From Actinomycetospora sp. NBRC 106378 (GTDB lineage Bacteria > Actinomycetota > Actinomycetes > Mycobacteriales > Pseudonocardiaceae), in NCBI RefSeq assembly GCF_030269685.1, contig NZ_BSTT01000003.1:1-64000 (forward strand): DNA of 64,000 nucleotides, written 5' to 3'. This document shows, piece after piece, positions 1 through 64,000 of the stretch. Within the stretch, counting starts at the first letter, position 1, and each line of letters opens with the position of its first letter. The translations under genes were made by a program, and so were the position numbers. The notes below the pieces were generated by a model that had not been told where the DNA came from, did no database searches, and worked only from the letters and a program-made list of their open reading frames with translations.

Positions 1-135
1 CCACCGACCGCGAGGCCACCGACCGCGAGGCCACCGACCGCGAGGCCACCGACCGCGAGGCCACCGACCGCGAGGCCACCGACCGCGAGGCCACCGACCG
101 CGAGGCCACCGACCGCGAGGCCACCGACCGCGAGG
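1..135 (+). repeat. 15-bp tandem repeat, nine copies, inside coding sequence
   Basis: The unit CCACCGACCGCGAGG is repeated nine times without a visible mismatch from the first base of the window, and a partial tenth copy follows. Because 15 is a multiple of three, copy changes keep the reading frame. In the frame of the HNH gene each unit encodes T-D-R-E-A, giving a charged, probably extended linker. The array may continue to the left of the window, so the copy number is a minimum. Confidence 0.95.
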
Positions 136-779
136 CCACCGAGGAGCCGCTGTTCGGCGCCGGCCCGCCCGACCCAGACCCCGGCCCCGACCCCGACCCC
201 GGCCCCGATGAGCCACCAGTCGACCAGCCCCCGCCGCACCGGCCGTGGACTCCACCGGATCCGGCGGGCATGACGCTGCCCGGGCGGGAGCGGGTCGCCC
301 TCACCGTCACCCTGGACTACGAGACGCTGCGCCAACAACTCACCGACACCAGCACCGCACTCGCGCTACTCGGCGATTCCACCTGGATCCGCCCCGAGAC
401 CGTGCGTCGGTTGGCGTGCGACGCCGACGTCATCCCGATCGTCCTCGGCTCCAAGGGCGAGGTCCTCGACGTCGGCCGCAAAACCCGATCCATCCCCACC
501 GCCACCGGACGCGCCGTCACCCACCGCGACCGGCACTGCGCGTTCCCCGGCTGCCGCCGCCGCGCCCGCACCGCCCAAATCCACCACATCCAGCATTGGG
601 CCCACGACGGCGAGACCGAACCCGACAACCTGGTGTGCCTGTGCCGCTATCACCACGACCTGGTCCACCACAGCGGCTGGGACGTGATCATGGTCGATCA
701 CCTGCCCTGGTTCCGGCCACCGGCCTGGCTCGACCCCACCCGCACCCTCAGACACAACCGACCATGGACGCGGGTGTAG
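3..779 (+). CDS. DUF222/13E12-type HNH endonuclease, 5' partial
   Basis: The reading frame is open from the window edge to the TAG at 777-779, so the N-terminal part lies outside. The visible protein starts with the TDREA repeats, passes through a Pro/Asp/Gly-rich linker (about 150-250), and ends with an HNH nuclease module. That module has C-x4-C (CAFPGC), the His pair in IHHIQHW, the Asn of PDNLVCLC, and a final RYHHDLVH. This layout is typical of the actinobacterial 13E12/DUF222 family, multi-copy genes with an HNH domain at the C-terminus whose role is not settled. A start at the internal ATG 270 is possible for a short product, but the open frame upstream argues for a longer gene. The long ORF in the other frame (245-1021) is a GC shadow. 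Confidence 0.85.
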   Translation, partial: TDREATDREATDREATDREATDREATDREATDREATDREATDREATEEPLFGAGPPDPDPGPDPDPGPDEPPVDQPPPHRPWTPPDPAGMTLPGRERVALTVTLDYETLRQQLTDTSTALALLGDSTWIRPETVRRLACDADVIPIVLGSKGEVLDVGRKTRSIPTATGRAVTHRDRHCAFPGCRRRARTAQIHHIQHWAHDGETEPDNLVCLCRYHHDLVHHSGWDVIMVDHLPWFRPPAWLDPTRTLRHNRPWTRV

Positions 780-791
780 ACGGTGCTGACT

Positions 792-2105
792 TCAGCGCGA
801 GGACACCCGACGTCGGGTCTGCACCGGAATCGCGCCCGACCAGCCGAACTGCTCGGTGTGGACGCGCTCGGCGGGGACCCCGAGCTGCTCGATCGCCGCC
901 AGGGAACCCGCCAGGAGCGACGGCGAGCCGCACACGAACCAGTCGAGGTGGCGGCGGCCCCGGCCCGGGACCACCTCGTCGAGCATCGCCGCGTCCACCC
1001 GCCGCCCGGAGGTCCGGGTGACCCGCAGGTCCAGTCGACGGGCCAACGACGCCAGCTCGGGCTCGAAGAGCGGCTCGTCGGGACGTTGGGCGACGATCAG
1101 GTCGAGCGGGCGCGGGTCCTGCGAGTCGGCGAGCGTGCGCAGCATCGACATCATCGGCGTGATCCCGACCCCGCCCGCGATGAGCACCAGACCCGACGCC
1201 TCGGGCGCGGCGGAGAAGGACCCGTGTGGTCCGTCGAGCCAGACGCGCGAGCCGGGCGGGAGCGAGGCCAACGTCGTCGAGAAGTCCCCGCTGCCGCGGA
1301 CGGTCAGCTCGAGGCGGCCGGTGACCTGGGCCGACGAGGCGATGGTGAACGGGTGCTCCTCGCTGCCGAGGACCGAACGGCGGAGGCGCAGCCACACGAA
1401 CTGGCCCGCGTGGAAGCGCATGCCGCGCTGCAGGTGGACCGGGGCGAGCACGAGGGTCGCGGTGGACGGACCCTCCGGGCGCACGCCGTAGACCACGTAC
1501 GCGCCGTGCCGGGAGAACAGGGGCCGCCACACCCACCGCAGGAACATGACGGCGAGGAACGCCAGGGTCAGCGCGGAGAGGACCACGCGCATCACCGGGT
1601 CCTCCAGCAGGTCACCCAGCCAGAACACGTGCAGTCCGGCGAGCACGATCGCGGCGGCGGCGAGCAGCACGTGCACCCGCGCCCACACCTCGTAGCGTCG
1701 ACCCGACCGGCGGCCCCAGGCGGCGACGAGCCCGACGACGAGCATCGCGGCGGTGGCCAGCCAGCCCCACTGGATGGACAGCGACGCGGCGAACGGGTTC
1801 CAGAGCTTCGGCGACCGGACCACCGCCACCGCCAGGTGCACCAGGACGGCGCCGATCGCGACGACCCCGAGCCAGCGGTGGGTGCCGATGATGCGATCGA
1901 TCCCGAACGTGCGGGTCAGGGTCCGCAGCCGCGCCGGGGCGACCATCGTGACCGCCATCGCCAGCAGCGCCACCACCCCCACCGCCGTCAGGATCACCGA
2001 CAGCGGCCGCCCCGAGCCCGTCCGCCAGACCGTCAGCGCCACCGGCCCCAGGAGCACCAGGGCCGTCACCGCCGTCCAGATCGTCCGTCGTGTCGCGAGA
2101 TGCAC
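792..2105 (-). CDS. Membrane ferric-reductase-like FAD/NAD(P)H oxidoreductase
   Basis: This 437-residue protein has about six hydrophobic segments in the first 200 residues (ferric-reductase-like transmembrane domain) with His residues suited to haem binding, such as GTHRWLG and RVHVLL. A ferredoxin-reductase module follows, with the FAD motif HPFTIAS near residue 250 and the NAD(P)-binding motif GGVGITPMMSML near residue 310. The C-terminal WFVCGSP is the usual end of the nicotinamide domain. It probably passes electrons from NAD(P)H through FAD and haem across the membrane; substrate unknown. The start is GTG at 2105. A TACCGT box eight bases upstream on the minus strand (2114-2119) suggests a leaderless transcript. 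Confidence 0.82.
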   Translation of the reverse strand: MHLATRRTIWTAVTALVLLGPVALTVWRTGSGRPLSVILTAVGVVALLAMAVTMVAPARLRTLTRTFGIDRIIGTHRWLGVVAIGAVLVHLAVAVVRSPKLWNPFAASLSIQWGWLATAAMLVVGLVAAWGRRSGRRYEVWARVHVLLAAAAIVLAGLHVFWLGDLLEDPVMRVVLSALTLAFLAVMFLRWVWRPLFSRHGAYVVYGVRPEGPSTATLVLAPVHLQRGMRFHAGQFVWLRLRRSVLGSEEHPFTIASSAQVTGRLELTVRGSGDFSTTLASLPPGSRVWLDGPHGSFSAAPEASGLVLIAGGVGITPMMSMLRTLADSQDPRPLDLIVAQRPDEPLFEPELASLARRLDLRVTRTSGRRVDAAMLDEVVPGRGRRHLDWFVCGSPSLLAGSLAAIEQLGVPAERVHTEQFGWSGAIPVQTRRRVSSR

Positions 2106-2201
2106 GGGGCGCGACGGTAGGGAGGCGCGCTGTGACCACCCCCGAACCTGAGAGCGCCGACGATCAGCGGTGGCGACCGCGCGACGAGAGGTGGGTGTGG
2201 C

Positions 2202-3122
2202 TCAGAGAACCGTCCGCAGCCGGTAGGTCCGCGTGATCTGCTGCGGGTTGTCGTTGTCGTCGCTGATCAACAGCAGCTCGAGGGCGCCGTCGGGGTCGCG
2301 CCCCGTGATCGTCATGCCCTCGATGTTGTCGAGCAGCGGGTTGCGCTGGGGCTGCTTCGCGGTCGCTCCGAGCGACGGGCAGGCGCCGAGATCGGCGAGG
2401 ACGGTCACGCCGGCCGGGCTCGTCCGCGGGTCGACGAGCATGAGGTGCACGGTGTTGCCCGTGGTCTCGTCGTAGCCGCGTTCGAGGGCGAGCAGGCGTC
2501 CGTCACCGACCGCGACGAGCTCGGAGACCCCGAGGTCGGCCGGCAGCGGCATCGGGATCTCCGGCCCGGGAACCCCGGCTCGCCACGTCAGCAGGCGGGT
2601 GTCGGCCTCGCCGGTCAGCGGCTTCTCCAGCGAGGCGACCAGGGTGCCGTCGGGCTGCAGCGCGAGCCCCTCGAACGTCGCGTTGTCCTGCGTGCGCCCC
2701 ACGATGTCGGCGGGGATCGGCAGGGCGCCGAGGAGTCGGCCGTCGGGGGAGTAGCGCAGCACCTGCGGCCCGGTCTCGTCACCGATCAGCAGGCTGCCGT
2801 CCCGGTCGATCACGAGCGACTCGGAGTCGAGCGGCTGCCCGGCGGGGTCGGCCAACGGGACGGAGCCCAGCGCGCGCGTCGCCGTCGCGTCCAGCGTGTA
2901 CAGCACGGAGCGGTCCGACAGGGCGTACACGGTGCCGTCCGGACGCGTCGCGAGCGCGGACAGGTTCGCGACCCGCCCCTCGAGGGCGTCGGAATACGAC
3001 TCGATGGTCGTGGTCGGGGAACAGGGTCCGGGCCCGGTGTTCCCGACGGCGGGTGGCGCAGGGTCAGGTGATCCGCACGCCGCCAGGAGGAGGGCGGCGA
3101 CGACGAGCAGGAGGCGGCGCAC
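2202..3122 (-). CDS. Phytase-like (esterase-like activity of phytase) lipoprotein
   Basis: The protein begins at GTG 3122, giving VRR, a hydrophobic stretch and the lipobox LAAC, so it is predicted to be exported and lipid-anchored. The frame is open further up to an ATG at 3224, but that would bury the signal peptide 34 residues inside. The mature part (about 285 residues) is beta-propeller-like, with repeated D/G-rich strands (RPDGTVYALSD, DRDGSLLIGDE, QPDGTLVASLE) and the DNIEGM segment common in the phytase-like esterase domain (PF13449). Catalysis has not been shown for most members, so the substrate is unknown. It is divergent from the beta-hydroxyacid dehydrogenase at 3286, with an inverted repeat between them. 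Confidence 0.72.
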   Translation of the reverse strand: MRRLLLVVAALLLAACGSPDPAPPAVGNTGPGPCSPTTTIESYSDALEGRVANLSALATRPDGTVYALSDRSVLYTLDATATRALGSVPLADPAGQPLDSESLVIDRDGSLLIGDETGPQVLRYSPDGRLLGALPIPADIVGRTQDNATFEGLALQPDGTLVASLEKPLTGEADTRLLTWRAGVPGPEIPMPLPADLGVSELVAVGDGRLLALERGYDETTGNTVHLMLVDPRTSPAGVTVLADLGACPSLGATAKQPQRNPLLDNIEGMTITGRDPDGALELLLISDDNDNPQQITRTYRLRTVL

Positions 3123-3170
3123 GGCGGGCAGCGTGCCCGACCAGGGTGGCGGGCCGGTGAACACGACGTC

Positions 3171-3229
3171 GTCGAGTGGTCCCCGTGCTGTCCGCGGGCT
3201 CCGGCGACAGCGCTCCCGGACCACTCGAC
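3171..3229. promoter_or_regulatory. Inverted repeat between divergent genes
   Basis: GTCGAGTGGTCC (3171-3182) and GGACCACTCGAC (3218-3229) are perfect 12-base inverted repeats separated by 35 bases. They lie in the space between the divergent phytase-like lipoprotein and the dehydrogenase. The wide spacing suggests two operator half-sites or two bound dimers rather than a terminator. No regulator gene is adjacent. Confidence 0.5.
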
Positions 3230-3285
3230 GCGATCACGGGCGAGCATCACGTGTGGCCGACCGGGCGGTGGAGAACCCGGCCGGC

Positions 3286-4152
3286 ATGAGCATGACGGTG
3301 GCGGTACTCGGCACGGGCCTGATGGGGTCGGGCATGGCACGCAGCCTGCTGCGCGAGGGACACACGGTCCGCGCGTGGAACCGGACCCGGGAGAAGGCCG
3401 ACCCGCTCGCGGACGACGGCGCCACGGTGGTCGACACCGCCGCCGAGGCCGTCGACGGTGCCGACGCGGTGATCACGATGCTGTTCGACGCGGACGCGGT
3501 GGCCTCGACGATGGCCGACGCCATCCCGCGGTTCGGCACGGACACCGTGTGGGTCCAGACGTCCACCGTCGGCGTCGACGGCATCGAGAAGCTGGCGCGG
3601 CAGGCCTCCGACGGGGGCGTCGCCTTCCTCGACGCCCCCGTCGTCGGGACGAAGGGGCCGGCGGAGCAGGGGAACCTCGTGGTCCTCGCCTCGGGCGAGA
3701 AGGACCTCGTCGAGCGCGTGCAGCCGGCGCTCGACGCGATCGGGCAGAAGACGGTGCACGCGGGCGACGTCGGCACCGGCAGCCGGCTGAAGCTCGTGGT
3801 GAACGCCTGGCTGTCGACGGTCGTCGGCGGGGTCGCGCAGTCGATCGCGCTGGCCGGCGACCTCGGCCTCGACCCGCAGCTCTTCCTCGACACCATCGAC
3901 GGGCAGGCGCTCGACAGTCCGTACGCGCAGCTCAAGGGCAAGGGCATGATCGAGGGCGACTTCACGCCGTCGTTCGCGGTCGACGGGGTCCTCAAGGACA
4001 CGCACCTGATCCTCGACGCGGCGCACTCGTCGGGGACCTTCACCGGACTGCTCGCGATGCTGGCCGACCGCCTCTCGACCGCCGATCGCGCGGGCCACGG
4101 AGACGAGGACGCGGCCGCCGTGGTCCACGCCTACCGGGCGCACCGGGGCTGA
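3286..4152 (+). CDS. NAD(P)-dependent beta-hydroxyacid dehydrogenase (3-hydroxyisobutyrate dehydrogenase family)
   Basis: A 288-residue protein opening with a Rossmann motif (VAVLGTGLMGSGMA) at residues 4-17 and an acceptor Arg in WNRTREKA that favours NADP. The family substrate-binding segment DAPVVGTKGPAEQG lies near residue 120, and the catalytic Lys is in GSRLKLVVN near residue 167. The C-terminal all-helical domain is complete and the length is normal. Members oxidise 3-hydroxyisobutyrate or reduce succinic semialdehyde or glyoxylate; the exact substrate cannot be read here. Start ATG 3286 is chosen because the nucleotide-binding strand follows directly; ATG 3292 is equally possible. It converges on the DUF1772 gene with a 3-base gap. 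Confidence 0.85.
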   Translation: MSMTVAVLGTGLMGSGMARSLLREGHTVRAWNRTREKADPLADDGATVVDTAAEAVDGADAVITMLFDADAVASTMADAIPRFGTDTVWVQTSTVGVDGIEKLARQASDGGVAFLDAPVVGTKGPAEQGNLVVLASGEKDLVERVQPALDAIGQKTVHAGDVGTGSRLKLVVNAWLSTVVGGVAQSIALAGDLGLDPQLFLDTIDGQALDSPYAQLKGKGMIEGDFTPSFAVDGVLKDTHLILDAAHSSGTFTGLLAMLADRLSTADRAGHGDEDAAAVVHAYRAHRG

Positions 4153-4155
4153 CGG

Positions 4156-4620
4156 TCACCGGGTCACGAGGGCGACCACCTGCATCACGAAGGCGAGCAC
4201 CATGCCGACGGTGCGGCCGTGGTGCAGGTGGCGCCAGCGGTCGCGCACGTCGTGCCACGCGGGTGGCGGGTCGTCGGCCGACCACGTGTGGACGAGGGCG
4301 TTGATCGGCACCACCCGTCGGACCGTCACGAGAACCGTCGTCGCCACCACGAGGACGAGCCCACCGACGTGCAGGGACACCGCGGTCACGGTCGGGTCGC
4401 CGAGGGCGAGGGCTGCGAGGTCGGCGATCACGACGGTCGCCAGCAGGACGCGGTAGCGCACCGACCCCATGGCTGTCGTCGCCTGCTCGACCCGGACCCA
4501 CGTCGATGCAGGCAACCGCCGGCCGGCGGGAGCCACCACGAGGCTCCCGTCGACGTAGCAGCCTGCCAGCAGGCCCATGAGGACGACGGCCACGGCGTCC
4601 GCGGCGACCGCGCCGGTCAC
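4156..4620 (-). CDS. DUF1772 membrane protein (anthrone-oxygenase-like)
   Basis: This 154-residue protein has four hydrophobic segments: one starting at residue 8, two in the middle and one at the C-terminus. The cytoplasmic segment VPINALVHTW, followed by W-x2-V-R-x-R-W and R-T-V-G-M, matches the DUF1772 pattern. Some DUF1772 proteins are described as anthrone oxygenases, but bacterial members are mostly uncharacterised. Its ATG overlaps the TetR stop codon (ATGA at 4617-4620), so it is probably translated by coupling and is the last gene of the minus-strand unit. Confidence 0.72.
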   Translation of the reverse strand: MTGAVAADAVAVVLMGLLAGCYVDGSLVVAPAGRRLPASTWVRVEQATTAMGSVRYRVLLATVVIADLAALALGDPTVTAVSLHVGGLVLVVATTVLVTVRRVVPINALVHTWSADDPPPAWHDVRDRWRHLHHGRTVGMVLAFVMQVVALVTR

Positions 4621-5192
4621 GGCCCGTTCTCCCCGGGCACAGTGGCCGCGACCAGGGTGCGGACGTACTCCCGGGCCTCGACGCTATGGACCCGGTCGAG
4701 CCCGAGCCGCTGCTGGAGCAGGACGAAGGCGACCAGGCTGCCCATGAACGACCGGGCGAGCAGGTAGCCCCAGGTCGGATCGTCGGGCGCGAGGACCCGG
4801 CCGAGGCCGGTCGCGGCGCCGTGCACGAACTCGACGAACCGGGTGTCGTCCGCGAGGACGTGCTGCTGGCTCACGAGCAGGACCAGCAGGTCGAGCTGCT
4901 CGGAGCACGCCGCCACGAACGCGACCCCGACGTGCTCGAGCAGGTCACGTGATCGCACGTCGCCCGGCGGCGGGCCGCCCAGGGCCGAGAACCGCGCGAT
5001 CCCGTCGTCGACGATGCCCCGCAGCAGGTCCTCCTTGTTCGCGAAGTGCCGGTAGATCAGCGCGTCGCTGACGCCCGCCGCGGCCGCGATCTCCCGCGTG
5101 GTGGTGGCGTCGAAGCCGCGCTCGGCGAACAGGCGGCGCGCGGCGGCCAGGATCTCGACGCGGCGCTCGCTCCGGGGGAGCCGCCGTGTCAT
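4617..5192 (-). CDS. TetR family transcriptional regulator
   Basis: A 191-residue regulator. The N-terminal HTH runs from about residue 9 to 55, with AARRLFAERGFDATTTREIA and the recognition helix VSDALIYRHFANKEDLL. The C-terminal ligand-binding half is helical. The start ATG 5192 overlaps the stop of the small membrane protein gene (ATGA), and its own stop overlaps the DUF1772 start. It therefore sits between two membrane proteins in one transcript and is a likely local regulator. An 18-bp palindrome at 5613-5630 upstream of the sub-operon is its best candidate operator. Confidence 0.9.
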   Translation of the reverse strand: MTRRLPRSERRVEILAAARRLFAERGFDATTTREIAAAAGVSDALIYRHFANKEDLLRGIVDDGIARFSALGGPPPGDVRSRDLLEHVGVAFVAACSEQLDLLVLLVSQQHVLADDTRFVEFVHGAATGLGRVLAPDDPTWGYLLARSFMGSLVAFVLLQQRLGLDRVHSVEAREYVRTLVAATVPGENGP

Positions 5193-5581
5193 GCGAGTGC
5201 CTGCCTTCGACCGATCAGGACCTCGCGCAGCCACAGTCCCCCGCCGGCGTTGGCCAGCCCGATCGGGATCCAGTCGGCGACGGAGTGCGGGCCGAAGCCC
5301 GTCGGGTCGGCGATCGTGATGATCACGGCGAGCACGGTCGCCACCTTGATCGCCACGGCGACCCCGGTGAGCAGGACGGCGCCGCGCCGCGTCCGGCCGA
5401 TGACCCCCAGATCGGCGACGGCGAGGAGCACGAGGGCTACGGGCAGCAGGTGCACCGCGGCGACGAGGAGCTGGTCGGGAAGCAGCCCGGGGCCGGCGAA
5501 GTGGCCGCCGATCCATCCGAGGCCCACGGCCATGACCACGGCGGGGCCGCGGGACGGGGTCGTGCGGGCGCGGTCGTTCAT
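5189..5581 (-). CDS. Small four-helix membrane protein, unknown function
   Basis: This 130-residue protein has four hydrophobic segments (about residues 13-33, 37-57, 68-88 and 102-118), separated by short polar loops, and ends in a basic tail. No catalytic motif is visible and I do not recognise the family. The ATG at 5581 is preceded by a good GGAG ribosome site, and the stop overlaps the TetR start by four bases. Co-translation with TetR and DUF1772 suggests a common function, perhaps in membrane stress or efflux. That is inference from position only. Confidence 0.7.
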   Translation of the reverse strand: MNDRARTTPSRGPAVVMAVGLGWIGGHFAGPGLLPDQLLVAAVHLLPVALVLLAVADLGVIGRTRRGAVLLTGVAVAIKVATVLAVIITIADPTGFGPHSVADWIPIGLANAGGGLWLREVLIGRRQALA

Positions 5582-5612
5582 CGGAGGGCTCCTCTCGCCG
5601 GGAGCCAGTATG

Positions 5613-5630
5613 TAAGCGGGCGCCCACTTA
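5613..5630. promoter_or_regulatory. 18-bp palindrome, candidate TetR operator
   Basis: TAAGCGGGCGCCCACTTA is a palindrome with a single mismatched pair. It lies 32 bases upstream of the small membrane protein start (5581) and includes the TAA stop of the FUSC gene (5628-5630). Its position suits repression of an internal promoter for the membrane protein-TetR-DUF1772 trio. The link to the TetR protein is inferred from proximity. Confidence 0.5.
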
Positions 5631-7328
5631 GGACAAGAGGTGATCCCGGATCCCGCGTACCTCGCCCGCCAGCGCCACCAGCACCCCGTCGTCGGGATCG
5701 GGCTCGGCGGTGCCCTCGAGCACCGCGAGCGATCGCCCGACGGCGGGGTGCTCGTCGTCGGGATCGAGCACGGACGCCGTGGCGAGGACGCGGAGGTCGA
5801 CGAGGCCCTCGCGGAAGCGGTCGAGGTCGGCCTGCTGGTCGGCGGTGAGCCGGTCGTGGTCGGGGGTGAGGTCGGCGGTGGCGCGCAGGGCCGCCCGCTG
5901 CGCGGCGACCACGTCGCCCCGGTGACCGCCGAGGGACCGGACGGCGGCGACCGTCGCCGACACCGCGTCCTCGACCCGCACCCGGAGCGCCGGCGGCCGC
6001 ACCCCCGGCACCACCGCGAAGCCGACGACCACCGCGATCACCAGCGCGCCCGCCGTCAGCAGCACGTACTCGACCAGCGTCCCCACCGGGTCGAGGTGGC
6101 GCAGCGACGAGTTCATCGCGACGCTCATGCACACCATCGCGGCGCTCCCGAGCGCCGGCCGCGTGGTGATGGTCGACAGCCCGATCACCAGCGCGACGCC
6201 CGCGATCGGGGCGTACGCGGCGGCCGGCACCAGCAGGATCACGACGATCACCACCGCCGACCCCGCGGCCAGCCCCACCACCTTCGGCCAGGCCTTCCCG
6301 AGGGTGTCGCGCCAGCTGGCCTGGAGGACGCCGAACGTCGTCATGAGCAGCGTCGGGAGCAGCGGGTCGCCGGGGCGCAGCCGCACCGAGAGCAGCAGCG
6401 CGGCCAGCACGCCGAGCCCGGTCCGGAGCGCGTGCCGCACCTGCGCGGTCCGCAGCCACCCGGTCAGCGGGACCGAGCGGAGGTCCCGCCGGGCCCCGGG
6501 AGGGATCGGCACCGGATCGTCGTCGCGCGCTCCGGCCGCCCGGTCGATCGCGTCCAGTGCAGCGTGTGCGGCGAGCACGGGATCCTTCCCGACGTCGGGT
6601 GTGGTCACCTCGGGCGCCTCGCTGCGCTTCGCCCGCACCCGGTCGGCCACCTCGTGGGCGCGGGCGCGGAGGTCCTCGAGGGCCGGGTCCTCGGCGTCGG
6701 ACCGACGGGCCAACGCCTCGGCCGCGCGCCGGGCCAGCCGGAAGCGTCCGGCCTCCTGCAGCACCGTCCCGAGCCAGCGCCGACGACCGTCGGCGTGCCA
6801 GAGCGAGACCGCCTCGGAGACGTCGCCGTCCCCGTCGAGCAGGTCGGCCACGGCCGCCCGGGTCGGCTTCGAGGGGTCGGCGAGGCCGAAGGCGAGCCGG
6901 AGCACGAGGGCGACGATGACGCCGGCCGCGGCGGCGAGCACGAACTGCCACGAACTCGCCGGGGAGAGCAGCGGGATGCCGTAGGCGAAGAGCGTGACCA
7001 TGCCGAGCCCGAGCGCCGTCGTCGTGTACCGGGAGCCACGCAGCGGCAGCAGCGCGCCCGCCGTCACGATCACGACGATCAGGGCGAAGGCGGCGGGGCG
7101 GGACACGTCCGCGAGCAGACGGGGCCCGACCGCCGCGCCGAACAGGACCGGGGCCAGGACCGCGAGACGGCGCAGGTCCGGCCAGAGCGGTCCGCCGAGG
7201 GACGTGATCAGCCCGAACAGCGCGACGAACGCGCCGACCACCGCGGCGGGCCCGGCGCCGAGGAGTGTCCCGACCACGAACGCCGGCACGGCGACGATCA
7301 CGAGCAGGGGCAGCAGACCGCCCTTCAC
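5628..7328 (-). CDS. FUSC family membrane transporter
   Basis: A 566-residue integral membrane protein with two hydrophobic blocks, about residues 5-150 and 290-430, split by a soluble helical region rich in Arg, Asp and Ala. The second block carries the FUSC-like run of segments and the motif SWRDTLGKAWPKVVG. This is the organisation of fusaric-acid-resistance/aromatic-acid-exporter proteins, which probably export organic acids or xenobiotics; the substrate here is unknown. GTG 7328 was chosen because it overlaps the preceding stop (GTGA) and begins the first membrane segment. The open frame continues upstream but reads as Arg/Pro-rich shadow sequence. Confidence 0.78.
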   Translation of the reverse strand: MKGGLLPLLVIVAVPAFVVGTLLGAGPAAVVGAFVALFGLITSLGGPLWPDLRRLAVLAPVLFGAAVGPRLLADVSRPAAFALIVVIVTAGALLPLRGSRYTTTALGLGMVTLFAYGIPLLSPASSWQFVLAAAAGVIVALVLRLAFGLADPSKPTRAAVADLLDGDGDVSEAVSLWHADGRRRWLGTVLQEAGRFRLARRAAEALARRSDAEDPALEDLRARAHEVADRVRAKRSEAPEVTTPDVGKDPVLAAHAALDAIDRAAGARDDDPVPIPPGARRDLRSVPLTGWLRTAQVRHALRTGLGVLAALLLSVRLRPGDPLLPTLLMTTFGVLQASWRDTLGKAWPKVVGLAAGSAVVIVVILLVPAAAYAPIAGVALVIGLSTITTRPALGSAAMVCMSVAMNSSLRHLDPVGTLVEYVLLTAGALVIAVVVGFAVVPGVRPPALRVRVEDAVSATVAAVRSLGGHRGDVVAAQRAALRATADLTPDHDRLTADQQADLDRFREGLVDLRVLATASVLDPDDEHPAVGRSLAVLEGTAEPDPDDGVLVALAGEVRGIRDHLLS

Positions 7329-8140
7329 CGGCCGGGCCCGATCACGGCGTCGTGGTGCAGGTGCTGGTCGGCGACGAGGGTCAGGAGGCGACGCGCGGAG
7401 CGCGGGGAGTCGACCACGCCGGGCGGCACGGCGCCGCGGGTCTGCCGGTAGGCCCGTGCGGCGAGGTCCTCGAGCAGGTCGCTCACCGGCCCGTCGGTCG
7501 CGAGCCGGAAGCCGGTCGCACGGCCGAGGTGGCGGGTTCCCGTGGAGCCGTAGGTGCGTTCGGCGTACTCGGGGAAGACCCCGGCGAGGAACAGCGCGCC
7601 GTCGCCGATCCGGCGCCACACGCCGGGACGGGCGTCCTCGGGCGTGTCGGCGAGCAGCTCGGCGAGCCGGGGCAGGTCGAGCTCGTCCCACCGGCGGCCG
7701 CGGGGTCGCCCCCGATCGTCACGGCGCCAGGCGACGCCCGACGTCAGACGCGCGTAGGAGGCGAGCAGCTCGGCGAGGAAGAGCCGGTGGGCGGGGTCGG
7801 CGGGGAACGCCGCCAGGACGGGACCGTCGAGGACCGGGATCCGGGCGCGCGGCCCGGTGCGGTCGAGCACCGAGGTCCGGCCGACCAGCGCGTTCGCCGT
7901 CCGGTGGACCGCGGCGGCGAACACGAGGAACGGCGAGACGTACCGGAACCGTTCCCCGGGGTCGTGCGTGGCGGAGAGGACCGCGTCCGCGACCGCGGGG
8001 CGGTCGAGCAGGTCGAGGACGAGCTCCGGACGGCGGCGCAGCGCGGGGACCTGGTCGGGCCGGTCATCGGTGAGGGCGAGCAGGTCACGGTCGGTGAGGT
8101 GCTCGCCGTAGCGTCGGGCCACCGCCTCGCGTGAGGTCAT
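7325..8140 (-). CDS. Conserved-looking protein of unknown function
   Basis: This 271-residue protein is not recognised. It is soluble and helical, with an N-terminal segment suggestive of a small helical domain (TSREAVARRYGEHLT). A hydrophobic central patch follows (RFRYVSPFLVFAAAVHRTAN), then a conserved-looking stretch VWRRIGDGALFLAGVFPEY. No signal peptide or metal motif stands out. ATG 8140 is chosen; it lies four bases after the sigma-factor stop, and the gene's own stop overlaps the FUSC start (GTGA). This tight linkage says it is expressed with the sigma factor and the transporter. Confidence 0.7.
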   Translation of the reverse strand: MTSREAVARRYGEHLTDRDLLALTDDRPDQVPALRRRPELVLDLLDRPAVADAVLSATHDPGERFRYVSPFLVFAAAVHRTANALVGRTSVLDRTGPRARIPVLDGPVLAAFPADPAHRLFLAELLASYARLTSGVAWRRDDRGRPRGRRWDELDLPRLAELLADTPEDARPGVWRRIGDGALFLAGVFPEYAERTYGSTGTRHLGRATGFRLATDGPVSDLLEDLAARAYRQTRGAVPPGVVDSPRSARRLLTLVADQHLHHDAVIGPGR

Positions 8141-8144
8141 CCGG

Positions 8145-9029
8145 TCATGCTGCCTGCACACCGGCGAGCTTGCCCGGACTGAGCTGGGCGGCGAGTCGCA
8201 CGAGCTGCCCGGTGTCCGCGTCGAAGTCCGCCTGCATCACCACCGTGAGCGCCCCGCCGACGCGCACCAGCACCGCGGGCGCGCCGTTGAGCACGCCCAC
8301 CTCGATGGTCGCCGCCGCGGCCTGGCGCGCCAGCCCGGCCACGAACCGGGCCACCCGCGCGCCGCCCTCCACCGGCCGCCGCGCGGCGCTCACCACACCG
8401 CCGCCGTCGGACACCGCGACGGCGTCGTCGGCCAGCAGTTCCTCCAGGGCACCGAGGTCCTGCCCGGCAGCCGCGGCGAGGAAGCGGGCCAGCAGGTCGG
8501 CGACGCGTTCCGGGTCGGCCTCGAACCGCCGCCGACCGCGCACCCGCTCGCGGGCCCGGTGCAGGTGCTGGCGGACGGTGGCCTCGGGGAGGTCGAGCAG
8601 GGTCGCGACCTCGGCGTGCGGGTGCCCGAACGCCTCGTGCAGCACGAACACCGCCCGCTCGGCGGGGGAGAGGGCCTCCATCAGCTGGAGCACCCCGAGC
8701 GAGAGGGTCTCGCGCTGCTCGGCGGTGTCGAGCGGCCCGAGGTCCGTGCTCGGGGCGACGGGCTCGGGCAGCCACGGCCCGACGTACTCGGTGCGCCGCA
8801 CCCGGAGCGAGGTCAGCCGGTTGCGGCACAGGTTGACGACGACGCGGGTGAGCCAGGCGGGCGGGTCGCGCACCTCGTCGAGCGTGCCGGACCAGCGCAG
8901 CCACGCGTCCTGCACGACGTCCTGCGCCTCGTGCAGCTCGCCGAGCATCCGGTAGGCGAGCCCGGTCAGCCGGCCGCGCTCGGCCTCGAAGACCTCGGCG
9001 TCGTCGGGTGCATCCGGTGCGGCCGTCAT
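8145..9029 (-). CDS. ECF41-type (SigJ-like) RNA polymerase sigma factor
   Basis: A 294-residue extracytoplasmic-function sigma factor. Region 2 is at about residues 14-75 (AYRMLGELHEAQDVVQDAWLRW), the linker carries the WLPEP motif (86-90), and region 4 is at 110-165 (EVATLLDLPEATVRQHLHRARERV). A C-terminal SnoaL-like extension of about 120 residues carries DGGG (208-211) and an NGAP segment near residue 248. WLPEP plus this extension is characteristic of ECF41, where the extension, rather than an anti-sigma protein, controls activity. Start ATG 9029 overlaps the stop of the oxidoreductase gene (ATGA), matching the known pairing of ECF41 genes with an oxidoreductase-type neighbour. Confidence 0.88.
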   Translation of the reverse strand: MTAAPDAPDDAEVFEAERGRLTGLAYRMLGELHEAQDVVQDAWLRWSGTLDEVRDPPAWLTRVVVNLCRNRLTSLRVRRTEYVGPWLPEPVAPSTDLGPLDTAEQRETLSLGVLQLMEALSPAERAVFVLHEAFGHPHAEVATLLDLPEATVRQHLHRARERVRGRRRFEADPERVADLLARFLAAAAGQDLGALEELLADDAVAVSDGGGVVSAARRPVEGGARVARFVAGLARQAAAATIEVGVLNGAPAVLVRVGGALTVVMQADFDADTGQLVRLAAQLSPGKLAGVQAA

Positions 9030-10171
9030 GCGCTCGTCGGGATCCGGGGGTGGCGCTGGACGCGCAGTGCGTTGACCACGATCGCCTCCTTCACGGCCGC
9101 GGCGAGCCGACCGGTGAGCACGGCCTCGCGCGGCGAGTCGTCCGCGTGGACGAACTGCACCAGCCCGTCCCGGCGGCCCAGGCTGACGCACCGCAGCGCG
9201 TACCGGAAGCGCAGCGGGGCGGGCTCGGTGCCGGCGAGCAGGGCCGCGACGGTCCGGGCCGCCTGCTGGGCCTGCGGGAGCCCGGTCGCGCACGCCATGC
9301 GCAGGACAGTGCCGTCCGGGCGGGTCGGCGCGGCCGCGTCGCCGACGGCGAGCACGTCCGCGTGCGAGGTCGACCGGAGGTCGGGCCGGACCAGCACCCG
9401 CCCGTCGTCGTCCACCGCGAGGCCCGCGCGACGGGCGAGGTCCGGGACCGCGAACCCGACGGTCCCGACGACGACGTCGGCCGCGACCCGGGTGCCGTCG
9501 GCCAGATCGAGCCCGGCGTCGTCCGCCGCCACGGCCCGCACCCCCTCGCGCACGACGACGCCGAGGCGCCCGCAGACCCGGCGCACGTGCCGGGCGCCGC
9601 GCTCGGACAGGTCCGCGCCGAGGGTGCCGTCGGTGACGAGGGTGACCGTGTGGCCGCGTTCGGCGAGCTCGGTGGCGAGCTCGATCCCGGTGAGCCCGGC
9701 CCCGACGACCGCGACCCGGCGCGCTCCCGCCGCCAGCCGGTCGCGCAGCCGGGCCGCGCCGGTGGCGGTGGAGACGTCCTCGACCGGGCCCGGCAGCGCG
9801 TGCGGGTCGGCGTGGCTGCCGAGGGCGTGGACGAGCAGGTCGTAGCTGAGCGCCCCGCCGTCACGCAGGTCGACCCGGCGGGCCGCGAGGTCGAGCGCCT
9901 CCGCGCGGTCGTGGACGAAGCGCACCCCGGTGCCGGCCAGCAGGTCGGTGTACCGGGGCGCCGCTGCGGCGCTGCCCGCCGCGACCTCGTGCAGCCGGAC
10001 GCGCTGGACGAACCGGTCGGCCTCGTCGACGAGCGTCACCGCCGCGTCGGTCCGCACCGCCAGCGCCTGCGCCGCGAGCTGACCTGCGTACCCGCCGCCG
10101 AGCACCACCACCCGCGCCCCGGCGCGCGACCCGCACGCACCCGTGGTCGGGAACCTCTCCTGGACCGTCAT
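9026..10171 (-). CDS. FAD-dependent NAD(P) oxidoreductase (NDH-2-like)
   Basis: This 381-residue flavoprotein has an N-terminal FAD dinucleotide motif (VVVLGGGYAGQLAA, about residue 20) and a second Rossmann motif for NAD(P)H near residue 150 (VAVVGAGLTGIELA). The final FAD-contacting segment is VLAVGDAAA. The fold is that of type II NADH dehydrogenases and related disulphide-reductase-like enzymes. The electron acceptor cannot be deduced. It is the first gene of the seven-gene unit and overlaps the ECF41 sigma gene by four bases. It fills the oxidoreductase slot in the carboxymuconolactone decarboxylase/oxidoreductase/epimerase set reported beside ECF41 factors. Confidence 0.85.
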   Translation of the reverse strand: MTVQERFPTTGACGSRAGARVVVLGGGYAGQLAAQALAVRTDAAVTLVDEADRFVQRVRLHEVAAGSAAAAPRYTDLLAGTGVRFVHDRAEALDLAARRVDLRDGGALSYDLLVHALGSHADPHALPGPVEDVSTATGAARLRDRLAAGARRVAVVGAGLTGIELATELAERGHTVTLVTDGTLGADLSERGARHVRRVCGRLGVVVREGVRAVAADDAGLDLADGTRVAADVVVGTVGFAVPDLARRAGLAVDDDGRVLVRPDLRSTSHADVLAVGDAAAPTRPDGTVLRMACATGLPQAQQAARTVAALLAGTEPAPLRFRYALRCVSLGRRDGLVQFVHADDSPREAVLTGRLAAAVKEAIVVNALRVQRHPRIPTSA

Positions 10172-10200
10172 GGCCGACCTCCTCGCTCGTGTCCCGGGGA

Positions 10201-10228
10201 AGACCGACAGCCGGGCGCCGTCGTGACA
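10201..10228 (-). promoter_or_regulatory. Candidate ECF41-type promoter for the oxidoreductase-sigma operon
   Basis: On the minus strand TGTCACG (10228-10222) is followed, after a 15-base spacer, by CGGTCT (10206-10201), about 30 bases before the oxidoreductase ATG. The ECF41 consensus as I recall it is TGTCACA, about 16 bases, then CGTC. The -35 part matches 6 of 7 bases and the -10 part is close. This would make the operon autoregulated. Confidence 0.45.
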
Positions 10229-10380
10229 GCGGCGGCTGTGAGCCCGCGCACACGACGGCCGGCCCCGTCCGTTCGGCCGGGTGACGCAGCCGGACGGTTT
10301 TCCGATCGATGATCACAGGGAATCTGAACGGCGTGTGAGGTCCGCGCGTCGTCGTGCGGACCCGGGACGGAGGGGCCGAG

Positions 10381-12777
10381 ATGGACCACGTGCGCTGGCT
10401 GGAGACGCTGTCGTCGGGCGACGTCGACGCCGTCGGGGGGAAGAACTCCTCGCTCGGCGAGATGATCCAGAACCTCGAGTCGGCCGGGGTCCGCGTCCCC
10501 GGGGGCTTCGCGACGACCGCGGACGCCTACCGCGCGTTCCTCTCGGCCTCCGGGCTGGACGACCGGGTGCGGGAGCTGCTCGACGGGCTCGACCCGGAGG
10601 GCGACAAGCTCGCCGAGGTCGGCGCGGCGATCCGCGACGAGTTCACCAAGGCGGAGTTCCCGGAGGACACCGCCGAGGCGATCCGCGAGGCCTACGCCGA
10701 GCTGTCGCGCCGGTACGACACGGAGAACGTCGATGTCGCGGTGCGGTCCAGCGCCACCGCCGAGGACCTGCCGGACGCGAGCTTCGCGGGCCAGCAGGAC
10801 ACCTACCTCAACATCACCGGCGCCGACGACCTCATGCGCGCCTGCAAGGACTGCTTCGCCTCGGTGTTCACGGACCGGGCGATCGCCTACCGCACCGAGC
10901 AGGGCTACGACCACCTCGACCTGGCGCTCTCGGTCGGCGTGCAGAAGATGGTGCGTTCCGACGAGGGCAGCGCCGGCGTCATGTTCACCATCGACTCCGA
11001 CACCGGCTTCCCCGACACGATCGTCATCAACGCGGCCTGGGGCCTCGGGGAGAACGTGGTCGGCGGCGAGGTGACGCCCGACCAGTACACGGTCTACAAG
11101 CCGTTCCTGGACAACGAGAAGGTGGTCCCGATCGTCGAGAAGTCGGTCGGGGCGAAGGAGAAGACGCTGCAGTACGCAGCCAGGAAGAAGGACGGGGGGG
11201 ACCCCGAGCAGGCCGGCGACACCACCGAGAACGTCGACACGCCGACCGAGCAGCGCAACCGCTTCGTCCTCTCCGACGACGAGATCCTCGAGCTGGCGCG
11301 CTGGGGCGTGACGATCGAGAAGCACTACGACCGGCCGATGGACATCGAGTGGGCCCGCGACGGCCGCTCCGGCGAGCTGTTCATCGTGCAGGCCCGGCCC
11401 GAGACCGTGCAGTCGAACGCCGGCGCCGGGACGCTGCAGACCTACCGCCTCGACGAGACCGGCACGGTCGTCGTCAGCGGGCTCGCCATCGGGCAGGCCG
11501 TCGCGTCGGGTGCGTGCCAGTTCATCGCCTCCGCCGACGACATCGACACCTTCGAGGAGGGTCGGGTCCTCGTCACCGAGATGACCGACCCGGACTGGGT
11601 GCCGATCATGCGCAAGGCGGCGGCCATCGTCACCGACCGCGGCGGCCGGACCTCGCACGCGGCGATCGTCTCCCGCGAGCTCGGCGTCCCCGCGATCGTC
11701 GGGACCGGCGACGCCACGACGACGCTCTCCGACGGCCAGGAGGTCACGATCTCCTGCGTCGAGGGCGACCAGGGCCAGGTCTACGAGGGGCTGCTGGAGT
11801 ACACCGTCGAGGACCTCTCGCTCGACGACGTCCCCGAGACGAAGACCCGCGTCATGATGAACATCGGCAACCCCGCGGCGGCGATGCAGTGGTGGCGGCT
11901 GCCGGCGCACGGCATCGGGCTCGCGCGCGTCGAGTACCTCGTCAACAACGTGATCCAGGCCCACCCGCTCGCGCTGCTGCACCCCGACCGGGTCGACGAC
12001 GAGGCGCGGGCGCGGATCGAGGAGCTGACGACGGGCTATGACTCGAACGAGGAGTACTTCGTCGAGCAGATGGCCCGCGGGATCGGCGTGATCGCGGCCT
12101 CGCAGTACCCGGAGCCCGTCGTCGTGCGGCTCTCGGACTTCAAGACGAACGAGTACGCGGGCCTCATCGGCGGGACGACCTTCGAGCCCGACGAGGAGAA
12201 CCCGATGCTCGGGTGGCGCGGCGCCTCGCGCTACTACAGCGACGACTACAAGGAGGCGTTCGCGCTCGAGTGCCGCGCGCTGCACCGCGTGCGCGTCGAG
12301 ATGGGCTTCACCAACGTCATCGTCATGGTGCCGTTCTGCCGCACCCCGGAGGAGGCCGACCGCGTCCTCGAGACGATGGCCGAGTTCGGGCTCGAGCGGG
12401 GCCGGGACGAGCTGCAGGTCTACGTGATGGCGGAGATCCCGTCGAACGTGCTGCAGGCCGACGAGTTCTCCGAGCGCTTCGACGGGTTCTCGATCGGCTC
12501 GAACGACCTCACCCAGCTCACGCTTGGGATCGGCCGCGACGACGACCGCCTGACCCACCTGTTCGACGAGCGCAGCCCCGCCGTCAAGAAGATGATCTCG
12601 ATGCTCATCGAGACGGCGCACGCGCACGGCAAGTACGTCGGCATCTGCGGCCAGGGCCCGTCGGACCACCCCGAGCTCGCCGAGTTCCTGGTCGAGCAGG
12701 GCATCGACTCGATGTCGCTCAACCCCGACAGCGTGCTCACCGTGATCGAGAAGGTGGCCGAGGCCGAGAAGAAGTAG
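10381..12777 (+). CDS. Phosphoenolpyruvate synthase
   Basis: A 798-residue enzyme that converts pyruvate, ATP and water to PEP, AMP and phosphate for gluconeogenesis. The N-terminal ATP-grasp pyruvate/PEP-dikinase domain covers about residues 1-340 (VGGKNSSLGEM; RSSATAEDLPDASFAGQQ). The swivelling phosphohistidine domain has the catalytic His in GGRTSHAAI near residue 424. The PEP-utilising TIM barrel at the C-terminus has GWRGASRYY and the acid/base Cys in GICGQGPSDH. The length matches bacterial PpsA. ATG 10381 follows a clear GGAGGGG site; the GTG at 10354 in the same frame is less likely. The gene is divergent from the oxidoreductase operon. Confidence 0.95.
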   Translation: MDHVRWLETLSSGDVDAVGGKNSSLGEMIQNLESAGVRVPGGFATTADAYRAFLSASGLDDRVRELLDGLDPEGDKLAEVGAAIRDEFTKAEFPEDTAEAIREAYAELSRRYDTENVDVAVRSSATAEDLPDASFAGQQDTYLNITGADDLMRACKDCFASVFTDRAIAYRTEQGYDHLDLALSVGVQKMVRSDEGSAGVMFTIDSDTGFPDTIVINAAWGLGENVVGGEVTPDQYTVYKPFLDNEKVVPIVEKSVGAKEKTLQYAARKKDGGDPEQAGDTTENVDTPTEQRNRFVLSDDEILELARWGVTIEKHYDRPMDIEWARDGRSGELFIVQARPETVQSNAGAGTLQTYRLDETGTVVVSGLAIGQAVASGACQFIASADDIDTFEEGRVLVTEMTDPDWVPIMRKAAAIVTDRGGRTSHAAIVSRELGVPAIVGTGDATTTLSDGQEVTISCVEGDQGQVYEGLLEYTVEDLSLDDVPETKTRVMMNIGNPAAAMQWWRLPAHGIGLARVEYLVNNVIQAHPLALLHPDRVDDEARARIEELTTGYDSNEEYFVEQMARGIGVIAASQYPEPVVVRLSDFKTNEYAGLIGGTTFEPDEENPMLGWRGASRYYSDDYKEAFALECRALHRVRVEMGFTNVIVMVPFCRTPEEADRVLETMAEFGLERGRDELQVYVMAEIPSNVLQADEFSERFDGFSIGSNDLTQLTLGIGRDDDRLTHLFDERSPAVKKMISMLIETAHAHGKYVGICGQGPSDHPELAEFLVEQGIDSMSLNPDSVLTVIEKVAEAEKK

Positions 12778-12805
12778 CTCGACAGGGCCGCGACGATGGT
12801 CGGTG

Positions 12806-13558
12806 ATGCTGACCGCCGACGAGATCCGGGACTTCGTCGACGACGGGTTCGTGGCGGTCCGCGGGGCGTTCCCAGGGGCCGTCGCGGACGCGTGCGCGGA
12901 CGAGATCTGGGCGGCGCTGCCCGAGTCCCCGGACGACCCGTCGACCTGGACCGTGCCGGTCCGGCGGCTCGACGGCTTCGGGACGCCGCCGTTCGCCGCG
13001 GCCGCGCAGGCACCGGTGCTGCACGAGGCCTTCGACCAGCTCGTCGGGCCGGGCCGGTGGCTCCCGCGGACCGGGCTCGGCACGATCCCGGTGCGGTTCC
13101 CCTCGTCCGAGGAGCCGGGCGACGACGGGTGGCACCTCGAGGGGAGCTTCGCGGGCCCGGACGGCGGGCCGCGGGTGAACCTCCGCAGCGCCGGCCGGGC
13201 GCTGTTGATGCTGTTCCTCTTCGCCGACGTGGGCCCGGACGACGCCCCCACCCGCATTCGGGTCGGGTCGCACCTCGACGTCCCGTCCTTCCTCGTCGAG
13301 GCCGGCGACGAGGGGCGGGAGTGGATGGCGGTGTGCAGGGACGTGGTGCCGGCCTCGGCGGACCGGCCGGTCGTCACCGCGCACGGGGCGGCGGGCGATG
13401 TGTTCCTGTGCCACCCGTTCCTCGTCCACTCCGCCCAGCCGCACCACGGCACGCGGCCGCGTCTGATGGCCCAGCCGCCGCTCGAGCCCGTCGGGCCGGT
13501 CGACCTCGAGTCGCCGTTCCCGGTCGCCGCGGCGATCCGCGCGGGGCTGCGTTCCTGA
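12806..13558 (+). CDS. PhyH-type Fe(II)/2-oxoglutarate dioxygenase family protein
   Basis: A 250-residue protein of the phytanoyl-CoA dioxygenase family. It begins with the usual family opening (LTADEIRDFVDDGFVAV). A metal-binding pair appears as HLE in GWHLEGSF (His-x-Glu in place of the commoner His-x-Asp), and a distal His lies in CHPFLVHSAQPHHG with the 2-oxoglutarate Arg shortly after. It probably hydroxylates a small organic molecule or natural product; the substrate is unknown. Start ATG 12806, or GTG 12803, sits 28 bases after ppsA without an obvious terminator. The stop is close to the convergent cupin gene. Confidence 0.75.
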   Translation: MLTADEIRDFVDDGFVAVRGAFPGAVADACADEIWAALPESPDDPSTWTVPVRRLDGFGTPPFAAAAQAPVLHEAFDQLVGPGRWLPRTGLGTIPVRFPSSEEPGDDGWHLEGSFAGPDGGPRVNLRSAGRALLMLFLFADVGPDDAPTRIRVGSHLDVPSFLVEAGDEGREWMAVCRDVVPASADRPVVTAHGAAGDVFLCHPFLVHSAQPHHGTRPRLMAQPPLEPVGPVDLESPFPVAAAIRAGLRS

Positions 13559-13565
13559 CGGCGGG

Positions 13566-13940
13566 TCAGGCCATCCAGGGCGGCACGGTGGGTTCGCCGC
13601 CGGGGACGACGGCGTGCGCGGCGCCCGGGCCGGTGACCAGGGCGACGAGGCCGTCGTCGGGATCGGCGTGAATTCGACGGGTGCTCCCGGCGGCGAGCAC
13701 GACCGAGTCGCCGGGTCCGATCGCGTGGGTCGCGCCCCCGACGTCGATGCTCGCCGCGCCGCGCAGGACGGTCCACACCTGCTCGCCGTCCATGACGTGC
13801 ACCGGTCCCGCCGCGCCGGCGGCCATCTCCACCTGCCAGAGCGCGTGGGCGCTCCCGCCGAGGCTGGGCGAGGCGTAGGTGGTCATGACCGCGTTGGGGG
13901 TCTCGGTGCGGCGGGTGTCGGCCCGGCGGATGACGGTCAC
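13566..13940 (-). CDS. Small cupin-domain protein
   Basis: This 124-residue single-domain protein has the cupin core: G-x-H in GPVHVMDGEQVWTVL and the second motif PGDSVVLAAGSTRRI. The usual second His of motif 1 is replaced by D/E residues, so the metal site may be altered. Small cupins of this type act as ligand-binding or isomerase-like enzymes; no substrate is evident. It is divergent from a MarR regulator at 14017 and shares its operator region (13941-14016), so it is a likely target of that regulator. Confidence 0.72.
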   Translation of the reverse strand: MTVIRRADTRRTETPNAVMTTYASPSLGGSAHALWQVEMAAGAAGPVHVMDGEQVWTVLRGAASIDVGGATHAIGPGDSVVLAAGSTRRIHADPDDGLVALVTGPGAAHAVVPGGEPTVPPWMA

Positions 13941-13960
13941 GTCGGCTCCTCGGTAGGATG

Positions 13961-14000
13961 GTCAACCTGGTTGTCGACGAGAACGGTAAACCGAGTTGTC
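13961..14000. promoter_or_regulatory. Twin imperfect palindromes in the cupin/MarR promoter region
   Basis: GTCAACCTGGTTGTC (13961-13975) and GTAAACCGAGTTGTC (13986-14000) are two related 15-mers with centres 25 bases apart. Each has an AACC...GTT(G) dyad. They occupy the divergent promoter region and fit MarR-family operators, which are often paired 15-20-base palindromes. The first copy is nearly perfect, with one mismatched pair. Confidence 0.5.
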
Positions 14001-14016
14001 TTCTTCGGGAAGGGCG

Positions 14017-14484
14017 ATGTCCGGCGGAGAACTCGCCCTGCGCCTGTTCGCGGTCTTCCGCGACCTCGTGGACGAGGTGCACGGCGAGCTCGCCGCCCGG
14101 GGACATCCCGACGTGCGGCCCTCCCACGGCTTCGCCCTCCAGGCGGTCGGCGCGGAGGGGGTCACCGCCGTGGAGCTCGCGCGGCGCCTCGGGGTGTCGA
14201 AGCAGGCCGCGGGCAAGACCGTCGACGGGCTCGTCGGGCTGGGATACGCCGAGCGGGCGGGCGATCCGACGGATGCGCGCCGCAAGCTCGTGCGCCTGAC
14301 GGCGGAGGGCCGGGAGGTGCTCGCCCTCTCGGCGGGTGCCTTCGACCGGGCCCGCGCCGGGCGGCTGGAGGGGCTGGACGTCGAGCGCGTCGCCGGATTC
14401 GAGGACGTGCTGCGCGCGGTCAGCGACGGGGTGACACCCCGTCTCGACGCCGCCGCGTGGCTCACCGGCCCCGACCCGTCCTGA
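14017..14484 (+). CDS. MarR family transcriptional regulator
   Basis: A 155-residue winged-helix regulator. A helical dimerisation N-terminus is followed by the HTH (GVTAVELARRLGVSKQAAGKTVDGLVGLGY, about residues 49-78) and the wing DPTDARRKLVRLTAEG. The DxR wing signature (D-A-R-R-K) is present. Start ATG 14017 has a GGAAGGG site just upstream; an in-frame TTG at 13996 would overlap the second palindrome. Divergent from the cupin gene, which it probably controls along with itself. The inducer is unknown. Confidence 0.88.
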   Translation: MSGGELALRLFAVFRDLVDEVHGELAARGHPDVRPSHGFALQAVGAEGVTAVELARRLGVSKQAAGKTVDGLVGLGYAERAGDPTDARRKLVRLTAEGREVLALSAGAFDRARAGRLEGLDVERVAGFEDVLRAVSDGVTPRLDAAAWLTGPDPS

Positions 14485-14556
14485 CGCCGGGTGCAAGAGC
14501 TGCCACCGGGACACGGATCTTGGTGGACCCGGCGTCGGGGGAGTGGGATCGGCGCC

Positions 14557-14802
14557 ATGAACGAATGGATCGCCGAGGTGGGCCCCGAGAACGCGGAACT
14601 GTTGGCCACGCGGTCGCGCACGGCGGTCCTGGCCCGCGAGTACCGGCCCGAGGACCTCGGGGACGGTCGGATCCGTTACTCGAAGGCGGCCCTGGGGGCC
14701 TCGCGGGAGCTCTCCGAGGAGGAGGAGGGCGCGATCACCGACGACGCCGAGGGACTGCGGGTGTGGGTCGGAGACGACGCCTACGACCTCGAGGAGCTCT
14801 GA
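14557..14802 (+). CDS. Small acidic protein, unknown function
   Basis: This 81-residue acidic protein has an N-terminal Trp/Glu-rich stretch and a C-terminal EEEEGAITDDAEGL segment. It has no signal peptide, Cys pair or HTH and is not recognised. Base composition and codon use look like the neighbours, with G/C at most third positions, which supports coding. ATG 14557 follows GGGGAGTGGGAT, a fair ribosome site. It sits alone between MarR and GntR. The stretch 14803-14993 after it holds nothing I can identify. Confidence 0.5.
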   Translation: MNEWIAEVGPENAELLATRSRTAVLAREYRPEDLGDGRIRYSKAALGASRELSEEEEGAITDDAEGLRVWVGDDAYDLEEL

Positions 14803-14993
14803 CCTCCGGGTCCCGGTCCTCGGCGCAGGACCCGGTGTCGCCGGCCGGGCGTCGCGCTCGGCCGTGGCGGACTCGACGGTCCGGTGCACGGCCGCGCGGT
14901 CGAGCAGGGACCCGGTGCTGATCCGGGCGACGCCGAGCACGGATCCTTCGACGACCGTCGATGCCGGACCTCCGTCGGGCGCCGGGCCGGAGC

Positions 14994-15026
14994 GATCGTT
15001 CAACGATCCGGCGAACGCCGTACGCT
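14994..15026 (+). promoter_or_regulatory. GntR operator-like palindrome and promoter
   Basis: GATCGTTCAACGATC (14994-15008) is a palindrome with perfect 7-base arms. It overlaps a -35-like TTCAAC (14999-15004), which is 16 bases from a -10-like TACGCT (15021-15026). Transcription would start at about the GTG start codon at 15034. This suggests an autorepressed, leaderless GntR gene. Confidence 0.5.
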
Positions 15027-15033
15027 GTCGATC

Positions 15034-15726
15034 GTGACCGACGCGGCCGCCGACGCCCTCGCGGCGCTGGCGCGTGCGCGGATCGTGCCGACGGCGACGA
15101 CCGCCGAGCGGACGGCCGACGCGGTCCGCGAGCAGGTCGTCGAGGGGCGGCTGGCGCCGGGCGTGCGGCTGCCGGAGCAGGCGTTCTGCGACGCGCTGTC
15201 GGTCTCGCGCAACACGCTGCGCGAGGCGTTCAGCCAGCTCATCGCCGAGCGCATCCTCGCCCGCGCCCAGCACCGGGGGGTCTTCGTGGCGACGCCGGGT
15301 GTCGCCGACGTCCGGGACGTCTACCGAGCCCGACGCCTCGTCGAACCCGGGGCCGTGCGCCACGGGGTGCACGCGGCGGACCCGCTGGGGGGCAAGGCGC
15401 TGCGCGCCGCGGTGGAGGAGGGGCGGGCCGCCGCGGCGTCCGGGGACTGGACCGGCGTCGCCGACGCGAACCAGCACTTCCACCGCGCCGTCGTCGGGCT
15501 CGCGGGCAGTACCCGGCTCGACGCGTGGATGGCCCTGCTGCTCGCCGAGATGCGTCTGATCTTCCACCGCATCGGGGCCGTCGAGGACTTCCACGCGCCC
15601 TACCTGGAGCGCAACGCCGCCGTCGCCGACCTCGTGGAGCAGGGGCGCCTCGAGGACGCCGCCGCCGAGCTCGACGCCTACCTCGCCGACGCCGAGGCCC
15701 GCATCGTCGCGGCCCTGGAGGGCTGA
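15034..15726 (+). CDS. GntR family regulator, FCD (FadR-like) subfamily
   Basis: A 230-residue regulator. The N-terminal winged helix covers about residues 25-95 (VREQVVEGRLAPGVRLPEQAFCDALSVSRNTLREAF written in part, with R-x-P-E and S-R-N-T-L-R-E as family marks). The C-terminal helical FCD domain has metal-site-like residues D and H in DANQHFHRAV and further His residues (FHRIG). FCD regulators sense small carboxylates and control catabolic genes. GTG 15034 is chosen because a -10 box lies seven bases upstream. The frame stays open to 14884, but that part reads as non-coding. No catabolic partner is adjacent, so the regulon is unclear. Confidence 0.85.
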   Translation: MTDAAADALAALARARIVPTATTAERTADAVREQVVEGRLAPGVRLPEQAFCDALSVSRNTLREAFSQLIAERILARAQHRGVFVATPGVADVRDVYRARRLVEPGAVRHGVHAADPLGGKALRAAVEEGRAAAASGDWTGVADANQHFHRAVVGLAGSTRLDAWMALLLAEMRLIFHRIGAVEDFHAPYLERNAAVADLVEQGRLEDAAAELDAYLADAEARIVAALEG

Positions 15727-15744
15727 GACGGGCCGCGGGCCTCG

Positions 15745-16065
15745 TCACGGGCCGGAGACGTCCACCCACACCGCGCCGTCGTCGACACGGCAGGGGAAGC
15801 TCGCGACGGGCGCCACCGCCGGGATGCCCCGCGCCTCGCCGGTGTGCAGGTCGAACGTCGAGTTGTGGGCCGGGCAGACGATCTCGTCCTCCGGGGTGAC
15901 GTGCCCCTCCGAGAGCGACTGGCCCTGGTGCGTGCACGTGTCGTGCACGGCGCAGGCCTCGGTGCCCGAGAGCAGCACCACGCAGACGGGCGTGCCCTCC
16001 AGATCCACGCGGAGCGGTTCGCCCTCCTCGAGCTGGTCGACGTCGGCGACCGCTTCCCATGCCAT
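15745..16065 (-). CDS. Rieske-type [2Fe-2S] ferredoxin
   Basis: This 106-residue stand-alone Rieske protein has cluster ligands in C-T-H (CTHQGQSLSE) and C-P-A-H (CPAHNSTFDLHTG), spaced as in biphenyl-dioxygenase-type ferredoxins. It has no signal peptide or membrane anchor, so it is cytoplasmic and probably carries electrons to a Rieske oxygenase or a nitrite-reductase-like partner encoded elsewhere. ATG 16065 is the natural start (MAWEAV). The gene is divergent from the small protein at 16191. Confidence 0.88.
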   Translation of the reverse strand: MAWEAVADVDQLEEGEPLRVDLEGTPVCVVLLSGTEACAVHDTCTHQGQSLSEGHVTPEDEIVCPAHNSTFDLHTGEARGIPAVAPVASFPCRVDDGAVWVDVSGP

Positions 16066-16190
16066 CACGGCCCCCTCGCCCCGACACCGGTCGCCGAGGG
16101 TGCCCGATCGCTGCTGCCGGTACTCCGCCTGCCGGCCGCGTCCCGTGCGTGACCCGAACCGACCCGGCGGGCGTCGGTACCGTCGCGGAC

Positions 16191-16478
16191 ATGGCCGGAT
16201 GGGTACGACCGTGGCTCCAGCTCGTCGAGATCTCGGTGTCCGCACCGATCGTGATCGGGGTGCGCACCGCGCGGATCGTCGCGACCGGACGCCCGCCGGG
16301 GCCGAAGGAGCGCCGCGAGCTGCGTCGGATGGTCACCGAGAAGGCGGCGGCGTTCACCGAGGCCGGACGGATCGCGGTGACGCGGCCGCCCACCGACGTG
16401 GCCCGTTACGTCGGTGACGTGCTGGCCCCGGTGCACCGCGCGGTCCGCGGCAACCGCCGGCGGCTCACGCGCCTCTGA
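16191..16478 (+). CDS. Small basic protein, unknown function
   Basis: A 95-residue protein with an amphipathic/hydrophobic N-terminus (WVRPWLQLVEISVSAPIVIG), a basic middle and a strongly basic C-terminus (RGNRRRLTRL). It could be membrane- or polymer-associated, but I do not recognise it. A TACCGT box seven bases before ATG 16191 suggests a leaderless transcript. The gene is divergent from the Rieske ferredoxin and convergent with the nicotianamine-synthase-like gene. Confidence 0.55.
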   Translation: MAGWVRPWLQLVEISVSAPIVIGVRTARIVATGRPPGPKERRELRRMVTEKAAAFTEAGRIAVTRPPTDVARYVGDVLAPVHRAVRGNRRRLTRL

Positions 16479-16506
16479 TCACGCGCCTCCGGTCACACGC
16501 ATCACG

Positions 16507-17439
16507 TCACGCAGCTCGGACCCGGGCCACGACCACCGAGTTCACGACGTCGGTGAACGGGTGGACCACCGACAGCGTGTCCATGCCGGGCAGGTCGTGC
16601 GGGTCGAGCACCGGGTAGAGCAGGCCACGCAGGGAGTGGGCGCTGCGGGCCAGGACCAGCGTGCCGGGCGTCAGGGTCCGCGCGAGGTGCGAGAGCAGAC
16701 CGAGCTTGGCGTCGGGGTCGAGGCCGGCGAGGGCGGCGAGGTAGACCAGGTCGTAGCCCGCGAGGTCGTGCCGGTCGATCACGTCCCCGACGTCGAACCG
16801 CAGACCCGTGCGCCCCAACCGGTCGGTGAGGGCCGCCCCGAGGGTGACCGCCTCGGGTTCGCGGTCGAGGTTGTCGACCTCGCAGCCGTACCGCTCGGCC
16901 AGCAGCATCGAGGTGAGGGGCAGCGGACCGGAGCCGACGAACAGCACGCGCCCGACCTGCTCCGGGATGAGTCCGGAGACGGCGTGGTGCTCGAGCCGGG
17001 TCAGGTCCACGTAGTTCCGGTGGTAGGGGAAGCGGGCGAGCTCGGCGGCGGGGTCGGGCGCCGCGACGACCCGGCGAGCCCAGTGGCGCTCGAGCTCGAA
17101 CTCCCCGGCCGCGCAGAGCTGCCGCAGGGCGGGGAGGAGGGTCTCGACGGCGGGGTCGGCCAGGACCGCGTCCGCCTCGCGGGCGGCGGTGGGGTCGACG
17201 GCGAGGGCCACCAGGCGGCCGAAGATCTCGTTCGTCCGTGGACCGGGCTTCAGGTCCGGACACGCCGCGAGCGCGTCGTGCAGGGCGCGGACCTGGGTGA
17301 CGACGGCGGCTCGCCCGGACCCGGTGTCGCCGCGACCGCAGGCGTGCACCGCGGGGCGGGACGGGCGACGCTCCTGGTGCTGCTGGGTCGGGTGGGTCGG
17401 GTGGGCCACGGAACGACGGATCGGCGTCGAGCTCGTCAT
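16507..17439 (-). CDS. Nicotianamine synthase family protein (metallophore biosynthesis)
   Basis: This 310-residue protein has the family signatures: FPYHRNYVDLTRLE (137-150) before the SAM domain and VLFVGSGPLPLTSMLLA (165-181), the nicotianamine-synthase form of the SAM-binding loop. Family members transfer the aminobutyrate part of SAM onto an amine acceptor (another SAM-derived unit, or His in staphylopine). They make nicotianamine or opine metallophore precursors that bind Zn, Ni, Co or Cu. ATG 17439 has a strong GGAGG. It is divergent from an ArsR-type metal sensor with an ArsR-like operator between, which implies metal-responsive expression. No opine dehydrogenase or exporter lies nearby, so the final product is open. 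Confidence 0.82.
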   Translation of the reverse strand: MTSSTPIRRSVAHPTHPTQQHQERRPSRPAVHACGRGDTGSGRAAVVTQVRALHDALAACPDLKPGPRTNEIFGRLVALAVDPTAAREADAVLADPAVETLLPALRQLCAAGEFELERHWARRVVAAPDPAAELARFPYHRNYVDLTRLEHHAVSGLIPEQVGRVLFVGSGPLPLTSMLLAERYGCEVDNLDREPEAVTLGAALTDRLGRTGLRFDVGDVIDRHDLAGYDLVYLAALAGLDPDAKLGLLSHLARTLTPGTLVLARSAHSLRGLLYPVLDPHDLPGMDTLSVVHPFTDVVNSVVVARVRAA

Positions 17440-17473
17440 GATCGTTCGACCTCCACGATGGTGCCCGGCGGGA

Positions 17474-17499
17474 ACACGTGCCAACATACGTGCTCGTGT
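17474..17499. promoter_or_regulatory. Candidate ArsR/SmtB 12-2-12 operator
   Basis: ACACGTGCCAAC, a 2-base centre AT, and ACGTGCTCGTGT form an imperfect 12-2-12 inverted repeat (7 of 12 positions symmetric, including the outer ACACG/CGTGT). The site lies between the divergent ArsR and nicotianamine-synthase-like genes. It covers a -10-like TATGTT on the minus strand for the synthase, as expected for repression. Confidence 0.5.
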
Positions 17500-17840
17500 G
17501 CGCACGCAACACCACTGAACCGGTCGACCCGTGGCAGGAGCTGCCCGCGGAGGACCGCGTCCAGGAGGTCGTCGACGGCCTGCGGATGCTGGCCGACCCG
17601 ACGCGCCTGCGGTTGTTGTGGCTGCTCTGCGGCGGCGAGCTCGACGTCTCGACCCTCGCCGAACGGCTCGGTGTCGCCCGCCCCGCCGTCTCGCAGCACC
17701 TGGCGAAGCTCCGCCTCGTGGGGCTCATCACCCAACGCCGCGACGGCCGGCGGGTCCTCTCGCGCGCCCGGGACCACCACGTCGGCGAACTGCTCACCGA
17801 CCTCGTCCACGACGCCGGGCACCGGCTCGCGCAGCGCTGA
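17478..17840 (+). CDS. ArsR/SmtB family metal-responsive repressor
   Basis: A 120-residue winged-helix repressor. The core is LRMLADPTRLRLLWLL, with the recognition helix in LAERLGVARPAVSQHLAKLRLVG (cited in parts). The last helix carries D99, H101, D112 (or H111) and H115, which align with the alpha-5 zinc site of SmtB/CzrA (Asp, His, His, Glu/His) with one substitution. The alpha-3 CxC of arsenic/cadmium sensors is absent, so Zn, Ni or Co is likelier. GTG 17478 gives the longest product, but it sits within the proposed operator; GTG 17490 or 17496 may be the real start. Divergent from and probably repressing the nicotianamine-synthase-like gene. Confidence 0.85.
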   Translation: MPTYVLVCARNTTEPVDPWQELPAEDRVQEVVDGLRMLADPTRLRLLWLLCGGELDVSTLAERLGVARPAVSQHLAKLRLVGLITQRRDGRRVLSRARDHHVGELLTDLVHDAGHRLAQR

Positions 17841-17849
17841 GCGCGGCTC

Positions 17850-18608
17850 TCAGTACTTCGGCCCGACGAACTCGTCCAGTCGCGCGACCGAGGCCCTCCT
17901 AGCCACCGAGATCGCGTTCCACCGCGGACGGCGGTGCTCGATCCCGACCCGGTCGAGCGCCCGGGAGCAGATGTCGAGGATGTCGGTCGACTGGTTGGAG
18001 AACCAGTACCGCGGATAGACGTAGCGCTTCCCGTCGGGTCGGGGACGCGCCCAGTTCAGGGTGCGGCACCCGTCGGAATGGATGAGCCCGCGCAGCAGAC
18101 GTCCGGTGTGCTCGCGCACGACGTCCTCCTGCCACGGGGCCAGGACGATCGGCCGCTCGTGCTTCCGTCCCGGCCCGTGCTGCGGGAACAGACAGGCCCA
18201 GTGGGTCGAGTAGCTCTTGACCTCCCGGCAGCCCGTCCGGACGACCTGGGAGACCGACGAGGTGGGCATCACCGCTCGCATCGCCCGGTCGACCTCGTCC
18301 CGGATCCCCGGCCAGTCGTCGGCGCAGAACACCGACAGCGACGCCACCGCGCGGCGACCGACCGAGATGTGTCCGTCTCCGAGGTACTGGCCGAGCAGGT
18401 AGGCGTACTCGTGCCGGTCGAGGTCGGTCCCGTGGCACCGCGCGCAGCGCTCCCGCCGCGAGTCCTCGGACACGGACTCGTCCCGTCGACCGCGGCACCA
18501 GTGCCACACGGTGGTCGGCGGGAGGCCCAGTCGCCGCGCGATCGCACGAATGGCCAGGCCGTCGTCGAAGAGGGCGAGAGCGGCGTCCACCGCGGCGCGA
18601 TCGTGCAC
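17850..18608 (-). CDS. HTH + LAGLIDADG-like protein next to a tRNA
   Basis: A 252-residue protein with an N-terminal helix-turn-helix (about 10-40; IRAIARRLGLPPTTVWHW) and a C-A-R-C pair (55-58). Two LAGLIDADG-like motifs follow: LLGQYLGDG (71-79) and LLRGLIHSDG (171-180), each ending in an Asp that could bind Mg. The spacing of about 100 residues fits a monomeric two-repeat fold. It resembles free-standing homing-endonuclease-like regulators (compare WhiA, which also joins LAGLIDADG and HTH domains), but it is not WhiA. GTG 18608 is the most compact start; the frame is open to 18716 without good coding character. The gene is divergent from the tRNA at 18731. Confidence 0.7.
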   Translation of the reverse strand: MHDRAAVDAALALFDDGLAIRAIARRLGLPPTTVWHWCRGRRDESVSEDSRRERCARCHGTDLDRHEYAYLLGQYLGDGHISVGRRAVASLSVFCADDWPGIRDEVDRAMRAVMPTSSVSQVVRTGCREVKSYSTHWACLFPQHGPGRKHERPIVLAPWQEDVVREHTGRLLRGLIHSDGCRTLNWARPRPDGKRYVYPRYWFSNQSTDILDICSRALDRVGIEHRRPRWNAISVARRASVARLDEFVGPKY

Positions 18609-18730
18609 GGCGGAATGGTGGCCCGAACCCCTGACAATCAGGTCGAGGATGGGAGCGACCGACCCAGTACCGCATCTCGGACGCGCAGCCGACTGCACTA
18701 GGATCGGGAACTGCACGACCGAGCGGAGTA

Positions 18731-18805
18731 GCCCCCGTAGCCCAATTGGCAGCAGGCAATGGTCTCAAACTCCATACAGTGTGGGTTCGAATCCCACCGG
18801 GGGCA
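18731..18805 (+). tRNA. tRNA-like gene, apparent anticodon CAA (Leu) on a short-variable-loop scaffold
   Basis: The cloverleaf has a perfect 7-bp acceptor stem (GCCCCCG/CGGGGGC) and T8 A9. The D arm is GCC/GGC around a 12-base loop containing GG. The T arm is GTGGG-TTCGAAT-CCCAC. The anticodon arm is ATGGT-CTCAAAC-TCCAT, whose last pair (T-T) is mismatched, giving anticodon CAA at 18766-18768. The variable loop is only 5 bases (ACAGT), unlike normal bacterial tRNA-Leu with a long arm. A73 is followed by a genome-encoded CCA (18806-18808). Decoding identity is therefore uncertain; it may be a specialised or accessory tRNA. Confidence 0.75.
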
Positions 18806-19087
18806 CCATCTCGCCGCGAGTGGCACATGGAGCAGGTCGGCGGGCGGGTCGGGCTGCCTGGTGCAGCTCTCGCCGCGGCGCGCACGGCCACACGCGCGGT
18901 TCCGAGGTCGTCGCCGCGCACTGTGAGAGCGCCCTCATCATGACGCTCGTCGTCGACGGCCGACCGGAACAGCTCGCTAGGCTGCACTGAATCGAGCCCG
19001 CCAGCGACGGGAACGAGGTTCGGCCCGCCCCTCGGGGGAGACGTAGGGCGGTACGAGCGGCAAAGACGCGCACAGGAGGACCCGCCC

Positions 19088-19726
19088 ATGAGCCAGCAGG
19101 CCGCGGACATCGTCGCCGAGGCGGACACCGCCCCCGAGCCGCAGGAGGCGCCCCGCGAGGCGCTCCGGGTCCTGGTCGCGGAGGACGAGGCGCTCATCCG
19201 CATGGACCTCGTCGAGATGCTCCGCGAGGAGGGCTACGACGTCGTCGGCGAGGCCGCCGACGGGGCGCAGGCCGTGGAGATGGCCCGCGAGCTGCGGCCC
19301 GGCCTCGTCATGATGGACATCAAGATGCCGGGCACCGACGGGCTCGAGGCCGCCACCACCATCGCGCAGGAGCGGATCGCCCCCGTCGTGATGCTGACCG
19401 CGTTCAGCCAGCGCGAGCTCGTGGACTCGGCGCGCGACGCGGGCGCGATGGCCTATCTGGTCAAGCCGTTCACCAAGACCGACGTGGTACCGGCGATCGA
19501 GGTGGCGGCCAGCCGGTTCGCCGAGGTCCGCGCGCTCGAGGACGAGGTCGCCGGCCTCACGGAGCGGCTGGAGACCCGCAAGGCGGTCGAGCGGGCGAAG
19601 GGCCTGCTCATGGCCAAGAAGAAGATGACCGAGCCGGACGCCTTCCGCTGGATCCAGCGCACCGCGATGGACCGGCGCACCTCGATGAAGGTCGTTGCGG
19701 ACGCGGTCATCGAGACGTTCGGCTGA
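19088..19726 (+). CDS. pdtaR: ANTAR-domain response regulator (PdtaR-like)
   Basis: This 212-residue regulator has a receiver domain (about residues 23-140) with the acidic pocket AEDEAL, phospho-Asp in VMMDIKMPG and the conserved Lys in VKPFTK. A C-terminal ANTAR RNA-binding domain follows (KAVERAKGLLMAKK; DAFRWIQRTAM). ANTAR proteins bind paired hairpins in nascent RNA and prevent termination. It matches M. tuberculosis Rv1626/PdtaR in layout and lies upstream of polA-rpsA-coaE-uvrB as there. ATG 19088 follows AGGAGGA. The 279 bases between the tRNA and this gene hold only promoter-like sequence. The cognate kinase is not in the window. Confidence 0.9.
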   Translation: MSQQAADIVAEADTAPEPQEAPREALRVLVAEDEALIRMDLVEMLREEGYDVVGEAADGAQAVEMARELRPGLVMMDIKMPGTDGLEAATTIAQERIAPVVMLTAFSQRELVDSARDAGAMAYLVKPFTKTDVVPAIEVAASRFAEVRALEDEVAGLTERLETRKAVERAKGLLMAKKKMTEPDAFRWIQRTAMDRRTSMKVVADAVIETFG

Positions 19727-19862
19727 CCGAGGGGCGCCGGCCCCGAGACGATCACGGTGACGGTGCGTCGATCGGCCGCGTGAGTGACCGACGACGCTGA
19801 CCTGCAGTAACGGACGTACCCGCCCCCGGGGTTCACCTGATCGTGACCTACGGTGTCCGGCC

Positions 19863-21068
19863 ATGAGGCGAACCGCAGCGTTGGTGACGGCCGTGGTCGC
19901 GGCTGCCCTGACCCTCACGGCCTGCGGGGCGGGGGGTTCCTCGCCGGGGGACTGCGGCACCGACCGGGGCACGTTGACCCTCGGTCTGATCGCCCCGCTG
20001 TCCGGCGAGCTCGCGAACGTCGGGGCGGGCATGCGCAACGCGGCCGACCTCGCCGTCCGGCAGGCCAACGAGCGGTGCGCGATCCCCGGTTACCGCCTCG
20101 CGCTCGACGCGCGGGACGACCGCGCCGACCCGGCGACGGGGGCGCAGGCGGCCCGGCAGCTGGTCGCCGACCCGAGCCTCGTCGGGGTCGTCGGCACGTA
20201 CAACTCCTCGACCGCGCAGGCCGTGCAGCCGGTGCTGAGCGACGCGGGCGTCGTGCAGGTGTCGCCGGGCAACACGAACGTCTCGCTGACCCGCGGGGCC
20301 AACCCCGTCACGGCCCCGCTGCGGCAGTACCAGACCTACTTCCGCGTGGTCGCCACCGACGCGGTGCAGGGACCGCTCGCCGCCGACTACCTGGCGGGCA
20401 CGGGACGGACCCGGGTCGCGGTGGTCAGTGACGGCAACACCTACGGCGAGGGCATCGCGGGGGAGTTCGTCAAGCAGTTCCAGACGCGCGGCGGGCAGGT
20501 GGTGCTCCGCCAGACCCTCCCGGCGAGCGCGCCCGCCTCGGCCCGCGACGCCACCGTCGCCGCCGTGCGCGCCGCCCGCCCGCAGGCCGTGTTCTACGGC
20601 GGTGAGTACCCCGCGGGCGGACCGCTCTCCGAGGCCCTGGCGGGTGCCGGCGGACCGGTGATGGGCGGGGACGGCATGGTCAACCCCGCCTACGCCGCGG
20701 CCGGGGGACAGGACGGCGACCTCGGCACCTCCGTGGGGGCGCCGCCGGAGACGATGCCCGGCGCCCAGGCCTTCCTCGCCGCCTACCGGGCGGGCGGGTA
20801 CGCCGAGTCCTACGGCGAGTACGGCGCCTTCAGCTTCGACGCGGCCAACGTCGTGCTCGACGCTGTGGCGGCCGTGGTGAATGGTCGTGGTGGCGGAGAG
20901 TGGTCGACCGATCAACGACCCGCGGTAGACCAGGCGGTCCAGTCCACGGACGCGGACGGAGTCACCGGGCCTCTCTCGTTCGACCGGTTCGGGGACGTCA
21001 GCACCGACGCCGTCGCGGTGTATCGGCTGGTCGGAGGGCGCTGGACCCCGGAGCGTACCCAACCTTAA
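19863..21068 (+). CDS. Branched-chain amino acid-type ABC transporter binding lipoprotein 1
   Basis: A 401-residue periplasmic-binding-protein fold of the LivK type. The signal peptide ends at lipobox LTAC (Cys21), followed by a Gly/Ser-rich linker. The mature protein has IAPLSGELANVG, the mid-domain GVVGTYNSS segment and the second-domain FRVVATDAVQGPLAA. It captures branched-chain amino acids or related small solutes for the permease encoded downstream. A TACGGT box eight bases before ATG 19863 suggests a leaderless start. A second, related binding protein follows directly, which is unusual for a single importer. Confidence 0.85.
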   Translation: MRRTAALVTAVVAAALTLTACGAGGSSPGDCGTDRGTLTLGLIAPLSGELANVGAGMRNAADLAVRQANERCAIPGYRLALDARDDRADPATGAQAARQLVADPSLVGVVGTYNSSTAQAVQPVLSDAGVVQVSPGNTNVSLTRGANPVTAPLRQYQTYFRVVATDAVQGPLAADYLAGTGRTRVAVVSDGNTYGEGIAGEFVKQFQTRGGQVVLRQTLPASAPASARDATVAAVRAARPQAVFYGGEYPAGGPLSEALAGAGGPVMGGDGMVNPAYAAAGGQDGDLGTSVGAPPETMPGAQAFLAAYRAGGYAESYGEYGAFSFDAANVVLDAVAAVVNGRGGGEWSTDQRPAVDQAVQSTDADGVTGPLSFDRFGDVSTDAVAVYRLVGGRWTPERTQP

Positions 21069-21240
21069 GCGCTTGCGCTCACCGGCCCCTCACAACCGGC
21101 GAACCCGACGTTACGGCTCCGATACCAACGGGACGCCTGCTGTTCCTCGCAGAGATTTGGGTCTATGTTTCCCACCCGACCGGCGGAGTTTGGAACTTCA
21201 ACGGTCGCTCTGCGAGCACACCAGCATGGAGGTTGTTTCA

Positions 21241-22446
21241 GTGGTCCGACGTCGGTTCGCCGCCGCGGGCGCCCTGGTCGCGGCAGCGGCTCTGGTGCTC
21301 TCCGGCTGCGCCAACCAGAGCGGGAGCGGTCCGGCGCAGACCAGCGCAGCCCCCGCCCCCGCCCAGCCCAACAACGCCGTCCTGCCCGCCGGTGACGGCC
21401 AGGGCCGGTGCGCGCCCGGCACCTCGATCGCGTACGTCGGCACCCTCGCCGGCCAGAACGCCGCGCTCGGCCAGGCGATCGCCAACGCCACCGAGCTGGC
21501 GGTCAACCAGCACAACCAGGCCAACGCGGGCTGCCAGGTCACCCTGGTCAAGGCCGACTCGGGCGGCACGCCCGACACGGCCGTCGGCCCGACGCAGGCC
21601 GTCATCAACAACCAGGCCGTCCTCGGCATCGTCGGCCTGCCCTTCTCGGGCGAATCGAAGGCCGTCGGTCCGGCGCTCAACGCCGCGGGCCTGGTCAACA
21701 TCACGCCGTCGGCCACCAACCCGGGCCTGACGCAGAACGGCTGGACCAACTTCTTCCGCGGCCTCGGCAACGACGCCGTCCAGGGGCCGGCCGCCGCGAA
21801 GTGGATGCAGGGGAAGTTCAACCCGCAGAAGATCTGCGTCATCAAGGACGACTCCGACTACGGCATCGGCCTCGCCACCGCCGTCTCGCAGGCGCTCGGC
21901 CCGCAGGTCGCGTCCTGCCAGGGCGACGTGAAGACCAACCAGAAGGAGTTCTCCGCGACGGTCGGCCAGATCCAGCAGGCCGCCCCGCAGGCGATCTTCT
22001 ACGCCGGCTACTACACCGAGGCCGCGCCGCTGATCCAGCAGCTGCGTGACGCCGGCGTCCAGACGCCGTTCGTCGCCCCGGACGGCGTCAAGGACGAGCA
22101 GTACGTGGTCAACGCCGCCGGTGCGGCCAACGGCTCGTTCCTGACCTGCCCCTGCGTCCCGCAGGAGGGCTTCACCGCCTTCACGCAGGCCTACCAGCAG
22201 GCCTACAACACCCCGCCGCAGACCTACTCGGCCGAGGCGTACGACGCCGCGACCATCCTGCTGCAGGGCATCGACAAGGGCGCGAACTCGCGTCCGGCGC
22301 TGCTCAACTTCGTCAAGTCCTACAACGGCCAGGGCCTGACGAAGAAGTTCCAGTGGCAGCCCAACGGTGAGCTGACCGACACGCCGGTGTACGTCTACCG
22401 GGTCGACGGCGACAAGATCGTCACGGACTCGCCGATCTCCGGCTGA
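21241..22446 (+). CDS. Branched-chain amino acid-type ABC transporter binding lipoprotein 2
   Basis: A second 401-residue LivK-type lipoprotein with lipobox LSGC (Cys23). Ligand-domain marks include YVGTLAGQNAALGQ, GIVGLPFSGESKA and FFRGLGNDAVQGPAA. GTG 21241 is set by GGAGG at 21228-21232, eight bases upstream; longer starts reach back to 21073 and would bury the signal peptide. The 172-base gap after the first binding protein contains a TATGTT box (21164-21169) that could give this gene its own promoter. It is related to but clearly diverged from copy 1, so the two may differ in ligand. Confidence 0.87.
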   Translation: MVRRRFAAAGALVAAAALVLSGCANQSGSGPAQTSAAPAPAQPNNAVLPAGDGQGRCAPGTSIAYVGTLAGQNAALGQAIANATELAVNQHNQANAGCQVTLVKADSGGTPDTAVGPTQAVINNQAVLGIVGLPFSGESKAVGPALNAAGLVNITPSATNPGLTQNGWTNFFRGLGNDAVQGPAAAKWMQGKFNPQKICVIKDDSDYGIGLATAVSQALGPQVASCQGDVKTNQKEFSATVGQIQQAAPQAIFYAGYYTEAAPLIQQLRDAGVQTPFVAPDGVKDEQYVVNAAGAANGSFLTCPCVPQEGFTAFTQAYQQAYNTPPQTYSAEAYDAATILLQGIDKGANSRPALLNFVKSYNGQGLTKKFQWQPNGELTDTPVYVYRVDGDKIVTDSPISG

Positions 22447-22659
22447 TCACCACCTCGACGGCCGCGTCCGGGCCACCCGCCCGGGCGCGGCCGTCGCACG
22501 TCCGCCCCCGCGGCGTCTGACACGATCGCCGCGTTCCCCCGGCCGGCCCACCCGGACCCGGCCGCCGGCGCCCCCAGGGAGAGCGTCATCCACACCCTCA
22601 CCGCAGTCACGGACCTGGTCACCCAGGGCACCGGGCCGTGGATCAACTTCGACGTCGGG

Positions 22660-23604
22660 TTGTTCCTCGACCGCTTCTGGGCCAACACGATCAACGGGCT
22701 CTCCTACGGGAGCATCTACGCCCTGGTCGCCCTCGGCTACACCCTGGTCTACGGGGTGCTCCAGCTCATCAACTTCGCCCACTCCGAGATCTTCGTGATC
22801 GGGGTGTTCGGCGTGTACTTCACCTTCCTCGCGCTGGGCTTCCAGCCCGGGCAGACCCCGAACGTCCCGCTCGCGGGCATCATCGCCAACCTGGTCCTCG
22901 CGGGCGCCGTCGGCATGATCCTCGCGGGCGTCGCGGCCGTGATCCTCGAACGCGTGGCCTACCGGCCGCTGCGCAAGCGCAACGCGCCGCGCCTCGCGTT
23001 CCTCATCACCGCGATCGGCGCGTCGTTCGTGATCCAGCAGGTCTTCCGGATCACCCGCGGGTCGAACCCCGAGGGCACGATCCGGCTGCTGCCGCCCGAG
23101 CCGGTCTTCCGCATCTTCGGCGCCCCGGTGACGAACCTGCAGATCATCATCATCGTGGCGGCGCTCGCGCTGTTCGTCATCGCCGACACGTTCGTCAACC
23201 GCACCCGCCTCGGCCGCGGCGTCCGCGCCGTGGCCCAGGACCCCGCCACGGCGACCCTCATGGGCGTCAACCGCGAGCGCGTCATCATGATCACGTTCCT
23301 GCTCGGCGGCCTGCTCGCCGGCGCGGCCGCGCTGTTCTACCTGATGACGATCCCGCAGGGCGCGGTCTTCAACGGCGGCTTCCTGCTCGGGATCAAGGCG
23401 TTCGCCGCGGCCGTCCTCGGCGGCATCGGCAACCTGCGCGGCGCCCTGCTCGGCGGGCTGATCCTCGGGATCGCGGAGAACTACGGGCAGTCCCTGTTCG
23501 GCGGCGACTGGCGTGACGTCGTCGCGTTCGTGCTGCTCGTGGGCGTCCTGATGTTCCGGCCGACCGGGATCCTCGGCGAGTCGCTCGGGAAGGCGAGAGT
23601 ATGA
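22660..23604 (+). CDS. livH: LivH-type ABC transporter permease
   Basis: This membrane permease has about eight hydrophobic segments and the family opening NGLSYGSIYALVALGYTLVYG, and ends with GILGESLG. As drawn it is 314 residues from TTG 22660. The coding character extends upstream (WINFDVGL and further) to about 22588, where the best ribosome site, AGGGAG at 22576-22581, precedes an ATC codon with no ATG, GTG or TTG in reach. The true N-terminus is thus uncertain. The stop overlaps livM (ATGA). It forms the membrane channel with LivM. Confidence 0.87.
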   Translation: MFLDRFWANTINGLSYGSIYALVALGYTLVYGVLQLINFAHSEIFVIGVFGVYFTFLALGFQPGQTPNVPLAGIIANLVLAGAVGMILAGVAAVILERVAYRPLRKRNAPRLAFLITAIGASFVIQQVFRITRGSNPEGTIRLLPPEPVFRIFGAPVTNLQIIIIVAALALFVIADTFVNRTRLGRGVRAVAQDPATATLMGVNRERVIMITFLLGGLLAGAAALFYLMTIPQGAVFNGGFLLGIKAFAAAVLGGIGNLRGALLGGLILGIAENYGQSLFGGDWRDVVAFVLLVGVLMFRPTGILGESLGKARV

Positions 23605-24812
23605 CGACGACGGAAGAGCGCCCGGCCCCGGCGACCCCGGCGAAGCCGAGCCGCCGCGGCGAGATCTCGCGCTGGTGGAACGCCCGCACCCGGGCCCAGC
23701 AGTGGGGCCTGCTCGTGCCGGTGGCGGCGATCATCTACCTGCTGCCGGTCCTCAACCCGCCGATCATCACCACGGAGCCGGCGACCTCGTTCCCGATCGC
23801 GCTGTTCAACGCGGCCGTGTTCGCGCTCATCGCGATCGGGCTGAACGTCGTCATCGGGCAGGCCGGCCTGCTCGACCTCGGCTACGTCGGCTTCTTCGCG
23901 ATCGGCGCCTACACCGCGGCGCTGCTCTCGTCGCCGGACTCCGAGCTCGGCGTGCGCTTCCCGTGGCTGGTGATCGTGCCGATCGCCATGGTCGTCACGA
24001 TGATCTCCGGGGTCATCCTGGGGACGCCGACGCTGCGGCTGCGCGGCGACTACCTCGCGATCGTCACGCTGGGCTTCGGCGAGATCGTCCGCCTGCTGGC
24101 CGACAACATCGACCCGCTGCGCGGCAACCGGGGCTTCCAGGACATCGCGCGGCCCGGCGGCACGTACTCCGACGGCACGCCGATCTTCACCCAGAACGAC
24201 GCTCAGGGCTTCTACTGGCTCGCGGTCACCATCGTCATCATCGTCCTGCTGTTCATGGGGAACCTGGAGCGCTCGCGGGTCGGGCGCGCGTGGATCGCCG
24301 TGCGCGAGGACGAGGACGCCGCCGAACTCACGGGCGTCCCGACCTACCGGTTCAAGATCTGGGCCTTCGCGATCGGTGCCGCGGTCGGTGGCCTGTCGGG
24401 CACGCTGTTCGCCGCGCAGGTCGGCTTCGTGAACAACCAGCGCTTCGACGTCACCACCTCGATCCTCTACCTCGCCGCGGTGGTCCTCGGCGGGCAGGGC
24501 AACAAGATCGGTGTCGTGGTCGGGGCGTTCCTGGTGTCCTACATCCCCGACCGGTTCCAGTTCGAGCCCGAGTACCGCTTCCTGGTCTTCGGTCTCGCGC
24601 TGATCATCCTCATGATCTTCCGACCGCAGGGCATCCTCGGCATGCGCCAGCACCTGCTCACCTACGGCCGGCAGGCCTACCAGAAGCTCTTCGGGTCAGG
24701 CACCGGCGTCGCGCCGACGTCGTTGACGCCGTCGAGCAGACCCGCGGGAGAACCCCCGGAGGCCGTTCCCGACGACAGGTCCGGGTCCCGTCCGCAGGGA
24801 GGTGGCGAGTGA
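23601..24812 (+). CDS. livM: LivM-type ABC transporter permease
   Basis: A 403-residue second permease subunit. A hydrophilic N-terminal tail of about 45 residues precedes 8-10 membrane segments, with family marks [26 protein letters not shown] and the EAA-like loop [20 protein letters not shown], which contacts the ATPases (both cited in part). A Pro/Ser-rich C-terminal tail of about 40 residues follows the last helix. The start overlaps livH (ATGA), and the stop overlaps livG (GTGA), so translation is coupled. Confidence 0.92.
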
Positions 24813-25708
24813 GCAGTCCAGCGTCCGAGGAGGGCCTGCTCGAGGCCGTCGAGCAGATGGCACCCGAGGAGCGGGCCGAGCACGAGGCCGCGGTCGCCGA
24901 GAAGGTGGCGGCGGACCGCGAGATCGCGGTGTCGGCGGGGGAGACCCTGCTGGCGGTGCAGAACCTCACGGTGCGATTCGGCGGGCTCACCGCGCTCGAC
25001 GACGTGTCGTTCGACGTCCGCCGGGGCGAGATCCTCGGCCTGATCGGACCGAACGGCGCCGGGAAGACGACGTGCTTCAACATCGTCACCGGCGTCTACC
25101 GGCCGACCGAGGGCGATATCCGTCTCGAGGGCCAGTCGCTCGCCCGGATGAAGCGGTACAAGATCATCCAGGCGGGCGTGGCCCGCACGTTCCAGAACAT
25201 CCGGCTCTTCGGCGCGATGACGGCGCTCGAGAACGTCGTCGTCGGCACCGACGCCCGGCACCGCACCTCGGTGCCCGGGGCGCTGCTGCGCCTGCCGCGG
25301 CACCGTCGCGAGGAGCGGGAGGCGGTCGACAAGGCGATGGCGCTCCTGGAGTTCGTCGGGATCGCCCACCGGGCCGCGGACAAGGCGACGTCGCTGCCCT
25401 ACGGCGACCAGCGCCGGCTCGAGATCGCCCGCGCGCTCGCGACGGAGCCCAAGCTGCTCTGCCTCGACGAGCCGGCGGCCGGGTTCTCGGCGGTCGAGAA
25501 GGACGCGCTCTCCGAGCTCATCCTCAAGATCCGCGACGACGGGTTCACGGTGGTCCTCGTGGAGCACGACATGCGCGTGGTGCTGGGCGTGACCGACCGC
25601 CTCGTCGTCCTGGACTTCGGCCGCAAGATCGCGGACGGCGTGCCCGACGAGGTGCGGCGGGACCCCGCCGTCGTGTCGGCCTACCTCGGAACGGCGGTGG
25701 ACGAGTGA
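24809..25708 (+). CDS. livG: LivG-type ABC transporter ATP-binding protein
   Basis: This 299-residue ATPase carries an extra acidic helical N-terminus of about 45 residues before the ABC core, longer than usual for LivG. Walker A is GPNGAGKTT, the Q-loop lies in [10 protein letters not shown], and the signature is degenerate ([15 protein letters not shown], typical of LivG). Walker B is [10 protein letters not shown] and the H-loop VEHDM. GTG 24809 overlaps the livM stop by four bases and is the only sensible start. It energises the LivHM channel with LivF. Confidence 0.93.
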
Positions 25709-26424
25709 GCCTGCTCGAGCTCGCGGGAGTCAACGTCGCCTACGGGCGCATCCAGGCGCTGCGCGGCATCTCGCTGACCGTGCAGGAGGGACAGATCGTC
25801 TCGTTGATCGGCGCGAACGGCGCCGGCAAGACGACGACGATGAAGACGATCTCCGGACTGCTGGGCCTGCAGTCGGGGTCGATGACCTTCGACGGCGAGG
25901 ACCTGACGAAGGTCCGCGCGGACCTGCGCGTGCGCAAGGGGATCTGCCAGGTGCCCGAGGGTCGCGGAATCTTCCCCGGCATGACGGTGCTGGAGAACCT
26001 GGACATGGGTGGGTTCGTCCGGTCCGACCGGCGCTCGAAGGAGTTCACCGAGGACCAGGAGCGGGCGTTCACGTACTTCCCGCGTCTGGCCGAGCGACGC
26101 AACCAGGTCGGCGGCACGCTCTCCGGCGGCGAGCAGCAGATGCTCGCCATCGGGCGCGCGCTGATGGCCCGACCGCGGCTCCTGCTGCTCGACGAGCCCT
26201 CGATGGGGCTCGCCCCGCAGTTCATCCAGCAGATCTTCCGGGTGATCGAGGACATCAACCGGGAGGGCGTCACGGTCCTGCTGGTCGAGCAGAACGCCAC
26301 GCAGGCGCTCGGGCTCGCCCACCAGGCGTACGTGCTGGAGACCGGGGAGGTGACCCGCTCCGGCCCCGGCTCCGAGCTGCTCGCCGACCCGACGATCCAG
26401 GACGCGTACCTGGGCGTGTCGTAG
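25705..26424 (+). CDS. livF: LivF-type ABC transporter ATP-binding protein
   Basis: A 239-residue ATPase with Walker A GANGAGKTT, Q-loop QVPEGRGIFPGMT (the LivF mark), signature LSGGEQQMLAIGRAL, Walker B LLLLDEPSMGLAP and H-loop VEQN, as is normal for LivF. GTG 25705 overlaps the livG stop. It is the last gene of the importer operon; a long hairpin starts nine bases after its stop. Confidence 0.94.
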   Translation: MSLLELAGVNVAYGRIQALRGISLTVQEGQIVSLIGANGAGKTTTMKTISGLLGLQSGSMTFDGEDLTKVRADLRVRKGICQVPEGRGIFPGMTVLENLDMGGFVRSDRRSKEFTEDQERAFTYFPRLAERRNQVGGTLSGGEQQMLAIGRALMARPRLLLLDEPSMGLAPQFIQQIFRVIEDINREGVTVLLVEQNATQALGLAHQAYVLETGEVTRSGPGSELLADPTIQDAYLGVS

Positions 26425-26432
26425 GGCCACCA

Positions 26433-26497
26433 CGGAACGGCACGAACGGGCCGTCCGTCACGATGCACCGTGACGGACGGCCCGTTCGTGCGTTCCG
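26433..26497. terminator. Long hairpin, probable bidirectional terminator
   Basis: Two arms of about 30 bases (26433-26462 and 26469-26497) pair with one single-base bulge around a 6-base loop. No U-run follows, as is usual in high-GC actinomycetes. The hairpin lies between livF and the convergent acyltransferase gene and includes the last codons and stop of the latter, so it can serve both operons. Confidence 0.8.
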
Positions 26498-27711
26498 GGC
26501 CGGGCCACCGCCCGGGCCGCCCGCCGGCTCAGGGCGGTCACGGCGGCCTCGAGGGGGCCACGGCCCGCGGTCGCGCGCCAGCCCCAGCCGAGCAGGAGCA
26601 CGGCGACGACCTGGATGAGGTAGCCCGTCGTCGGGCCGTAGACGTCGAAGTCGGAGTTGATGAACAGGACGTGCAGGACGTAGAAGGTCAGCGTCATCCC
26701 GCCGGCTGCGGTGAGCGGGGCACGGACCACGTCGAGCGCGGCCCGCGGCCGCGGGCGCCGGACGTGGTCGGCGAGCAGCGCGACCCCGAGCACCGCGAGC
26801 GCGACCCCGATCGTGAGGGCGAGGTCGAGTGGCGTGGAGGAGTGCGGGGTGTCGACGGCGAGCCACCACCAGGTCGTCGTCGGCGTCACCCCGTCCGGGC
26901 CGACGGTCAGGGCCTCGTGGACCGTCTCCGGGTCCGCGCCCGCCGAGGCCGCCAGGATGCTCGGCAGAGCCCGCTCCGTCAGCCGGTCCGAGACCAGGGC
27001 CGCCGTGACCGCGAGCGCGGTACCCACCCCCGCCAGCGCGGCGGCCGTCCGTGCCGACGACAGGCGCATCCGGCCGACGGCCAGCCCGACGCACAGGTAG
27101 GGCAGCCAGGACAGCACGGGGTAGTAGCCCGTGACCGCGATCTCGGTGAGCATCCCGGCCGGGTCGTCCACGAGCCACGTGAACGACGGATTCATCCCCG
27201 TGGCGACCGGGAGGTGGGCCCGGAGCGCCTGGCTCGCGAACGGGACCCCGACCGTCAGGACCGCGCCCAGCGCGAGGAGGGTGCGCCGCCCGAGGAACAC
27301 CAGCGGCACCGCGGCCACGAACAGCAGCGCGTAGTAGGCGAGGATCACCGCCGCGATCTCCGGGTCGTTGCCTCCGAGGGCGAGCCCGACCAGCCCGACG
27401 GCGAGGCCGCGCACCACGAGTGCCACCGCCGTGGGGAGCGCGCGATCGCTCCGCAGCGGGACGCGGCGGCGGCCGGTGGTGAAAGCGATGCCGACCCCCG
27501 CGAGCAGCGCGAACAGCGCCGCGGACTTCCCGCCGGCGAGCACCGAGGTCCACGTCGCGTTCCCGGCGGCGTCGGTCTCGTACAGCGCGTGCACGGCCAT
27601 CATCCCGAGCAGGGCGAGGCCACGGGCGGCGTCGACCCCGAGGATGCGCTCCCGCGGGGGTGCGGGGTCCTCGGTGACCGGTGGGGCCGGCAGCGTGCGG
27701 GCATGCGTCAT
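26458..27711 (-). CDS. Multi-pass membrane acyltransferase-like protein (HGSNAT/DUF1624 type)
   Basis: This 417-residue membrane protein has about ten hydrophobic segments. The opening RILGVDAARGLALLGMMAVHAL is the DUF1624/HGSNAT-type start (R-x-x-x-D-x-x-R-G, His on the first helix), and LTFYVLHVLFI near the end is a typical conserved late helix. Relatives move acetyl or other acyl groups across membranes. ATG 27711 has GAGGAGG upstream. It lies 31 bases after the M1 peptidase gene on the same strand, so it is probably the fourth gene of the Pls operon and might modify the polymer or the envelope. This role is inference. Confidence 0.75.
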   Translation of the reverse strand: MTHARTLPAPPVTEDPAPPRERILGVDAARGLALLGMMAVHALYETDAAGNATWTSVLAGGKSAALFALLAGVGIAFTTGRRRVPLRSDRALPTAVALVVRGLAVGLVGLALGGNDPEIAAVILAYYALLFVAAVPLVFLGRRTLLALGAVLTVGVPFASQALRAHLPVATGMNPSFTWLVDDPAGMLTEIAVTGYYPVLSWLPYLCVGLAVGRMRLSSARTAAALAGVGTALAVTAALVSDRLTERALPSILAASAGADPETVHEALTVGPDGVTPTTTWWWLAVDTPHSSTPLDLALTIGVALAVLGVALLADHVRRPRPRAALDVVRAPLTAAGGMTLTFYVLHVLFINSDFDVYGPTTGYLIQVVAVLLLGWGWRATAGRGPLEAAVTALSRRAARAVARPGTHERAVRHGAS

Positions 27712-27742
27712 CGCGGGTCCTCCTCGGGAGGGGCAGCAGGGT

Positions 27743-29116
27743 TCAGGGGTGCGGCAGGGCGCCGCGGGAGGTGAGCAGGTCGGTCACGGCGGGGAGGTCG
27801 CGGAAGGCCGCGGCCACGTCCGCGGGGGTCGCCACGCGGTGGGCGTTCACCGCGAGGTAGCGGCGCACCGCGTCGTCGAAGGCGGGCGCGCCGACCCGTC
27901 GTCGGGCCTCGAGCAGGGTGGCGGCGCCCTGGACGTAGACGCCGGTCTCGTAGCGGTCGAAGCTCCCGTCCCACGCCGACAGGGGGTCGCCGAGGCGGCC
28001 GTCGAGGCGGCGGGGCACGTCGTCGAGGGAGTACTCGTCGGGTCGGCCGGTGGCGACCGCCTCGGCCCAGGTGGCGAAGGCCTCGTCCATCCACGGGTGC
28101 AGGCCCTGGTCGTTGCCGACCAGGGAGTAGAACCACTGGTGGGCGAGCTCGTGGGTGGCGAGGCTCGGGAGGTCGCCGGGTCGGGTGTCGCCGAACTGCA
28201 GCGCGCCCGGGTACTCGATGCCCGACGACTGGCCGGGTGCGAGCGCGACCCAGAGGTCGGGGTACGGGAACGGGCCGAGCAACGGCTGGAGCCGGCCGAT
28301 CGCGGTGTCGATCTCCGTGACCCAGCGGTCGGGGTCGGTGCGGGTCCCCGGGAGCAGGAACAGGTGCAGGCGGGTGCCGGCGACGTCCCGCTCGACGACC
28401 TCGTACGGGCCCACGGCCACCGCGACGTCGCGGACGGCGTCGGCGGTGAAGCGATGGGTGGTGCGTCCGGCGGCGTCGGTCGTGCCCACCGCGCGGCCCA
28501 CCCCGGACACCGCGAGGCCGCTCGGCGCGGTCACCTCCAGCGAGCGCAGCGTGAACTCCTCCGAGACCGCGTTCTCCCCGGGCGCGGTCGCGGCCGGGGT
28601 CCGGACCCAGCCCTGGCCCCGGACCCACGCGAGCAGCGGGAAGGCCGAGCCGAACCAGGCGACGCCGCGCGAGGTGCCGAGCCGGTCGTCGGCGTCGGGC
28701 CCCAGCGCGAGCGTGAAGCCGAGGTCGACCGTCACCGTGCGACCGGCGGGCACGCAGGACGGCAGGGGCAGCGTCACGAGCGTGCCCGGCGCCCCGGCCG
28801 GGGCACCGGCCGCCTCGACGCGGGGCGCGACCGGGGTGCCGTCGACGGCCGAGGTGTCGACGCGCAGCGAGCTGCCCGCCGCGGCCGACACCGGCGCGTT
28901 CGGCCACGCCCGGAACACCAGCTCGCAGACCGGGGCGTCGGGGGTGAACGCGACCTGCTCGCGGCCGGTCGCACCGCGCAGGTCGTCGGCGACGTCGAAC
29001 GCGAGGGACACCACGGGCCGGGCCGGGTCCGGGGCGGCCCGCGGAGGAGTGGTCGGACCCGGTGAGCACGCGACGAGCAGCGTGGCCAGGAGGGCGACGA
29101 GGGTCGTGCGGATCAC
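27743..29116 (-). CDS. M1-family zinc metallopeptidase lipoprotein
   Basis: A 457-residue exported lipoprotein (lipobox LVAC, Cys17). The mature part has an N-terminal beta domain, the substrate-loop GIEYPG (299-304) and the zinc site HELAH (322-326) followed 18 residues later by Glu345 in DEAFATW, the exact M1 spacing. It lacks the long C-terminal helical domain of full aminopeptidase N. GTG 29116 overlaps the preceding gene (GTGA). In poly-lysine producers a zinc aminopeptidase degrades the polymer, so this gene is a good candidate for polymer trimming or self-protection. That is inference from context. Confidence 0.88.
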   Translation of the reverse strand: MIRTTLVALLATLLVACSPGPTTPPRAAPDPARPVVSLAFDVADDLRGATGREQVAFTPDAPVCELVFRAWPNAPVSAAAGSSLRVDTSAVDGTPVAPRVEAAGAPAGAPGTLVTLPLPSCVPAGRTVTVDLGFTLALGPDADDRLGTSRGVAWFGSAFPLLAWVRGQGWVRTPAATAPGENAVSEEFTLRSLEVTAPSGLAVSGVGRAVGTTDAAGRTTHRFTADAVRDVAVAVGPYEVVERDVAGTRLHLFLLPGTRTDPDRWVTEIDTAIGRLQPLLGPFPYPDLWVALAPGQSSGIEYPGALQFGDTRPGDLPSLATHELAHQWFYSLVGNDQGLHPWMDEAFATWAEAVATGRPDEYSLDDVPRRLDGRLGDPLSAWDGSFDRYETGVYVQGAATLLEARRRVGAPAFDDAVRRYLAVNAHRVATPADVAAAFRDLPAVTDLLTSRGALPHP

Positions 29117-29754
29117 GTCGTCGCCGCCGTGACGAGGTCGTCCGCGAGGTCCCGGGCGTCGTGGACGGGCAGCCCGACGTCGGTGAACCAGTCGGCGGTC
29201 GCCTCGGGGTGCGGCCCGACGACCCCCACCCGGCCGCGCCCGTACGCGGCGACGAGGGCAGCGACCTCGCCGCCGGGGTACCGGGCGAGGACGTCGGTCC
29301 CGTCGGTGCGGGTGAACCGGGCGCCGTCCTGGAAGAACAGCGTCCGGCGACGTCCCCGCCAGTCGACCTCGACGAGGGCATCGGCGTCGGGGTCGTCGAC
29401 GGTCGCGTGCGGCGACGTGACGTACTGGTCGGTGTCGCCGGGCAGCAGGCCCAGCCCCGGTCCCCGCCCGGCGAGGTACGCGCCGAGACAGAAGCCGACG
29501 TAGGACCCGCCGTCCGCCACCCAGCTGCGCAGCACGCGCCGGTGCCGGCGCAGGTGCCGCCAGGCGTGCCGCAGGCTCCCGCCGCCGGGCTGGGCGTACA
29601 GCGCGGCCCCCGCGAGGACCTCCGCCTCCAGCGGACGGTCGCCGTCGGGGCCGACGGTGGCGACGTCGAACCCGTGCGCGGTGAGCAGCGCCGCCACCGC
29701 CTCGGGGCAACCCGGCAGGGTGGCGGGGCCGTCGTAGACGAGCGCGAGACTCAC
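29113..29754 (-). CDS. BPL_N-domain (class I amidotransferase-like) protein
   Basis: A 213-residue protein with the fold of the biotin-protein-ligase N-terminal domain, related to glutamine amidotransferases. YAQPGGGSLRHAWRHL is near residue 53, the nucleophile-type Cys lies in GGSYVGFCLGAYLAG near residue 92, and a late His occurs in GVVGPHPEATADWF. No ammonia-using partner domain is present. GTG 29754 overlaps the pls-like stop, and its own stop overlaps the peptidase start (GTGA both times), so the three are translated together. A role in processing or releasing the polymer is possible; none is shown. Confidence 0.78.
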   Translation of the reverse strand: MSLALVYDGPATLPGCPEAVAALLTAHGFDVATVGPDGDRPLEAEVLAGAALYAQPGGGSLRHAWRHLRRHRRVLRSWVADGGSYVGFCLGAYLAGRGPGLGLLPGDTDQYVTSPHATVDDPDADALVEVDWRGRRRTLFFQDGARFTRTDGTDVLARYPGGEVAALVAAYGRGRVGVVGPHPEATADWFTDVGLPVHDARDLADDLVTAATT

Positions 29755-32700
29755 GCCGCCACCGCCTCGGCGGGGATCCCGCCCGACCGGCTCCGGGCCG
29801 CCAGCTGCTCGCCCTTCATGACGAGGCTGAGCGGGCCGAGCTCCGCGCCCGCCCCCACCTCGCCGTCGTAGAGCACGATCGAGCGGTCGCCGACCGTCGC
29901 GCCCGCCTCGACGCGCACCGTCGACAGCTTCATGACGCGGTCCTCGAACAGGTGGGTCTGCAACGAGACCTCGCGGCCGACCGCGGCGTCGTCGCCGACC
30001 TCCACGAGGTCGAACTCGGTGAGGTAGGTCGTCGCCAGCCACACCCGGCTTCCGATCCGCGCACCGAGGAGCCGCAGCGCCCAGGGCAGGAACGGGGTGC
30101 CGGTGAGCAGATCCAGCCCGGCGGGGACCGCGGCCGCCTCGTAGAGCCCCGTCACGAACTCCGAGCGGCGCACGAACTCGTCCCACAGGGGAGCGGTGCG
30201 CGGGCGGTAGGTCCCCACGACGTGGTGCTTCACCGCCGCGACGTAGGCGATCACCAACGCCGACGCCGCTGCGGCGAGGAACGGGGCCACGAACGCCGGG
30301 ACCCAGAGCGGTCGTCCGTCGGCGACGGTGGAGAGCGCCGTGAGGTGCAGGTAGACGGCCAGCCCGAGCAGCGACGCGGGCAGCGAGGCGCGGACGAACT
30401 CCAGCGCGAGACGCCGCCGGACCCGGCGTCGGGACGGGCGGAAGGTCTCCGAGTCGGGGTGCGACCCGGAGTCCTCGCGCCGCGGCAGGTGGATGGCGGG
30501 GGAGCCGAGCCACGACGAGTCGCGGCCCACCACCGCCGGCGGGGCCGTCGCCACCCCGACCAGCGACCCGCTCCCCGCCCGGGTGCCGCCGGGCAGGAGG
30601 GCGGCGTTCCCGACGAAGGCCCGTTCCCCGACCACCGTCGGACGCAGCAGCATCCGCCCGCGGGCGAACACGGCGCTCCCGACCCCCGCCATGTCGGCGA
30701 CGAAGCTGCCGGCGCCGAGGTCGAGCAGGTCCGGGTCGACGTGGGCGACCGTGGAGATCTCCGCGCCGGGGCCGATGCGCGCGCCGAGCAGCCGCATCCA
30801 CCCCGGCGTGTAGAGCGTCGCGTAGAGCGAGTTGGTGAAGGTCAGCGAGTCGACCAGCAGGGCGTCGGCGAGCCACTTGCGCAGGCCGAGCCCGGACCGG
30901 ACGGGGTGCACGCCCACCGGGGTGCGGGGGAGGAGCAGCCGGCGGCCGCCCGCCACGATCGCGCAGACGGTGAGGACGAACAACGGGCCGGAGAGCAGCG
31001 TGGCGACGAGCCCGGCGAGCACGCCCCAGGCCAGGAGCGCGGCCCAGACCGCGACGACGGTCGGGACGACCATGAGCACCGCCGCGGCCTCCAGCCCGAC
31101 GACGCCCACGATCGCCGGGACGAGGTGGTACCAGCGCCAGCCGCGGGCCGGTCGGGCCCGACCCATCGCGCCGAGCATCGGGTCGGCGACGTCGACGGGG
31201 ACCGGCGGGGAGCCCGCCACCGTGGCGCCCGCGGGTACGTGCCCGTCCCGGGACAGGACGGACTGCTCGCCGATCGCCGCGTCGACCCCGACCCGGGAGC
31301 CCGGCGCGAGGACGGTGCCCGTCCCGACGACGGCCCGCGCGCCGACCGTGATCACCCCCACCTCGACCCGTCCGCCGCGCACCTGCCACGGGCGCAGCGA
31401 GACGCCGTAGCCGAGGGAGGCGTCGTCGCCGAGTCGCAGCAGGCAGGGGGCGCTGACGGCGGAGGCAGCGAGGTGGACCCGTCGTCCGACCCGGGCGCCG
31501 AGGAGGCGCAGGTAGGGCGACGCGAAGGGGCCGCCGGCGAGCACGGGCAGCGGCGAGAGCCGCAGCAGCAGGTCGACCGCCCACAGCCGGAGGTACACGG
31601 TGCCCCAGAGCCGGTAGGTGCCCGGGCGGAGCGCCAGCGTGAGCGGCCGCACGAGCAGCACCGGCAGCAGCCAGCGGACGCCGAGATAGGTCGCGGTCCC
31701 GGCCGCGAGGATCTCGAGCAGGACCGCCGGGGAGACCACGCCGTCGTTCCACCAGTAGACGACGGACGCGGGCAGCGTCAGGGCGAGCAGCACCAGGTAG
31801 AGGGCGACCGCCTGCGCCCCACCCGCCACGGCCACGCGCCGGGCGGAGTGGCACAGCGGTGGTTCCGCCGGGGCGGCCGCCGGGGGCCGGTCGCGCAGGA
31901 CCGCCGCGAGCCCCCGCACGTGCGGGTGGGCGTAGAGGTCCCGGACGGCGACCCCGAAGCCGGCCTCGCGCAGGGCCGTCACCACCCGGGCGGCGAGCAG
32001 CGAGTGGCCCCCGAGGTCGTCGAAGAAGTCCGCCGTCGCGGGGACCGCCTCGAGGCCGAGCACGGAGGCCATGACGCCGGCGATCCGGGACTCCGGGCCC
32101 GGAGCGGGCGTGTCGCCGGCGGCCGCCGACCCCACGAACCGCGACCCCGTCGGTGGAGGCAGCGCGGACCGGTCGACCTTGCCGCTGGCCTGGGTCGGGA
32201 GGGCGGCGAGGACGTCGAGGGTGGCCGGGACCATGTAGGGCGGCAGGCGCTCGGCGGCCACGGCGTGCAGGCGGTGCCGTCGGGTGTCCGCGTCCGCGAC
32301 GCCCACGGCGGGGTCCACCACGTACGCAGCGAGTTCTCCGGAGGCCGGGTCGAGGGCCACGACGGCCGCGGCCACCTCGTGGTCGGCGAGCAGCACGCTC
32401 TCGATCTCGCCCAGGTCGACCCGGCGGCCCCGGACCTTCACCTCGGCGTCGGCCCGTCCGAGGTAGACGATCTCGCCGTGCTCGTCGAGCCGCCCGAGGT
32501 CGCCGGTGCGGTACACGCGCTCGCCCGTCCCCGGGTGCACGACGAACTTCTCGGCCGTGAGCTCGGGGCGGCCCAGGTAGCCCAGCGCCACGCCGGGTCC
32601 CCCGAGCGTGATCTCCCCGACCTCGCCGTCGGCGACCGGCGGGTGGTCGGGGTCGTCGGGGTCGGTGAGCTCGGCGGTGTAGGTCGGGAGGGGCCGGCCG

Positions 32701-33665
32701 ATCGTCACGGGGCGCCCGGGGTGCAGCTCGCACCAGGTGGCCGTGACGGTGGCCTCGGTGGGCCCGTAGGTGTTGAGCAGGCGGCGCCCGGGGCGAGCCC
32801 AGCGCTCCACGATCTCGCCGGGGCAGGCCTCCCCGCCCACCAGCACGGTGCGCAGGTCCGGCAGCTCGGTCGGCACCGTGGCGAGCAGGGTCGGCACCGC
32901 GCACAGCACGGTGATCCGCCGCGTGGCGAGGTGCTCGCCCAGGTCGGCGCCGAAGGCGCGCTCGTCGTCGGGACCCGCGACCACGGTCGCGCCGACCGCC
33001 CAGGCGGACCAGATCTCCTCGATCGAGAAGTCGAACGAGATCGTCATGCCCTGGTGCACGCGGTCGTCGGGCCGGACGTCGTAGATCCCCGGGATCACCG
33101 TCAGGAAGTTGGCGATGCTCGCGTGGGAGACGGCGACGCCCTTGGGTCGTCCGCTGGAGCCGGAGGTGAAGATGACGTACGCGGTCCCGACGGCGGGGCG
33201 CGCGGCCGGGCGGGTGGGGCGTGCGGCGGCGAGCTCGTCGCCGGCCTCGTCGAGGACGAGCACGGCGGTGCCCGTGACCCGGTCCGCCAGCGCGCGGACG
33301 GTGAGCACGACGGCGACCTCGGCGTCGTCGACCACGTGGGCCACGCGGTCCGCCGGTGACCCGGGATCGAGGGGCACCAGGGTGGCCCCGGCCTTGAGCA
33401 CGCCGAGGATCGCGACGTAGGTCCGCCCGGAGCGCGGCAGGAGCACCGCCACGCGGTCGCCGGGGCCGACGTCGCGCGCGGCCAGCAGGTACGCGAGCCG
33501 GTTGGCCCGCGCCTCCAGCTCGCGGTAGCGGACGGCCTCGCCGTCGGCCTCGACCGCGACGCGATCGGGCCACCGGTCCGCGATCGCCTCGAAGAAGCCC
33601 TCCATACGGACGGGGCCGGGGGCCGGCTCGGACGTGGGCGGGCAGGGGGATACGTGCGTGGTCAC
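29751..33665 (-). CDS. Pls/PosA-type membrane NRPS (isopeptide homopolymer synthetase)
   Basis: This 1304-residue synthetase has an adenylation domain at about 22-505: TSGSSGRPKG 168-177, FDFSIEEIW 211-219, YGPTEAT 300-306, YRTGDLGR 385-392. The carrier domain at 525-595 has Ser555 in GGHSLL. Three membrane blocks alternate with left-handed-beta-helix modules, each marked by LLGAR(I/V)G at about 721, 959 and 1199. There is no condensation or thioesterase domain. This is the layout of epsilon-poly-lysine synthetase Pls and relatives, which polymerise one amino acid by isopeptide bonds at the membrane. GTG 33665 follows GGAGG at a 7-base spacing. It leads a four-gene operon. The basic-amino-acid substrate is inferred. 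Confidence 0.87.
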   Translation of the reverse strand: MTTHVSPCPPTSEPAPGPVRMEGFFEAIADRWPDRVAVEADGEAVRYRELEARANRLAYLLAARDVGPGDRVAVLLPRSGRTYVAILGVLKAGATLVPLDPGSPADRVAHVVDDAEVAVVLTVRALADRVTGTAVLVLDEAGDELAAARPTRPAARPAVGTAYVIFTSGSSGRPKGVAVSHASIANFLTVIPGIYDVRPDDRVHQGMTISFDFSIEEIWSAWAVGATVVAGPDDERAFGADLGEHLATRRITVLCAVPTLLATVPTELPDLRTVLVGGEACPGEIVERWARPGRRLLNTYGPTEATVTATWCELHPGRPVTIGRPLPTYTAELTDPDDPDHPPVADGEVGEITLGGPGVALGYLGRPELTAEKFVVHPGTGERVYRTGDLGRLDEHGEIVYLGRADAEVKVRGRRVDLGEIESVLLADHEVAAAVVALDPASGELAAYVVDPAVGVADADTRRHRLHAVAAERLPPYMVPATLDVLAALPTQASGKVDRSALPPPTGSRFVGSAAAGDTPAPGPESRIAGVMASVLGLEAVPATADFFDDLGGHSLLAARVVTALREAGFGVAVRDLYAHPHVRGLAAVLRDRPPAAAPAEPPLCHSARRVAVAGGAQAVALYLVLLALTLPASVVYWWNDGVVSPAVLLEILAAGTATYLGVRWLLPVLLVRPLTLALRPGTYRLWGTVYLRLWAVDLLLRLSPLPVLAGGPFASPYLRLLGARVGRRVHLAASAVSAPCLLRLGDDASLGYGVSLRPWQVRGGRVEVGVITVGARAVVGTGTVLAPGSRVGVDAAIGEQSVLSRDGHVPAGATVAGSPPVPVDVADPMLGAMGRARPARGWRWYHLVPAIVGVVGLEAAAVLMVVPTVVAVWAALLAWGVLAGLVATLLSGPLFVLTVCAIVAGGRRLLLPRTPVGVHPVRSGLGLRKWLADALLVDSLTFTNSLYATLYTPGWMRLLGARIGPGAEISTVAHVDPDLLDLGAGSFVADMAGVGSAVFARGRMLLRPTVVGERAFVGNAALLPGGTRAGSGSLVGVATAPPAVVGRDSSWLGSPAIHLPRREDSGSHPDSETFRPSRRRVRRRLALEFVRASLPASLLGLAVYLHLTALSTVADGRPLWVPAFVAPFLAAAASALVIAYVAAVKHHVVGTYRPRTAPLWDEFVRRSEFVTGLYEAAAVPAGLDLLTGTPFLPWALRLLGARIGSRVWLATTYLTEFDLVEVGDDAAVGREVSLQTHLFEDRVMKLSTVRVEAGATVGDRSIVLYDGEVGAGAELGPLSLVMKGEQLAARSRSGGIPAEAVAA

Positions 33666-33827
33666 CGTCGCGCCTCCGGGCGCCCCCGGTCCGGGGGCGG
33701 TGGGATCGTGACGGACGGCGCGCGACGCCGGTGGTTTCCACGCGGCGGTCGTCCGGAGCTGCAGGGGATCGCGGCACACGGGTGCGCGCGACCAGCTGGT
33801 GGGTCACCACCCGGTCGTGCGACCAAA

Positions 33828-33856
33828 CGTCACCCGGACGTGGCGACCGGGTGACG
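33828..33856 (-). terminator. Hairpin after the thioesterase gene
   Basis: CGTCACCCGG (33828-33837) and CCGGGTGACG (33847-33856) are perfect 10-base arms around a 9-base loop. They begin five bases beyond the TGA of the minus-strand thioesterase gene. The hairpin separates this gene from the pls-like promoter region (33666-33827), in which I see no other distinct site. Confidence 0.7.
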
Positions 33857-33861
33857 CGCCG

Positions 33862-34293
33862 TCAGGCCTGCGGGGTCGCGTCGCGGTAGATGCAGGTCAG
33901 CTTGGCGGTACAGACGCGACGGCCCTCGTCGTCGGAGATGACGATCTCGAACGTGCCGACCGTCCTCCCGACCGACGCGGGCGTGCAGACCGCGGTGACG
34001 TGGCCGGAGAGGGCCGAGCGGTGGTGGGTGCACGCGAGCTCGAGGCCGACCGGGCGGCGGTCACCGATCCGGTTGAGGTAGGCCGCCGTCGAACCGACCG
34101 TCTCGGCGAGCACGGCGCTCGCGCCGCCGTGCAGCAGGCCGAAGGGCTGGCGGTTCCCGGCCACCGGCATGGTGGCGACGGTCCGCGCCGGATCCCACTC
34201 GGTGATCTCGATGCCCATCTTCGTCCCGAGCTGCTCGTCGGGGTAGGCGACCTCGAGCTCGGGGACGGCCTGCTGTTCGGGGGACTGTGCCAC
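33862..34293 (-). CDS. PaaI-type hotdog thioesterase
   Basis: A 143-residue single hotdog-domain protein with the family loop FGLLHGGASAVLAETVGS (catalytic-type His-Gly-Gly and Glu). The C-terminal strand set ELACTHHRSAL and GRTVGTFEIVISDDEGRRV (cited in part) completes the fold. Such proteins hydrolyse aryl- or acyl-CoA thioesters. It is divergent from polA with a 58-base gap and has its own terminator hairpin downstream, so it is a single-gene unit. No CoA pathway gene is adjacent, and the substrate is unknown. Confidence 0.88.
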   Translation of the reverse strand: MAQSPEQQAVPELEVAYPDEQLGTKMGIEITEWDPARTVATMPVAGNRQPFGLLHGGASAVLAETVGSTAAYLNRIGDRRPVGLELACTHHRSALSGHVTAVCTPASVGRTVGTFEIVISDDEGRRVCTAKLTCIYRDATPQA

Positions 34294-34351
34294 TCCGCCA
34301 CCCTAGGGACGACGGGCGAGGCTGTCGGACCCCCCTGGCAGACTCGGCGTC

Positions 34352-37108
34352 GTGGCTGGGACGAAGACCGCAGACAAGCCCGCGACGACGCCGGGGGACC
34401 GGGCCGGGGGCGCACGGCTGCTGCTGCTCGACGGGCACTCGCTGGCGTACCGGGCGTTCTTCGCGCTGCCGGTGGAGAACTTCACCACGACGTCGGGGCA
34501 GAAGACGAACGCCGTCTACGGCTTCACCTCGATGCTGATCAACCTGCTGCGCGACGAGGCACCGACGCACGTCGGCGTGGCCTTCGACGTGTCGCGTCAG
34601 AGCTTCCGCTCCGAGACGTTCGCGGCCTACAAGGCCAACCGCAGCGCGACGCCGGACGAGTTCCGCGGCCAGGTCGACCTGATCCGGGAGATCCTCGCGA
34701 CCCTGCACATCCCGGTGATCATGCGCGAGGGGTACGAGGCGGACGACGTCATCGCCACGCTCACCACGCAGGCGGTGGCCGAGGGGATGCAGGTGGCGAT
34801 CTGCACGGGCGACCGCGACGCCTTCCAGCTCGTCTCCGACCAGGTCACCGTGCTCTATCCGCGCAAGGGCGTGTCCGACCTGGTGCGCTACACCCCCGAG
34901 GCGGTGCTGGAGCGCTACACGCTGACCCCGGAGCAGTACCCCGACTTCGCGGCGCTGCGCGGCGACCCCAGCGACAACCTGCCGAGCATCCCGGGCGTGG
35001 GGGAGAAGACGGCGCAGAAGTGGGTGCGCGAGTTCGGCAGCCTCGACGCCCTCGTCGAGCGGGTCGACGAGGTGCGCGGCAAGGCCGGTGACGCGCTCCG
35101 CGAGAACCTGTCGTCGGTGGTGCTCAACCGCCAGCTCACCGAACTGGTGCGGGACGTCGAGCTCGACGTCACGCCCCCCGAGCTCGAGGCCCGGGCGTGG
35201 GACCGCGACGCGGTGCACCGCCTGTTCGACGAGCTGGAGTTCCGCGTCCTGCGCGAACGGCTGTTCTCCACGCTGCAGTCCGCCGAGCCGGAGGCCGACG
35301 AGGGCTTCGAGGTCCGCGGGTCCGCGCTGGAGCCGGGCGCGGTCGCGGCGTGGCTGGACGCGCACGCCCGCGACGGCAGCCGCGCGGGGCTGGGGTTCCG
35401 GGGCACCTGGTCGCACGGCACGGGCGATCTCGACGGCATCGCCATCGCGGCGGCCGACGGCGAGACCACCTACGTCGACGCCCGGGCGCTGACACCGGAG
35501 GACGAGACGGCCCTCGCCGCCTGGCTCGCCGACCCGGAGCTCCCGAAGGCCGGCCACGAGATCAAGGGGCCGCTGCACGCGGTCCGCGGGCGGGGGTGGC
35601 GCCTGGAGGGTGTCACCAGCGACACCGCCCTCGCCGCCTACCTGGCCCGGCCCGGCGAGCGCAGCTTCGACCTGGCCGACCTCGCGCTGCGCTACCTGCG
35701 CCGCGAGTTGCGAGTGGAGGAGACGGGCTCCTCCGACGGCGACCAGCTCACGCTCGACGGCGGCGAGGAGGAGGCCGACGCGACCCTCGCGCAGACCGAG
35801 ATGCTGCGGGCCCGCGCGGTGGCCGACCTCGCGGACAAGCTCGACGCCGACCTCGCCGAGCTGGGCGGCACCGCCCTGCTCACCGATCTCGAGCTGCCGC
35901 TGCTCGCCGTGCTCGCCGACCTCGAGGCCGCGGGCGTCGCCGTCGACGTCTCGGCGCTGCAGGACCTCGAGTCGCAGTTCGGGGGCCGGGTGCAGGCGGC
36001 GGCGCAGTCGGCGTACGACGTGATCGGCAAGGAGATCAACCTCGGCTCGCCGAAGCAGCTGCAGGTGGTGCTCTTCGACGAGCTGCAGATGCCGAAGACC
36101 AAGCGCACGAAGACCGGCTACACCACCGACGCCGACGCGCTGCAGACGCTGAACGAGTCCAACCCGCACCCGTTCCTCGAGCACCTGCTCGAGCACCGGG
36201 ACGCCACGCGGCTGCGGGTGACGGTGAAGGGCCTGCTCGACTCGGTGTCCGACGACGGGCGCATCCACACCACGTTCAACCAGACGATCGCCCGCACCGG
36301 CCGGCTCTCCTCGACCGAGCCGAACCTGCAGAACATCCCGGTGCGCACCGAGGCGGGGCGACGGATCCGCGACACGTTCGTCGTCGGGGCCGACTCCGCC
36401 GACGGCGCCTACGCCGAGCTGATGACCGCGGACTACTCGCAGATCGAGATGCGGATCATGGCGCACCTGTCGGTCGACGCCGAGCTGATCGAGTCGTTCA
36501 AGTCCGGGGAGGACTTCCACTCGGTCACCGCGGCGAAGGTGTTCGGGGTCGCCGAGGACGAGGTGAGCCCCGGGCAGCGCGCGAAGATCAAGGCGATGAA
36601 CTACGGGCTCGCCTACGGGCTGTCCGCGTACGGGCTGTCCGCCCAGCTGCGCACCTCCACCGACGAGGCCAAGGAGCTGATGGAGGACTACTTCGCGCGG
36701 TTCGGCGGGGTGCGCGACTACCTGTTCCAGGTGGTCGACCAGGCGCGCAAGGACGGCTACACCAGCTCGATCCTCGGTCGGCGCCGCTACCTGCCCGATC
36801 TCACGAGCGACAACCGCCAGCGGCGCGAGATGGCGGAGCGGATGGCGCTCAACGCGCCCATCCAGGGCAGCGCGGCCGACATCGTCAAGGTCGCGATGCT
36901 CGGGGTGCACGCGGCGCTGCGCGAGGAGGGGCTGCGCAGCCGGATGCTGCTCCAGGTGCACGACGAGCTGGTGCTCGAGGTCGCGCCGGGGGAGCGGGAC
37001 CAGGTCACCGAGCTGGTGCGCCGCGAGATGGGCGCGGCCTTCGCGCTGGACGTGCCGCTGGAGGTGTCGGTCGGGTTCGGTCGGTCGTGGGACCAGGCCG
37101 CGCACTAG
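34352..37108 (+). CDS. polA: DNA polymerase I
   Basis: A 918-residue repair and replication polymerase. The 5'-3' exonuclease domain covers about residues 25-310 (LLDGHSLAYRAFFAL; TGDRDAFQLV; GVGEKTAQKW). The 3'-5' exonuclease-like domain (about 330-500) lacks the D-x-E metal pair, since the first strand reads GLGFRGTWSHG, so proofreading is probably lost, as in other actinobacterial PolI. The polymerase domain has motif A DYSQIEMRI, motif B KAMNYGLAYG and motif C VHDELVLEV. GTG 34352 starts a non-conserved tail of about 25 residues. Position near rpsA, coaE and uvrB matches Mycobacterium. Confidence 0.97.
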   Translation: MAGTKTADKPATTPGDRAGGARLLLLDGHSLAYRAFFALPVENFTTTSGQKTNAVYGFTSMLINLLRDEAPTHVGVAFDVSRQSFRSETFAAYKANRSATPDEFRGQVDLIREILATLHIPVIMREGYEADDVIATLTTQAVAEGMQVAICTGDRDAFQLVSDQVTVLYPRKGVSDLVRYTPEAVLERYTLTPEQYPDFAALRGDPSDNLPSIPGVGEKTAQKWVREFGSLDALVERVDEVRGKAGDALRENLSSVVLNRQLTELVRDVELDVTPPELEARAWDRDAVHRLFDELEFRVLRERLFSTLQSAEPEADEGFEVRGSALEPGAVAAWLDAHARDGSRAGLGFRGTWSHGTGDLDGIAIAAADGETTYVDARALTPEDETALAAWLADPELPKAGHEIKGPLHAVRGRGWRLEGVTSDTALAAYLARPGERSFDLADLALRYLRRELRVEETGSSDGDQLTLDGGEEEADATLAQTEMLRARAVADLADKLDADLAELGGTALLTDLELPLLAVLADLEAAGVAVDVSALQDLESQFGGRVQAAAQSAYDVIGKEINLGSPKQLQVVLFDELQMPKTKRTKTGYTTDADALQTLNESNPHPFLEHLLEHRDATRLRVTVKGLLDSVSDDGRIHTTFNQTIARTGRLSSTEPNLQNIPVRTEAGRRIRDTFVVGADSADGAYAELMTADYSQIEMRIMAHLSVDAELIESFKSGEDFHSVTAAKVFGVAEDEVSPGQRAKIKAMNYGLAYGLSAYGLSAQLRTSTDEAKELMEDYFARFGGVRDYLFQVVDQARKDGYTSSILGRRRYLPDLTSDNRQRREMAERMALNAPIQGSAADIVKVAMLGVHAALREEGLRSRMLLQVHDELVLEVAPGERDQVTELVRREMGAAFALDVPLEVSVGFGRSWDQAAH

Positions 37109-37149
37109 GGAGCCGCAGCCCGGCGGAGTCCGACGCGCGAGAAGGGGTT

Positions 37150-37193
37150 GGTACGCGGCGGTACCGCACGGTAGGGTGGTACGTATGAGTACC
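37150..37193. promoter_or_regulatory. Two GGTAC-N6-GTACC operator-like palindromes at the monooxygenase start
   Basis: GGTAC-GCGGCG-GTACC (37150-37165) and GGTAC-GTATGA-GTACC (37178-37193) have identical 5-base arms and 6-base spacers. Their centres are 28 bases apart, and the second spans the ATG at 37185. Binding would block transcription and translation of the monooxygenase. No regulator gene is adjacent. Confidence 0.6.
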
Positions 37194-38675
37194 GCGGACG
37201 GGGCCGTCCCCGAGCACCTGGATGTCGTCATCGTCGGCGCGGGCCTGTCCGGGATCGGCACGGCCTGCCACCTGAGCACCGAGCACCCGCAGCGCTCCTA
37301 CGCCGTCCTCGAGGCGCGCGAGGACCTGGGCGGCACGTGGAGCCTGTTCCGGTACCCGGGCATCCGGTCGGACTCCGACATGCACACCCTCGGCTTCAGG
37401 TTCCGTCCGTGGCCCGACTCGGTCGCGCTCGCCGACGGTCCGTCGATCCTGCAGTACGTCCGCGACACCGCCGCGGAGTACGGGGTCGACCGGCACATCC
37501 GCTACGGCCGGCGGGTCACCGCCGCCGCCTGGTCGAGCGCCGAGCAGCGCTGGGACCTGACGGTCTCGGGCGCGGCCGGCGAGGAGCACCTGACCTGCTC
37601 GTTCCTGCTGTGGTGCTCCGGCTACTACCGCTACGACCAGGGCTACACCCCCGACTTCCCGGCCATCGAGCACTTCGGCGGCACGGTCGTCCACCCGCAG
37701 CTGTGGGATCCGGAGCTCGACTACGCGGACAAGAAGGTCGTCGTCATCGGCTCCGGGGCCACCGCCGTGACGCTGGTGCCCGCGATGACCCAGGGCGAGG
37801 GGCGCGCCGCCCACGTCACGCAGCTGCAGCGCACGCCGAGCTACGTGCTCGCGATCGGACGCACCGACCCGATCGCCGAGACGCTGTCGCGCTGGCTGCC
37901 GGCGAGGATCGCCGACCCGATCGTCCGCGCCAAGAACATCGCGCAGCTCACGGCGCTCTACCAGATCTCCCAGCGCTTCCCCGGGTTCATGAAGGGTGTC
38001 CTGCGCAAGCAGGCGGTCGCCCAGCTGCCCGAGGGCTACGAGGTCGACACCCACTTCAACCCGCCGTACAACCCGTGGGACCAGCGCATGTGCATGGTCC
38101 CCAACGGCGACCTGTTCAAGGCGATCAAGCGCGGCGACGCCGACATCGTCACCGACCGGATCGACACCTTCACCGAGCACGGCATCCGGCTGGCCTCCGG
38201 CCAGGAGCTCGAGGCCGACATCGTGATCACCGCGACCGGCCTGAACCTGCAGCTGTTCGGTGGCGCCACGCTCACCGTCGACGACGAGCCGGTCCGGCTG
38301 CCCGACACCATGGCCTACAAGGGCATGATGCTCTCCGGCGTGCCGAACCTCGTGTTCATGATCGGCTACACGAACGCCTCCTGGACGCTCAAGGTCGACC
38401 TCGTCGCCGAGTACTTCTGCCGGCTGCTGCGGTGGATGGACGCGCACGGCCAGGCCGTGGCCACCCCGGAGCGCGACCCCGCCGTCGAGGAGCGCCCGCT
38501 GCTCGACTTCGAGGCCGGCTACGTGCAGCGCTCCATCCACGAGCTGCCCCGCGGCGGCGACCGCAAGCCCTGGACCCTGGCGATGAACTACGCCATCGAC
38601 GCGGTCGCCCTCCGACGCGGCGACCTGAAGGAGGGCATGCGCTTCGAGCCGGAGCGCGCCACGATCCCCGCGTGA
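37185..38675 (+). CDS. Flavin-containing monooxygenase, Baeyer-Villiger (EthA-like) type
   Basis: This 496-residue flavoprotein has an FAD motif VVIVGAGLSGIGTA near residue 14 and GGTWSLFRYPGIRSDSDM near 51, the EthA-like class mark. A second Rossmann motif for NADPH lies near residue 188 (VVVIGSGATAVTLV), and the late ATGLNL segment is present. Enzymes of this type insert oxygen next to ketones or oxidise thioamides and sulphides; EthA activates ethionamide. ATG 37185 is chosen because the longer GTG 37176 adds only three residues. Two palindromes flank and overlap the start. The stop overlaps the next gene (GTGA), implying one transcript. Confidence 0.88.
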   Translation: MSTADGAVPEHLDVVIVGAGLSGIGTACHLSTEHPQRSYAVLEAREDLGGTWSLFRYPGIRSDSDMHTLGFRFRPWPDSVALADGPSILQYVRDTAAEYGVDRHIRYGRRVTAAAWSSAEQRWDLTVSGAAGEEHLTCSFLLWCSGYYRYDQGYTPDFPAIEHFGGTVVHPQLWDPELDYADKKVVVIGSGATAVTLVPAMTQGEGRAAHVTQLQRTPSYVLAIGRTDPIAETLSRWLPARIADPIVRAKNIAQLTALYQISQRFPGFMKGVLRKQAVAQLPEGYEVDTHFNPPYNPWDQRMCMVPNGDLFKAIKRGDADIVTDRIDTFTEHGIRLASGQELEADIVITATGLNLQLFGGATLTVDDEPVRLPDTMAYKGMMLSGVPNLVFMIGYTNASWTLKVDLVAEYFCRLLRWMDAHGQAVATPERDPAVEERPLLDFEAGYVQRSIHELPRGGDRKPWTLAMNYAIDAVALRRGDLKEGMRFEPERATIPA

Positions 38676-39523
38676 CGACGGTCGGGATCCACGCACCGGG
38701 CGCGATGGGCACGGCCCTCGCCCGGTGCCTGCAGGCGGGCGGCCACGAGGTCCGGACGACGGCCGCGGGCCGCTCGCCCGCCACGGCGCGGCGGCTCGCC
38801 GACGCCGAGGTGCCCGACGCCGGGTCGCTCGACGCGGTGGTCGCCGACGCCGCGGTGCTGGTCAGCGTCGTGCCGCCCGGGCAGGCGCGGGAGGCCGCCG
38901 CTGAGATCGCGGCGGCCTGTGGGCGGACCGCGGCGCGCCCGCTCCTGGTGGAGGCGAACGCCGTCGCGCCGGACACCGTCGCGGCCATCGCGGCGGACCT
39001 GCCGACCGACCTGGTCGACGCGGCGATCTCGGGGCCGCCGCCCTCGCCCGACGCGGCGTCGCCGACCAGGATCTTCCTGGCGGGGGAGCGTGTCGACGAG
39101 GTCGCCGCGCTCGCGGTCCCGGGCGTGACGTGGGTCGACCTCGGGGCGACGCCCGGCGCGGCCAGCGCCGCCAAGATGTGCACCGCGTCCGTGCGCAAGG
39201 GCTTCACCGGGCTGCTGGCCCAGGCGCTCGTGACCGCCGAGCACCACGGCGTCCTCGACGCGGTCCTCGCCGACCTGCGCCTGGACTTCCCGACGGCGGG
39301 GGCGCGCGCGGCCGCCGTCGCGGCCACCAAGGCGTGGCGGTTCGTCGACGAGATGACCGCCATCGCCGACACCCAGGCGGGCGCCGGCCTGACCCGCTCG
39401 CTGTTCGACGGCGTCGCCGAGGTCTACCGCGACCTGGCCACCAGCGCGTACGGGGACCGGCGGCCGGAGGACGTCCCGGATGCACCCGACGTCGGGAAGC
39501 TCCGACCGGGGAGCGGGCCCTAG
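38672..39523 (+). CDS. NAD(P)-dependent dehydrogenase, DUF1932 type (6-phosphogluconate dehydrogenase-like)
   Basis: A 283-residue protein with an N-terminal nucleotide-binding fold (VGIHAPGAMGTALARCL). The middle (ISGPPPSP; GAASAAKMCTASVRKGFTGL) and the helical C-terminus match the DUF1932 relatives of 6-phosphogluconate dehydrogenase. The catalytic-type Lys is in SAAKMC. The substrate is unknown. GTG 38672 overlaps the monooxygenase stop, suggesting a shared oxidation pathway. Its TAG stop overlaps the convergent GNAT stop through the tetranucleotide CTAG. Confidence 0.78.
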   Translation: MTTVGIHAPGAMGTALARCLQAGGHEVRTTAAGRSPATARRLADAEVPDAGSLDAVVADAAVLVSVVPPGQAREAAAEIAAACGRTAARPLLVEANAVAPDTVAAIAADLPTDLVDAAISGPPPSPDAASPTRIFLAGERVDEVAALAVPGVTWVDLGATPGAASAAKMCTASVRKGFTGLLAQALVTAEHHGVLDAVLADLRLDFPTAGARAAAVAATKAWRFVDEMTAIADTQAGAGLTRSLFDGVAEVYRDLATSAYGDRRPEDVPDAPDVGKLRPGSGP

Positions 39524-40506
39524 GCGGACCGCAGGCCGCCGGCCGGCCGGACCTCCCACAGCGTCCACAGCGGGCGGTAGCCGACGCGGGGCCAGAAGAC
39601 CGAGGAGAGCGGGTTCGGCGGGTTGTAGTAGAGGTAGGTGCCCCGGCCCGGGAGGCCCGACTCCGTCGCCTCGAGTTCCGGCAGGGCCGCGGCGGCGAGC
39701 CGGTGGCCGACGCCGCTGCCGCGCTCCGCGGAGGTCACCGACGCGCAGTTCACGTACCCCCACGCGCCGTGCGGCAGGAGCCCGGCGAGCCACGTCCCGG
39801 GCGCCGACTCGGTCCGACCGCACTCCATCATCCCGACGGCCCGGTCGCCCCGCAGGGCGATCCAGGTGGGTTCCCCGCGGGTGAGCCGGTCGCGGATCGC
39901 GGTGCGCTTCACCGCCTCGGCGTCGGCCCGCACGATCGAGCCGCCGACCTGGCTGGAGTAGGCGAGCTCCTCCAGGGCGAGGCGCACGCAGGCGTCCAGG
40001 TCGTCCGGGGTGGCCCGGCGGACGTCCACCGCGGGGTCGGGCGGCGGGGCGGGCAGGGGACCGGGCGGGCGCACCGCGAGGACGGCGAGCGGGACCAGGC
40101 CGTGGTCGAGGAACACGCGGGTGGCCACGACGTCACGGCTCGGCCAGGTCACGGTGGCCGCGGAGTCCGGCTCCCGCAGCACGGCGGACAGCAGGCGGCC
40201 CCGCCAGGCCTCGACCAGGGCGTGCAGCGGCGCGTGGCCCGCGGCGCCGACCACGGGGTGCAGCTCGGAGACCTGGGCGGCCGACCACAGCAGCGGCCCG
40301 CTGCCCGCGGGCCAGGTGTGGTGGGTGACGACGCCGGCGACGCGGTGGGGCGGCGTCCCGACCACGACGATGTCGCCCGGCGGCGGAGCGACGGCCTCCG
40401 GGAGCCGCGCGTCGAGGGCGGCGAACCGGCGACGCTGCACCTCGAGGAGCTCCGCGAGGACCGTGGCGGGGGAGTCCGGCGCCGTCCTCGCCGCGTGGCG
40501 GGGCAT
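39520..40506 (-). CDS. GNAT family N-acetyltransferase with N-terminal extra domain
   Basis: A 328-residue protein whose C-terminal half (about 165-320) is a GNAT domain. It starts at VRRATPDDLDACVRLALEEL and has the acetyl-CoA loop SAERGSGVGHRLAAAAL and a terminal YYNPPNPLSSVFWPRVGY. The first half (about 1-160) is a probable degenerate GNAT-like domain without a clear CoA loop. The acceptor is unknown. The ATG overlaps the methyltransferase stop by one base (TGATG), so the two are co-translated. Confidence 0.82.
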   Translation of the reverse strand: MPRHAARTAPDSPATVLAELLEVQRRRFAALDARLPEAVAPPPGDIVVVGTPPHRVAGVVTHHTWPAGSGPLLWSAAQVSELHPVVGAAGHAPLHALVEAWRGRLLSAVLREPDSAATVTWPSRDVVATRVFLDHGLVPLAVLAVRPPGPLPAPPPDPAVDVRRATPDDLDACVRLALEELAYSSQVGGSIVRADAEAVKRTAIRDRLTRGEPTWIALRGDRAVGMMECGRTESAPGTWLAGLLPHGAWGYVNCASVTSAERGSGVGHRLAAAALPELEATESGLPGRGTYLYYNPPNPLSSVFWPRVGYRPLWTLWEVRPAGGLRSA

Positions 40507-41300
40507 CAGGCCGGCAACCGGCAGCGGAAGATCGCGGTGCCGGGGAAGAGCGCTCCCCGCAGCGGCGACCACTGCCCCCACACCTCGGTCAGCCCCGCGG
40601 GCCACTCCGGCTCCACGAGGCCCTCGAGCACGAAGCCCGCGCCCACGATCTCGGCGATCCGGTCGCCGAGGGTCCGGTGGTGCTCGACGTAGGTCGCCCG
40701 GCCGTCGTCGTCGAACTCGGCGTAGCCGATGCGGTCGAAGTAGGAGTGGGCGACGGTCAGACCGTCCGGGCCGGGGTCGTCGGGGAAGATCCACCGCAGC
40801 GGGTGGTTCACGGCGAACACCCACCGGCCGCCCGGGCGCAGCACCCGCGCCACCTCGCGCATGAGTGCCGCGGTGTCGGCCACGAACGGGACGGCCCCGA
40901 AGGCCGAGCAGGCGAGGTCGAACCCGTCGTCGGGAAAGGGCAGCCAGGAGGCGTCGGCCTGGACCAGCGGCACGTCGGTGCCGGAGCGCCGGGAGGCGGC
41001 ACGGGCCTCGCGCAGCATGCCCATCGAGAGATCGACGCCCACCGCGTCGGCGCCGCGGTCGACCAGCCACCGCGAGCAGGAGGCCGCCCCGCACCCGATC
41101 TCGAGGACCGTCGCCCCGGCGAGGGACCGGGTCGGGCCGAGCAGCTGCGCGTCGGCCTCCCGGAGACGCTCCGGGCACCAGACGAAGTCGGCGTCGCCGA
41201 GGAAGGCGCCGTGCTCGGCCTGGTAGTCCGCGGCGTCGGCGTCCCACCAGGCGCGGGAGGCCGCGACGGACTCCGCGTCCCCCACGGCGCCGTCGCTCAT
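40506..41300 (-). CDS. Class I SAM-dependent methyltransferase
   Basis: This 264-residue methyltransferase has motif I VLEIGCGAASCSRWL near residue 66, the acidic residue of motif II in VGVDLSMGM, motif III-like DASWLPFPDDGFDLACSAFGA (cited in part) and motif IV-like VLRPGGRWVFAVNHPLRW. The substrate is probably a small molecule; genes of this type often stand divergent from rpsA in actinomycetes, as I recall. ATG 41300 is the start most consistent with the alpha-helical opening (SRAWWDADAADYQ). Confidence 0.88.
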   Translation of the reverse strand: MSDGAVGDAESVAASRAWWDADAADYQAEHGAFLGDADFVWCPERLREADAQLLGPTRSLAGATVLEIGCGAASCSRWLVDRGADAVGVDLSMGMLREARAASRRSGTDVPLVQADASWLPFPDDGFDLACSAFGAVPFVADTAALMREVARVLRPGGRWVFAVNHPLRWIFPDDPGPDGLTVAHSYFDRIGYAEFDDDGRATYVEHHRTLGDRIAEIVGAGFVLEGLVEPEWPAGLTEVWGQWSPLRGALFPGTAIFRCRLPA

Positions 41301-41367
41301 GCGCCGCATCCTGGCACGCCATCCGGACACGCCCGACACGCCGGGCGGCCCGCGTGCGGTGACCCGT

Positions 41368-41397
41368 TTGCCGGTCCGTCGCCCGAGTGGATACGAT
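41368..41397 (+). promoter_or_regulatory. Probable rpsA promoter
   Basis: A -35-like TTGCCG (41368-41373) and a -10-like TACGAT (41392-41397) are 18 bases apart. They would give rpsA an untranslated leader of about 155 bases (41405-41561). That length is normal for S1 genes with autoregulatory leaders; I did not identify a specific fold in it. Confidence 0.5.
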
Positions 41398-41561
41398 GGT
41401 GTTCCACGTCAGTGGTCTCGCCTGCGTCCGGTCGGCTCCGGTGGGCAGCGATCCCCTCGGTCCCCGCAGGTCCGATTCGAGCGTCAGGACGACGTCCGCC
41501 CTCGTGGGTCACGAACACGTCCACCCGACCGAGACCTGCCCATTCCGGAGCCATCCACCGT

Positions 41562-43085
41562 ATGTCCATCGACACCCACACCGCCCCGAGCCACAGCAGC
41601 CCCCAGGTTGCTGTCAACGACATCGGGTCGGCAGAGGACTTCCTCGCTGCCATCGACGAGACGATCAAGTACTTCAACGATGGCGACATCGTCGAGGGCA
41701 CCATCGTCAAGGTCGACCGCGACGAGGTCCTTCTCGACATCGGCTACAAGACCGAGGGCGTCATCCCCTCGCGTGAGCTGTCCATCAAGCACGATGTCGA
41801 CCCCAACGAGGTCGTCGCCGTCGGCGACGAGGTCGAAGCCCTCGTCCTCCAGAAGGAGGACAAGGAGGGCCGGCTGATCCTGTCCAAGAAGCGCGCGCAG
41901 TACGAGCGCGCCTGGGGCACGATCGAGCAGCTCAAGGACAACGACGAGCCGGTCAAGGGCACCGTCATCGAGGTCGTCAAGGGTGGTCTCATCCTCGACA
42001 TCGGCCTCCGTGGCTTCCTCCCCGCCTCGCTGGTCGAGATGCGTCGCGTCCGCGACCTCCAGCCGTACGTCGGCAAGGAGATCGAGGCCAAGATCATCGA
42101 GCTGGACAAGAACCGCAACAACGTGGTCCTGTCCCGCCGCGCCTGGCTGGAGCAGACCCAGTCCGCCGTGCGGAGCGAGTTCCTCAACCAGCTGGCGAAG
42201 GGGCAGATCCGCAAGGGTCAGGTCTCCTCCATCGTCAACTTCGGTGCGTTCGTCGACCTCGGCGGCGTCGACGGTCTGGTCCACGTCTCCGAGCTGTCCT
42301 GGAAGCACATCGACCACCCCTCCGAGGTCGTCGAGGTCGGCCAGGAGGTCACGGTCGAGGTCCTCGACGTCGACCTGGACCGCGAGCGGGTCTCGCTGTC
42401 GCTCAAGGCGACGCAGGAGGACCCGTGGCGCCAGTTCGCCCGGACCCACCAGATCGGCCAGATCGTGCCCGGCAAGGTCACGAAGCTCGTGCCGTTCGGT
42501 GCGTTCGTGCGCGTCGACGAGGGCATCGAGGGCCTGGTCCACATCTCGGAGCTGGCCGAGCGCCACGTCGAGGTGCCGGAGCAGGTCGTCCAGGTCGGCA
42601 ACGACGTCATGGTCAAGGTCATCGACATCGACCTCGACCGTCGCCGCATCTCGCTCTCGCTGAAGCAGGCGAACGAGGGCATGACGCCGGAGACCGAGTT
42701 CGACCCGGCGCTCTACGGCATGGGCGCCGAGTACGACGACGCCGGCAACTACATCTACCCGGAGGGCTTCGACCCCGACTCCGGGGAGTGGCGCGAGGGC
42801 TTCGAGTCCCAGCGCGAGGAGTGGGAGCGCCAGTACCAGGCGGCGTACGCCCGCTACCAGCAGCACATCGCGCAGCTGCAGCGCACCGCGGAGCAGGAGG
42901 CGGAGGCCGCCGAGGCGGCCCCGGCCAACTACTCCTCGGGCGGGCCCAGCGACGACGCCGACGAGTCGGCCGAGCCCCGCGACGACGACGACCCGGGCCA
43001 GGGCCCGCCGTCGCAGTCCGGTGCCGGTTCGCTGGCCAGCGACGCCCAGCTCGCCGCGCTGCGTGAGAAGCTCTCGGGCAACTGA
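41562..43085 (+). CDS. rpsA: 30S ribosomal protein S1
   Basis: A 507-residue protein with four S1 (OB-fold) repeats at about residues 35-105, 122-188, 209-278 and 295-363, each with the G-x-V...D-x-G...G-(F/L)(I/L)-P or (V/L)V-H-(V/I)S-E-L core. The C-terminal tail (about 400-507) is acidic and Gln/Glu-rich, typical of actinobacterial S1, which lacks two of the six repeats of E. coli S1. It binds mRNA at the 30S subunit. ATG 41562 was chosen from the MSIDTH start seen in family members. The frame stays open far upstream by chance. Confidence 0.97.
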   Translation: MSIDTHTAPSHSSPQVAVNDIGSAEDFLAAIDETIKYFNDGDIVEGTIVKVDRDEVLLDIGYKTEGVIPSRELSIKHDVDPNEVVAVGDEVEALVLQKEDKEGRLILSKKRAQYERAWGTIEQLKDNDEPVKGTVIEVVKGGLILDIGLRGFLPASLVEMRRVRDLQPYVGKEIEAKIIELDKNRNNVVLSRRAWLEQTQSAVRSEFLNQLAKGQIRKGQVSSIVNFGAFVDLGGVDGLVHVSELSWKHIDHPSEVVEVGQEVTVEVLDVDLDRERVSLSLKATQEDPWRQFARTHQIGQIVPGKVTKLVPFGAFVRVDEGIEGLVHISELAERHVEVPEQVVQVGNDVMVKVIDIDLDRRRISLSLKQANEGMTPETEFDPALYGMGAEYDDAGNYIYPEGFDPDSGEWREGFESQREEWERQYQAAYARYQQHIAQLQRTAEQEAEAAEAAPANYSSGGPSDDADESAEPRDDDDPGQGPPSQSGAGSLASDAQLAALREKLSGN

Positions 43086-43101
43086 TCGCCTGACAGCGTC
43101 A

Positions 43102-43137
43102 GACGGGCCCTCACTCCTCCGGGAGTGGGGGCCCGTC
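43102..43137 (+). terminator. rpsA terminator hairpin
   Basis: GACGGGCCC plus TCACTC pairs with GAGTG plus GGGCCCGTC around a CTCCGG-type loop, with one small bulge. The hairpin begins 16 bases after the rpsA stop and ends rpsA transcription before coaE. Confidence 0.75.
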
Positions 43138-43215
43138 GTCGTGTCGGGGGTGCTCCCGGGCGGTCACTCCGGTATCTTTCGTCCCGCCAGTCACATGAGT
43201 CCCAGGGGGTTCCGG

Positions 43216-43383
43216 ATGTTCTCGTGGCGTCGTCGGCCGGGTCGGCACCGTCTCGGAACCACCGGTCTGACCTGGGCCCGCGAGCACGGGTCCGTGGCGG
43301 TCGCGCTCGAGGTGCCCGCCGTGGCCCGGCGCGGGCTGTTCGAGACCTTCTTCGCGACGGCGAGGCACTCGGCTCTCGCGTGA
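43216..43383 (+). CDS. Small basic protein, unknown function
   Basis: This 55-residue protein lies between rpsA and coaE. The N-terminus is basic ([10 protein letters not shown]) and the C-terminal half is moderately hydrophobic. ATG 43216 follows AGGGGG; an upstream ATG at 43195 would add seven residues. It has no recognisable domain. The short length leaves real doubt, but the ribosome site and GC3-rich codons favour translation. Confidence 0.4.
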
Positions 43384-43408
43384 TCGTCGGCTCGGGCAGA
43401 CTGCGCGT

Positions 43409-44374
43409 GTGCTGCGCGTGGGACTGACCGGAGGCATCGGGGCGGGCAAGTCGACGGTGGCGTCGGAGCTGGCGTCGCTGGGAGCCGTGGTCGTGGACTC
43501 CGACAAGATCGCCCGCGAGGTGGTCGAGCCGGGCACCGACGGTCTGGCCGCGGTGGTCGAGGCGTTCGGTTCCGACGTGCTCGACGCCGACGGGGCGCTC
43601 GACCGGCCGGCCCTGGGCCGCATCGTGTTCAACGACGACGAGGCGCGCCGGCGGCTCAACGGCATCCTGCACCCGCTCATCGGCGCCCGGACCGGCGAGC
43701 TCGTCGCGGCCGCGCCCGCCGACGCGGTGCTGGTGCACGACGTGCCCCTCCTCGTGGAGAACGGCATGGGGGCGGCGTTCGCGCTCGTCGTCGTGGTGGA
43801 TGCCCCCGAGGACGTCCGCGTGGAGCGGCTCGAGCGGACCCGGGGCATGACCGAGGACGACGCGCGGTCGCGGATCCGGGCGCAGGCGACGACCGAGGCG
43901 CGGCGGGCGGCCGCCGACGTGTGGATCGACAACGTGGGCTCCGAGGACGAGGTGCGCGCCGGGGTCCGGGAGCTGTGGAAGGACCGGCTGGTGCCCTTCG
44001 AGGCCGCCGTGCGGGCAGGGACGGCGACGCCGTGGCCGGAGGAGGTCGTCCCGGCCGACCCGACGTGGCCCGACCAGGCCCGCCGCCTGGCCGCGCGGCT
44101 CGTGCTCGCGGGCGGCGACCGGGTGGACCGGGTGGAGCACGTCGGCCCGACGGCGGTGTCCGGGACGTCCGCGCCGGACGTGATCGACCTGCTGGTGCTC
44201 AGCGCGGCCACTCCCGACGAGCTCGCGAACCCCTTCGGGCGCATCGGGTTCCCGACGGCGGGCGACGGCCGCTTCGGCGGCGCCGACCCGGCGCGACCGG
44301 CGCGGGTGACGGTGGCCCCGGAGGCGGCGGAGGTGGCTCGCGGGTTGCTGTCCGCGCGGGACGAGGCCCGGTGA
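43409..44374 (+). CDS. coaE: Dephospho-CoA kinase with truncated GrpB-like C-terminal domain
   Basis: The last step of CoA synthesis: ATP plus dephospho-CoA gives CoA. Residues 1-200 are a complete kinase with P-loop [12 protein letters not shown] (6-17), D-x-D-K-I-A-R-E and the lid R-x6-R region [13 protein letters not shown]. Residues about 210-321 resemble a GrpB/UPF0157 domain ([29 protein letters not shown]), which is fused to CoaE in mycobacteria. Here that domain is shortened, since a full one needs about 160 residues. GTG 43409 begins directly with the first strand. Confidence 0.93.
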
Positions 44375-44384
44375 TCCGGTCGTT

Positions 44385-44897
44385 CTAGCGCCAGGGCCAG
44401 TCGAGGACGACGCCCCGGGTCGCCAGCCACGCGTCGAGGTCGTGGCCGTGCTCGGCGATCCCCACGTGGGTGGTCGACGCGGTGGTGAGCGCGCGTTCCG
44501 CGGCCTCCGGGGCGAGGACGCCCGCGGCGACGGCCTCCACGTACTCGTCGACGTCGAGGAGCTCGGTGCGCTCGCCCGTGTGGACCACGAGATCGAGGTA
44601 GAAGTCGGTGGTCGTCCAGGTGTCGCCGTCGCGGACCACGTCGGCGATGTCGACGTAGAAGTCCTGCCGGCGCTCGTGCCCGGGCTTGAAGGTGAAGTCG
44701 GTGACCCGGATCCCGAGGTCGGGCAGGAGCCACGAGCGCATGTGCGTCAGTGTCGGGTGGTCGGGCATGGGGCGGGCGAGGTAGAGCCCGAACGGCTCGG
44801 TGCGGTACAGGTCGACGGCCCGGACGAACCCCTTCGGGTCGGTGTTCGTGCCCGCGGCGACGGCGAACGTCTCGACCTTCGGAGGATGCAGGGCCAC
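44385..44897 (-). CDS. DUF402 domain protein
   Basis: A 170-residue protein with the DUF402 core: GLYLARPM, a D-F-T-F-K region, then DFYVDIADVVRDGDTW and FYLDLVVHTGERTELLDVDEY (cited in part). The aligned Asp and Tyr residues belong to the metal-binding beta-barrel of this fold. Some DUF402 proteins hydrolyse nucleoside diphosphates or similar phosphate esters; activity here is unknown. GTG 44897 is the first codon with coding character. It sits between coaE (convergent) and the DUF5685 gene (divergent), as in related actinomycete loci. Confidence 0.78.
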   Translation of the reverse strand: MALHPPKVETFAVAAGTNTDPKGFVRAVDLYRTEPFGLYLARPMPDHPTLTHMRSWLLPDLGIRVTDFTFKPGHERRQDFYVDIADVVRDGDTWTTTDFYLDLVVHTGERTELLDVDEYVEAVAAGVLAPEAAERALTTASTTHVGIAEHGHDLDAWLATRGVVLDWPWR

Positions 44898-44997
44898 GTC
44901 GCGGGACCCTAACGACGACGGGTCCTGCCCGACGGTCGCGCCGGGTCGGTAGTCCCTCGAACGGACGCTGGCGGCCACGGAGCGCCACCATGATCCT

Positions 44998-46101
44998 GTG
45001 CCGGTGTTCGGCTTCCTCCGTCCGTGTCGGCACCACCTGGCCCCGGAGCTGCACGCCCTCTGGTCCTCGCACCTCTGCGGCCTCTGCCTGGCGTTGCGCG
45101 ACGGGGCGGGCCAGCAGGCGCGGGTGACCACCCACGTCGACGCGCTGGTCGTGTCGGTGCTCGGCGAGGCCCAGGGCGTCGTCGGGACCCGGCGGGCCGG
45201 CCCGTGCCCGCTGCGGGGGATGCGGCCGGCGACGGTCGTGACCGGTGACGGTGCGCGGCTGGCCGCCTCGACCGCGCTGCTGCTCGCGGCCGACCGGGTG
45301 GTCGACCACGTCGAGGACCGCGACGGCCCGTTCGCCTCCCGGCCGGCCGCCGCGGTCGGCGGTCGCGTGGCGGCGCGATGGGCACGGGCGGGGACGGTGG
45401 TGGCCGCCGAGGTGGGGTTCGACGCGACGACGCTGCTGGCGGTGCCGCCCCGGCAGCGGGAGGTGGAGGCGCGCGCGGGGGCGCCGCTGTCCGGGGTGAC
45501 CGCGCCGACGGAGGCGGCGGTGGGTGCGGCGCTCGCGCACACCGCGGTGCTCGCCGGGCGGCCCGGGAACGTGGCGCCCCTCGACGAGGCGGGGCGCCTG
45601 CTCGGCCGGCTCGCGCACCTGCTCGACGCGGTGGCTGACCTCGAGGAGGACACCGCGCGCGGTCGGTGGAACCCGCTGGTCGCGACGGGATCGAGCCGGG
45701 GCACGGCGCTCGACCGCTGCCGCGACGCCGTCGGAGGGATCCGGGCGGCGCTGGCGGGGGCGTCGTTCGAGCCGGGGGCGGCCCGCCGGCTCACGCACGC
45801 CCTGCTGGTGCACGAGACCGGGCGGGCGGTGGAGCGGGTGGCCGACCCGCGGGATCCTCCGCAGGCACCGTCGGGACCGGAGCGGCGAGGTCCGTTCGGC
45901 GGCTGCGCCGCGGCGGTCGGGCTGTGCTGCACCGGCCAGCTGTGCTGTGCCGACGAGTTCGTCGGACCGTGGTCGGGGCAGCCGCGACAGAACCCGTGCG
46001 CGCTGTGCCCGGACTGCGTCGACTGCTCGGAGTGCTCCTGTGACTGCTGCTCCGCGTGTGGCGACTGCGGCGACTGCTGCTCGTGCGACTGCGGGTCCTG
46101 A
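44998..46101 (+). CDS. DUF5685-type protein with a cysteine-rich tail
   Basis: This 367-residue protein opens with [16 protein letters not shown] and [11 protein letters not shown]. Its centre is all-helical (about 60-290) and carries [23 protein letters not shown]. The last 67 residues contain 19 cysteines, mostly as C-x-x-C and C-C pairs with Asp and Ser. The tail suggests several metal or Fe-S sites or disulphides. There is no signal peptide, so the tail is probably cytoplasmic. The function of the family is unknown. GTG 44998 is used; the ATG at 44990 is out of frame. It lies between DUF402 and uvrB. Confidence 0.82.
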
Positions 46102-46139
46102 TCCGGCCCTGACCTGCTCCTGACCTGGGCGGATCGTGA

Positions 46140-46162
46140 CTGTCGGGGGGTCGGGTTAGCCT
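46140..46162 (+). promoter_or_regulatory. RecA-independent (PafBC-type) DNA-damage promoter of uvrB
   Basis: CTGTCGGGG, eight bases, then TAGCCT fits the RecA-NDp consensus as I recall it (TTGTCRGTG-N8-TAnnnT), with two mismatches in the upstream half and the exact spacing. It ends six bases before ATG 46169, so the transcript is practically leaderless. No LexA box was seen. Confidence 0.62.
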
Positions 46163-46168
46163 CGTGTC

Positions 46169-48400
46169 ATGGCGTTCGCTACCGAGGTCCCCGGGGCCGC
46201 GCGTGACCAGCACGAGCACGAGACGGGCACGCTGCTCGACAATCCCGAGGGCCTGCCCGACGACGCCCTCGCCGAGTCGGAGTTCCGGCCGATCGGCGAG
46301 ATCGAGCGGACCGGCGCGCCGTTCCAGGTCATCAGTCCCTACCAGCCCGCGGGCGACCAGCCGGCCGCGATCGACGAGCTGGAGCGCCGGGTCCGGGCGG
46401 GGGAGCACGACATCGTGCTGCTCGGCGCCACCGGTACCGGCAAGTCGGCGACCACGGCGTGGCTGATCGAGCGGGTGCAGCGTCCGACGCTCGTGATGGC
46501 GCCGAACAAGACGCTGGCCGCCCAGCTGGCGAACGAGCTCCGGGAGCTCCTGCCGAACAACTCGGTCGAGTACTTCGTCTCGTACTACGACTACTACCAG
46601 CCCGAGGCGTACATCGCGCAGACCGACACCTACATCGAGAAGGACTCCTCGATCAACGAGGACGTCGAGCGGCTGCGCCACTCGGCCACCTCGAACCTGC
46701 TGCTGCGCCGCGATACCGTGGTGGTCGCGTCGGTGTCGTGCATCTACGGCCTCGGCACCCCGCAGTCCTACCTCGACCGGTCGGTGAAGCTGGAGGTCGG
46801 CGAGGAGATCGACCGCGACACCCTGCTCCGGGCGCTGGTCGACGTGCAGTACACGCGCAACGACATGGCCTTCGCCCGCGGCACCTTCCGGGTGCGCGGC
46901 GACACCGTGGAGATCATCCCCGCCTACGAGGAACTGGCGATCCGCATCGAGTTCTTCGGCGACGAGGTCGAGGCGCTCTACTACCTCAACCCGCTCACGG
47001 GCGACGTCGTGAACCAGGTCGAGGACGTGCGCATCTTCCCGGCCACGCACTACGTCGCCGGGCCGGAGCGCATGGAACGGGCCATCAAGGCCATCGAGCA
47101 GGAGCTCGAGCAGCGGCTCGCCGAGCTGGAGAACCAGGGCAAGCTGCTCGAGGCCCAGCGGCTGCGCATGCGCACGAGCTACGACATCGAGATGATGCGC
47201 CAGGTCGGGTTCTGCTCGGGGATCGAGAACTACTCGCGCCACATCGACGGCCGCGGCCCGGGCACCGCCCCCGCGACGCTGATCGACTACTTCCCGAACG
47301 ACTTCCTGCTGGTCATCGACGAGTCGCACGTGACGGTCCCGCAGATCGGCGGCATGTACGAGGGCGACATGTCGCGCAAGCGCAACCTCGTCGAGTACGG
47401 GTTCCGCCTGCCGAGCGCGACCGACAACCGGCCGCTGACCTGGGAGGAGTTCGCCGACCGCATCGGGCAGACGGTGTACCTCTCGGCCACCCCGGGCGAC
47501 TACGAGATGCGCCAGGCCGGCGGCGAGTTCGTCGAGCAGGTCATCCGCCCGACGGGTCTGGTCGACCCCGAGGTCATCGTCAAGCCCACGAAGGGCCAGA
47601 TCGACGACCTGGTGGGGGAGATCCGGGCACGGGTCGACAAGGACGAGCGCACGCTGGTCACCACGCTGACCAAGAAGATGGCGGAGGACCTCACCGACTA
47701 CCTGCTCGAGCTCGGGATCAAGGTGCGCTACCTGCACTCCGAGGTCGACACCCTGCGCCGGGTCGAGCTGCTGCGCCAGCTCCGGGCGGGGGAGTACGAC
47801 GTGCTGGTCGGCATCAACCTGCTCCGCGAGGGCCTCGACCTGCCCGAGGTCTCGCTGGTCGCCATCCTCGACGCCGACAAGGAGGGCTTCCTGCGCAGCG
47901 AGCGGTCGCTCATCCAGACGATCGGTCGTGCGGCCCGCAACGTCTCCGGCCAGGTGCACATGTACGCCGACAAGGTCACCGAGTCGATGCAGTACGCGAT
48001 CGACGAGACCGCGCGCCGCCGCGAGAAGCAGATCGCCTACAACACCGAGCGGGGCGTCGACCCGCAGCCGCTGCGCAAGAACATCGCCGACATCCTCGAC
48101 CGCGTCTACCGCGAGGCCGAGGACACCGAGGTGGAGATCGGTGGCTCCGGCCGCAACGCCTCACGTGGCCGGCGCGCCGCGGGCGAGGCCGGCGGCACGC
48201 GCGGACACTCCGGGGTGGTGGAGCACCGCGACACCAGCGGGATGGCGCGCGCCGAGCTCGCCGACCTGATCCAGCAGCTGACCGACCAGATGATGAGCGC
48301 CGCGCGCGACCTGCAGTTCGAGCTGGCCGGCCGCCTGCGCGACGAGATCGCCGACCTCAAGAAGGAGATGCGGGGGATGGACGCGGCCGGGGTGAAGTAG
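46169..48400 (+). CDS. uvrB: UvrABC system protein B
   Basis: A 743-residue nucleotide-excision-repair helicase. Walker A is [10 protein letters not shown] near residue 90, the beta-hairpin region is [10 protein letters not shown], Walker B is [10 protein letters not shown], and the helicase motifs V/VI include GRAARN. The C-terminal UVR domain (about 690-735) binds UvrC. An acidic N-terminal extension of about 45 residues precedes the core, so the protein is slightly longer than usual. ATG 46169 matches the promoter position. Downstream udgX is convergent. Confidence 0.97.
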
Positions 48401-48423
48401 GCCCGGTGAAGGAGGCCCGGGGC

Positions 48424-49077
48424 CTATGCCAGGAGGGCCGCAGCGACCCGGAGGTCGGCGACGAAGCCGGCGCGCATCTCGTCCCCGTCCTGGCCGCGCG
48501 CGGGGTCGGCGCGCAGGATGGCCGACGGGTGGATCGTCGGCACCAGCGTGGTGCCCTCCCACTCGCGGGCCTCGCCGCGCTCGCTCGTGATGCGGAACGA
48601 CGAGCCGAGCAACGCCTTCCCGGCGGTCGCGCCGAGCGTGACCACCACGTGAGGGCGGACCAGCGCGAGCTCGCCGTCCAGCCACGGGCGGCACGCCCGG
48701 ACGTGGCCGACCTTCGGCGTCTGGTGGATGCGCCGGTTGCCCTGACGGCGGAACGAGAAGTGCTTCACCGCGTTGGTCACGTACGCGTCCTCGCGGGCGA
48801 TCCCCGCCTCGACCAGGGCCTCGTCGAGGAGCTTCCCGGCCGGCCCCACGAACGGCGAGAGCTGCCGGTCCTCCTGGTCGCCGGGCTGCTCGCCCACGAA
48901 CATCAGGCGCGCCGTCGTCGGGCCGGTGCCGAACACCGTGCCGGTCGTGCCCTCGTACAGCTCGCAGGCGGTGCAGCCCGCCGCGCGCTCGCGCAGGTCG
49001 TCGAGGGTGGGCGCCTCGGACACGGCGACGGCCGGCGTCGGGGACTCCTGCTCGGTGGGGAACAGCGGTTCGGTCAC
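48424..49077 (-). CDS. udgX: Uracil-DNA glycosylase of the UdgX type
   Basis: This 217-residue member of the family 4-like glycosylases has motif FVGEQPGDQEDRQLSPFVGPAG (cited in part), four Cys residues early on (CTACEL pair), the insertion RRQGNRRIHQTP and the closing HPSAILR. The GEQPGD loop plus the R-R-I-H insertion identify UdgX, which forms a covalent bond with the excised uracil site through the insertion His. GTG 49077 is the likely start. It is convergent with uvrB, making a small repair pair. Confidence 0.88.
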   Translation of the reverse strand: MTEPLFPTEQESPTPAVAVSEAPTLDDLRERAAGCTACELYEGTTGTVFGTGPTTARLMFVGEQPGDQEDRQLSPFVGPAGKLLDEALVEAGIAREDAYVTNAVKHFSFRRQGNRRIHQTPKVGHVRACRPWLDGELALVRPHVVVTLGATAGKALLGSSFRITSERGEAREWEGTTLVPTIHPSAILRADPARGQDGDEMRAGFVADLRVAAALLA

Positions 49078-49120
49078 CGGCCGGGGGTGCCCACCGGTGT
49101 GCGGGAGAACCCGCCGCTTC

Positions 49121-49182
49121 GCCGCGAGGGTCACGTGAGGCATCCGGACGGGGCTCGGGTGCTGCCTCATGTGCATCTCGCG
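49121..49182. repeat. 62-bp intergenic repeat, copy 1
   Basis: This copy runs from GCCGCGAGGG to GCATCTCGCG and matches copy 2 (49225-49286) at 58 of 62 positions. Each copy contains an imperfect inverted repeat: the left arm CGCGAGGGTCACGTGAGGCA pairs with the right arm TGCCTCATGTGCATCTCGCG at 15 of 20 positions. The mismatches between copies lie in the loop. It falls within the region upstream of udgX. Confidence 0.85.
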
Positions 49183-49224
49183 CGGCCGGGGTGTGGCGAG
49201 GCCCGGCTCGGTCGGCCCCGTCCC

Positions 49225-49286
49225 GCCGCGAGGGTCACGTGAGGCATCCGGACTGGTCCCGGGTCCTGCCTCATGTGCATCTCGCG
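49225..49286. repeat. 62-bp intergenic repeat, copy 2
   Basis: The second copy has the same length and hairpin arms as copy 1, in direct orientation, with a 104-base offset. It ends 42 bases before the GNAT stop. The conserved arms and variable loop look like a REP- or MITE-like element or a structured RNA. Confidence 0.85.
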
Positions 49287-49328
49287 AAGCGACGCGAGGC
49301 GCGCCACCGGGGGAGCGCCGGCCTCCGC

Positions 49329-49805
49329 TCAGCCGAGGCGCCGAGCCATGATCAACGACGAACGCAACGTCCCGTCGGCGCGCAGGTAGTGCCGGTCGCG
49401 CAGGCCCTCCACCACGAAGCCCGTCGCGGCGTACAGCGCGATGGCCCGGGCGTTGTCCGGCCACACCTCGAGGTCGACCTTGTGCGCCCCGCCGGCCCGG
49501 GCGAACGCCAGAGCCGCCTCGACCAGGGCACGCCCACCGCCCCGCCCGCGGCCCGCCGCGACGATCGCCATGCCGAGCCCGAACACCCCTCGGGTGCGCG
49601 GGGTGAGCGACAGGTAGCCCTGCACCACGCCGCCGTCCTCGAGCACCCAGGCCGCGCCGTCGCCCGCGAGCAGGTCCCGGAACCCCGCCGCGCGCGTGGC
49701 GACGTCCACGGGCGGCTGCGCCCCGAGGGTGTCCTCCGGCGCGACGACGGCGATCACCCCGGCCATCGCCGCCGCGTCCTGGTCGACCGCCCGCCGCACG
49801 TCCAC
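49329..49805 (-). CDS. GNAT family N-acetyltransferase
   Basis: A 158-residue single-domain acetyltransferase. VRRAVDQDAAAMAGV opens the fold, GMAIVAAGRGRGGGRALVEAAL is the acetyl-CoA loop (cited in part), and DNARAIALYAATGFVVEG is the classical late motif of RimI-like enzymes. The acceptor is unknown. GTG 49805 is the most likely start, with GTG 49799 two codons in. It is divergent from the GAF regulator at 49900. Confidence 0.85.
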   Translation of the reverse strand: MDVRRAVDQDAAAMAGVIAVVAPEDTLGAQPPVDVATRAAGFRDLLAGDGAAWVLEDGGVVQGYLSLTPRTRGVFGLGMAIVAAGRGRGGGRALVEAALAFARAGGAHKVDLEVWPDNARAIALYAATGFVVEGLRDRHYLRADGTLRSSLIMARRLG

Positions 49806-49899
49806 GGCGCGAGCCTGCCCCAGACGCCCCGGAGCCGCCGTCGGGAACCTGTCTCCGGGGTCACAGGCCGGGTTATGCTGCGCGCCACAGGAGGTGCAC

Positions 49900-51144
49900 G
49901 TGGTGGACGACGGCGTCTGCGCGGTGACGCGGAGTACCGACCTCCGGCAGCACGCGCGTCTGCTGCACCAGGCCCACGACGCCCGGCTCTCCGGCGGCCG
50001 CGTGACGACGGGTCTGCGCCGGGTCGTCTCCCGGTCCTGGGACCGCATGCTCGCGCTCGGGGTCACCCCCGACGTGCGGTCGCTGCCCGACCCGGCCGCC
50101 CCGGAGATCGTGGAGCGCCGGCGGGCGGAGTCGCCGATCGCCGGGGTCCTGCCGCAACTGCGGGCGAGCCTCACGGCGGTGGCCGAGGACGCCGAGCACA
50201 TCATGGTCGTCACCGCCGCGGACGGGTTCGTGCTGTGGCGCGAGGGGGCGACGCGGGTCGCCCGGCTCGCCGAGGGGCTCGGGTTCTCCCCGGGTGCGGA
50301 CTGGACCGAGGCGTCCGTCGGCACCAACGCCATCGGCACGGCGCTCGCCGAGCACGCCTCGGTCCAGCTGTTCTCCGCGGAGCACTTCGCCCGGGCCCAG
50401 CACCCGTGGACGTGCACGGCGAGCCCGATCCACGACCCGCGGACGGGGGAGCTGCTCGGCGTCGTCGACCTCTCCGGTCCGGCGCCGACGGTGCACCCGA
50501 CCACCGTCGCCCTCGTGCACACCGCGGTGCGGCTCGCCGAGTCCGGGCTGTGGGCCCAGCACGAGCAGCGGCTGGACTCGCTGCGGGCGGTCGCCGCGCC
50601 GCTCCTGGCCCGGCGGAGCGGCCCCGCGCTCGTCGTGGACGACCACGGCTGGGTCGCCGGCGCCACCGGACTGTCCCCGCGCGACCGGGTCGGGGCGCCC
50701 CGGGCGGGGGAGGTCATGCTCGTGCACGGCCTCGGCCCGTGCCTGCCCGAACCGGTCCCCGGCGGCTGGCTGCTGCACCCGGTGGGCGGCGAGGGGACGA
50801 CCCGCCTGCGGCTCGACCTCGCGGCGGACCCGCCGGTCGCCGTGGTGGAGGGCCGCGAGACGTGGCGGCACACCCTCTCGCGGCGCCACCTGCAGATCCT
50901 CGCGCTGCTGATGCAGGCCGGGTCGGCCGGACTCGACGCCGCCGCCCTGAGCCGGGCGCTCTACGACGACGCCGACCACCTCGTCACCGTGCGGGCCGAG
51001 CTCTCGCGGCTGCGGCGCGTGCTGGGCAACCTCGTGGTCGCCCGGCCCTACCGGATCGCGCCGGGCGTCGGGATCGAGGTCCCCGCGCCCGACGTCATGA
51101 CCGGTCTGTTCGGTCCTGCAACACGACTGCAACGGTATCCGTGA
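49900..51144 (+). CDS. GAF-domain transcriptional regulator, AcoR-like without AAA domain
   Basis: A 414-residue regulator. Residues about 60-210 form a GAF domain of the AcoR type (WTEASVGTNAIGTAL; FSAEHFARAQHPWTCTASPI, cited in part; TGELLGVVDLSG). A C-terminal winged-helix-like domain follows (HLQILALLMQAGSAGLDAAALSRAL; RAELSRLRRVLG). It lacks the sigma-54 ATPase domain, as is common in actinobacteria. GTG 49900 is set by AGGAGG at 49889-49894; GTG 49903 is equally near. A butanediol-dehydrogenase-like gene follows, so it probably controls acetoin/butanediol metabolism. Confidence 0.82.
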   Translation: MVDDGVCAVTRSTDLRQHARLLHQAHDARLSGGRVTTGLRRVVSRSWDRMLALGVTPDVRSLPDPAAPEIVERRRAESPIAGVLPQLRASLTAVAEDAEHIMVVTAADGFVLWREGATRVARLAEGLGFSPGADWTEASVGTNAIGTALAEHASVQLFSAEHFARAQHPWTCTASPIHDPRTGELLGVVDLSGPAPTVHPTTVALVHTAVRLAESGLWAQHEQRLDSLRAVAAPLLARRSGPALVVDDHGWVAGATGLSPRDRVGAPRAGEVMLVHGLGPCLPEPVPGGWLLHPVGGEGTTRLRLDLAADPPVAVVEGRETWRHTLSRRHLQILALLMQAGSAGLDAAALSRALYDDADHLVTVRAELSRLRRVLGNLVVARPYRIAPGVGIEVPAPDVMTGLFGPATRLQRYP

Positions 51145-51154
51145 CGGCGGTCAC
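51116..51154. promoter_or_regulatory. Tandem CTGCAAC sites and GTGAC dyad before the dehydrogenase
   Basis: CTGCAAC occurs at 51116-51122 and 51127-51133, 11 bases apart (one helical turn). A dyad GTGAC-GGCG-GTCAC lies at 51141-51154. They overlap the end of the GAF regulator and precede the dehydrogenase start by 40-80 bases, a fitting place for activator binding. Confidence 0.4.
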
Positions 51155-51193
51155 CCCCGTGGGATGAGGTCACCCCACCGAGGAGGACCGCTC

Positions 51194-52249
51194 ATGAAGG
51201 CAGCCCGGTTCCACGGACGCGGTGACGTCCGCGTCGAGGACATCCCCGAGCCGCACCCGGCCCCCGGTCAGGTGCAGGTCGCGGTCGAGTGGTGCGGCAT
51301 CTGCGGCACCGACCTGCACGAGTACCTCGACGGCCCGATCTTCGCGCCGACCGACGCCGCCCCCCATCCCCTGACCGGCGGCGCCGTGCCGATCACCCTC
51401 GGGCACGAGTTCTCCGGCGTGATCGCCGAGGTCGGCGAGGGCGTGACCGGGCTGTCCGAGGGCGACCGCGTCGTCGTCGAGCCGTACGACGTCTGCGGGA
51501 CGTGCGTGGCCTGCCGGGACGGGCGCTACAACATCTGCCGCCAGCTCGGGTTCATCGGCCTCGACGGCGACCAGGGCGGGTTCGCCGAGCGGATGGTCGT
51601 CGACGCCCGCTGGGCGCATCGCATCGACGGGCTGACCGCCGAGCAGGGCGCCCTCGTCGAGCCGCTCGCCGTCGGCTACCACGCGGCGAAGCTGTCCGGC
51701 CTGCAGCAGGGCGGGACGGCGGCCGTGTTCGGCTCCGGTCCCATCGGGCTCGTGACGGCGGCCGCGCTGCGCGCCACCGGCGCGGGGCAGGTCATCGTCG
51801 TGGAGCCGGCCGAGGCCCGGAAGGCCAAGGCCCCGGGGGCGGGCGCGGACCACGTCCTCGACCCGACCGAGGTCGACGTCCCGGAGACGATCCGCGAACT
51901 CACGGGCGGACGCGGCGCCGACGTGACCTTCGAGTGCGCCGGGATCGACCAGGTGCTCGCGAGCGCCGTGGCGTCGACCAGGCCGGGCGGCACCTGCGTC
52001 AACGTGTCGATCTGGGGCCACCCGGCCACGTTCGACGTCAACTCGCTGGTGTTCTCCGAGATCACCCTCGTCGGCTCGCTGGCCTACGCGAACCGGCACG
52101 AGGAGGTCATCGAGCTGATCCGCAGCGGCACCGTCGACGTCGAGCAGTTCATCACCGGCCGGATCGCGCTCGAGGACATCGTCGACCGGGGCTTCCGCGA
52201 GCTCATCGACCACAAGGAGTCCAACGTCAAGATCCTGGTGCACCCGTGA
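51194..52249 (+). CDS. Zinc-dependent 2,3-butanediol dehydrogenase-like alcohol dehydrogenase
   Basis: This 351-residue medium-chain dehydrogenase has catalytic zinc ligands Cys in WCGICGTDLHEY and His-Glu in LGHEFSG. The structural zinc loop is CGTCVACRDGRYNIC, and NAD binds at VFGSGPIGLVTAAAL. The insertion before GHEFSG (GPIFAPTDAAPHPLTGG) is typical of R,R- or meso-butanediol dehydrogenases, which interconvert acetoin and 2,3-butanediol. ATG 51194 follows GAGGA. The neighbouring AcoR-like regulator supports this substrate. A long hairpin ends the gene. Confidence 0.85.
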   Translation: MKAARFHGRGDVRVEDIPEPHPAPGQVQVAVEWCGICGTDLHEYLDGPIFAPTDAAPHPLTGGAVPITLGHEFSGVIAEVGEGVTGLSEGDRVVVEPYDVCGTCVACRDGRYNICRQLGFIGLDGDQGGFAERMVVDARWAHRIDGLTAEQGALVEPLAVGYHAAKLSGLQQGGTAAVFGSGPIGLVTAAALRATGAGQVIVVEPAEARKAKAPGAGADHVLDPTEVDVPETIRELTGGRGADVTFECAGIDQVLASAVASTRPGGTCVNVSIWGHPATFDVNSLVFSEITLVGSLAYANRHEEVIELIRSGTVDVEQFITGRIALEDIVDRGFRELIDHKESNVKILVHP

Positions 52250-52254
52250 GCGCG

Positions 52255-52311
52255 CCGGAACGAACGACGCGTTCGTGGCTTCCGGCTGCACGAACGAGTC
52301 GTTCGTTCCGG
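52255..52311 (+). terminator. Hairpin after the dehydrogenase gene
   Basis: A stem of about 23 pairs with one mismatch and an 11-base loop starts six bases after the stop. The outer arms CCGGAACGAACGAC and GTCGTTCGTTCCGG are perfect. The sequence shares CGGAACG and CACGAACG modules with the hairpin at 26433-26497. Confidence 0.8.
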
Positions 52312-52360
52312 CAGGAGAGGCCCGGGCCGGCCGCTTCGCGCCACGCCGGGGGCCCAGCGG

Positions 52361-52554
52361 TTGCGCCCCCGGGTGGCGTGAGTAACATCGTCGTCATGAT
52401 CGCGCGGGCAGAGGTAGTACCCCAGCGCGTCGGGTGAGCCAGGCTCCCGGCGCGCAGACCACGGCGCGCCGCCGTGAGCACCCGTGGACGACCTCCCCGA
52501 GACCTGGCTCGGATTCCAGTCAGCGGATCCCAGCACGTCCCAGGAGCCTTCGTC
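52361..52554 (+). promoter_or_regulatory. Promoter and structured leader of the ACT-like gene
   Basis: TTGCGC (52361-52366), 16 bases, TAACAT (52383-52388) would start a leader of about 160 bases. Within it GAGCCAGG (52436-52443) can pair with CCTGGCTC (52503-52510), enclosing a strong hairpin CGGCGCGC/GCGCGCCG (52448-52471). The nested fold before a ribosome site (AGGAG) suggests a cis-acting RNA. It does not match a riboswitch class I know. Confidence 0.5.
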
Positions 52555-52866
52555 ATGACCACGCTCGAGCCCGCCCGCATCCCCGCCGCCACCATCGAGC
52601 GCGCCGTCAACGGTCCGGGTCGCCGCGCCTCGCGCCTGCCGCGCCCGTTCACCATGGTCACCACCGGTGGGATGCCCGGGGTCATGTCCCTCGCGTCCAG
52701 CCTGTGCGAGCTGGGCTACCGGATCCCGGACTTCGCCGTGGACGTCCACGAGGGCGTCTCCTGCACGAGCATCACCTGCACGGTCGCGCTGACCACCGAC
52801 GAGTGCGACGCCTTCGCCGACACCGTCCGGGGCCTGCCCGGCGTCGAGTCGGTCCAGCAGTACTGA
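52555..52866 (+). CDS. Small ACT-like domain protein
   Basis: A 103-residue protein with a 30-residue polar N-terminus, then MVTTGGMPGVMSLASSL, a beta-strand region with SCTSITCTVAL, and a final helix-strand FADTVRGLPGVESVQQY. The order beta-alpha-beta-beta-alpha-beta and the LPGV-x-x-V ending resemble ACT/ACT-like regulatory domains that bind amino acids. I cannot name a family, and no enzyme domain is fused. ATG 52555 has an AGGAG site. The structured leader makes amino-acid- or ligand-linked control plausible. Confidence 0.55.
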   Translation: MTTLEPARIPAATIERAVNGPGRRASRLPRPFTMVTTGGMPGVMSLASSLCELGYRIPDFAVDVHEGVSCTSITCTVALTTDECDAFADTVRGLPGVESVQQY

Positions 52867-53094
52867 CGTCCGCCGGCCGCGAAACGGGGTCGCGCCCCGA
52901 CCGGTCGGCGTCCTAGCGTCGGCGCGATGCGCCCCGACACTTGACTCTCCACCCGACCGGCCGACCGCCGTCCCTACCCTGCACCGCCCCTCCGGCTCGA
53001 CGACCCGCCGACGGCGACCGGCCTGCTGTGTGCCCTCCTGCGTGCCCGCCCCGGACTGGTCGCCGCGACCGTCGTCGTCGGCACCCTCTGGCTC

Positions 53095-54591
53095 GTGCCC
53101 GGCGCCCTCGTCCCGCTGGTCGCCGGGGACACCGTCGACACCGGCATCGCGGGCGGGGACACCGGCGCCCTCCTGGGGGGCGTCGCCCTCGTCGTCGCCC
53201 TCGGCCTCGCGCAGATGGCGGCCGGTGCGGCGCTGGACTTCCTGTCCCACGGCATGTGGCTGCACGCCGCGTCGAGCACCCAGCGCCGCCTGACCTCCCA
53301 CGTGCTCGGCCTCGGCGCCTCGCTGACGCCCCAGGTGAGCAGCGGCGACGTCACCGCCGTGACCACCTCGGACCTCAACAAGATCGGCAATCTGTTCGAC
53401 ACCGCCGGGCGGTTCGTCGGGTCCGTCGTGGCGTTCGGCGTCGTCGGGGTGGGCCTGCTCGGACGCTCGCCGCTCCTCGGTGCCGTGGCCCTGGTCGGCG
53501 TGCCCCTCGCCGTCGTCGGGATCGGCCCCCTGCTGCGTCCGCTGCAGCGTCGTCGCGACGCCCAGCGCACCGAGCTCGCGGCGGTGAACGCCCTCGCCGC
53601 GGACATCGTCGCCGGGCTGCGCATCCTGCGCGGCGTCGGTGGGGAGAGCCGGTTCGCGGCCCGCTTCGGCGCGGCCACCACCCGCGTCCGCGCGGCCGGC
53701 CTCGACGTCGCGCGCAGCACCGCGTCGCTCGCCGCGGCGGAGGTGCTGCTGCCCGGCCTCGTCCTCGTGGCCATCACGTGGCTCGGGGCGCGGCTCGCGG
53801 TCGAGGGGACGATCAGCCCGGGGGAGCTCGTCGCCGTCTACGGGGCGTCCGCGTTCCTCGTCGTCCCCGTCACGACGGCGACGGAGGCGGCCGCGGCGCT
53901 CGCCGCCGCCCGGGCCGGCGCGAAGAAGGTGGCGCGTCTGCTCGCCCTGCGCCCGCTGCTCGACGACCCGGGGGAGCGGGGCACGCCGTTGCCGCCCGGC
54001 GCGCTCGGGGTCGGTGACCCGACGACCGGCCTGACGGTGCACCCGGGCGAGCTCGTCGTCGTGGACGCGGGGGCGGGGGCCTCCGCCGTCGCCGCGCGGC
54101 TCGCCCGGTTCGACGACGGCGGCACCGTCGCCGACTGCGCCGCCGACACGGTCGCCCTCGCCGAGCTGCGCCGGCGCGTGGTCCACGCGGGCCCGGAGGA
54201 CCTCTGGTTCTCCGGCCCGCTGCGCGCCGAGCTCGAACCGCGGGGCGCGCTCACGGTCGACGAGGCGCTCGACGCCGCGGCCGCGACCGAGATCCTCGAC
54301 GGGTTCCCCGACGGGCTCGACGAGGTCCTCGGCGAGCGCGGCCGGGAGGTCTCGGGCGGGCAGCGGCAGCGGCTCGCCCTGGCCCGGGTGCTGCTCACCG
54401 ACGCCGACGTCCTCGTCCTCGAGGAGCCCACCTCGGCGGTGGACGCCCACACCGAGGCCTGGATCGCGGCGCGGGTCGCCGCGCGCCGCCGGGGCCGCAC
54501 CACGGTCGTCCTCGCCCAGACCGCGCCCTGGCGCCACGTGGCCGACCGCACCGTCGACCTCACCCGAACCCTCGAGGGGAGCACCCCATGA
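53095..54591 (+). CDS. ABC exporter half 1 (membrane domain + degenerate NBD), start uncertain
   Basis: As drawn (GTG 53095) the protein has 498 residues, but coding continues upstream in frame (about 52945-53094) with the rest of the first membrane helix. No ATG, GTG or TTG lies there, and ATG 52927 in the same frame is cut off by TGA at 52942. The membrane domain has about six helices. In the NBD the signature VSGGQRQRLALARVLL is intact. Walker A is degraded to DAGAGASAV with no Lys, Walker B ends EEP instead of DEP, and the H-loop His is replaced (LAQTAPW). It pairs with the following half (ATGA overlap). Confidence 0.78.
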   Translation: MPGALVPLVAGDTVDTGIAGGDTGALLGGVALVVALGLAQMAAGAALDFLSHGMWLHAASSTQRRLTSHVLGLGASLTPQVSSGDVTAVTTSDLNKIGNLFDTAGRFVGSVVAFGVVGVGLLGRSPLLGAVALVGVPLAVVGIGPLLRPLQRRRDAQRTELAAVNALAADIVAGLRILRGVGGESRFAARFGAATTRVRAAGLDVARSTASLAAAEVLLPGLVLVAITWLGARLAVEGTISPGELVAVYGASAFLVVPVTTATEAAAALAAARAGAKKVARLLALRPLLDDPGERGTPLPPGALGVGDPTTGLTVHPGELVVVDAGAGASAVAARLARFDDGGTVADCAADTVALAELRRRVVHAGPEDLWFSGPLRAELEPRGALTVDEALDAAAATEILDGFPDGLDEVLGERGREVSGGQRQRLALARVLLTDADVLVLEEPTSAVDAHTEAWIAARVAARRRGRTTVVLAQTAPWRHVADRTVDLTRTLEGSTP

Positions 54592-56324
54592 CCGCCGTCC
54601 TCGGCTACGCGTCCTCCCGGGAGGCCCTCACCTGGGCCGTCTCGGTGCTGCGGGCCCGCCGCGGGCGCTTCCTGACGACGACGGCGCTCTTCCTGACGGC
54701 GTCGGCCGCGGGCCTGGTCGGCCCGCAGCTGCTCGGGATGATCGTCGACGAGGTCGCCTCGGGGACCCGGTCGACCGTCCGCATCGATGTCCTCGCCGGC
54801 GTCTTCCTGGGGGCACTGTTGCTCACCGCCTGGCTGCGCCGCGCGGCCCGGTGGCGAGCCGGCGCCCTGGGGGAGGACCTGCTCGCGGCGAACCGCACGC
54901 AGCTCGTCGACCGGGCGCTGGCCCTGCCGCTGGGACAGGTCGAGGCGGTCGGGACGGGGGCCCTGCTCTCCCGCGCCACCACCGACCTCGACCGGGTCGA
55001 CTCCGCGCTGCGGCAGGGACTGCCCGAGGTCGTCACGGCGGCGGTGACGGTGGTGCTGACGATCGTCGCGATGGTCGTCACGTCCCCGCTGCTCGCCCTC
55101 GCCCTGCTCGTCGGGGTGCCGACGATCGTGTTCCCCACCCGGTGGCTCTGGCGCCGCCTCCCCGACGCCCAGCGCCGGATGCTCGACGCCTGGGCGCTGC
55201 TGGCCGCGCGCGCCCACGAGTCGACGGCGGGAGCCCGGACGCTCGACGCGCTCGGTCGCGTCCCGAGCCGCCGCCGCGGCGACCACGCGGCGCTGGACGG
55301 CGGCGTCGACTCCGAGCGCGACCTCCGGGACCTGTACGTGCGCTGGACGCCGTGGCTGGAGATCTCCCATGTCCTCCCACTCGCGGCGGTGCTGCTGCTC
55401 GGCGGCTGGGCCCACGGCCAGGGGCTGGTCTCCCTGGGCACGGTGACGACGATGGTCGTCTACACCCAGGCGGTGGCGACACCGCTCGAGACCGCGCTGT
55501 GGTGGGTCGAGGACCTCATGGTGGCGGCCACCGCGCTGCGCCGGGTCCTCGGCGTGCGGGTGCCGTCGCGACCGGCCCGGCGTGCGGTGGGGCCGCAGAC
55601 CGACGCCGGCCTGGAGGTCGACGGCGTGCGCTTCGCCTACCGCAGCGGGCGCCCGGTGCTGCGCGGGATCGACCTGCGGGTGCCCCGCGGCGAGCGCTGG
55701 GCGCTGGTCGGCGGGTCCGGGGCCGGCAAGTCGACGCTGGCACGCCTGATCGCCGGGGTCTCGGTTCCCGACGGCGGGTCGGTGCGGGTGGGCGGCCGCG
55801 AGGTCACCTCCCTCGACGACGACACCTTGCGCTCGGAGGTCCTGCTGCTGACCCAGGAGCACCACGTCTTCACGGGCACGGTGCGGGACAACCTCTTGCT
55901 GCCCGCCGGTGCGTTCACCGACGACGACCTGCGCGCCGCCCTCGACGTGGTCGGGCTCGGGCCGTGGCTCGCCGGTCTGTCGGAGGGTCTCGACACCGCC
56001 GTCGGGGCGGGCGCCCGGACGGTGCCCGCCACCGTGGCGCAGCGGCTCGCGCTGGCCCGGGTGGTGCTCGCCGACCCCGGCACCGTCGTCCTCGATGAGG
56101 CCACCTCCCTGCTGGACACCGCGTCGGCGCAGCGGACCGAGCGTGCGCTCGACCGGGTCCTCGCCGGCCGCACGGTCGTCGCGATCGCGCACCGGTTGCA
56201 CACCGCCGCCGCCGCGGACCGGGTGGCGGTGATGGCCGACGGGCGGATCGTCGAGCAGGGTCCGCCCGCCGAGCTGCTCGCCGCGGGTGGCGAGTACGCC
56301 CGGCTGGTGGCGGCGGCCTCCTGA
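54588..56324 (+). CDS. ABC exporter half 2 (membrane domain + NBD)
   Basis: This 578-residue half-transporter has six membrane helices in the first 310 residues. Its NBD has intact Walker A GGSGAGKST, Q-loop LLLTQEHHVFTGTVRDNLLL (cited in part), Walker B VVLDEATSLLD and H-loop IAHRL. The signature is lost: VPATVAQRLALARVVL replaces LSGGQ. Combined with half 1 this gives one complete ATP site (Walker A/B here, signature there) and one dead site, as in many heterodimeric exporters. The substrate is unknown. ATG 54588 overlaps the first half's stop. Confidence 0.88.
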   Translation: MTAVLGYASSREALTWAVSVLRARRGRFLTTTALFLTASAAGLVGPQLLGMIVDEVASGTRSTVRIDVLAGVFLGALLLTAWLRRAARWRAGALGEDLLAANRTQLVDRALALPLGQVEAVGTGALLSRATTDLDRVDSALRQGLPEVVTAAVTVVLTIVAMVVTSPLLALALLVGVPTIVFPTRWLWRRLPDAQRRMLDAWALLAARAHESTAGARTLDALGRVPSRRRGDHAALDGGVDSERDLRDLYVRWTPWLEISHVLPLAAVLLLGGWAHGQGLVSLGTVTTMVVYTQAVATPLETALWWVEDLMVAATALRRVLGVRVPSRPARRAVGPQTDAGLEVDGVRFAYRSGRPVLRGIDLRVPRGERWALVGGSGAGKSTLARLIAGVSVPDGGSVRVGGREVTSLDDDTLRSEVLLLTQEHHVFTGTVRDNLLLPAGAFTDDDLRAALDVVGLGPWLAGLSEGLDTAVGAGARTVPATVAQRLALARVVLADPGTVVLDEATSLLDTASAQRTERALDRVLAGRTVVAIAHRLHTAAAADRVAVMADGRIVEQGPPAELLAAGGEYARLVAAAS

Positions 56325-56338
56325 GGGCGTCCCCGGGA

Positions 56339-57214
56339 TCAGGCGAGGAACCCGATGAGGTGGTCGAGGACCAGGTCGGGCACCTCCTCGGGCAGGAAGT
56401 GGCCGGCCGGGAGTTCGGCCCCCGTGACGTCGGTGGCGTACTCCCGCCACACCTCGAGCGGGTGGTAGGCCTTCCCGACGATCGAGTCCCGACCCCAGAG
56501 CGCGAGCGTGGGACACCCGACCTGCTCGCCGACGGCGGCGGAGGCGTCGTCGGCGGCCAGGTCGCTCGTGCCCCCGGCGCGGTAGTCGGCGCAGGTGGCC
56601 GCGATGGTGGCGGGATCGGAGAAGCAGCGGACGTACTCGGCCATGACCGCCGGGTCGATGCTCGCGCCCGGAGCGAGGAGCCGTTCGATCGTGGCGCGCA
56701 GCCAGAACTCCGGTTCGTGGGCGAGGAGGCGTTCCGGGATGCCCGCGCCGGTCGCGGCGAAGAACCAGTGGTAATAGGCGCCCGCGACGGCCAGGTCGAG
56801 GTGGCGCAGGACGTGCCGGGTCGGGAGCATGTCCAGGACCGCGAGCCGGCCGACGACGTCGGGATGGTCGAGCACGAGGCGCTGGGCGACCCGGGCACCG
56901 CGGTCGTGGGCCACGACGTCGAACCGGTCGAACCCCAGGGTCCGCATGACGGCGACCTGGTCGGCGGCCATCGCCCGTTTCGCGTAGACGGTGCCGGCGT
57001 CGTCGGGCGTGGGTTTGTCGCTGTCGCCGTAGCCGCGCAGGTCGGTCGCGACCACCGTCCGGTCCTCGGCCAGGCGGGCGAGGAGGTGCCGCCACATCAG
57101 ACGGGTCTCGGGATACCCGTGGAGGAGGAGCAGCGGGGTGCCCTGCCCGCCGACGGTGGTCCGGATGCGGACCCCGTCGGCGTCGACGTCGTGGTCGGTG
57201 AAGGTGGCGCCCAT
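56339..57214 (-). CDS. Alpha/beta hydrolase, fluoroacetate-dehalogenase-like
   Basis: A 291-residue hydrolase with HGYPETRLMW (oxyanion loop), DLRGYGDSDKP and the nucleophile elbow VAHDRGARVAQRL. In that elbow Asp is the nucleophile (H-D-R-G), the arrangement in haloacetate dehalogenases and epoxide hydrolases. A late GHFLPEEVPD supplies the catalytic His. It would hydrolyse haloacids or epoxides. ATG 57214 overlaps the tautomerase stop by one base (TGATG), so both are made from the operator-controlled divergent promoter. Confidence 0.83.
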   Translation of the reverse strand: MGATFTDHDVDADGVRIRTTVGGQGTPLLLLHGYPETRLMWRHLLARLAEDRTVVATDLRGYGDSDKPTPDDAGTVYAKRAMAADQVAVMRTLGFDRFDVVAHDRGARVAQRLVLDHPDVVGRLAVLDMLPTRHVLRHLDLAVAGAYYHWFFAATGAGIPERLLAHEPEFWLRATIERLLAPGASIDPAVMAEYVRCFSDPATIAATCADYRAGGTSDLAADDASAAVGEQVGCPTLALWGRDSIVGKAYHPLEVWREYATDVTGAELPAGHFLPEEVPDLVLDHLIGFLA

Positions 57215-57603
57215 CAGTCGGTGTCCTCGACGCGGACACCCTGGGGGATGCCGTTGTACCCCCAGTTCAGGGGCGGGACCTCGTGGATCGCGACGTAGAA
57301 GATGCTCGCGAGCGGCCCGAGGATCCGGCCCAGCGCCTCGTGGGCGTGGGCGATGAAGGCGGCCTTCTCCTCGTCGGTGTTGATCCCGTCGGAGAGCAGG
57401 ACGTCGAGGTGGCCGCCGACGCCCTCGACGGGGGCGGCGCCGACGTAGACCGACCGCTCGGGCTGCAGGTCGACGTCGACGACGGTGATGCGAGCGATCT
57501 TGCGCAGGTCCTGCGCGAGCAGGTCGGTGATCGTGCTCGCGAGGGTGTCGACGGTCCGCGGGGGCAGATCGGGCCGGTTGAGGGTCAGGCGGACGAAGGG
57601 CAT
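57214..57603 (-). CDS. Tautomerase family protein
   Basis: This 129-residue protein begins Met-Pro-Phe-Val, leaving the N-terminal Pro that acts as catalytic base in 4-oxalocrotonate tautomerase-type enzymes. It is twice the length of the 60-residue monomer, like cis-3-chloroacrylic acid dehalogenase and MSAD relatives (VYVGAAPVEGVGG; FYVAIHEVPPLNWGYNG). Together with the dehalogenase-like hydrolase it suggests degradation of a halogenated or unsaturated acid. ATG 57603 is directly upstream of a TetR-type operator pair. Confidence 0.83.
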   Translation of the reverse strand: MPFVRLTLNRPDLPPRTVDTLASTITDLLAQDLRKIARITVVDVDLQPERSVYVGAAPVEGVGGHLDVLLSDGINTDEEKAAFIAHAHEALGRILGPLASIFYVAIHEVPPLNWGYNGIPQGVRVEDTD

Positions 57604-57623
57604 CGGGGGCTCCTCGGTCGTGA

Positions 57624-57677
57624 ACTGGGCTGGCTAGACCAGTAGAGAGGTGAGGGAACTGGTCTGTCAAGCCCAGT
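57624..57677. promoter_or_regulatory. Twin ACTGGNCT-N4-AGNCCAGT operators
   Basis: ACTGGGCT-N4-AGACCAGT (57624-57643) and ACTGGTCT-N4-AGCCCAGT (57658-57677) share the 20-base pattern, with centres 34 bases apart, between the divergent tautomerase and TetR genes. The half-site is identical in both but for one base. This is the probable binding site of the TetR regulator at 57696. Confidence 0.75.
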
Positions 57678-57695
57678 TCCCGTAGTCTCGTCGTC

Positions 57696-58307
57696 ATGAC
57701 GGAGGTGGTGCGGCGGCTGACGGCCCGGGGGGCGGCGACACGGGAGAAGATCGTCGCGGCGGCCGCGCAGCTGTTCTACGAGCAGGGCGTCCGGAACACC
57801 GGCAACGAGGACATCCGCCGGGAGGCCGGGGTCAGTGGGTCGCAGCTGAACCACTTCTTCGCCACCCGCGAGGACCTGGTGCGCGCCGTGCTGGCGCGCC
57901 GCACCGCCGAGGCGGCCGACCCGCAGCGCATCCCGGGCCTGGGGAGACCCGCCACCCGGGCGGCGCTGCGGGACTGGGCCGACGAGTACGTCGACCACTG
58001 GCGGGACCGCCTGGGTGGCTGCCGCGTCGGGTCCATCGCCGCCGAGACATTGAAGAGCGGGTTCGCGCTGGACGAGGACGTCGCCGGAGCCTTCGAGCAG
58101 TGGCGGGCGGCCCTGGAGGCGGGGCTCGTCGCCCTGCGGGAGAACGGCGAACTGGCGCCCGACGCCGACGTCGGGAACCTCGCCCTGGTCCTGCTCGCCT
58201 CCCTGCAGGGCGGTCTGTTCCTCACCCAGGCCCTCCGGGACGTCGCCCCGCTGGAGGCGGCGCTGGGGGCCGCACTCGAGGCCGTGGACCGCGCCGGCCC
58301 GGTGTGA
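57696..58307 (+). CDS. TetR family transcriptional regulator
   Basis: A 203-residue regulator with the HTH at about residues 15-60 (AAAQLFYEQGVRNTGNEDI; recognition helix VSGSQLNHFFATREDL). The C-terminal domain is TetR_C-like with LGGCRVGSIAAE. It belongs to the group with a small-molecule-binding pocket of the YxaF/LmrA type (GCR..S/A), which commonly senses drugs or aromatics. ATG 57696 lies seven bases after a -10-like TAGTCT (57683-57688), so the transcript may be leaderless. It most likely represses itself and the tautomerase/hydrolase pair. Confidence 0.88.
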   Translation: MTEVVRRLTARGAATREKIVAAAAQLFYEQGVRNTGNEDIRREAGVSGSQLNHFFATREDLVRAVLARRTAEAADPQRIPGLGRPATRAALRDWADEYVDHWRDRLGGCRVGSIAAETLKSGFALDEDVAGAFEQWRAALEAGLVALRENGELAPDADVGNLALVLLASLQGGLFLTQALRDVAPLEAALGAALEAVDRAGPV

Positions 58308-58316
58308 GCGGTTCCA

Positions 58317-58793
58317 TCAGGCCCGGCCCCTCGGCGAGCCGAAGGTGAAGTGCTCAGCCGACTCGCCGTCGTGGGCGAGTGCCTCGAGTCGCTCGACGCC
58401 GTCGGCCCAGCAGGGCCGGGCACCGTCGTCGGTGGTCCATACGACGTGCCCCGGCCAGGGGCCCTTCAGAAACCAGTCGTACCGGAGCCGGAGGGCCTCG
58501 CGGTGCAGTCCGGTGTAGACGAACGAGCGGGCGGTCGCGAGGTCCTGCCACCGACTCAGCGTCGCGATGTGGACGTGGGGATCGTGTCCCGCGAGGTCCG
58601 GGAGCCCCAGGGGCACCGCATACGCGCCCCAGCCGTCGTCGCCGTCGCGGTGGGCGTCGCCCCGGCCGAGGAAGCCGGGAGCCTCGCAGACGGTGCCGTA
58701 GATCTCCGTGCCACGGCGGGCGAAGTCGGCCACGGCGGCCGGATCGGCCGCGGGGTCGAGCAGGCCGAAGGTGTAGAGCGCGAGGGAGCCCAC
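58317..58793 (-). CDS. DUF3291 domain protein
   Basis: This 158-residue protein matches the DUF3291 pattern: LALYTFGLL, IYGTVCEAPGFLGR, HIATLSRWQDLATARSFVYTGLHREALRLRYDWF (cited as partial blocks) and a C-terminal FTFGSP. The fold is a ferredoxin-like antibiotic-biosynthesis-monooxygenase relative (dimeric alpha/beta barrel), but no catalytic assignment exists. GTG 58793 is used. It ends 9 bases from the convergent TetR stop. Confidence 0.78.
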   Translation of the reverse strand: MGSLALYTFGLLDPAADPAAVADFARRGTEIYGTVCEAPGFLGRGDAHRDGDDGWGAYAVPLGLPDLAGHDPHVHIATLSRWQDLATARSFVYTGLHREALRLRYDWFLKGPWPGHVVWTTDDGARPCWADGVERLEALAHDGESAEHFTFGSPRGRA

Positions 58794-58861
58794 GAATACG
58801 GTCCTACTCCTCCGGGGCCGGCGCGCGACGCGCCCCCCGCCGGCGGGCGCACACTGGAGGC

Positions 58862-60790
58862 ATGGCTGATCAGGACCGCGCGCGCCGGGAGGACCCGGGG
58901 CCGGGCCCGCTGTTCGAGGACCTCCTGGGGCGGTTGGTCGACCTCGACCTGGGCGCGCTCTTCGGCGGGGGGTTCGACGAGCCGGAGCGGCGCGACGATC
59001 AGGGGGGCGACCGGCGCGACGACCGCTGGGACGCACCCCGGCAGGACCCGCCGTCGGGAAGGACCTCGAGGCGCACCCCCACGCTCGATCGGCACGGGCG
59101 GGACCTGACCGCCGACGCCCGCGCGGGGCGACTCGACCCGGTCTTCGGGCGGGACGACGAGCTGTCGCAGGTCGTCGAGATCCTGGCGCGTCGGAGCAAG
59201 AACAACCCGGTCCTGCTGGGAGAGCCCGGCGTCGGGAAGACCGCGATCGTCGAGGCGCTGGCCGCACGGATCGCCGCGGGCGAGGTGCCGGCGGCGATCC
59301 GGGACACGCGGGTGGTGTCGGTCGACCTCGCGGGGATGGTGGCGGGCACCAAGTACCGCGGCGAGTTCGAGCAGCGGCTGACCGCGCTCGTCGCCGAGGC
59401 GTCCCACCCCGACACGATCCTGTTCGTCGACGAGCTGCACGCGATCGTCGGGGCGGGGTCGGCGCAGGAGTCGCCGATGGACGCGGCCGGGATCCTCAAG
59501 CCGGCCCTGGCCCGCGGGGAGCTGCGGCTGGTCGGGGCGACGACCACCGCCGAGTACCGCCGCCACGTCGAGCCCGACGCCGCCCTCGCCCGCCGGTTCG
59601 CCGCCGTCGACGTCCCGGAGCCGAGCCCGGCACAGACGATCACGATCCTCGACGGGCTCGCTCCCGGCTACGAGGCGCACCACGGGGTCGTGCTGCCGCC
59701 CGCGACGCGACGTGCGGCGGTGGAGCTGACGGCCCGCCACGTGCGGGACCGCCACCTGCCCGACAAGGCCATCGACGCCCTCGACCGGGCGGCGGCGCGG
59801 GTCCGGATGCGGGAGCCGGAGGGCCGGCCGACCGTGGGCGTCGACGACGTCGCGCGGGTGGTCGCCGACCTCACCGGCATCCCCGTCGCCGACCTCACCG
59901 AGGACGACCGTTCCCGGCTGCTCGACCTCGACGCCCGGCTGCGGGCGCGGGTGGTCGGGCAGGACGGGGCGGTGGACACCGTCGTCGACACGGTGCTCGC
60001 GGGCCGCGCGGGGCTGGCCGATCCGGAGCGGCCCCACGGGGCGATGCTGTTCGTCGGCCCGACCGGGGTCGGGAAGACCGAGCTGGCGCGGGCCCTGGCC
60101 GATGCGCTCGGCACCGAGCTCGTGCGGTTCGACATGGCCGAGTTCGGCGAGGCCCACACCGTGTCGCGGCTCACCGGGGCGCCGCCCGGGTACATCGGGC
60201 ACGACCGTCCCGGCGAGCTGGCCGAGGCCGTGCGCCGGCACCCGGCGTCGGTGGTGCTGTTCGACGAGATCGAGAAGGCCCACTCCGACGTGGTGGCCGT
60301 GCTGCTCGGGGTGCTCGACGCCGGGCGCCTCACCGACTCGCACGGCCGGACCGTCAGCTTCGCCGACACCGTGCTGATCATGACGTCCAACCTCGCGGCC
60401 GCCGAGCTGAAGATCGTCGACGACCCCGAGGAGGCCCGTGAGCCGGTCATGCGGGTGCTGCGGCGGTCGTTGCGCCCGGAGCTGCTGGGCCGCATCGACG
60501 ACGTCGTGCTCTTCCGGCGGCTGACCGCCGACCTGCTGGCGCGGGTGGTCGGACTGGCGCTCGACACCACGCGCGAGCGCCTCGCGGCGCAGGGCATCAC
60601 GCTGACGGTCGAGCCCGCCGCGCTGGCGACCCTGGCCGCCCGCGCCGACCCGGCGTCGGGAGCCCGCGGGTTGCGGCAGGTCGTGGCGCGCGAGGTGGAG
60701 CGCCCGCTCTCGCGCCGGATCGTGGCCGGCGCGGTGCGGGACGGCTCGGAGGTCGTCCTCGACGGTGAGCTGCGGCTCGAGGTGCGCTGA
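58862..60790 (+). CDS. Clp/Hsp100 AAA+ ATPase without N- and M-domains
   Basis: A 642-residue two-ring ATPase. A disordered acidic N-terminus (about 1-75) replaces the usual Clp N-domain. D1 (about 80-310) has Walker A GEPGVGKT and Walker B LFVDELHA; D2 (about 350-640) has GPTGVGKTE, VVLFDEIEKAH and the pore loop PPGYIGH. No coiled-coil M-domain lies between the rings, and no ClpP-docking I-G-(F/L) tripeptide is visible in D2, so it is neither a typical ClpB nor ClpC. It probably unfolds or remodels proteins. ATG 58862 has a GGAGG site. Confidence 0.82.
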   Translation: MADQDRARREDPGPGPLFEDLLGRLVDLDLGALFGGGFDEPERRDDQGGDRRDDRWDAPRQDPPSGRTSRRTPTLDRHGRDLTADARAGRLDPVFGRDDELSQVVEILARRSKNNPVLLGEPGVGKTAIVEALAARIAAGEVPAAIRDTRVVSVDLAGMVAGTKYRGEFEQRLTALVAEASHPDTILFVDELHAIVGAGSAQESPMDAAGILKPALARGELRLVGATTTAEYRRHVEPDAALARRFAAVDVPEPSPAQTITILDGLAPGYEAHHGVVLPPATRRAAVELTARHVRDRHLPDKAIDALDRAAARVRMREPEGRPTVGVDDVARVVADLTGIPVADLTEDDRSRLLDLDARLRARVVGQDGAVDTVVDTVLAGRAGLADPERPHGAMLFVGPTGVGKTELARALADALGTELVRFDMAEFGEAHTVSRLTGAPPGYIGHDRPGELAEAVRRHPASVVLFDEIEKAHSDVVAVLLGVLDAGRLTDSHGRTVSFADTVLIMTSNLAAAELKIVDDPEEAREPVMRVLRRSLRPELLGRIDDVVLFRRLTADLLARVVGLALDTTRERLAAQGITLTVEPAALATLAARADPASGARGLRQVVAREVERPLSRRIVAGAVRDGSEVVLDGELRLEVR

Positions 60791-60797
60791 CGCGGAC

Positions 60798-62606
60798 CTA
60801 TTCCACCGTCACCGACTTCGCCAGGTTGCGGGGCTTGTCGATGTCCCGGCCCAGCGCCGCGGCGCAGTGGTAGGCGAAGAGCTGCAGCGGGACGCCGAGC
60901 AGGATCGGGTCGAGTTCGGGCTCGACGCGCGGCACGCGGATCACGGCGTCGGCGAGGCCCTCGGGCAGGTCGGCGTTCGTCACCGCGATGACGGGTCCGC
61001 CCCGGGCCTTGACCTGCTCGATCGTCGAGACGTTCTTCGCGACCAGCTCGTCGTCGGGCACGACGATCACGCACGGCATCGTCGCGTCCACCAGCGCCAG
61101 CGGCCCGTGCTTGAGCTCGGACGCCGCGTACGCCTCGGCGTGCACGTAGGAGATCTCCTTGAGCTTCTGGGCGCCCTCGCGGGCCACCGCCGAGCCCCGC
61201 ACGCGCCCGAGGAAGAACATCGACCGGGAGCCGGCGTAGCGCCGGGCGACCTCCGCGATCTCGTCCTCGACCTGCAGTGCGTCCGAGACGGCGTCCGGCA
61301 GCCGCCGCAGCCCCTCGACGAGCCGCGTGCCGTGGGCGGCCGAGAGGTCGCGGACGCGGCCCAGCAGGAGCGCGAGCAGCGCGAATGACGTGGTCATCGA
61401 GCTGAACGCCTTCGTCGAGGCGACGCTGACCTCGGGGCCCGCGTGCAGGAACATCCCCGCCCCGCACTGCCGCGCGATCGCCGAGCCGATGACGTTGACG
61501 CAGCCGACGACCCGCCCGCCCTTGCGCTGCAGCTCCTCGACGGCGGCGAGGGTGTCGATGGTCTCGCCGGACTGGCTGACCGCCACGTACAGCGTGTCGG
61601 GGTCGACGAGCGGGTTGCGGTAGCGGAACTCGCTCGCCTGCTCGGCGTCCGCGGGGACCCGGGCGAGCTCCTCGACCAGCGCGGCACCCATCTGCCCCGC
61701 GTAGTGCGCCGATCCGCAGCCGAGGAACGTCACCCGCCGGATCCCGCGGAGCTCGCGCGGATCGAGGTGCAGGCCGTCGAGCCGGGAGGTGGCGAAGCGG
61801 GTGTCGAGCCGCCCGGCGAGCACCCGGTGCAGAGCGGCGGGCTGCTCGTGGATCTCCTTGGACAGGAAGTCGGGGTGGCCGTCGAGGTCGTAGGCGTCGT
61901 CGCCGACCTCCACCGTCGTCGGCGGACCCAGCCGCGAGCCCTCGTACCCGGTCGCGGTGATCGTCGCGATCTCGCCGTCGGCCAGGAAGATCACCTGGCG
62001 GGTGTGGCGGACCAGCGCGGCGACGTCGCTCGCCACGAACATCTCGCCGTCGCCGAGCCCCAGCACGATGGGGCTGCCGTTGCGGGCGACCACCAGCTCG
62101 TCGGGCCGCTTCGCGTCCAGCACCACCAGCCCGTAGGTGCCCTCGACGACGCGCAGCGCCTCCCGCACCGCGGCCTCCAGCGAGTCCTGCTGCTCGACGG
62201 ACTGCGCGATGAGGTGGGGGAGGACCTCGGTGTCGGTGTCGCTGGCCAACGTGATCCCGTCGGCCACCAGCTTCGCGCGGAGCTCCTCGGCGTTCTCGAC
62301 GATGCCGTTGTGCACCACCGCGATCCGCCCTGCGGTGTCGGTGTGCGGGTGGGCGTTGCGCTCGCTCGGCTCGCCGTGCGTGGCCCACCGCGTGTGCGCG
62401 ATCCCCGTCCGTCCCGACGACGGGTCCCCGGCCACCTTCGCCCGGAGGTCGTCCACCCGGCCGACCGCCTTCGTCGTCCGGAGGGCCTTGCGGTGGGCGA
62501 CGGCGATGCCGGCGCTGTCGTACCCGCGGTACTCGAGACGGGCGAGCCCGTCGACCAGGATCCGCGCCGCCGGTCGGTTGCCGACGTACCCCACGATGCC
62601 GCACAC
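60798..62606 (-). CDS. glmS: Glutamine-fructose-6-phosphate aminotransferase (isomerising)
   Basis: A 602-residue enzyme that makes glucosamine-6-phosphate for peptidoglycan. The N-terminal glutaminase has the nucleophile Cys2 (MCGIVGYVG), RYDSAG-type segment YRGYDSAG, HTRWATHG and NGIVEN. Two SIS domains follow, with FLGCGSAHYAG, SQSGETIDTLAA and the C-terminal D-K-P-R-N-L-A-K-S-V-T-V-E. GTG 62606 gives Cys next. Nothing resembling a glmS ribozyme precedes it. Only 13 bases separate it from the small gene upstream, so the two are probably co-transcribed. Confidence 0.97.
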   Translation of the reverse strand: MCGIVGYVGNRPAARILVDGLARLEYRGYDSAGIAVAHRKALRTTKAVGRVDDLRAKVAGDPSSGRTGIAHTRWATHGEPSERNAHPHTDTAGRIAVVHNGIVENAEELRAKLVADGITLASDTDTEVLPHLIAQSVEQQDSLEAAVREALRVVEGTYGLVVLDAKRPDELVVARNGSPIVLGLGDGEMFVASDVAALVRHTRQVIFLADGEIATITATGYEGSRLGPPTTVEVGDDAYDLDGHPDFLSKEIHEQPAALHRVLAGRLDTRFATSRLDGLHLDPRELRGIRRVTFLGCGSAHYAGQMGAALVEELARVPADAEQASEFRYRNPLVDPDTLYVAVSQSGETIDTLAAVEELQRKGGRVVGCVNVIGSAIARQCGAGMFLHAGPEVSVASTKAFSSMTTSFALLALLLGRVRDLSAAHGTRLVEGLRRLPDAVSDALQVEDEIAEVARRYAGSRSMFFLGRVRGSAVAREGAQKLKEISYVHAEAYAASELKHGPLALVDATMPCVIVVPDDELVAKNVSTIEQVKARGGPVIAVTNADLPEGLADAVIRVPRVEPELDPILLGVPLQLFAYHCAAALGRDIDKPRNLAKSVTVE

Positions 62607-62619
62607 GGTGCTGCCCCCT

Positions 62620-62877
62620 CTAGCCGTAGACGATCCGTCGCAGCTGCCGCTCGCTGACCTCGCCGGCCCGGACGGGCCGCGTCGCCAGTTCGGACGCGAT
62701 CACCGCCCAGATCTCGGCGTTGCGCCGGTCGCGGGCCTGCAGCTCCCGGTGGCGTCGCCGCACGTACTCCTCGACGCTCTCGGAGAAGTAGGCGACGACG
62801 TCGGCCACCACGCGGGCGGCGACCGGACCGGGCAGACCCGTCGACGCGGAGACGTTCCGCACCAGCTCCGGGTCCAT
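62620..62877 (-). CDS. Small helical protein, unknown function
   Basis: This 85-residue helical protein begins MDPELVRNVSASTGLPG. It has a VVADVVAYFSESVEEYVRRRHRELQ stretch (cited in parts) and a C-terminal LSERQLRRIVYG. No domain is recognised. It has the look of a conserved actinobacterial protein, with strong amphipathic helices and a well-ordered C-terminus. ATG 62877 is chosen over the ATG at 62937, whose added residues are not coding-like. It sits between the citrate synthase gene and glmS, all on the minus strand. Confidence 0.6.
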   Translation of the reverse strand: MDPELVRNVSASTGLPGPVAARVVADVVAYFSESVEEYVRRRHRELQARDRRNAEIWAVIASELATRPVRAGEVSERQLRRIVYG

Positions 62878-62970
62878 GCCGCAGGAGCCTGCCCGCCTTG
62901 GACGATTCAGGCCAGGAGTTTGCCCGTAGACGGGCACGCTCGTGCGCAGAAAAGGGGGCTATGGGCCCAG

Positions 62971-64000
62971 TCAGCACTCACCAGGCGGAGCCACATAGCG
63001 GGCGGAGGGCCGGATGATCGTCGAGCTCCGCGTCTGCTCCAGGACGTGGGCGCACCACCCGACCATGCGGCTGACCGCGAAGGTGGGCGTGAACATCTCC
63101 CGCGGGATGCCGGCGAGCGACATCACCACGCCCGCCCAGAACTCCACGTTGACCCGGAGCTCCCGGCCCGGCCGGTGCTCGGCGAGCAGGGCCTCGGTCC
63201 GGTCCTGCGTCGCTCCGGCGAGCTCGACGAGCGGGCCGCCGAGGCCCTCGGCGACCTCTCGCAGCAGGACGGCTCTGGGGTCGGCGGTGCGGTACACGGC
63301 GTGCCCGAAGCCCATGACCCGGTCGCCCGCCGCGAGCTTTCCCCGCACGTAGGGCTCGATCCGGTCGGCGCTGCCGATCTCGTCGAGGGCCTCGAGCGCC
63401 CGGTCCGGCGCCCCGCCGTGCAACGGGCCGACGAAGGTCCCGATCGCGGCGACGACCGCCGACGCGACGTCGGTGCCCGCCGAGGCCGCGACCCGGGCGG
63501 TGAAGGTCGAGGCGTTGAACCCGTGCTCGATCGTCGCGACCAGGTAGCGCTCGACCGCCGCGGCCGCCGCCGGGTCCGGCTCGACCCCGTGCAGCGCCCA
63601 CAGCCAGGCCGCGCCGCCGTGCAGGTCGTCCCGCGGCTCGACCGGGTCGAGTCCCCGCCGGCGCCGCCACAGCGCGGCGAGGATCGTCGGGGTCACCGCC
63701 ACCACGCGCAGGACGTCGTCCCGACGGCGGGCGGGGGTCGCTCCCCACGTCGGCTCCAGTCCGTCGGCCTCCGCCAGCACGCAGAGCGCGGCGCGCAGGC
63801 CGGCGAGGGCGTCGAACCGGTCCCCGGCCCCGGCCACCGCCGGGAGCACCGCGACGACGGCGGCCGGGAGCGTCCGGTGCACGGCGAGCTCGGCGCGCAG
63901 GCCCGCACCGCCGTCGTCGGGAAGGGCGCCGTCGAGGACCAGCGCGGCGGCCTCGTCGAAGGAGACGGTGCGGGCGAGCTCGACGGCCGACCGGCCGCGG
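62971..64000 (-). CDS. Citrate synthase family protein, 5' partial
   Basis: The reading frame is open to the right edge, so the N-terminus is missing; 343 residues are visible. The conserved citrate synthase blocks are present: HGFNASTFTARVAAS, FVGPLHGGAPDRAL (catalytic His), MGFGHAVYRTADPRA (second His), NVEFWAGVVMSL with the Asp replaced by E-F-W at the usual D site, and the C-terminal SRMVGWCAHVLEQ. The first visible residues (SFDEAAALVLDGALPDD) match the N-terminal half. The Asp-to-Glu change and short length favour a citrate synthase 2 or methylcitrate-synthase-like member. It ends 93 bases upstream of the small gene. Confidence 0.85.
   Translation of the reverse strand, partial: RGRSAVELARTVSFDEAAALVLDGALPDDGGAGLRAELAVHRTLPAAVVAVLPAVAGAGDRFDALAGLRAALCVLAEADGLEPTWGATPARRRDDVLRVVAVTPTILAALWRRRRGLDPVEPRDDLHGGAAWLWALHGVEPDPAAAAAVERYLVATIEHGFNASTFTARVAASAGTDVASAVVAAIGTFVGPLHGGAPDRALEALDEIGSADRIEPYVRGKLAAGDRVMGFGHAVYRTADPRAVLLREVAEGLGGPLVELAGATQDRTEALLAEHRPGRELRVNVEFWAGVVMSLAGIPREMFTPTFAVSRMVGWCAHVLEQTRSSTIIRPSARYVAPPGEC

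What the first reader, a model, noticed from the sequence alone, without database searches (positions are those of the whole stretch)
26458..33665. Pls/PosA-type polymer operon: synthetase, amidotransferase-like, M1 peptidase, acyltransferase
The first three genes overlap by GTGA, and the fourth follows after 31 bases. The synthetase has the poly-lysine-synthetase layout, and the peptidase recalls the zinc enzymes that degrade epsilon-poly-lysine. A BPL_N protein and a membrane acyltransferase add undescribed steps. This may be a self-contained system for a cationic isopeptide polymer.
Basis: partly seen in the sequence, partly recalled or inferred. Interest (0 to 1): 0.78.

Follow-up and report, generated by a model that had tools for sequence, protein, structure and literature searches.

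The report
Cationic polymer operon with exported trimmer
Four neighbouring bacterial genes look like a small factory that makes a positively charged amino-acid polymer and then modifies and trims it; the factory type is known, but this set of helper genes seems to be a conserved, undescribed variant.

Summary
In detail: four minus-strand genes (26458-33665) encode a TIGR02353 (Pls/PosA) synthetase S, a BPL_N protein B, an M1 metallopeptidase M and a membrane acyltransferase A. S/B and B/M overlap by GTGA; M and A are 31 bases apart. The nearest relative found is Actinomycetospora soli.

The interpretation needs changes. S is not a lysine enzyme: code DFECLGTVTK, against DAESIGTVVK in 25 of 26 other Pls-type rows, and a separate clade that includes two poly-L-Dab-type loci. 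M is 20-24% identical to the M1 neighbours of Pls. B has a class I glutamine-amidotransferase fold and an invariant Cys-His-Glu triad (80 of 80). A has the fold of HGSNAT, a transmembrane amine acetyltransferase.

The gene set recurs: of 70 untruncated rows B is in 57, A in 46, M in 28, in changed orders. Of 44 rows with B and A, 23 carry M, 17 a Tat-type exported second B, none both, 4 neither.

Best reading: a diamino-acid isopeptide polymer is made, N-acetylated by A, and trimmed by B inside and by M or B2 outside. The monomer is undecided. pls-pldII pairs are known; my searches listed no paper on this module. New variant of a known kind.

The parts
29751..33665 (-). S: Pls/PosA-type synthetase, A domain + PCP + membrane terminal domain; 1304 aa from GTG 33665 or 1284 aa from ATG 33605
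   Evidence: TIGR02353 528.5 bits over cut-off 423.1; Pfam AMP-binding, PP-binding; code DFECLGTVTK at residues 212, 213, 216, 255, 275, 277, 299, 307, 308, 496; six hydrophobic segments in the C-terminal part
32001..32003 (-). PCP serine S555 (GGHSLLA), expected phosphopantetheine site
   Evidence: motif found; PP-binding residues 527-589
29113..29754 (-). B: BPL_N protein, class I glutamine-amidotransferase fold, no hydrophobic N-terminal segment
29751..29754 (-). GTGA overlap of S and B
   Evidence: 19 of 37 adjacent S-B pairs have a 4-base overlap
29113..29116 (-). GTGA overlap of B and M
27743..29116 (-). M: M1-family zinc metallopeptidase, probable lipoprotein (LVAC lipobox, Cys17), window-type branch
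   Evidence: PF01433 41.1 bits; H322, E323, H326, E345 in 33 of 33; tree; nearest solved sequence: 6a8z zinc metalloprotease, E 1.4e-8
26458..27711 (-). A: HGSNAT-like membrane acyltransferase
27712..27742 (-). 31-base gap between M and A

Best explanation
The operon makes, modifies and trims a cationic isopeptide homopolymer. Steps: (1) S charges a diamino acid, probably with a short side chain, on its PCP and polymerises it at the membrane [family shown by sequence; activity inferred from Pls and PosA]. (2) B is a cytosolic Cys-His-Glu hydrolase of glutamine-amidotransferase fold that cuts amide or thioester bonds of chains inside the cell, so releasing or clearing them [fold and triad shown by model and conservation; reaction inferred]. 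(3) A carries an acetyl group from cytosolic acetyl-CoA across the membrane to amines of the exported chain, lowering its charge or capping its end [fold shown; substrate inferred]. (4) M, a surface lipoprotein, trims the exported polymer and protects the producer; in other lineages a PldII-type M1 enzyme or a Tat-exported second B stands in the same operon [replacement shown; function inferred]. The monomer is probably 2,4-diaminobutyrate, ornithine or 2,3-diaminopropionate; not decided.
For: Family. Cationic pocket: D-F-E at positions 1-3 in 82 of 82 clade rows; PosA binds the two amines by the same D and E, and Phe at position 2 is reported for poly-Dap/poly-Dab synthetases (PMC10522769 passages). 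Two poly-L-Dab-type loci (S-dat-ask; L036, L154) fall in the same clade on the tree. Association: of 394 class genomes 11 hold this BPL_N subfamily, 7 of the 11 next to a clade synthetase (six candidates scored per genome). Of 70 untruncated rows B 57, A 46, M 28, exported B2 18; of 44 with B and A: 23 M only, 17 exported B2 only, 0 both, 4 none. Orders change: SBMA, SBAM, SAB.M, SDBAB, SBAB, SBM. B2 has Tat-like RRRFL-type signals. Folds. PldII is translationally coupled to pls, lies outside the membrane, and its repression harms the producer (PMC9223678 passages).
Against: Other Pls/PosA enzymes polymerise without B or A (C. variabile pls alone in S. coelicolor, PMC8117764; PosA in vitro, PMC10522769). 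10 of 70 rows have S alone and 7 of those 10 genomes have no B match; no Streptomyces row has A. B also occurs away from S: 4 of 11 class genomes and two S-alone genomes (L178, L179). The M/B2 exclusion rests on 6 independent tree pairs, M differing in at most 3 of them, and on 3 pairs within B+A+ rows: too few for a test. Window-type M also occurs in genomes with no TIGR02353 match over cut-off (G010, G034, G052, G370). Neither dat nor SbnB is over cut-off in 17 of 50 genomes, A. soli included, which speaks against Dab or Dap as the only monomer. No product of this clade is known to me.
Confidence: 0.5

Rival explanations
1. B is a true glutaminase: it frees ammonia from glutamine and serves S or another enzyme, for example to amidate the chain end or the monomer.
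For: The fold matches Pdx2 and HisH glutaminases best; profile hits in the PDB, though weak (E 0.029 and 0.11), are led by HisH and a glutamine amidotransferase; B stands beside S, often with a 4-base overlap.
Against: 18 of 70 rows carry an exported B paralogue, where an ammonia channel to a cytosolic partner is hard to see; no amidotransferase synthase domain was recognised in the operon.
Confidence: 0.22
2. The product is not a secreted antibiotic-like polymer but a short, acylated, envelope-bound oligopeptide; A anchors or masks it, and M or B2 matures it at the surface.
Against: The products described for this synthetase family in the passages read are polymers, not envelope-bound oligopeptides.
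Confidence: 0.2
3. One reading: a poly-lysine-like system with a PldII-type degrading enzyme.
For: Same synthetase family and an M1 gene in the operon; 23 of 26 Pls-type loci examined have an M1-like gene right after Pls.
Against: Lysine code not met, separate clade, M in another branch.
Confidence: 0.05
4. B, M and A are chance or regional neighbours with no part in the product.
For: 10 of 70 rows have S alone; window-type M is not confined to this operon; B occurs away from S in some genomes.
Against: Same set in many genera with changed orders and 4-base overlaps; BPL_N subfamily rare (11 of 394) and in 7 of 11 next to S.
Confidence: 0.03

Closest known systems
epsilon-poly-L-lysine operon pls-pldII (Streptomyces albulus, Corynebacterium variabile)
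   Same: Pls/PosA-family synthetase followed by a peptidase outside the membrane (PMC9223678 passages, PMC8117764 section 5); M1-like gene after Pls in 23 of 26 Pls-type loci here
   Different: Different clade and A-domain code; M from a deeply separate M1 branch; no match to the window's B in the Pls-type loci examined
gamma-poly-L-diaminobutyrate cluster (synthetase, dat, ask; PMC8117764 legend)
   Same: Phe at code position 2; two loci of this layout (L036, L154) fall at the base of the clade
   Different: Window S has no dat or ask beside it; positions 6-7 are GT rather than SA
delta-poly-L-ornithine synthetase PosA (Acinetobacter baumannii)
   Same: D1, E3, G6, T7, V8, K10 of the code DMEHNGTVSK (PMC10522769)
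   Different: Met at position 2 instead of Phe; PosA is a single-gene operon
Class I glutamine amidotransferases Pdx2/YaaE and HisH
   Different: 18-20% identity; no synthase partner recognised; some paralogues are exported
HGSNAT, heparan-alpha-glucosaminide N-acetyltransferase
   Same: Pfam PF07786 over cut-off and fold of A
   Different: 12-14% identity; bacterial, in an operon with a polymer synthetase; the acceptor is unknown
Zinc metalloprotease 6a8z (M1 family)
   Same: Best PDB sequence match of M
   Different: Function of M untested; M is a probable lipoprotein

Membership tests
Pls/PosA family synthetase (TIGR02353) | Terminal-domain score over the curated cut-off | tested here: met
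   528.5 bits, cut-off 423.1
Pls/PosA family synthetase (TIGR02353) | A domain and PCP, no condensation or thioesterase domain | tested here: met
   Pfam: AMP-binding, AMP-binding_C, PP-binding, Hexapep below cut-off; no other family at E 0.01
Pls/PosA family synthetase (TIGR02353) | Six transmembrane helices in three pairs around three tandem soluble domains | tested here: inconclusive
   Six hydrophobic segments by a simple hydropathy scan, one of them 64 residues long
epsilon-poly-lysine synthetase (Pls proper) | Lysine code D-A-E-S-I-G-T-V-V-K | tested here: not met
   Window DFECLGTVTK; 25 of 26 other Pls-type rows have DAESIGTVVK; S. albulus Pls 7wew shows the same residues in the alignment (read by eye)
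epsilon-poly-lysine synthetase (Pls proper) | Groups with Pls on a synthetase tree | tested here: not met
   82 clade rows and 18 Pls rows separated, support 100*, fasttree with a long-branch warning
poly-L-Dab cluster | Synthetase next to dat and ask | tested here: not met
   Neighbours of S are B and a 143-aa gene; no dat over cut-off in the genome
PldII-type epsilon-PL-degrading enzyme | M1 zinc motif HExxH...E | tested here: met
   H322, E323, H326, E345 in 33 of 33
PldII-type epsilon-PL-degrading enzyme | Groups with the M1 genes next to Pls | tested here: not met
   25-row branch against 29-row branch, support 100*, lengths 2.67 and 2.27
PldII-type epsilon-PL-degrading enzyme | Hydrolysis of the operon's polymer | not testable with these tools
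   needs enzyme and polymer
Class I glutamine amidotransferase fold | Fold and Cys-His-Glu triad | tested here: met
Class I glutamine amidotransferase (function) | Glutaminase activity with a synthase partner | not testable with these tools
   no assay; no partner domain recognised
HGSNAT family | PF07786 over cut-off | tested here: met
   42.4 bits, cut-off 22
HGSNAT family | Membrane acetyltransferase fold | tested here: met
HGSNAT family | Catalytic residues and acetyl transfer to an amine | not tested
   conserved H41, H290 seen, but not matched to HGSNAT's catalytic residues

The most novel reading that the evidence does not exclude
A clade-wide system whose product is an N-acetylated or end-capped isopeptide polymer of a short diamino acid, with an operon slot for one exported depolymerase that is filled by three unrelated or deeply separate enzymes (lipoprotein M1, PldII-type M1, Tat-exported glutamine-amidotransferase-fold hydrolase). 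The last would be a new extracellular depolymerase type, and its cytosolic paralogue B the missing chain-release or editing enzyme of this synthetase kind.
Probability: 0.33. Interest if true: 0.75.

Novelty: new variant of a known kind. Interest (0 to 1): 0.55.

Why it matters
How chains leave these thioesterase-less synthetases and what sets their length was called unsolved in the poly-Dap paper (PMC4668381, section 5). A conserved hydrolase-like gene overlapping the synthetase gene makes that question directly testable. A transmembrane amine acetyltransferase beside it would also predict acetylated polymers, which assays for cationic broth products could miss.

Tried and rejected
Lysine polymer: rejected by code and tree. 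Orthology of M with the Pls-neighbour peptidases: rejected. Monomer from neighbouring genes: no dat- or Sbn-like cluster among the gene clusters shared by 4 or more of the 84 loci (clusters judged by the start of one member each); dat over cut-off in 29 of 50 genomes and SbnB in 18 of 50, both in 14, neither in 17 (recount 112). The window's genome has SbnA and SbnB over cut-off in another locus, but A. soli has no SbnB match, so Dap is not settled. The DDAH/arginine-dihydrolase-like gene D (15 of 84 loci) might supply ornithine, but loci with and without it share the same code, and all its NCBIfam scores are below cut-off.

M1/B2 exclusion: Fisher p 6e-7 on 56 B-positive rows (0 both, 17, 27, 12), before correcting L096 (second B found to be exported) and L108 (its M follows a second, Pls-type synthetase). 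Tree-independent pairs were too few. An earlier count from called genes gave 0, 14, 30, 14 and was replaced. Rows dropped: 11 of 80 loci with under 4.5 kb after S; L037 and L038, from the same contigs as L116 and L124; L152 had no synthetase call. In L139 B and A lie on the other side of S in opposite orientation and were not counted. The regex codes had gaps and were replaced by alignment-based codes. The synthetase tree is a fasttree; long branches meet at its root. Tat signals were judged by motif and hydropathy only.

Literature: searches listed no paper that I could recognise as describing the B-A-M set beside a Pls-type synthetase, and 110 found none; I judged by titles, abstract starts and term counts of capped listings (for example 20 of 57, 12 of 2,354). 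The library lacks most subscription papers (Yamanaka 2010 not held; Yamanaka 2020 not seen). Papers seen: PMC10522769 passages and section 11; PMC8117764 passages and section 5; PMC4668381 passages and section 5; PMC8225329, PMC9606270 and PMC9223678 passages; all others listing only.
Full report
WHAT IS THERE. Four minus-strand genes between 26458 and 33665 form one unit: S (29751-33665), B (29113-29754), M (27743-29116), A (26458-27711). S/B and B/M overlap by GTGA, and 31 bases separate M from A. Codon scoring picks these frames among many overlapping ORFs.

SYNTHETASE. S carries an A domain, a PCP and the TIGR02353 terminal domain at 528.5 bits. In 394 genomes of the class, 105 have TIGR02353 over its cut-off. 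Of 26 Pls-type loci examined, 23 have an M1-like gene right after Pls; none of the Pls-type loci matched the window's B. S sits in another clade: 82 clade rows and 18 Pls rows split with full support on a fasttree, with the tool's warning that long branches meet there. The alignment-based code is DFECLGTVTK; D-F-E opens the code in 82 of 82 clade rows, whereas 25 of 26 other rows read DAESIGTVVK. PosA uses the matching Asp and Glu to bind the two amines, and Phe at position 2 is reported for poly-Dap/poly-Dab synthetases (PMC10522769, passages and section 11). Two rows, L036 and L154, have a diaminobutyrate-transaminase-like gene and an aspartate-kinase-like gene next to S (in L036 both score below most NCBIfam cut-offs, the L154 genes were read by eye), the layout named for the gamma-poly-L-Dab cluster in PMC8117764 (section 5). 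They branch near the base of the clade.

MONOMER. No recognised supply gene is in the operon. In the window's genome, SbnA (366.5 bits) and SbnB (403.3 bits) are over cut-off at C3:579-581 kb, in a second TIGR02353 locus, while the best dat match is 194.4 bits, below 401.6. Of 50 genomes with clade synthetases (50 of the 80 named loci), 29 have dat and 18 SbnB over cut-off; 17, A. soli among them, have neither. Positions 6 and 7 (G, T) agree with PosA and Pls, not with the two Dab-type rows (S, A). So ornithine remains possible beside Dab and Dap.

M. M1 motif invariant in 33 of 33. On a tree of 54 M1 proteins, 25 window-type rows stand apart from 29 others, which are 23 Pls neighbours plus six M rows of Microbispora and Streptomyces; the branches are 2.67 and 2.27 changes per site. 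Window M is 20-24% identical to the Pls neighbours. A lipobox was seen in 24 of 25 window-type rows, in 0 of the six PldII-type M rows and in 0 of 23 Pls neighbours. Relatives of window-type M also occur in genomes with no TIGR02353 match over cut-off (G010, G034, G052, G370).

THE MODULE. Orders differ by lineage: SBMA Actinomycetospora, SBAM Pseudonocardia, SAB.M Geodermatophilus and kin, SDBAB Micromonospora and Dactylosporangium, SBAB Amycolatopsis, Rhodococcus and others, SBM Microbispora, SB Streptomyces. S-B pairs overlap by 4 bases in 19 of 37 adjacent cases, B-A pairs in 18 of 24. After profile-based recounting, 70 untruncated rows have B 57, A 46, M 28 and an exported second B 18 (L096 corrected, L108 M set aside). 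The second B carries a Tat-like signal such as RRRFLIG. Of 44 rows with both B and A, 23 have M only, 17 exported B only, none both, and four neither (L085, L115, L116, L141). The tree offers 6 independent pairs over all rows and 3 within the 44, too few for a test; the exclusion is a pattern, not a proven law. Ten of 70 rows have S with none of the partners: seven of these genomes have no B match, two have a B away from S (L178, L179), and one, Nocardia L120, also has a full SBAB operon (L177). The genomes of L134 and L135, rows with A but no B, hold S-A-B-M copies too.

READING. PldII is reported to be coupled to pls, to sit outside the membrane and to protect the producer (PMC9223678, passages). 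In this clade the same place in the operon is held by a different M1 lipoprotein, by a PldII-type M1 or by an exported B. That interchange is the main reason to read B and B2 as hydrolases of the product rather than glutaminases. The cytosolic B may release or clear chains; synthetases of this kind have no thioesterase domain, and the poly-Dap paper leaves release open (PMC4668381, section 5). A would acetylate the exported chain. Shown here: gene set, folds, conservation, replacement pattern. Inferred: all reactions, monomer, and the product itself.

NOVELTY. The synthetase family and the synthetase-M1 pair are known. Searches listed no paper that I could recognise as treating the B-A-M set; listings were capped and the library is open-access only. 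I call it a new variant of a known kind.

Noticed in passing
L041 (window genome C3:575500-594500, outside the window): Second TIGR02353 locus of the host: a synthetase whose A domain scores below the NCBIfam cut-off, a second NRPS-type protein, SbnA and SbnB; by eye also a TauD-like and a Ser/Thr-kinase-like gene. Probably a Dap-based product.
   Followed up: partly
L076:12020-12853, L082:12022-12828, L115:12673-13458 and others: A DDAH/arginine-dihydrolase-like gene D joins the operon in 15 of 84 loci, mostly directly after S; Pfam DDAH over cut-off in the two scanned, NCBIfam scores below cut-off.
   Followed up: partly
L108:7956-18537: Streptomyces pinistramenti: clade synthetase + B followed by a Pls-type synthetase + PldII-type M1, the two kinds side by side.
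   Followed up: partly
L166:7969-8745: A Streptomyces genome carries a lipoprotein-like exported B with no synthetase called nearby; it could be a resistance or scavenging enzyme.
   Followed up: no
L178:6656-7321 and L179:7097-7810: In two genomes whose clade synthetase stands alone, a B gene lies elsewhere without S, A or M called around it.
   Followed up: no
L106, L112, L114 upstream of S: Rhodococcus loci have one or two further B genes upstream, some with hydrophobic N-termini.
   Followed up: no
L068, L070: Streptomyces loci with a TIGR02353 gene of about 860 aa that seems to lack an A domain, next to another NRPS-like gene; in L068 beside SbnA (over cut-off) and, by eye, an SbnB-like gene.
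   Followed up: no
window 33865-34293 (-): A 143-aa gene upstream of S on the same strand, also in A. soli; it looks like a PaaI-type thioesterase (recalled, not scanned) and is not among the clusters shared by 4 or more loci.
   Followed up: no
window 26425-26457: The operon converges with the + strand gene ending at 26424; 33 bases lie between the two stop codons.
   Followed up: no
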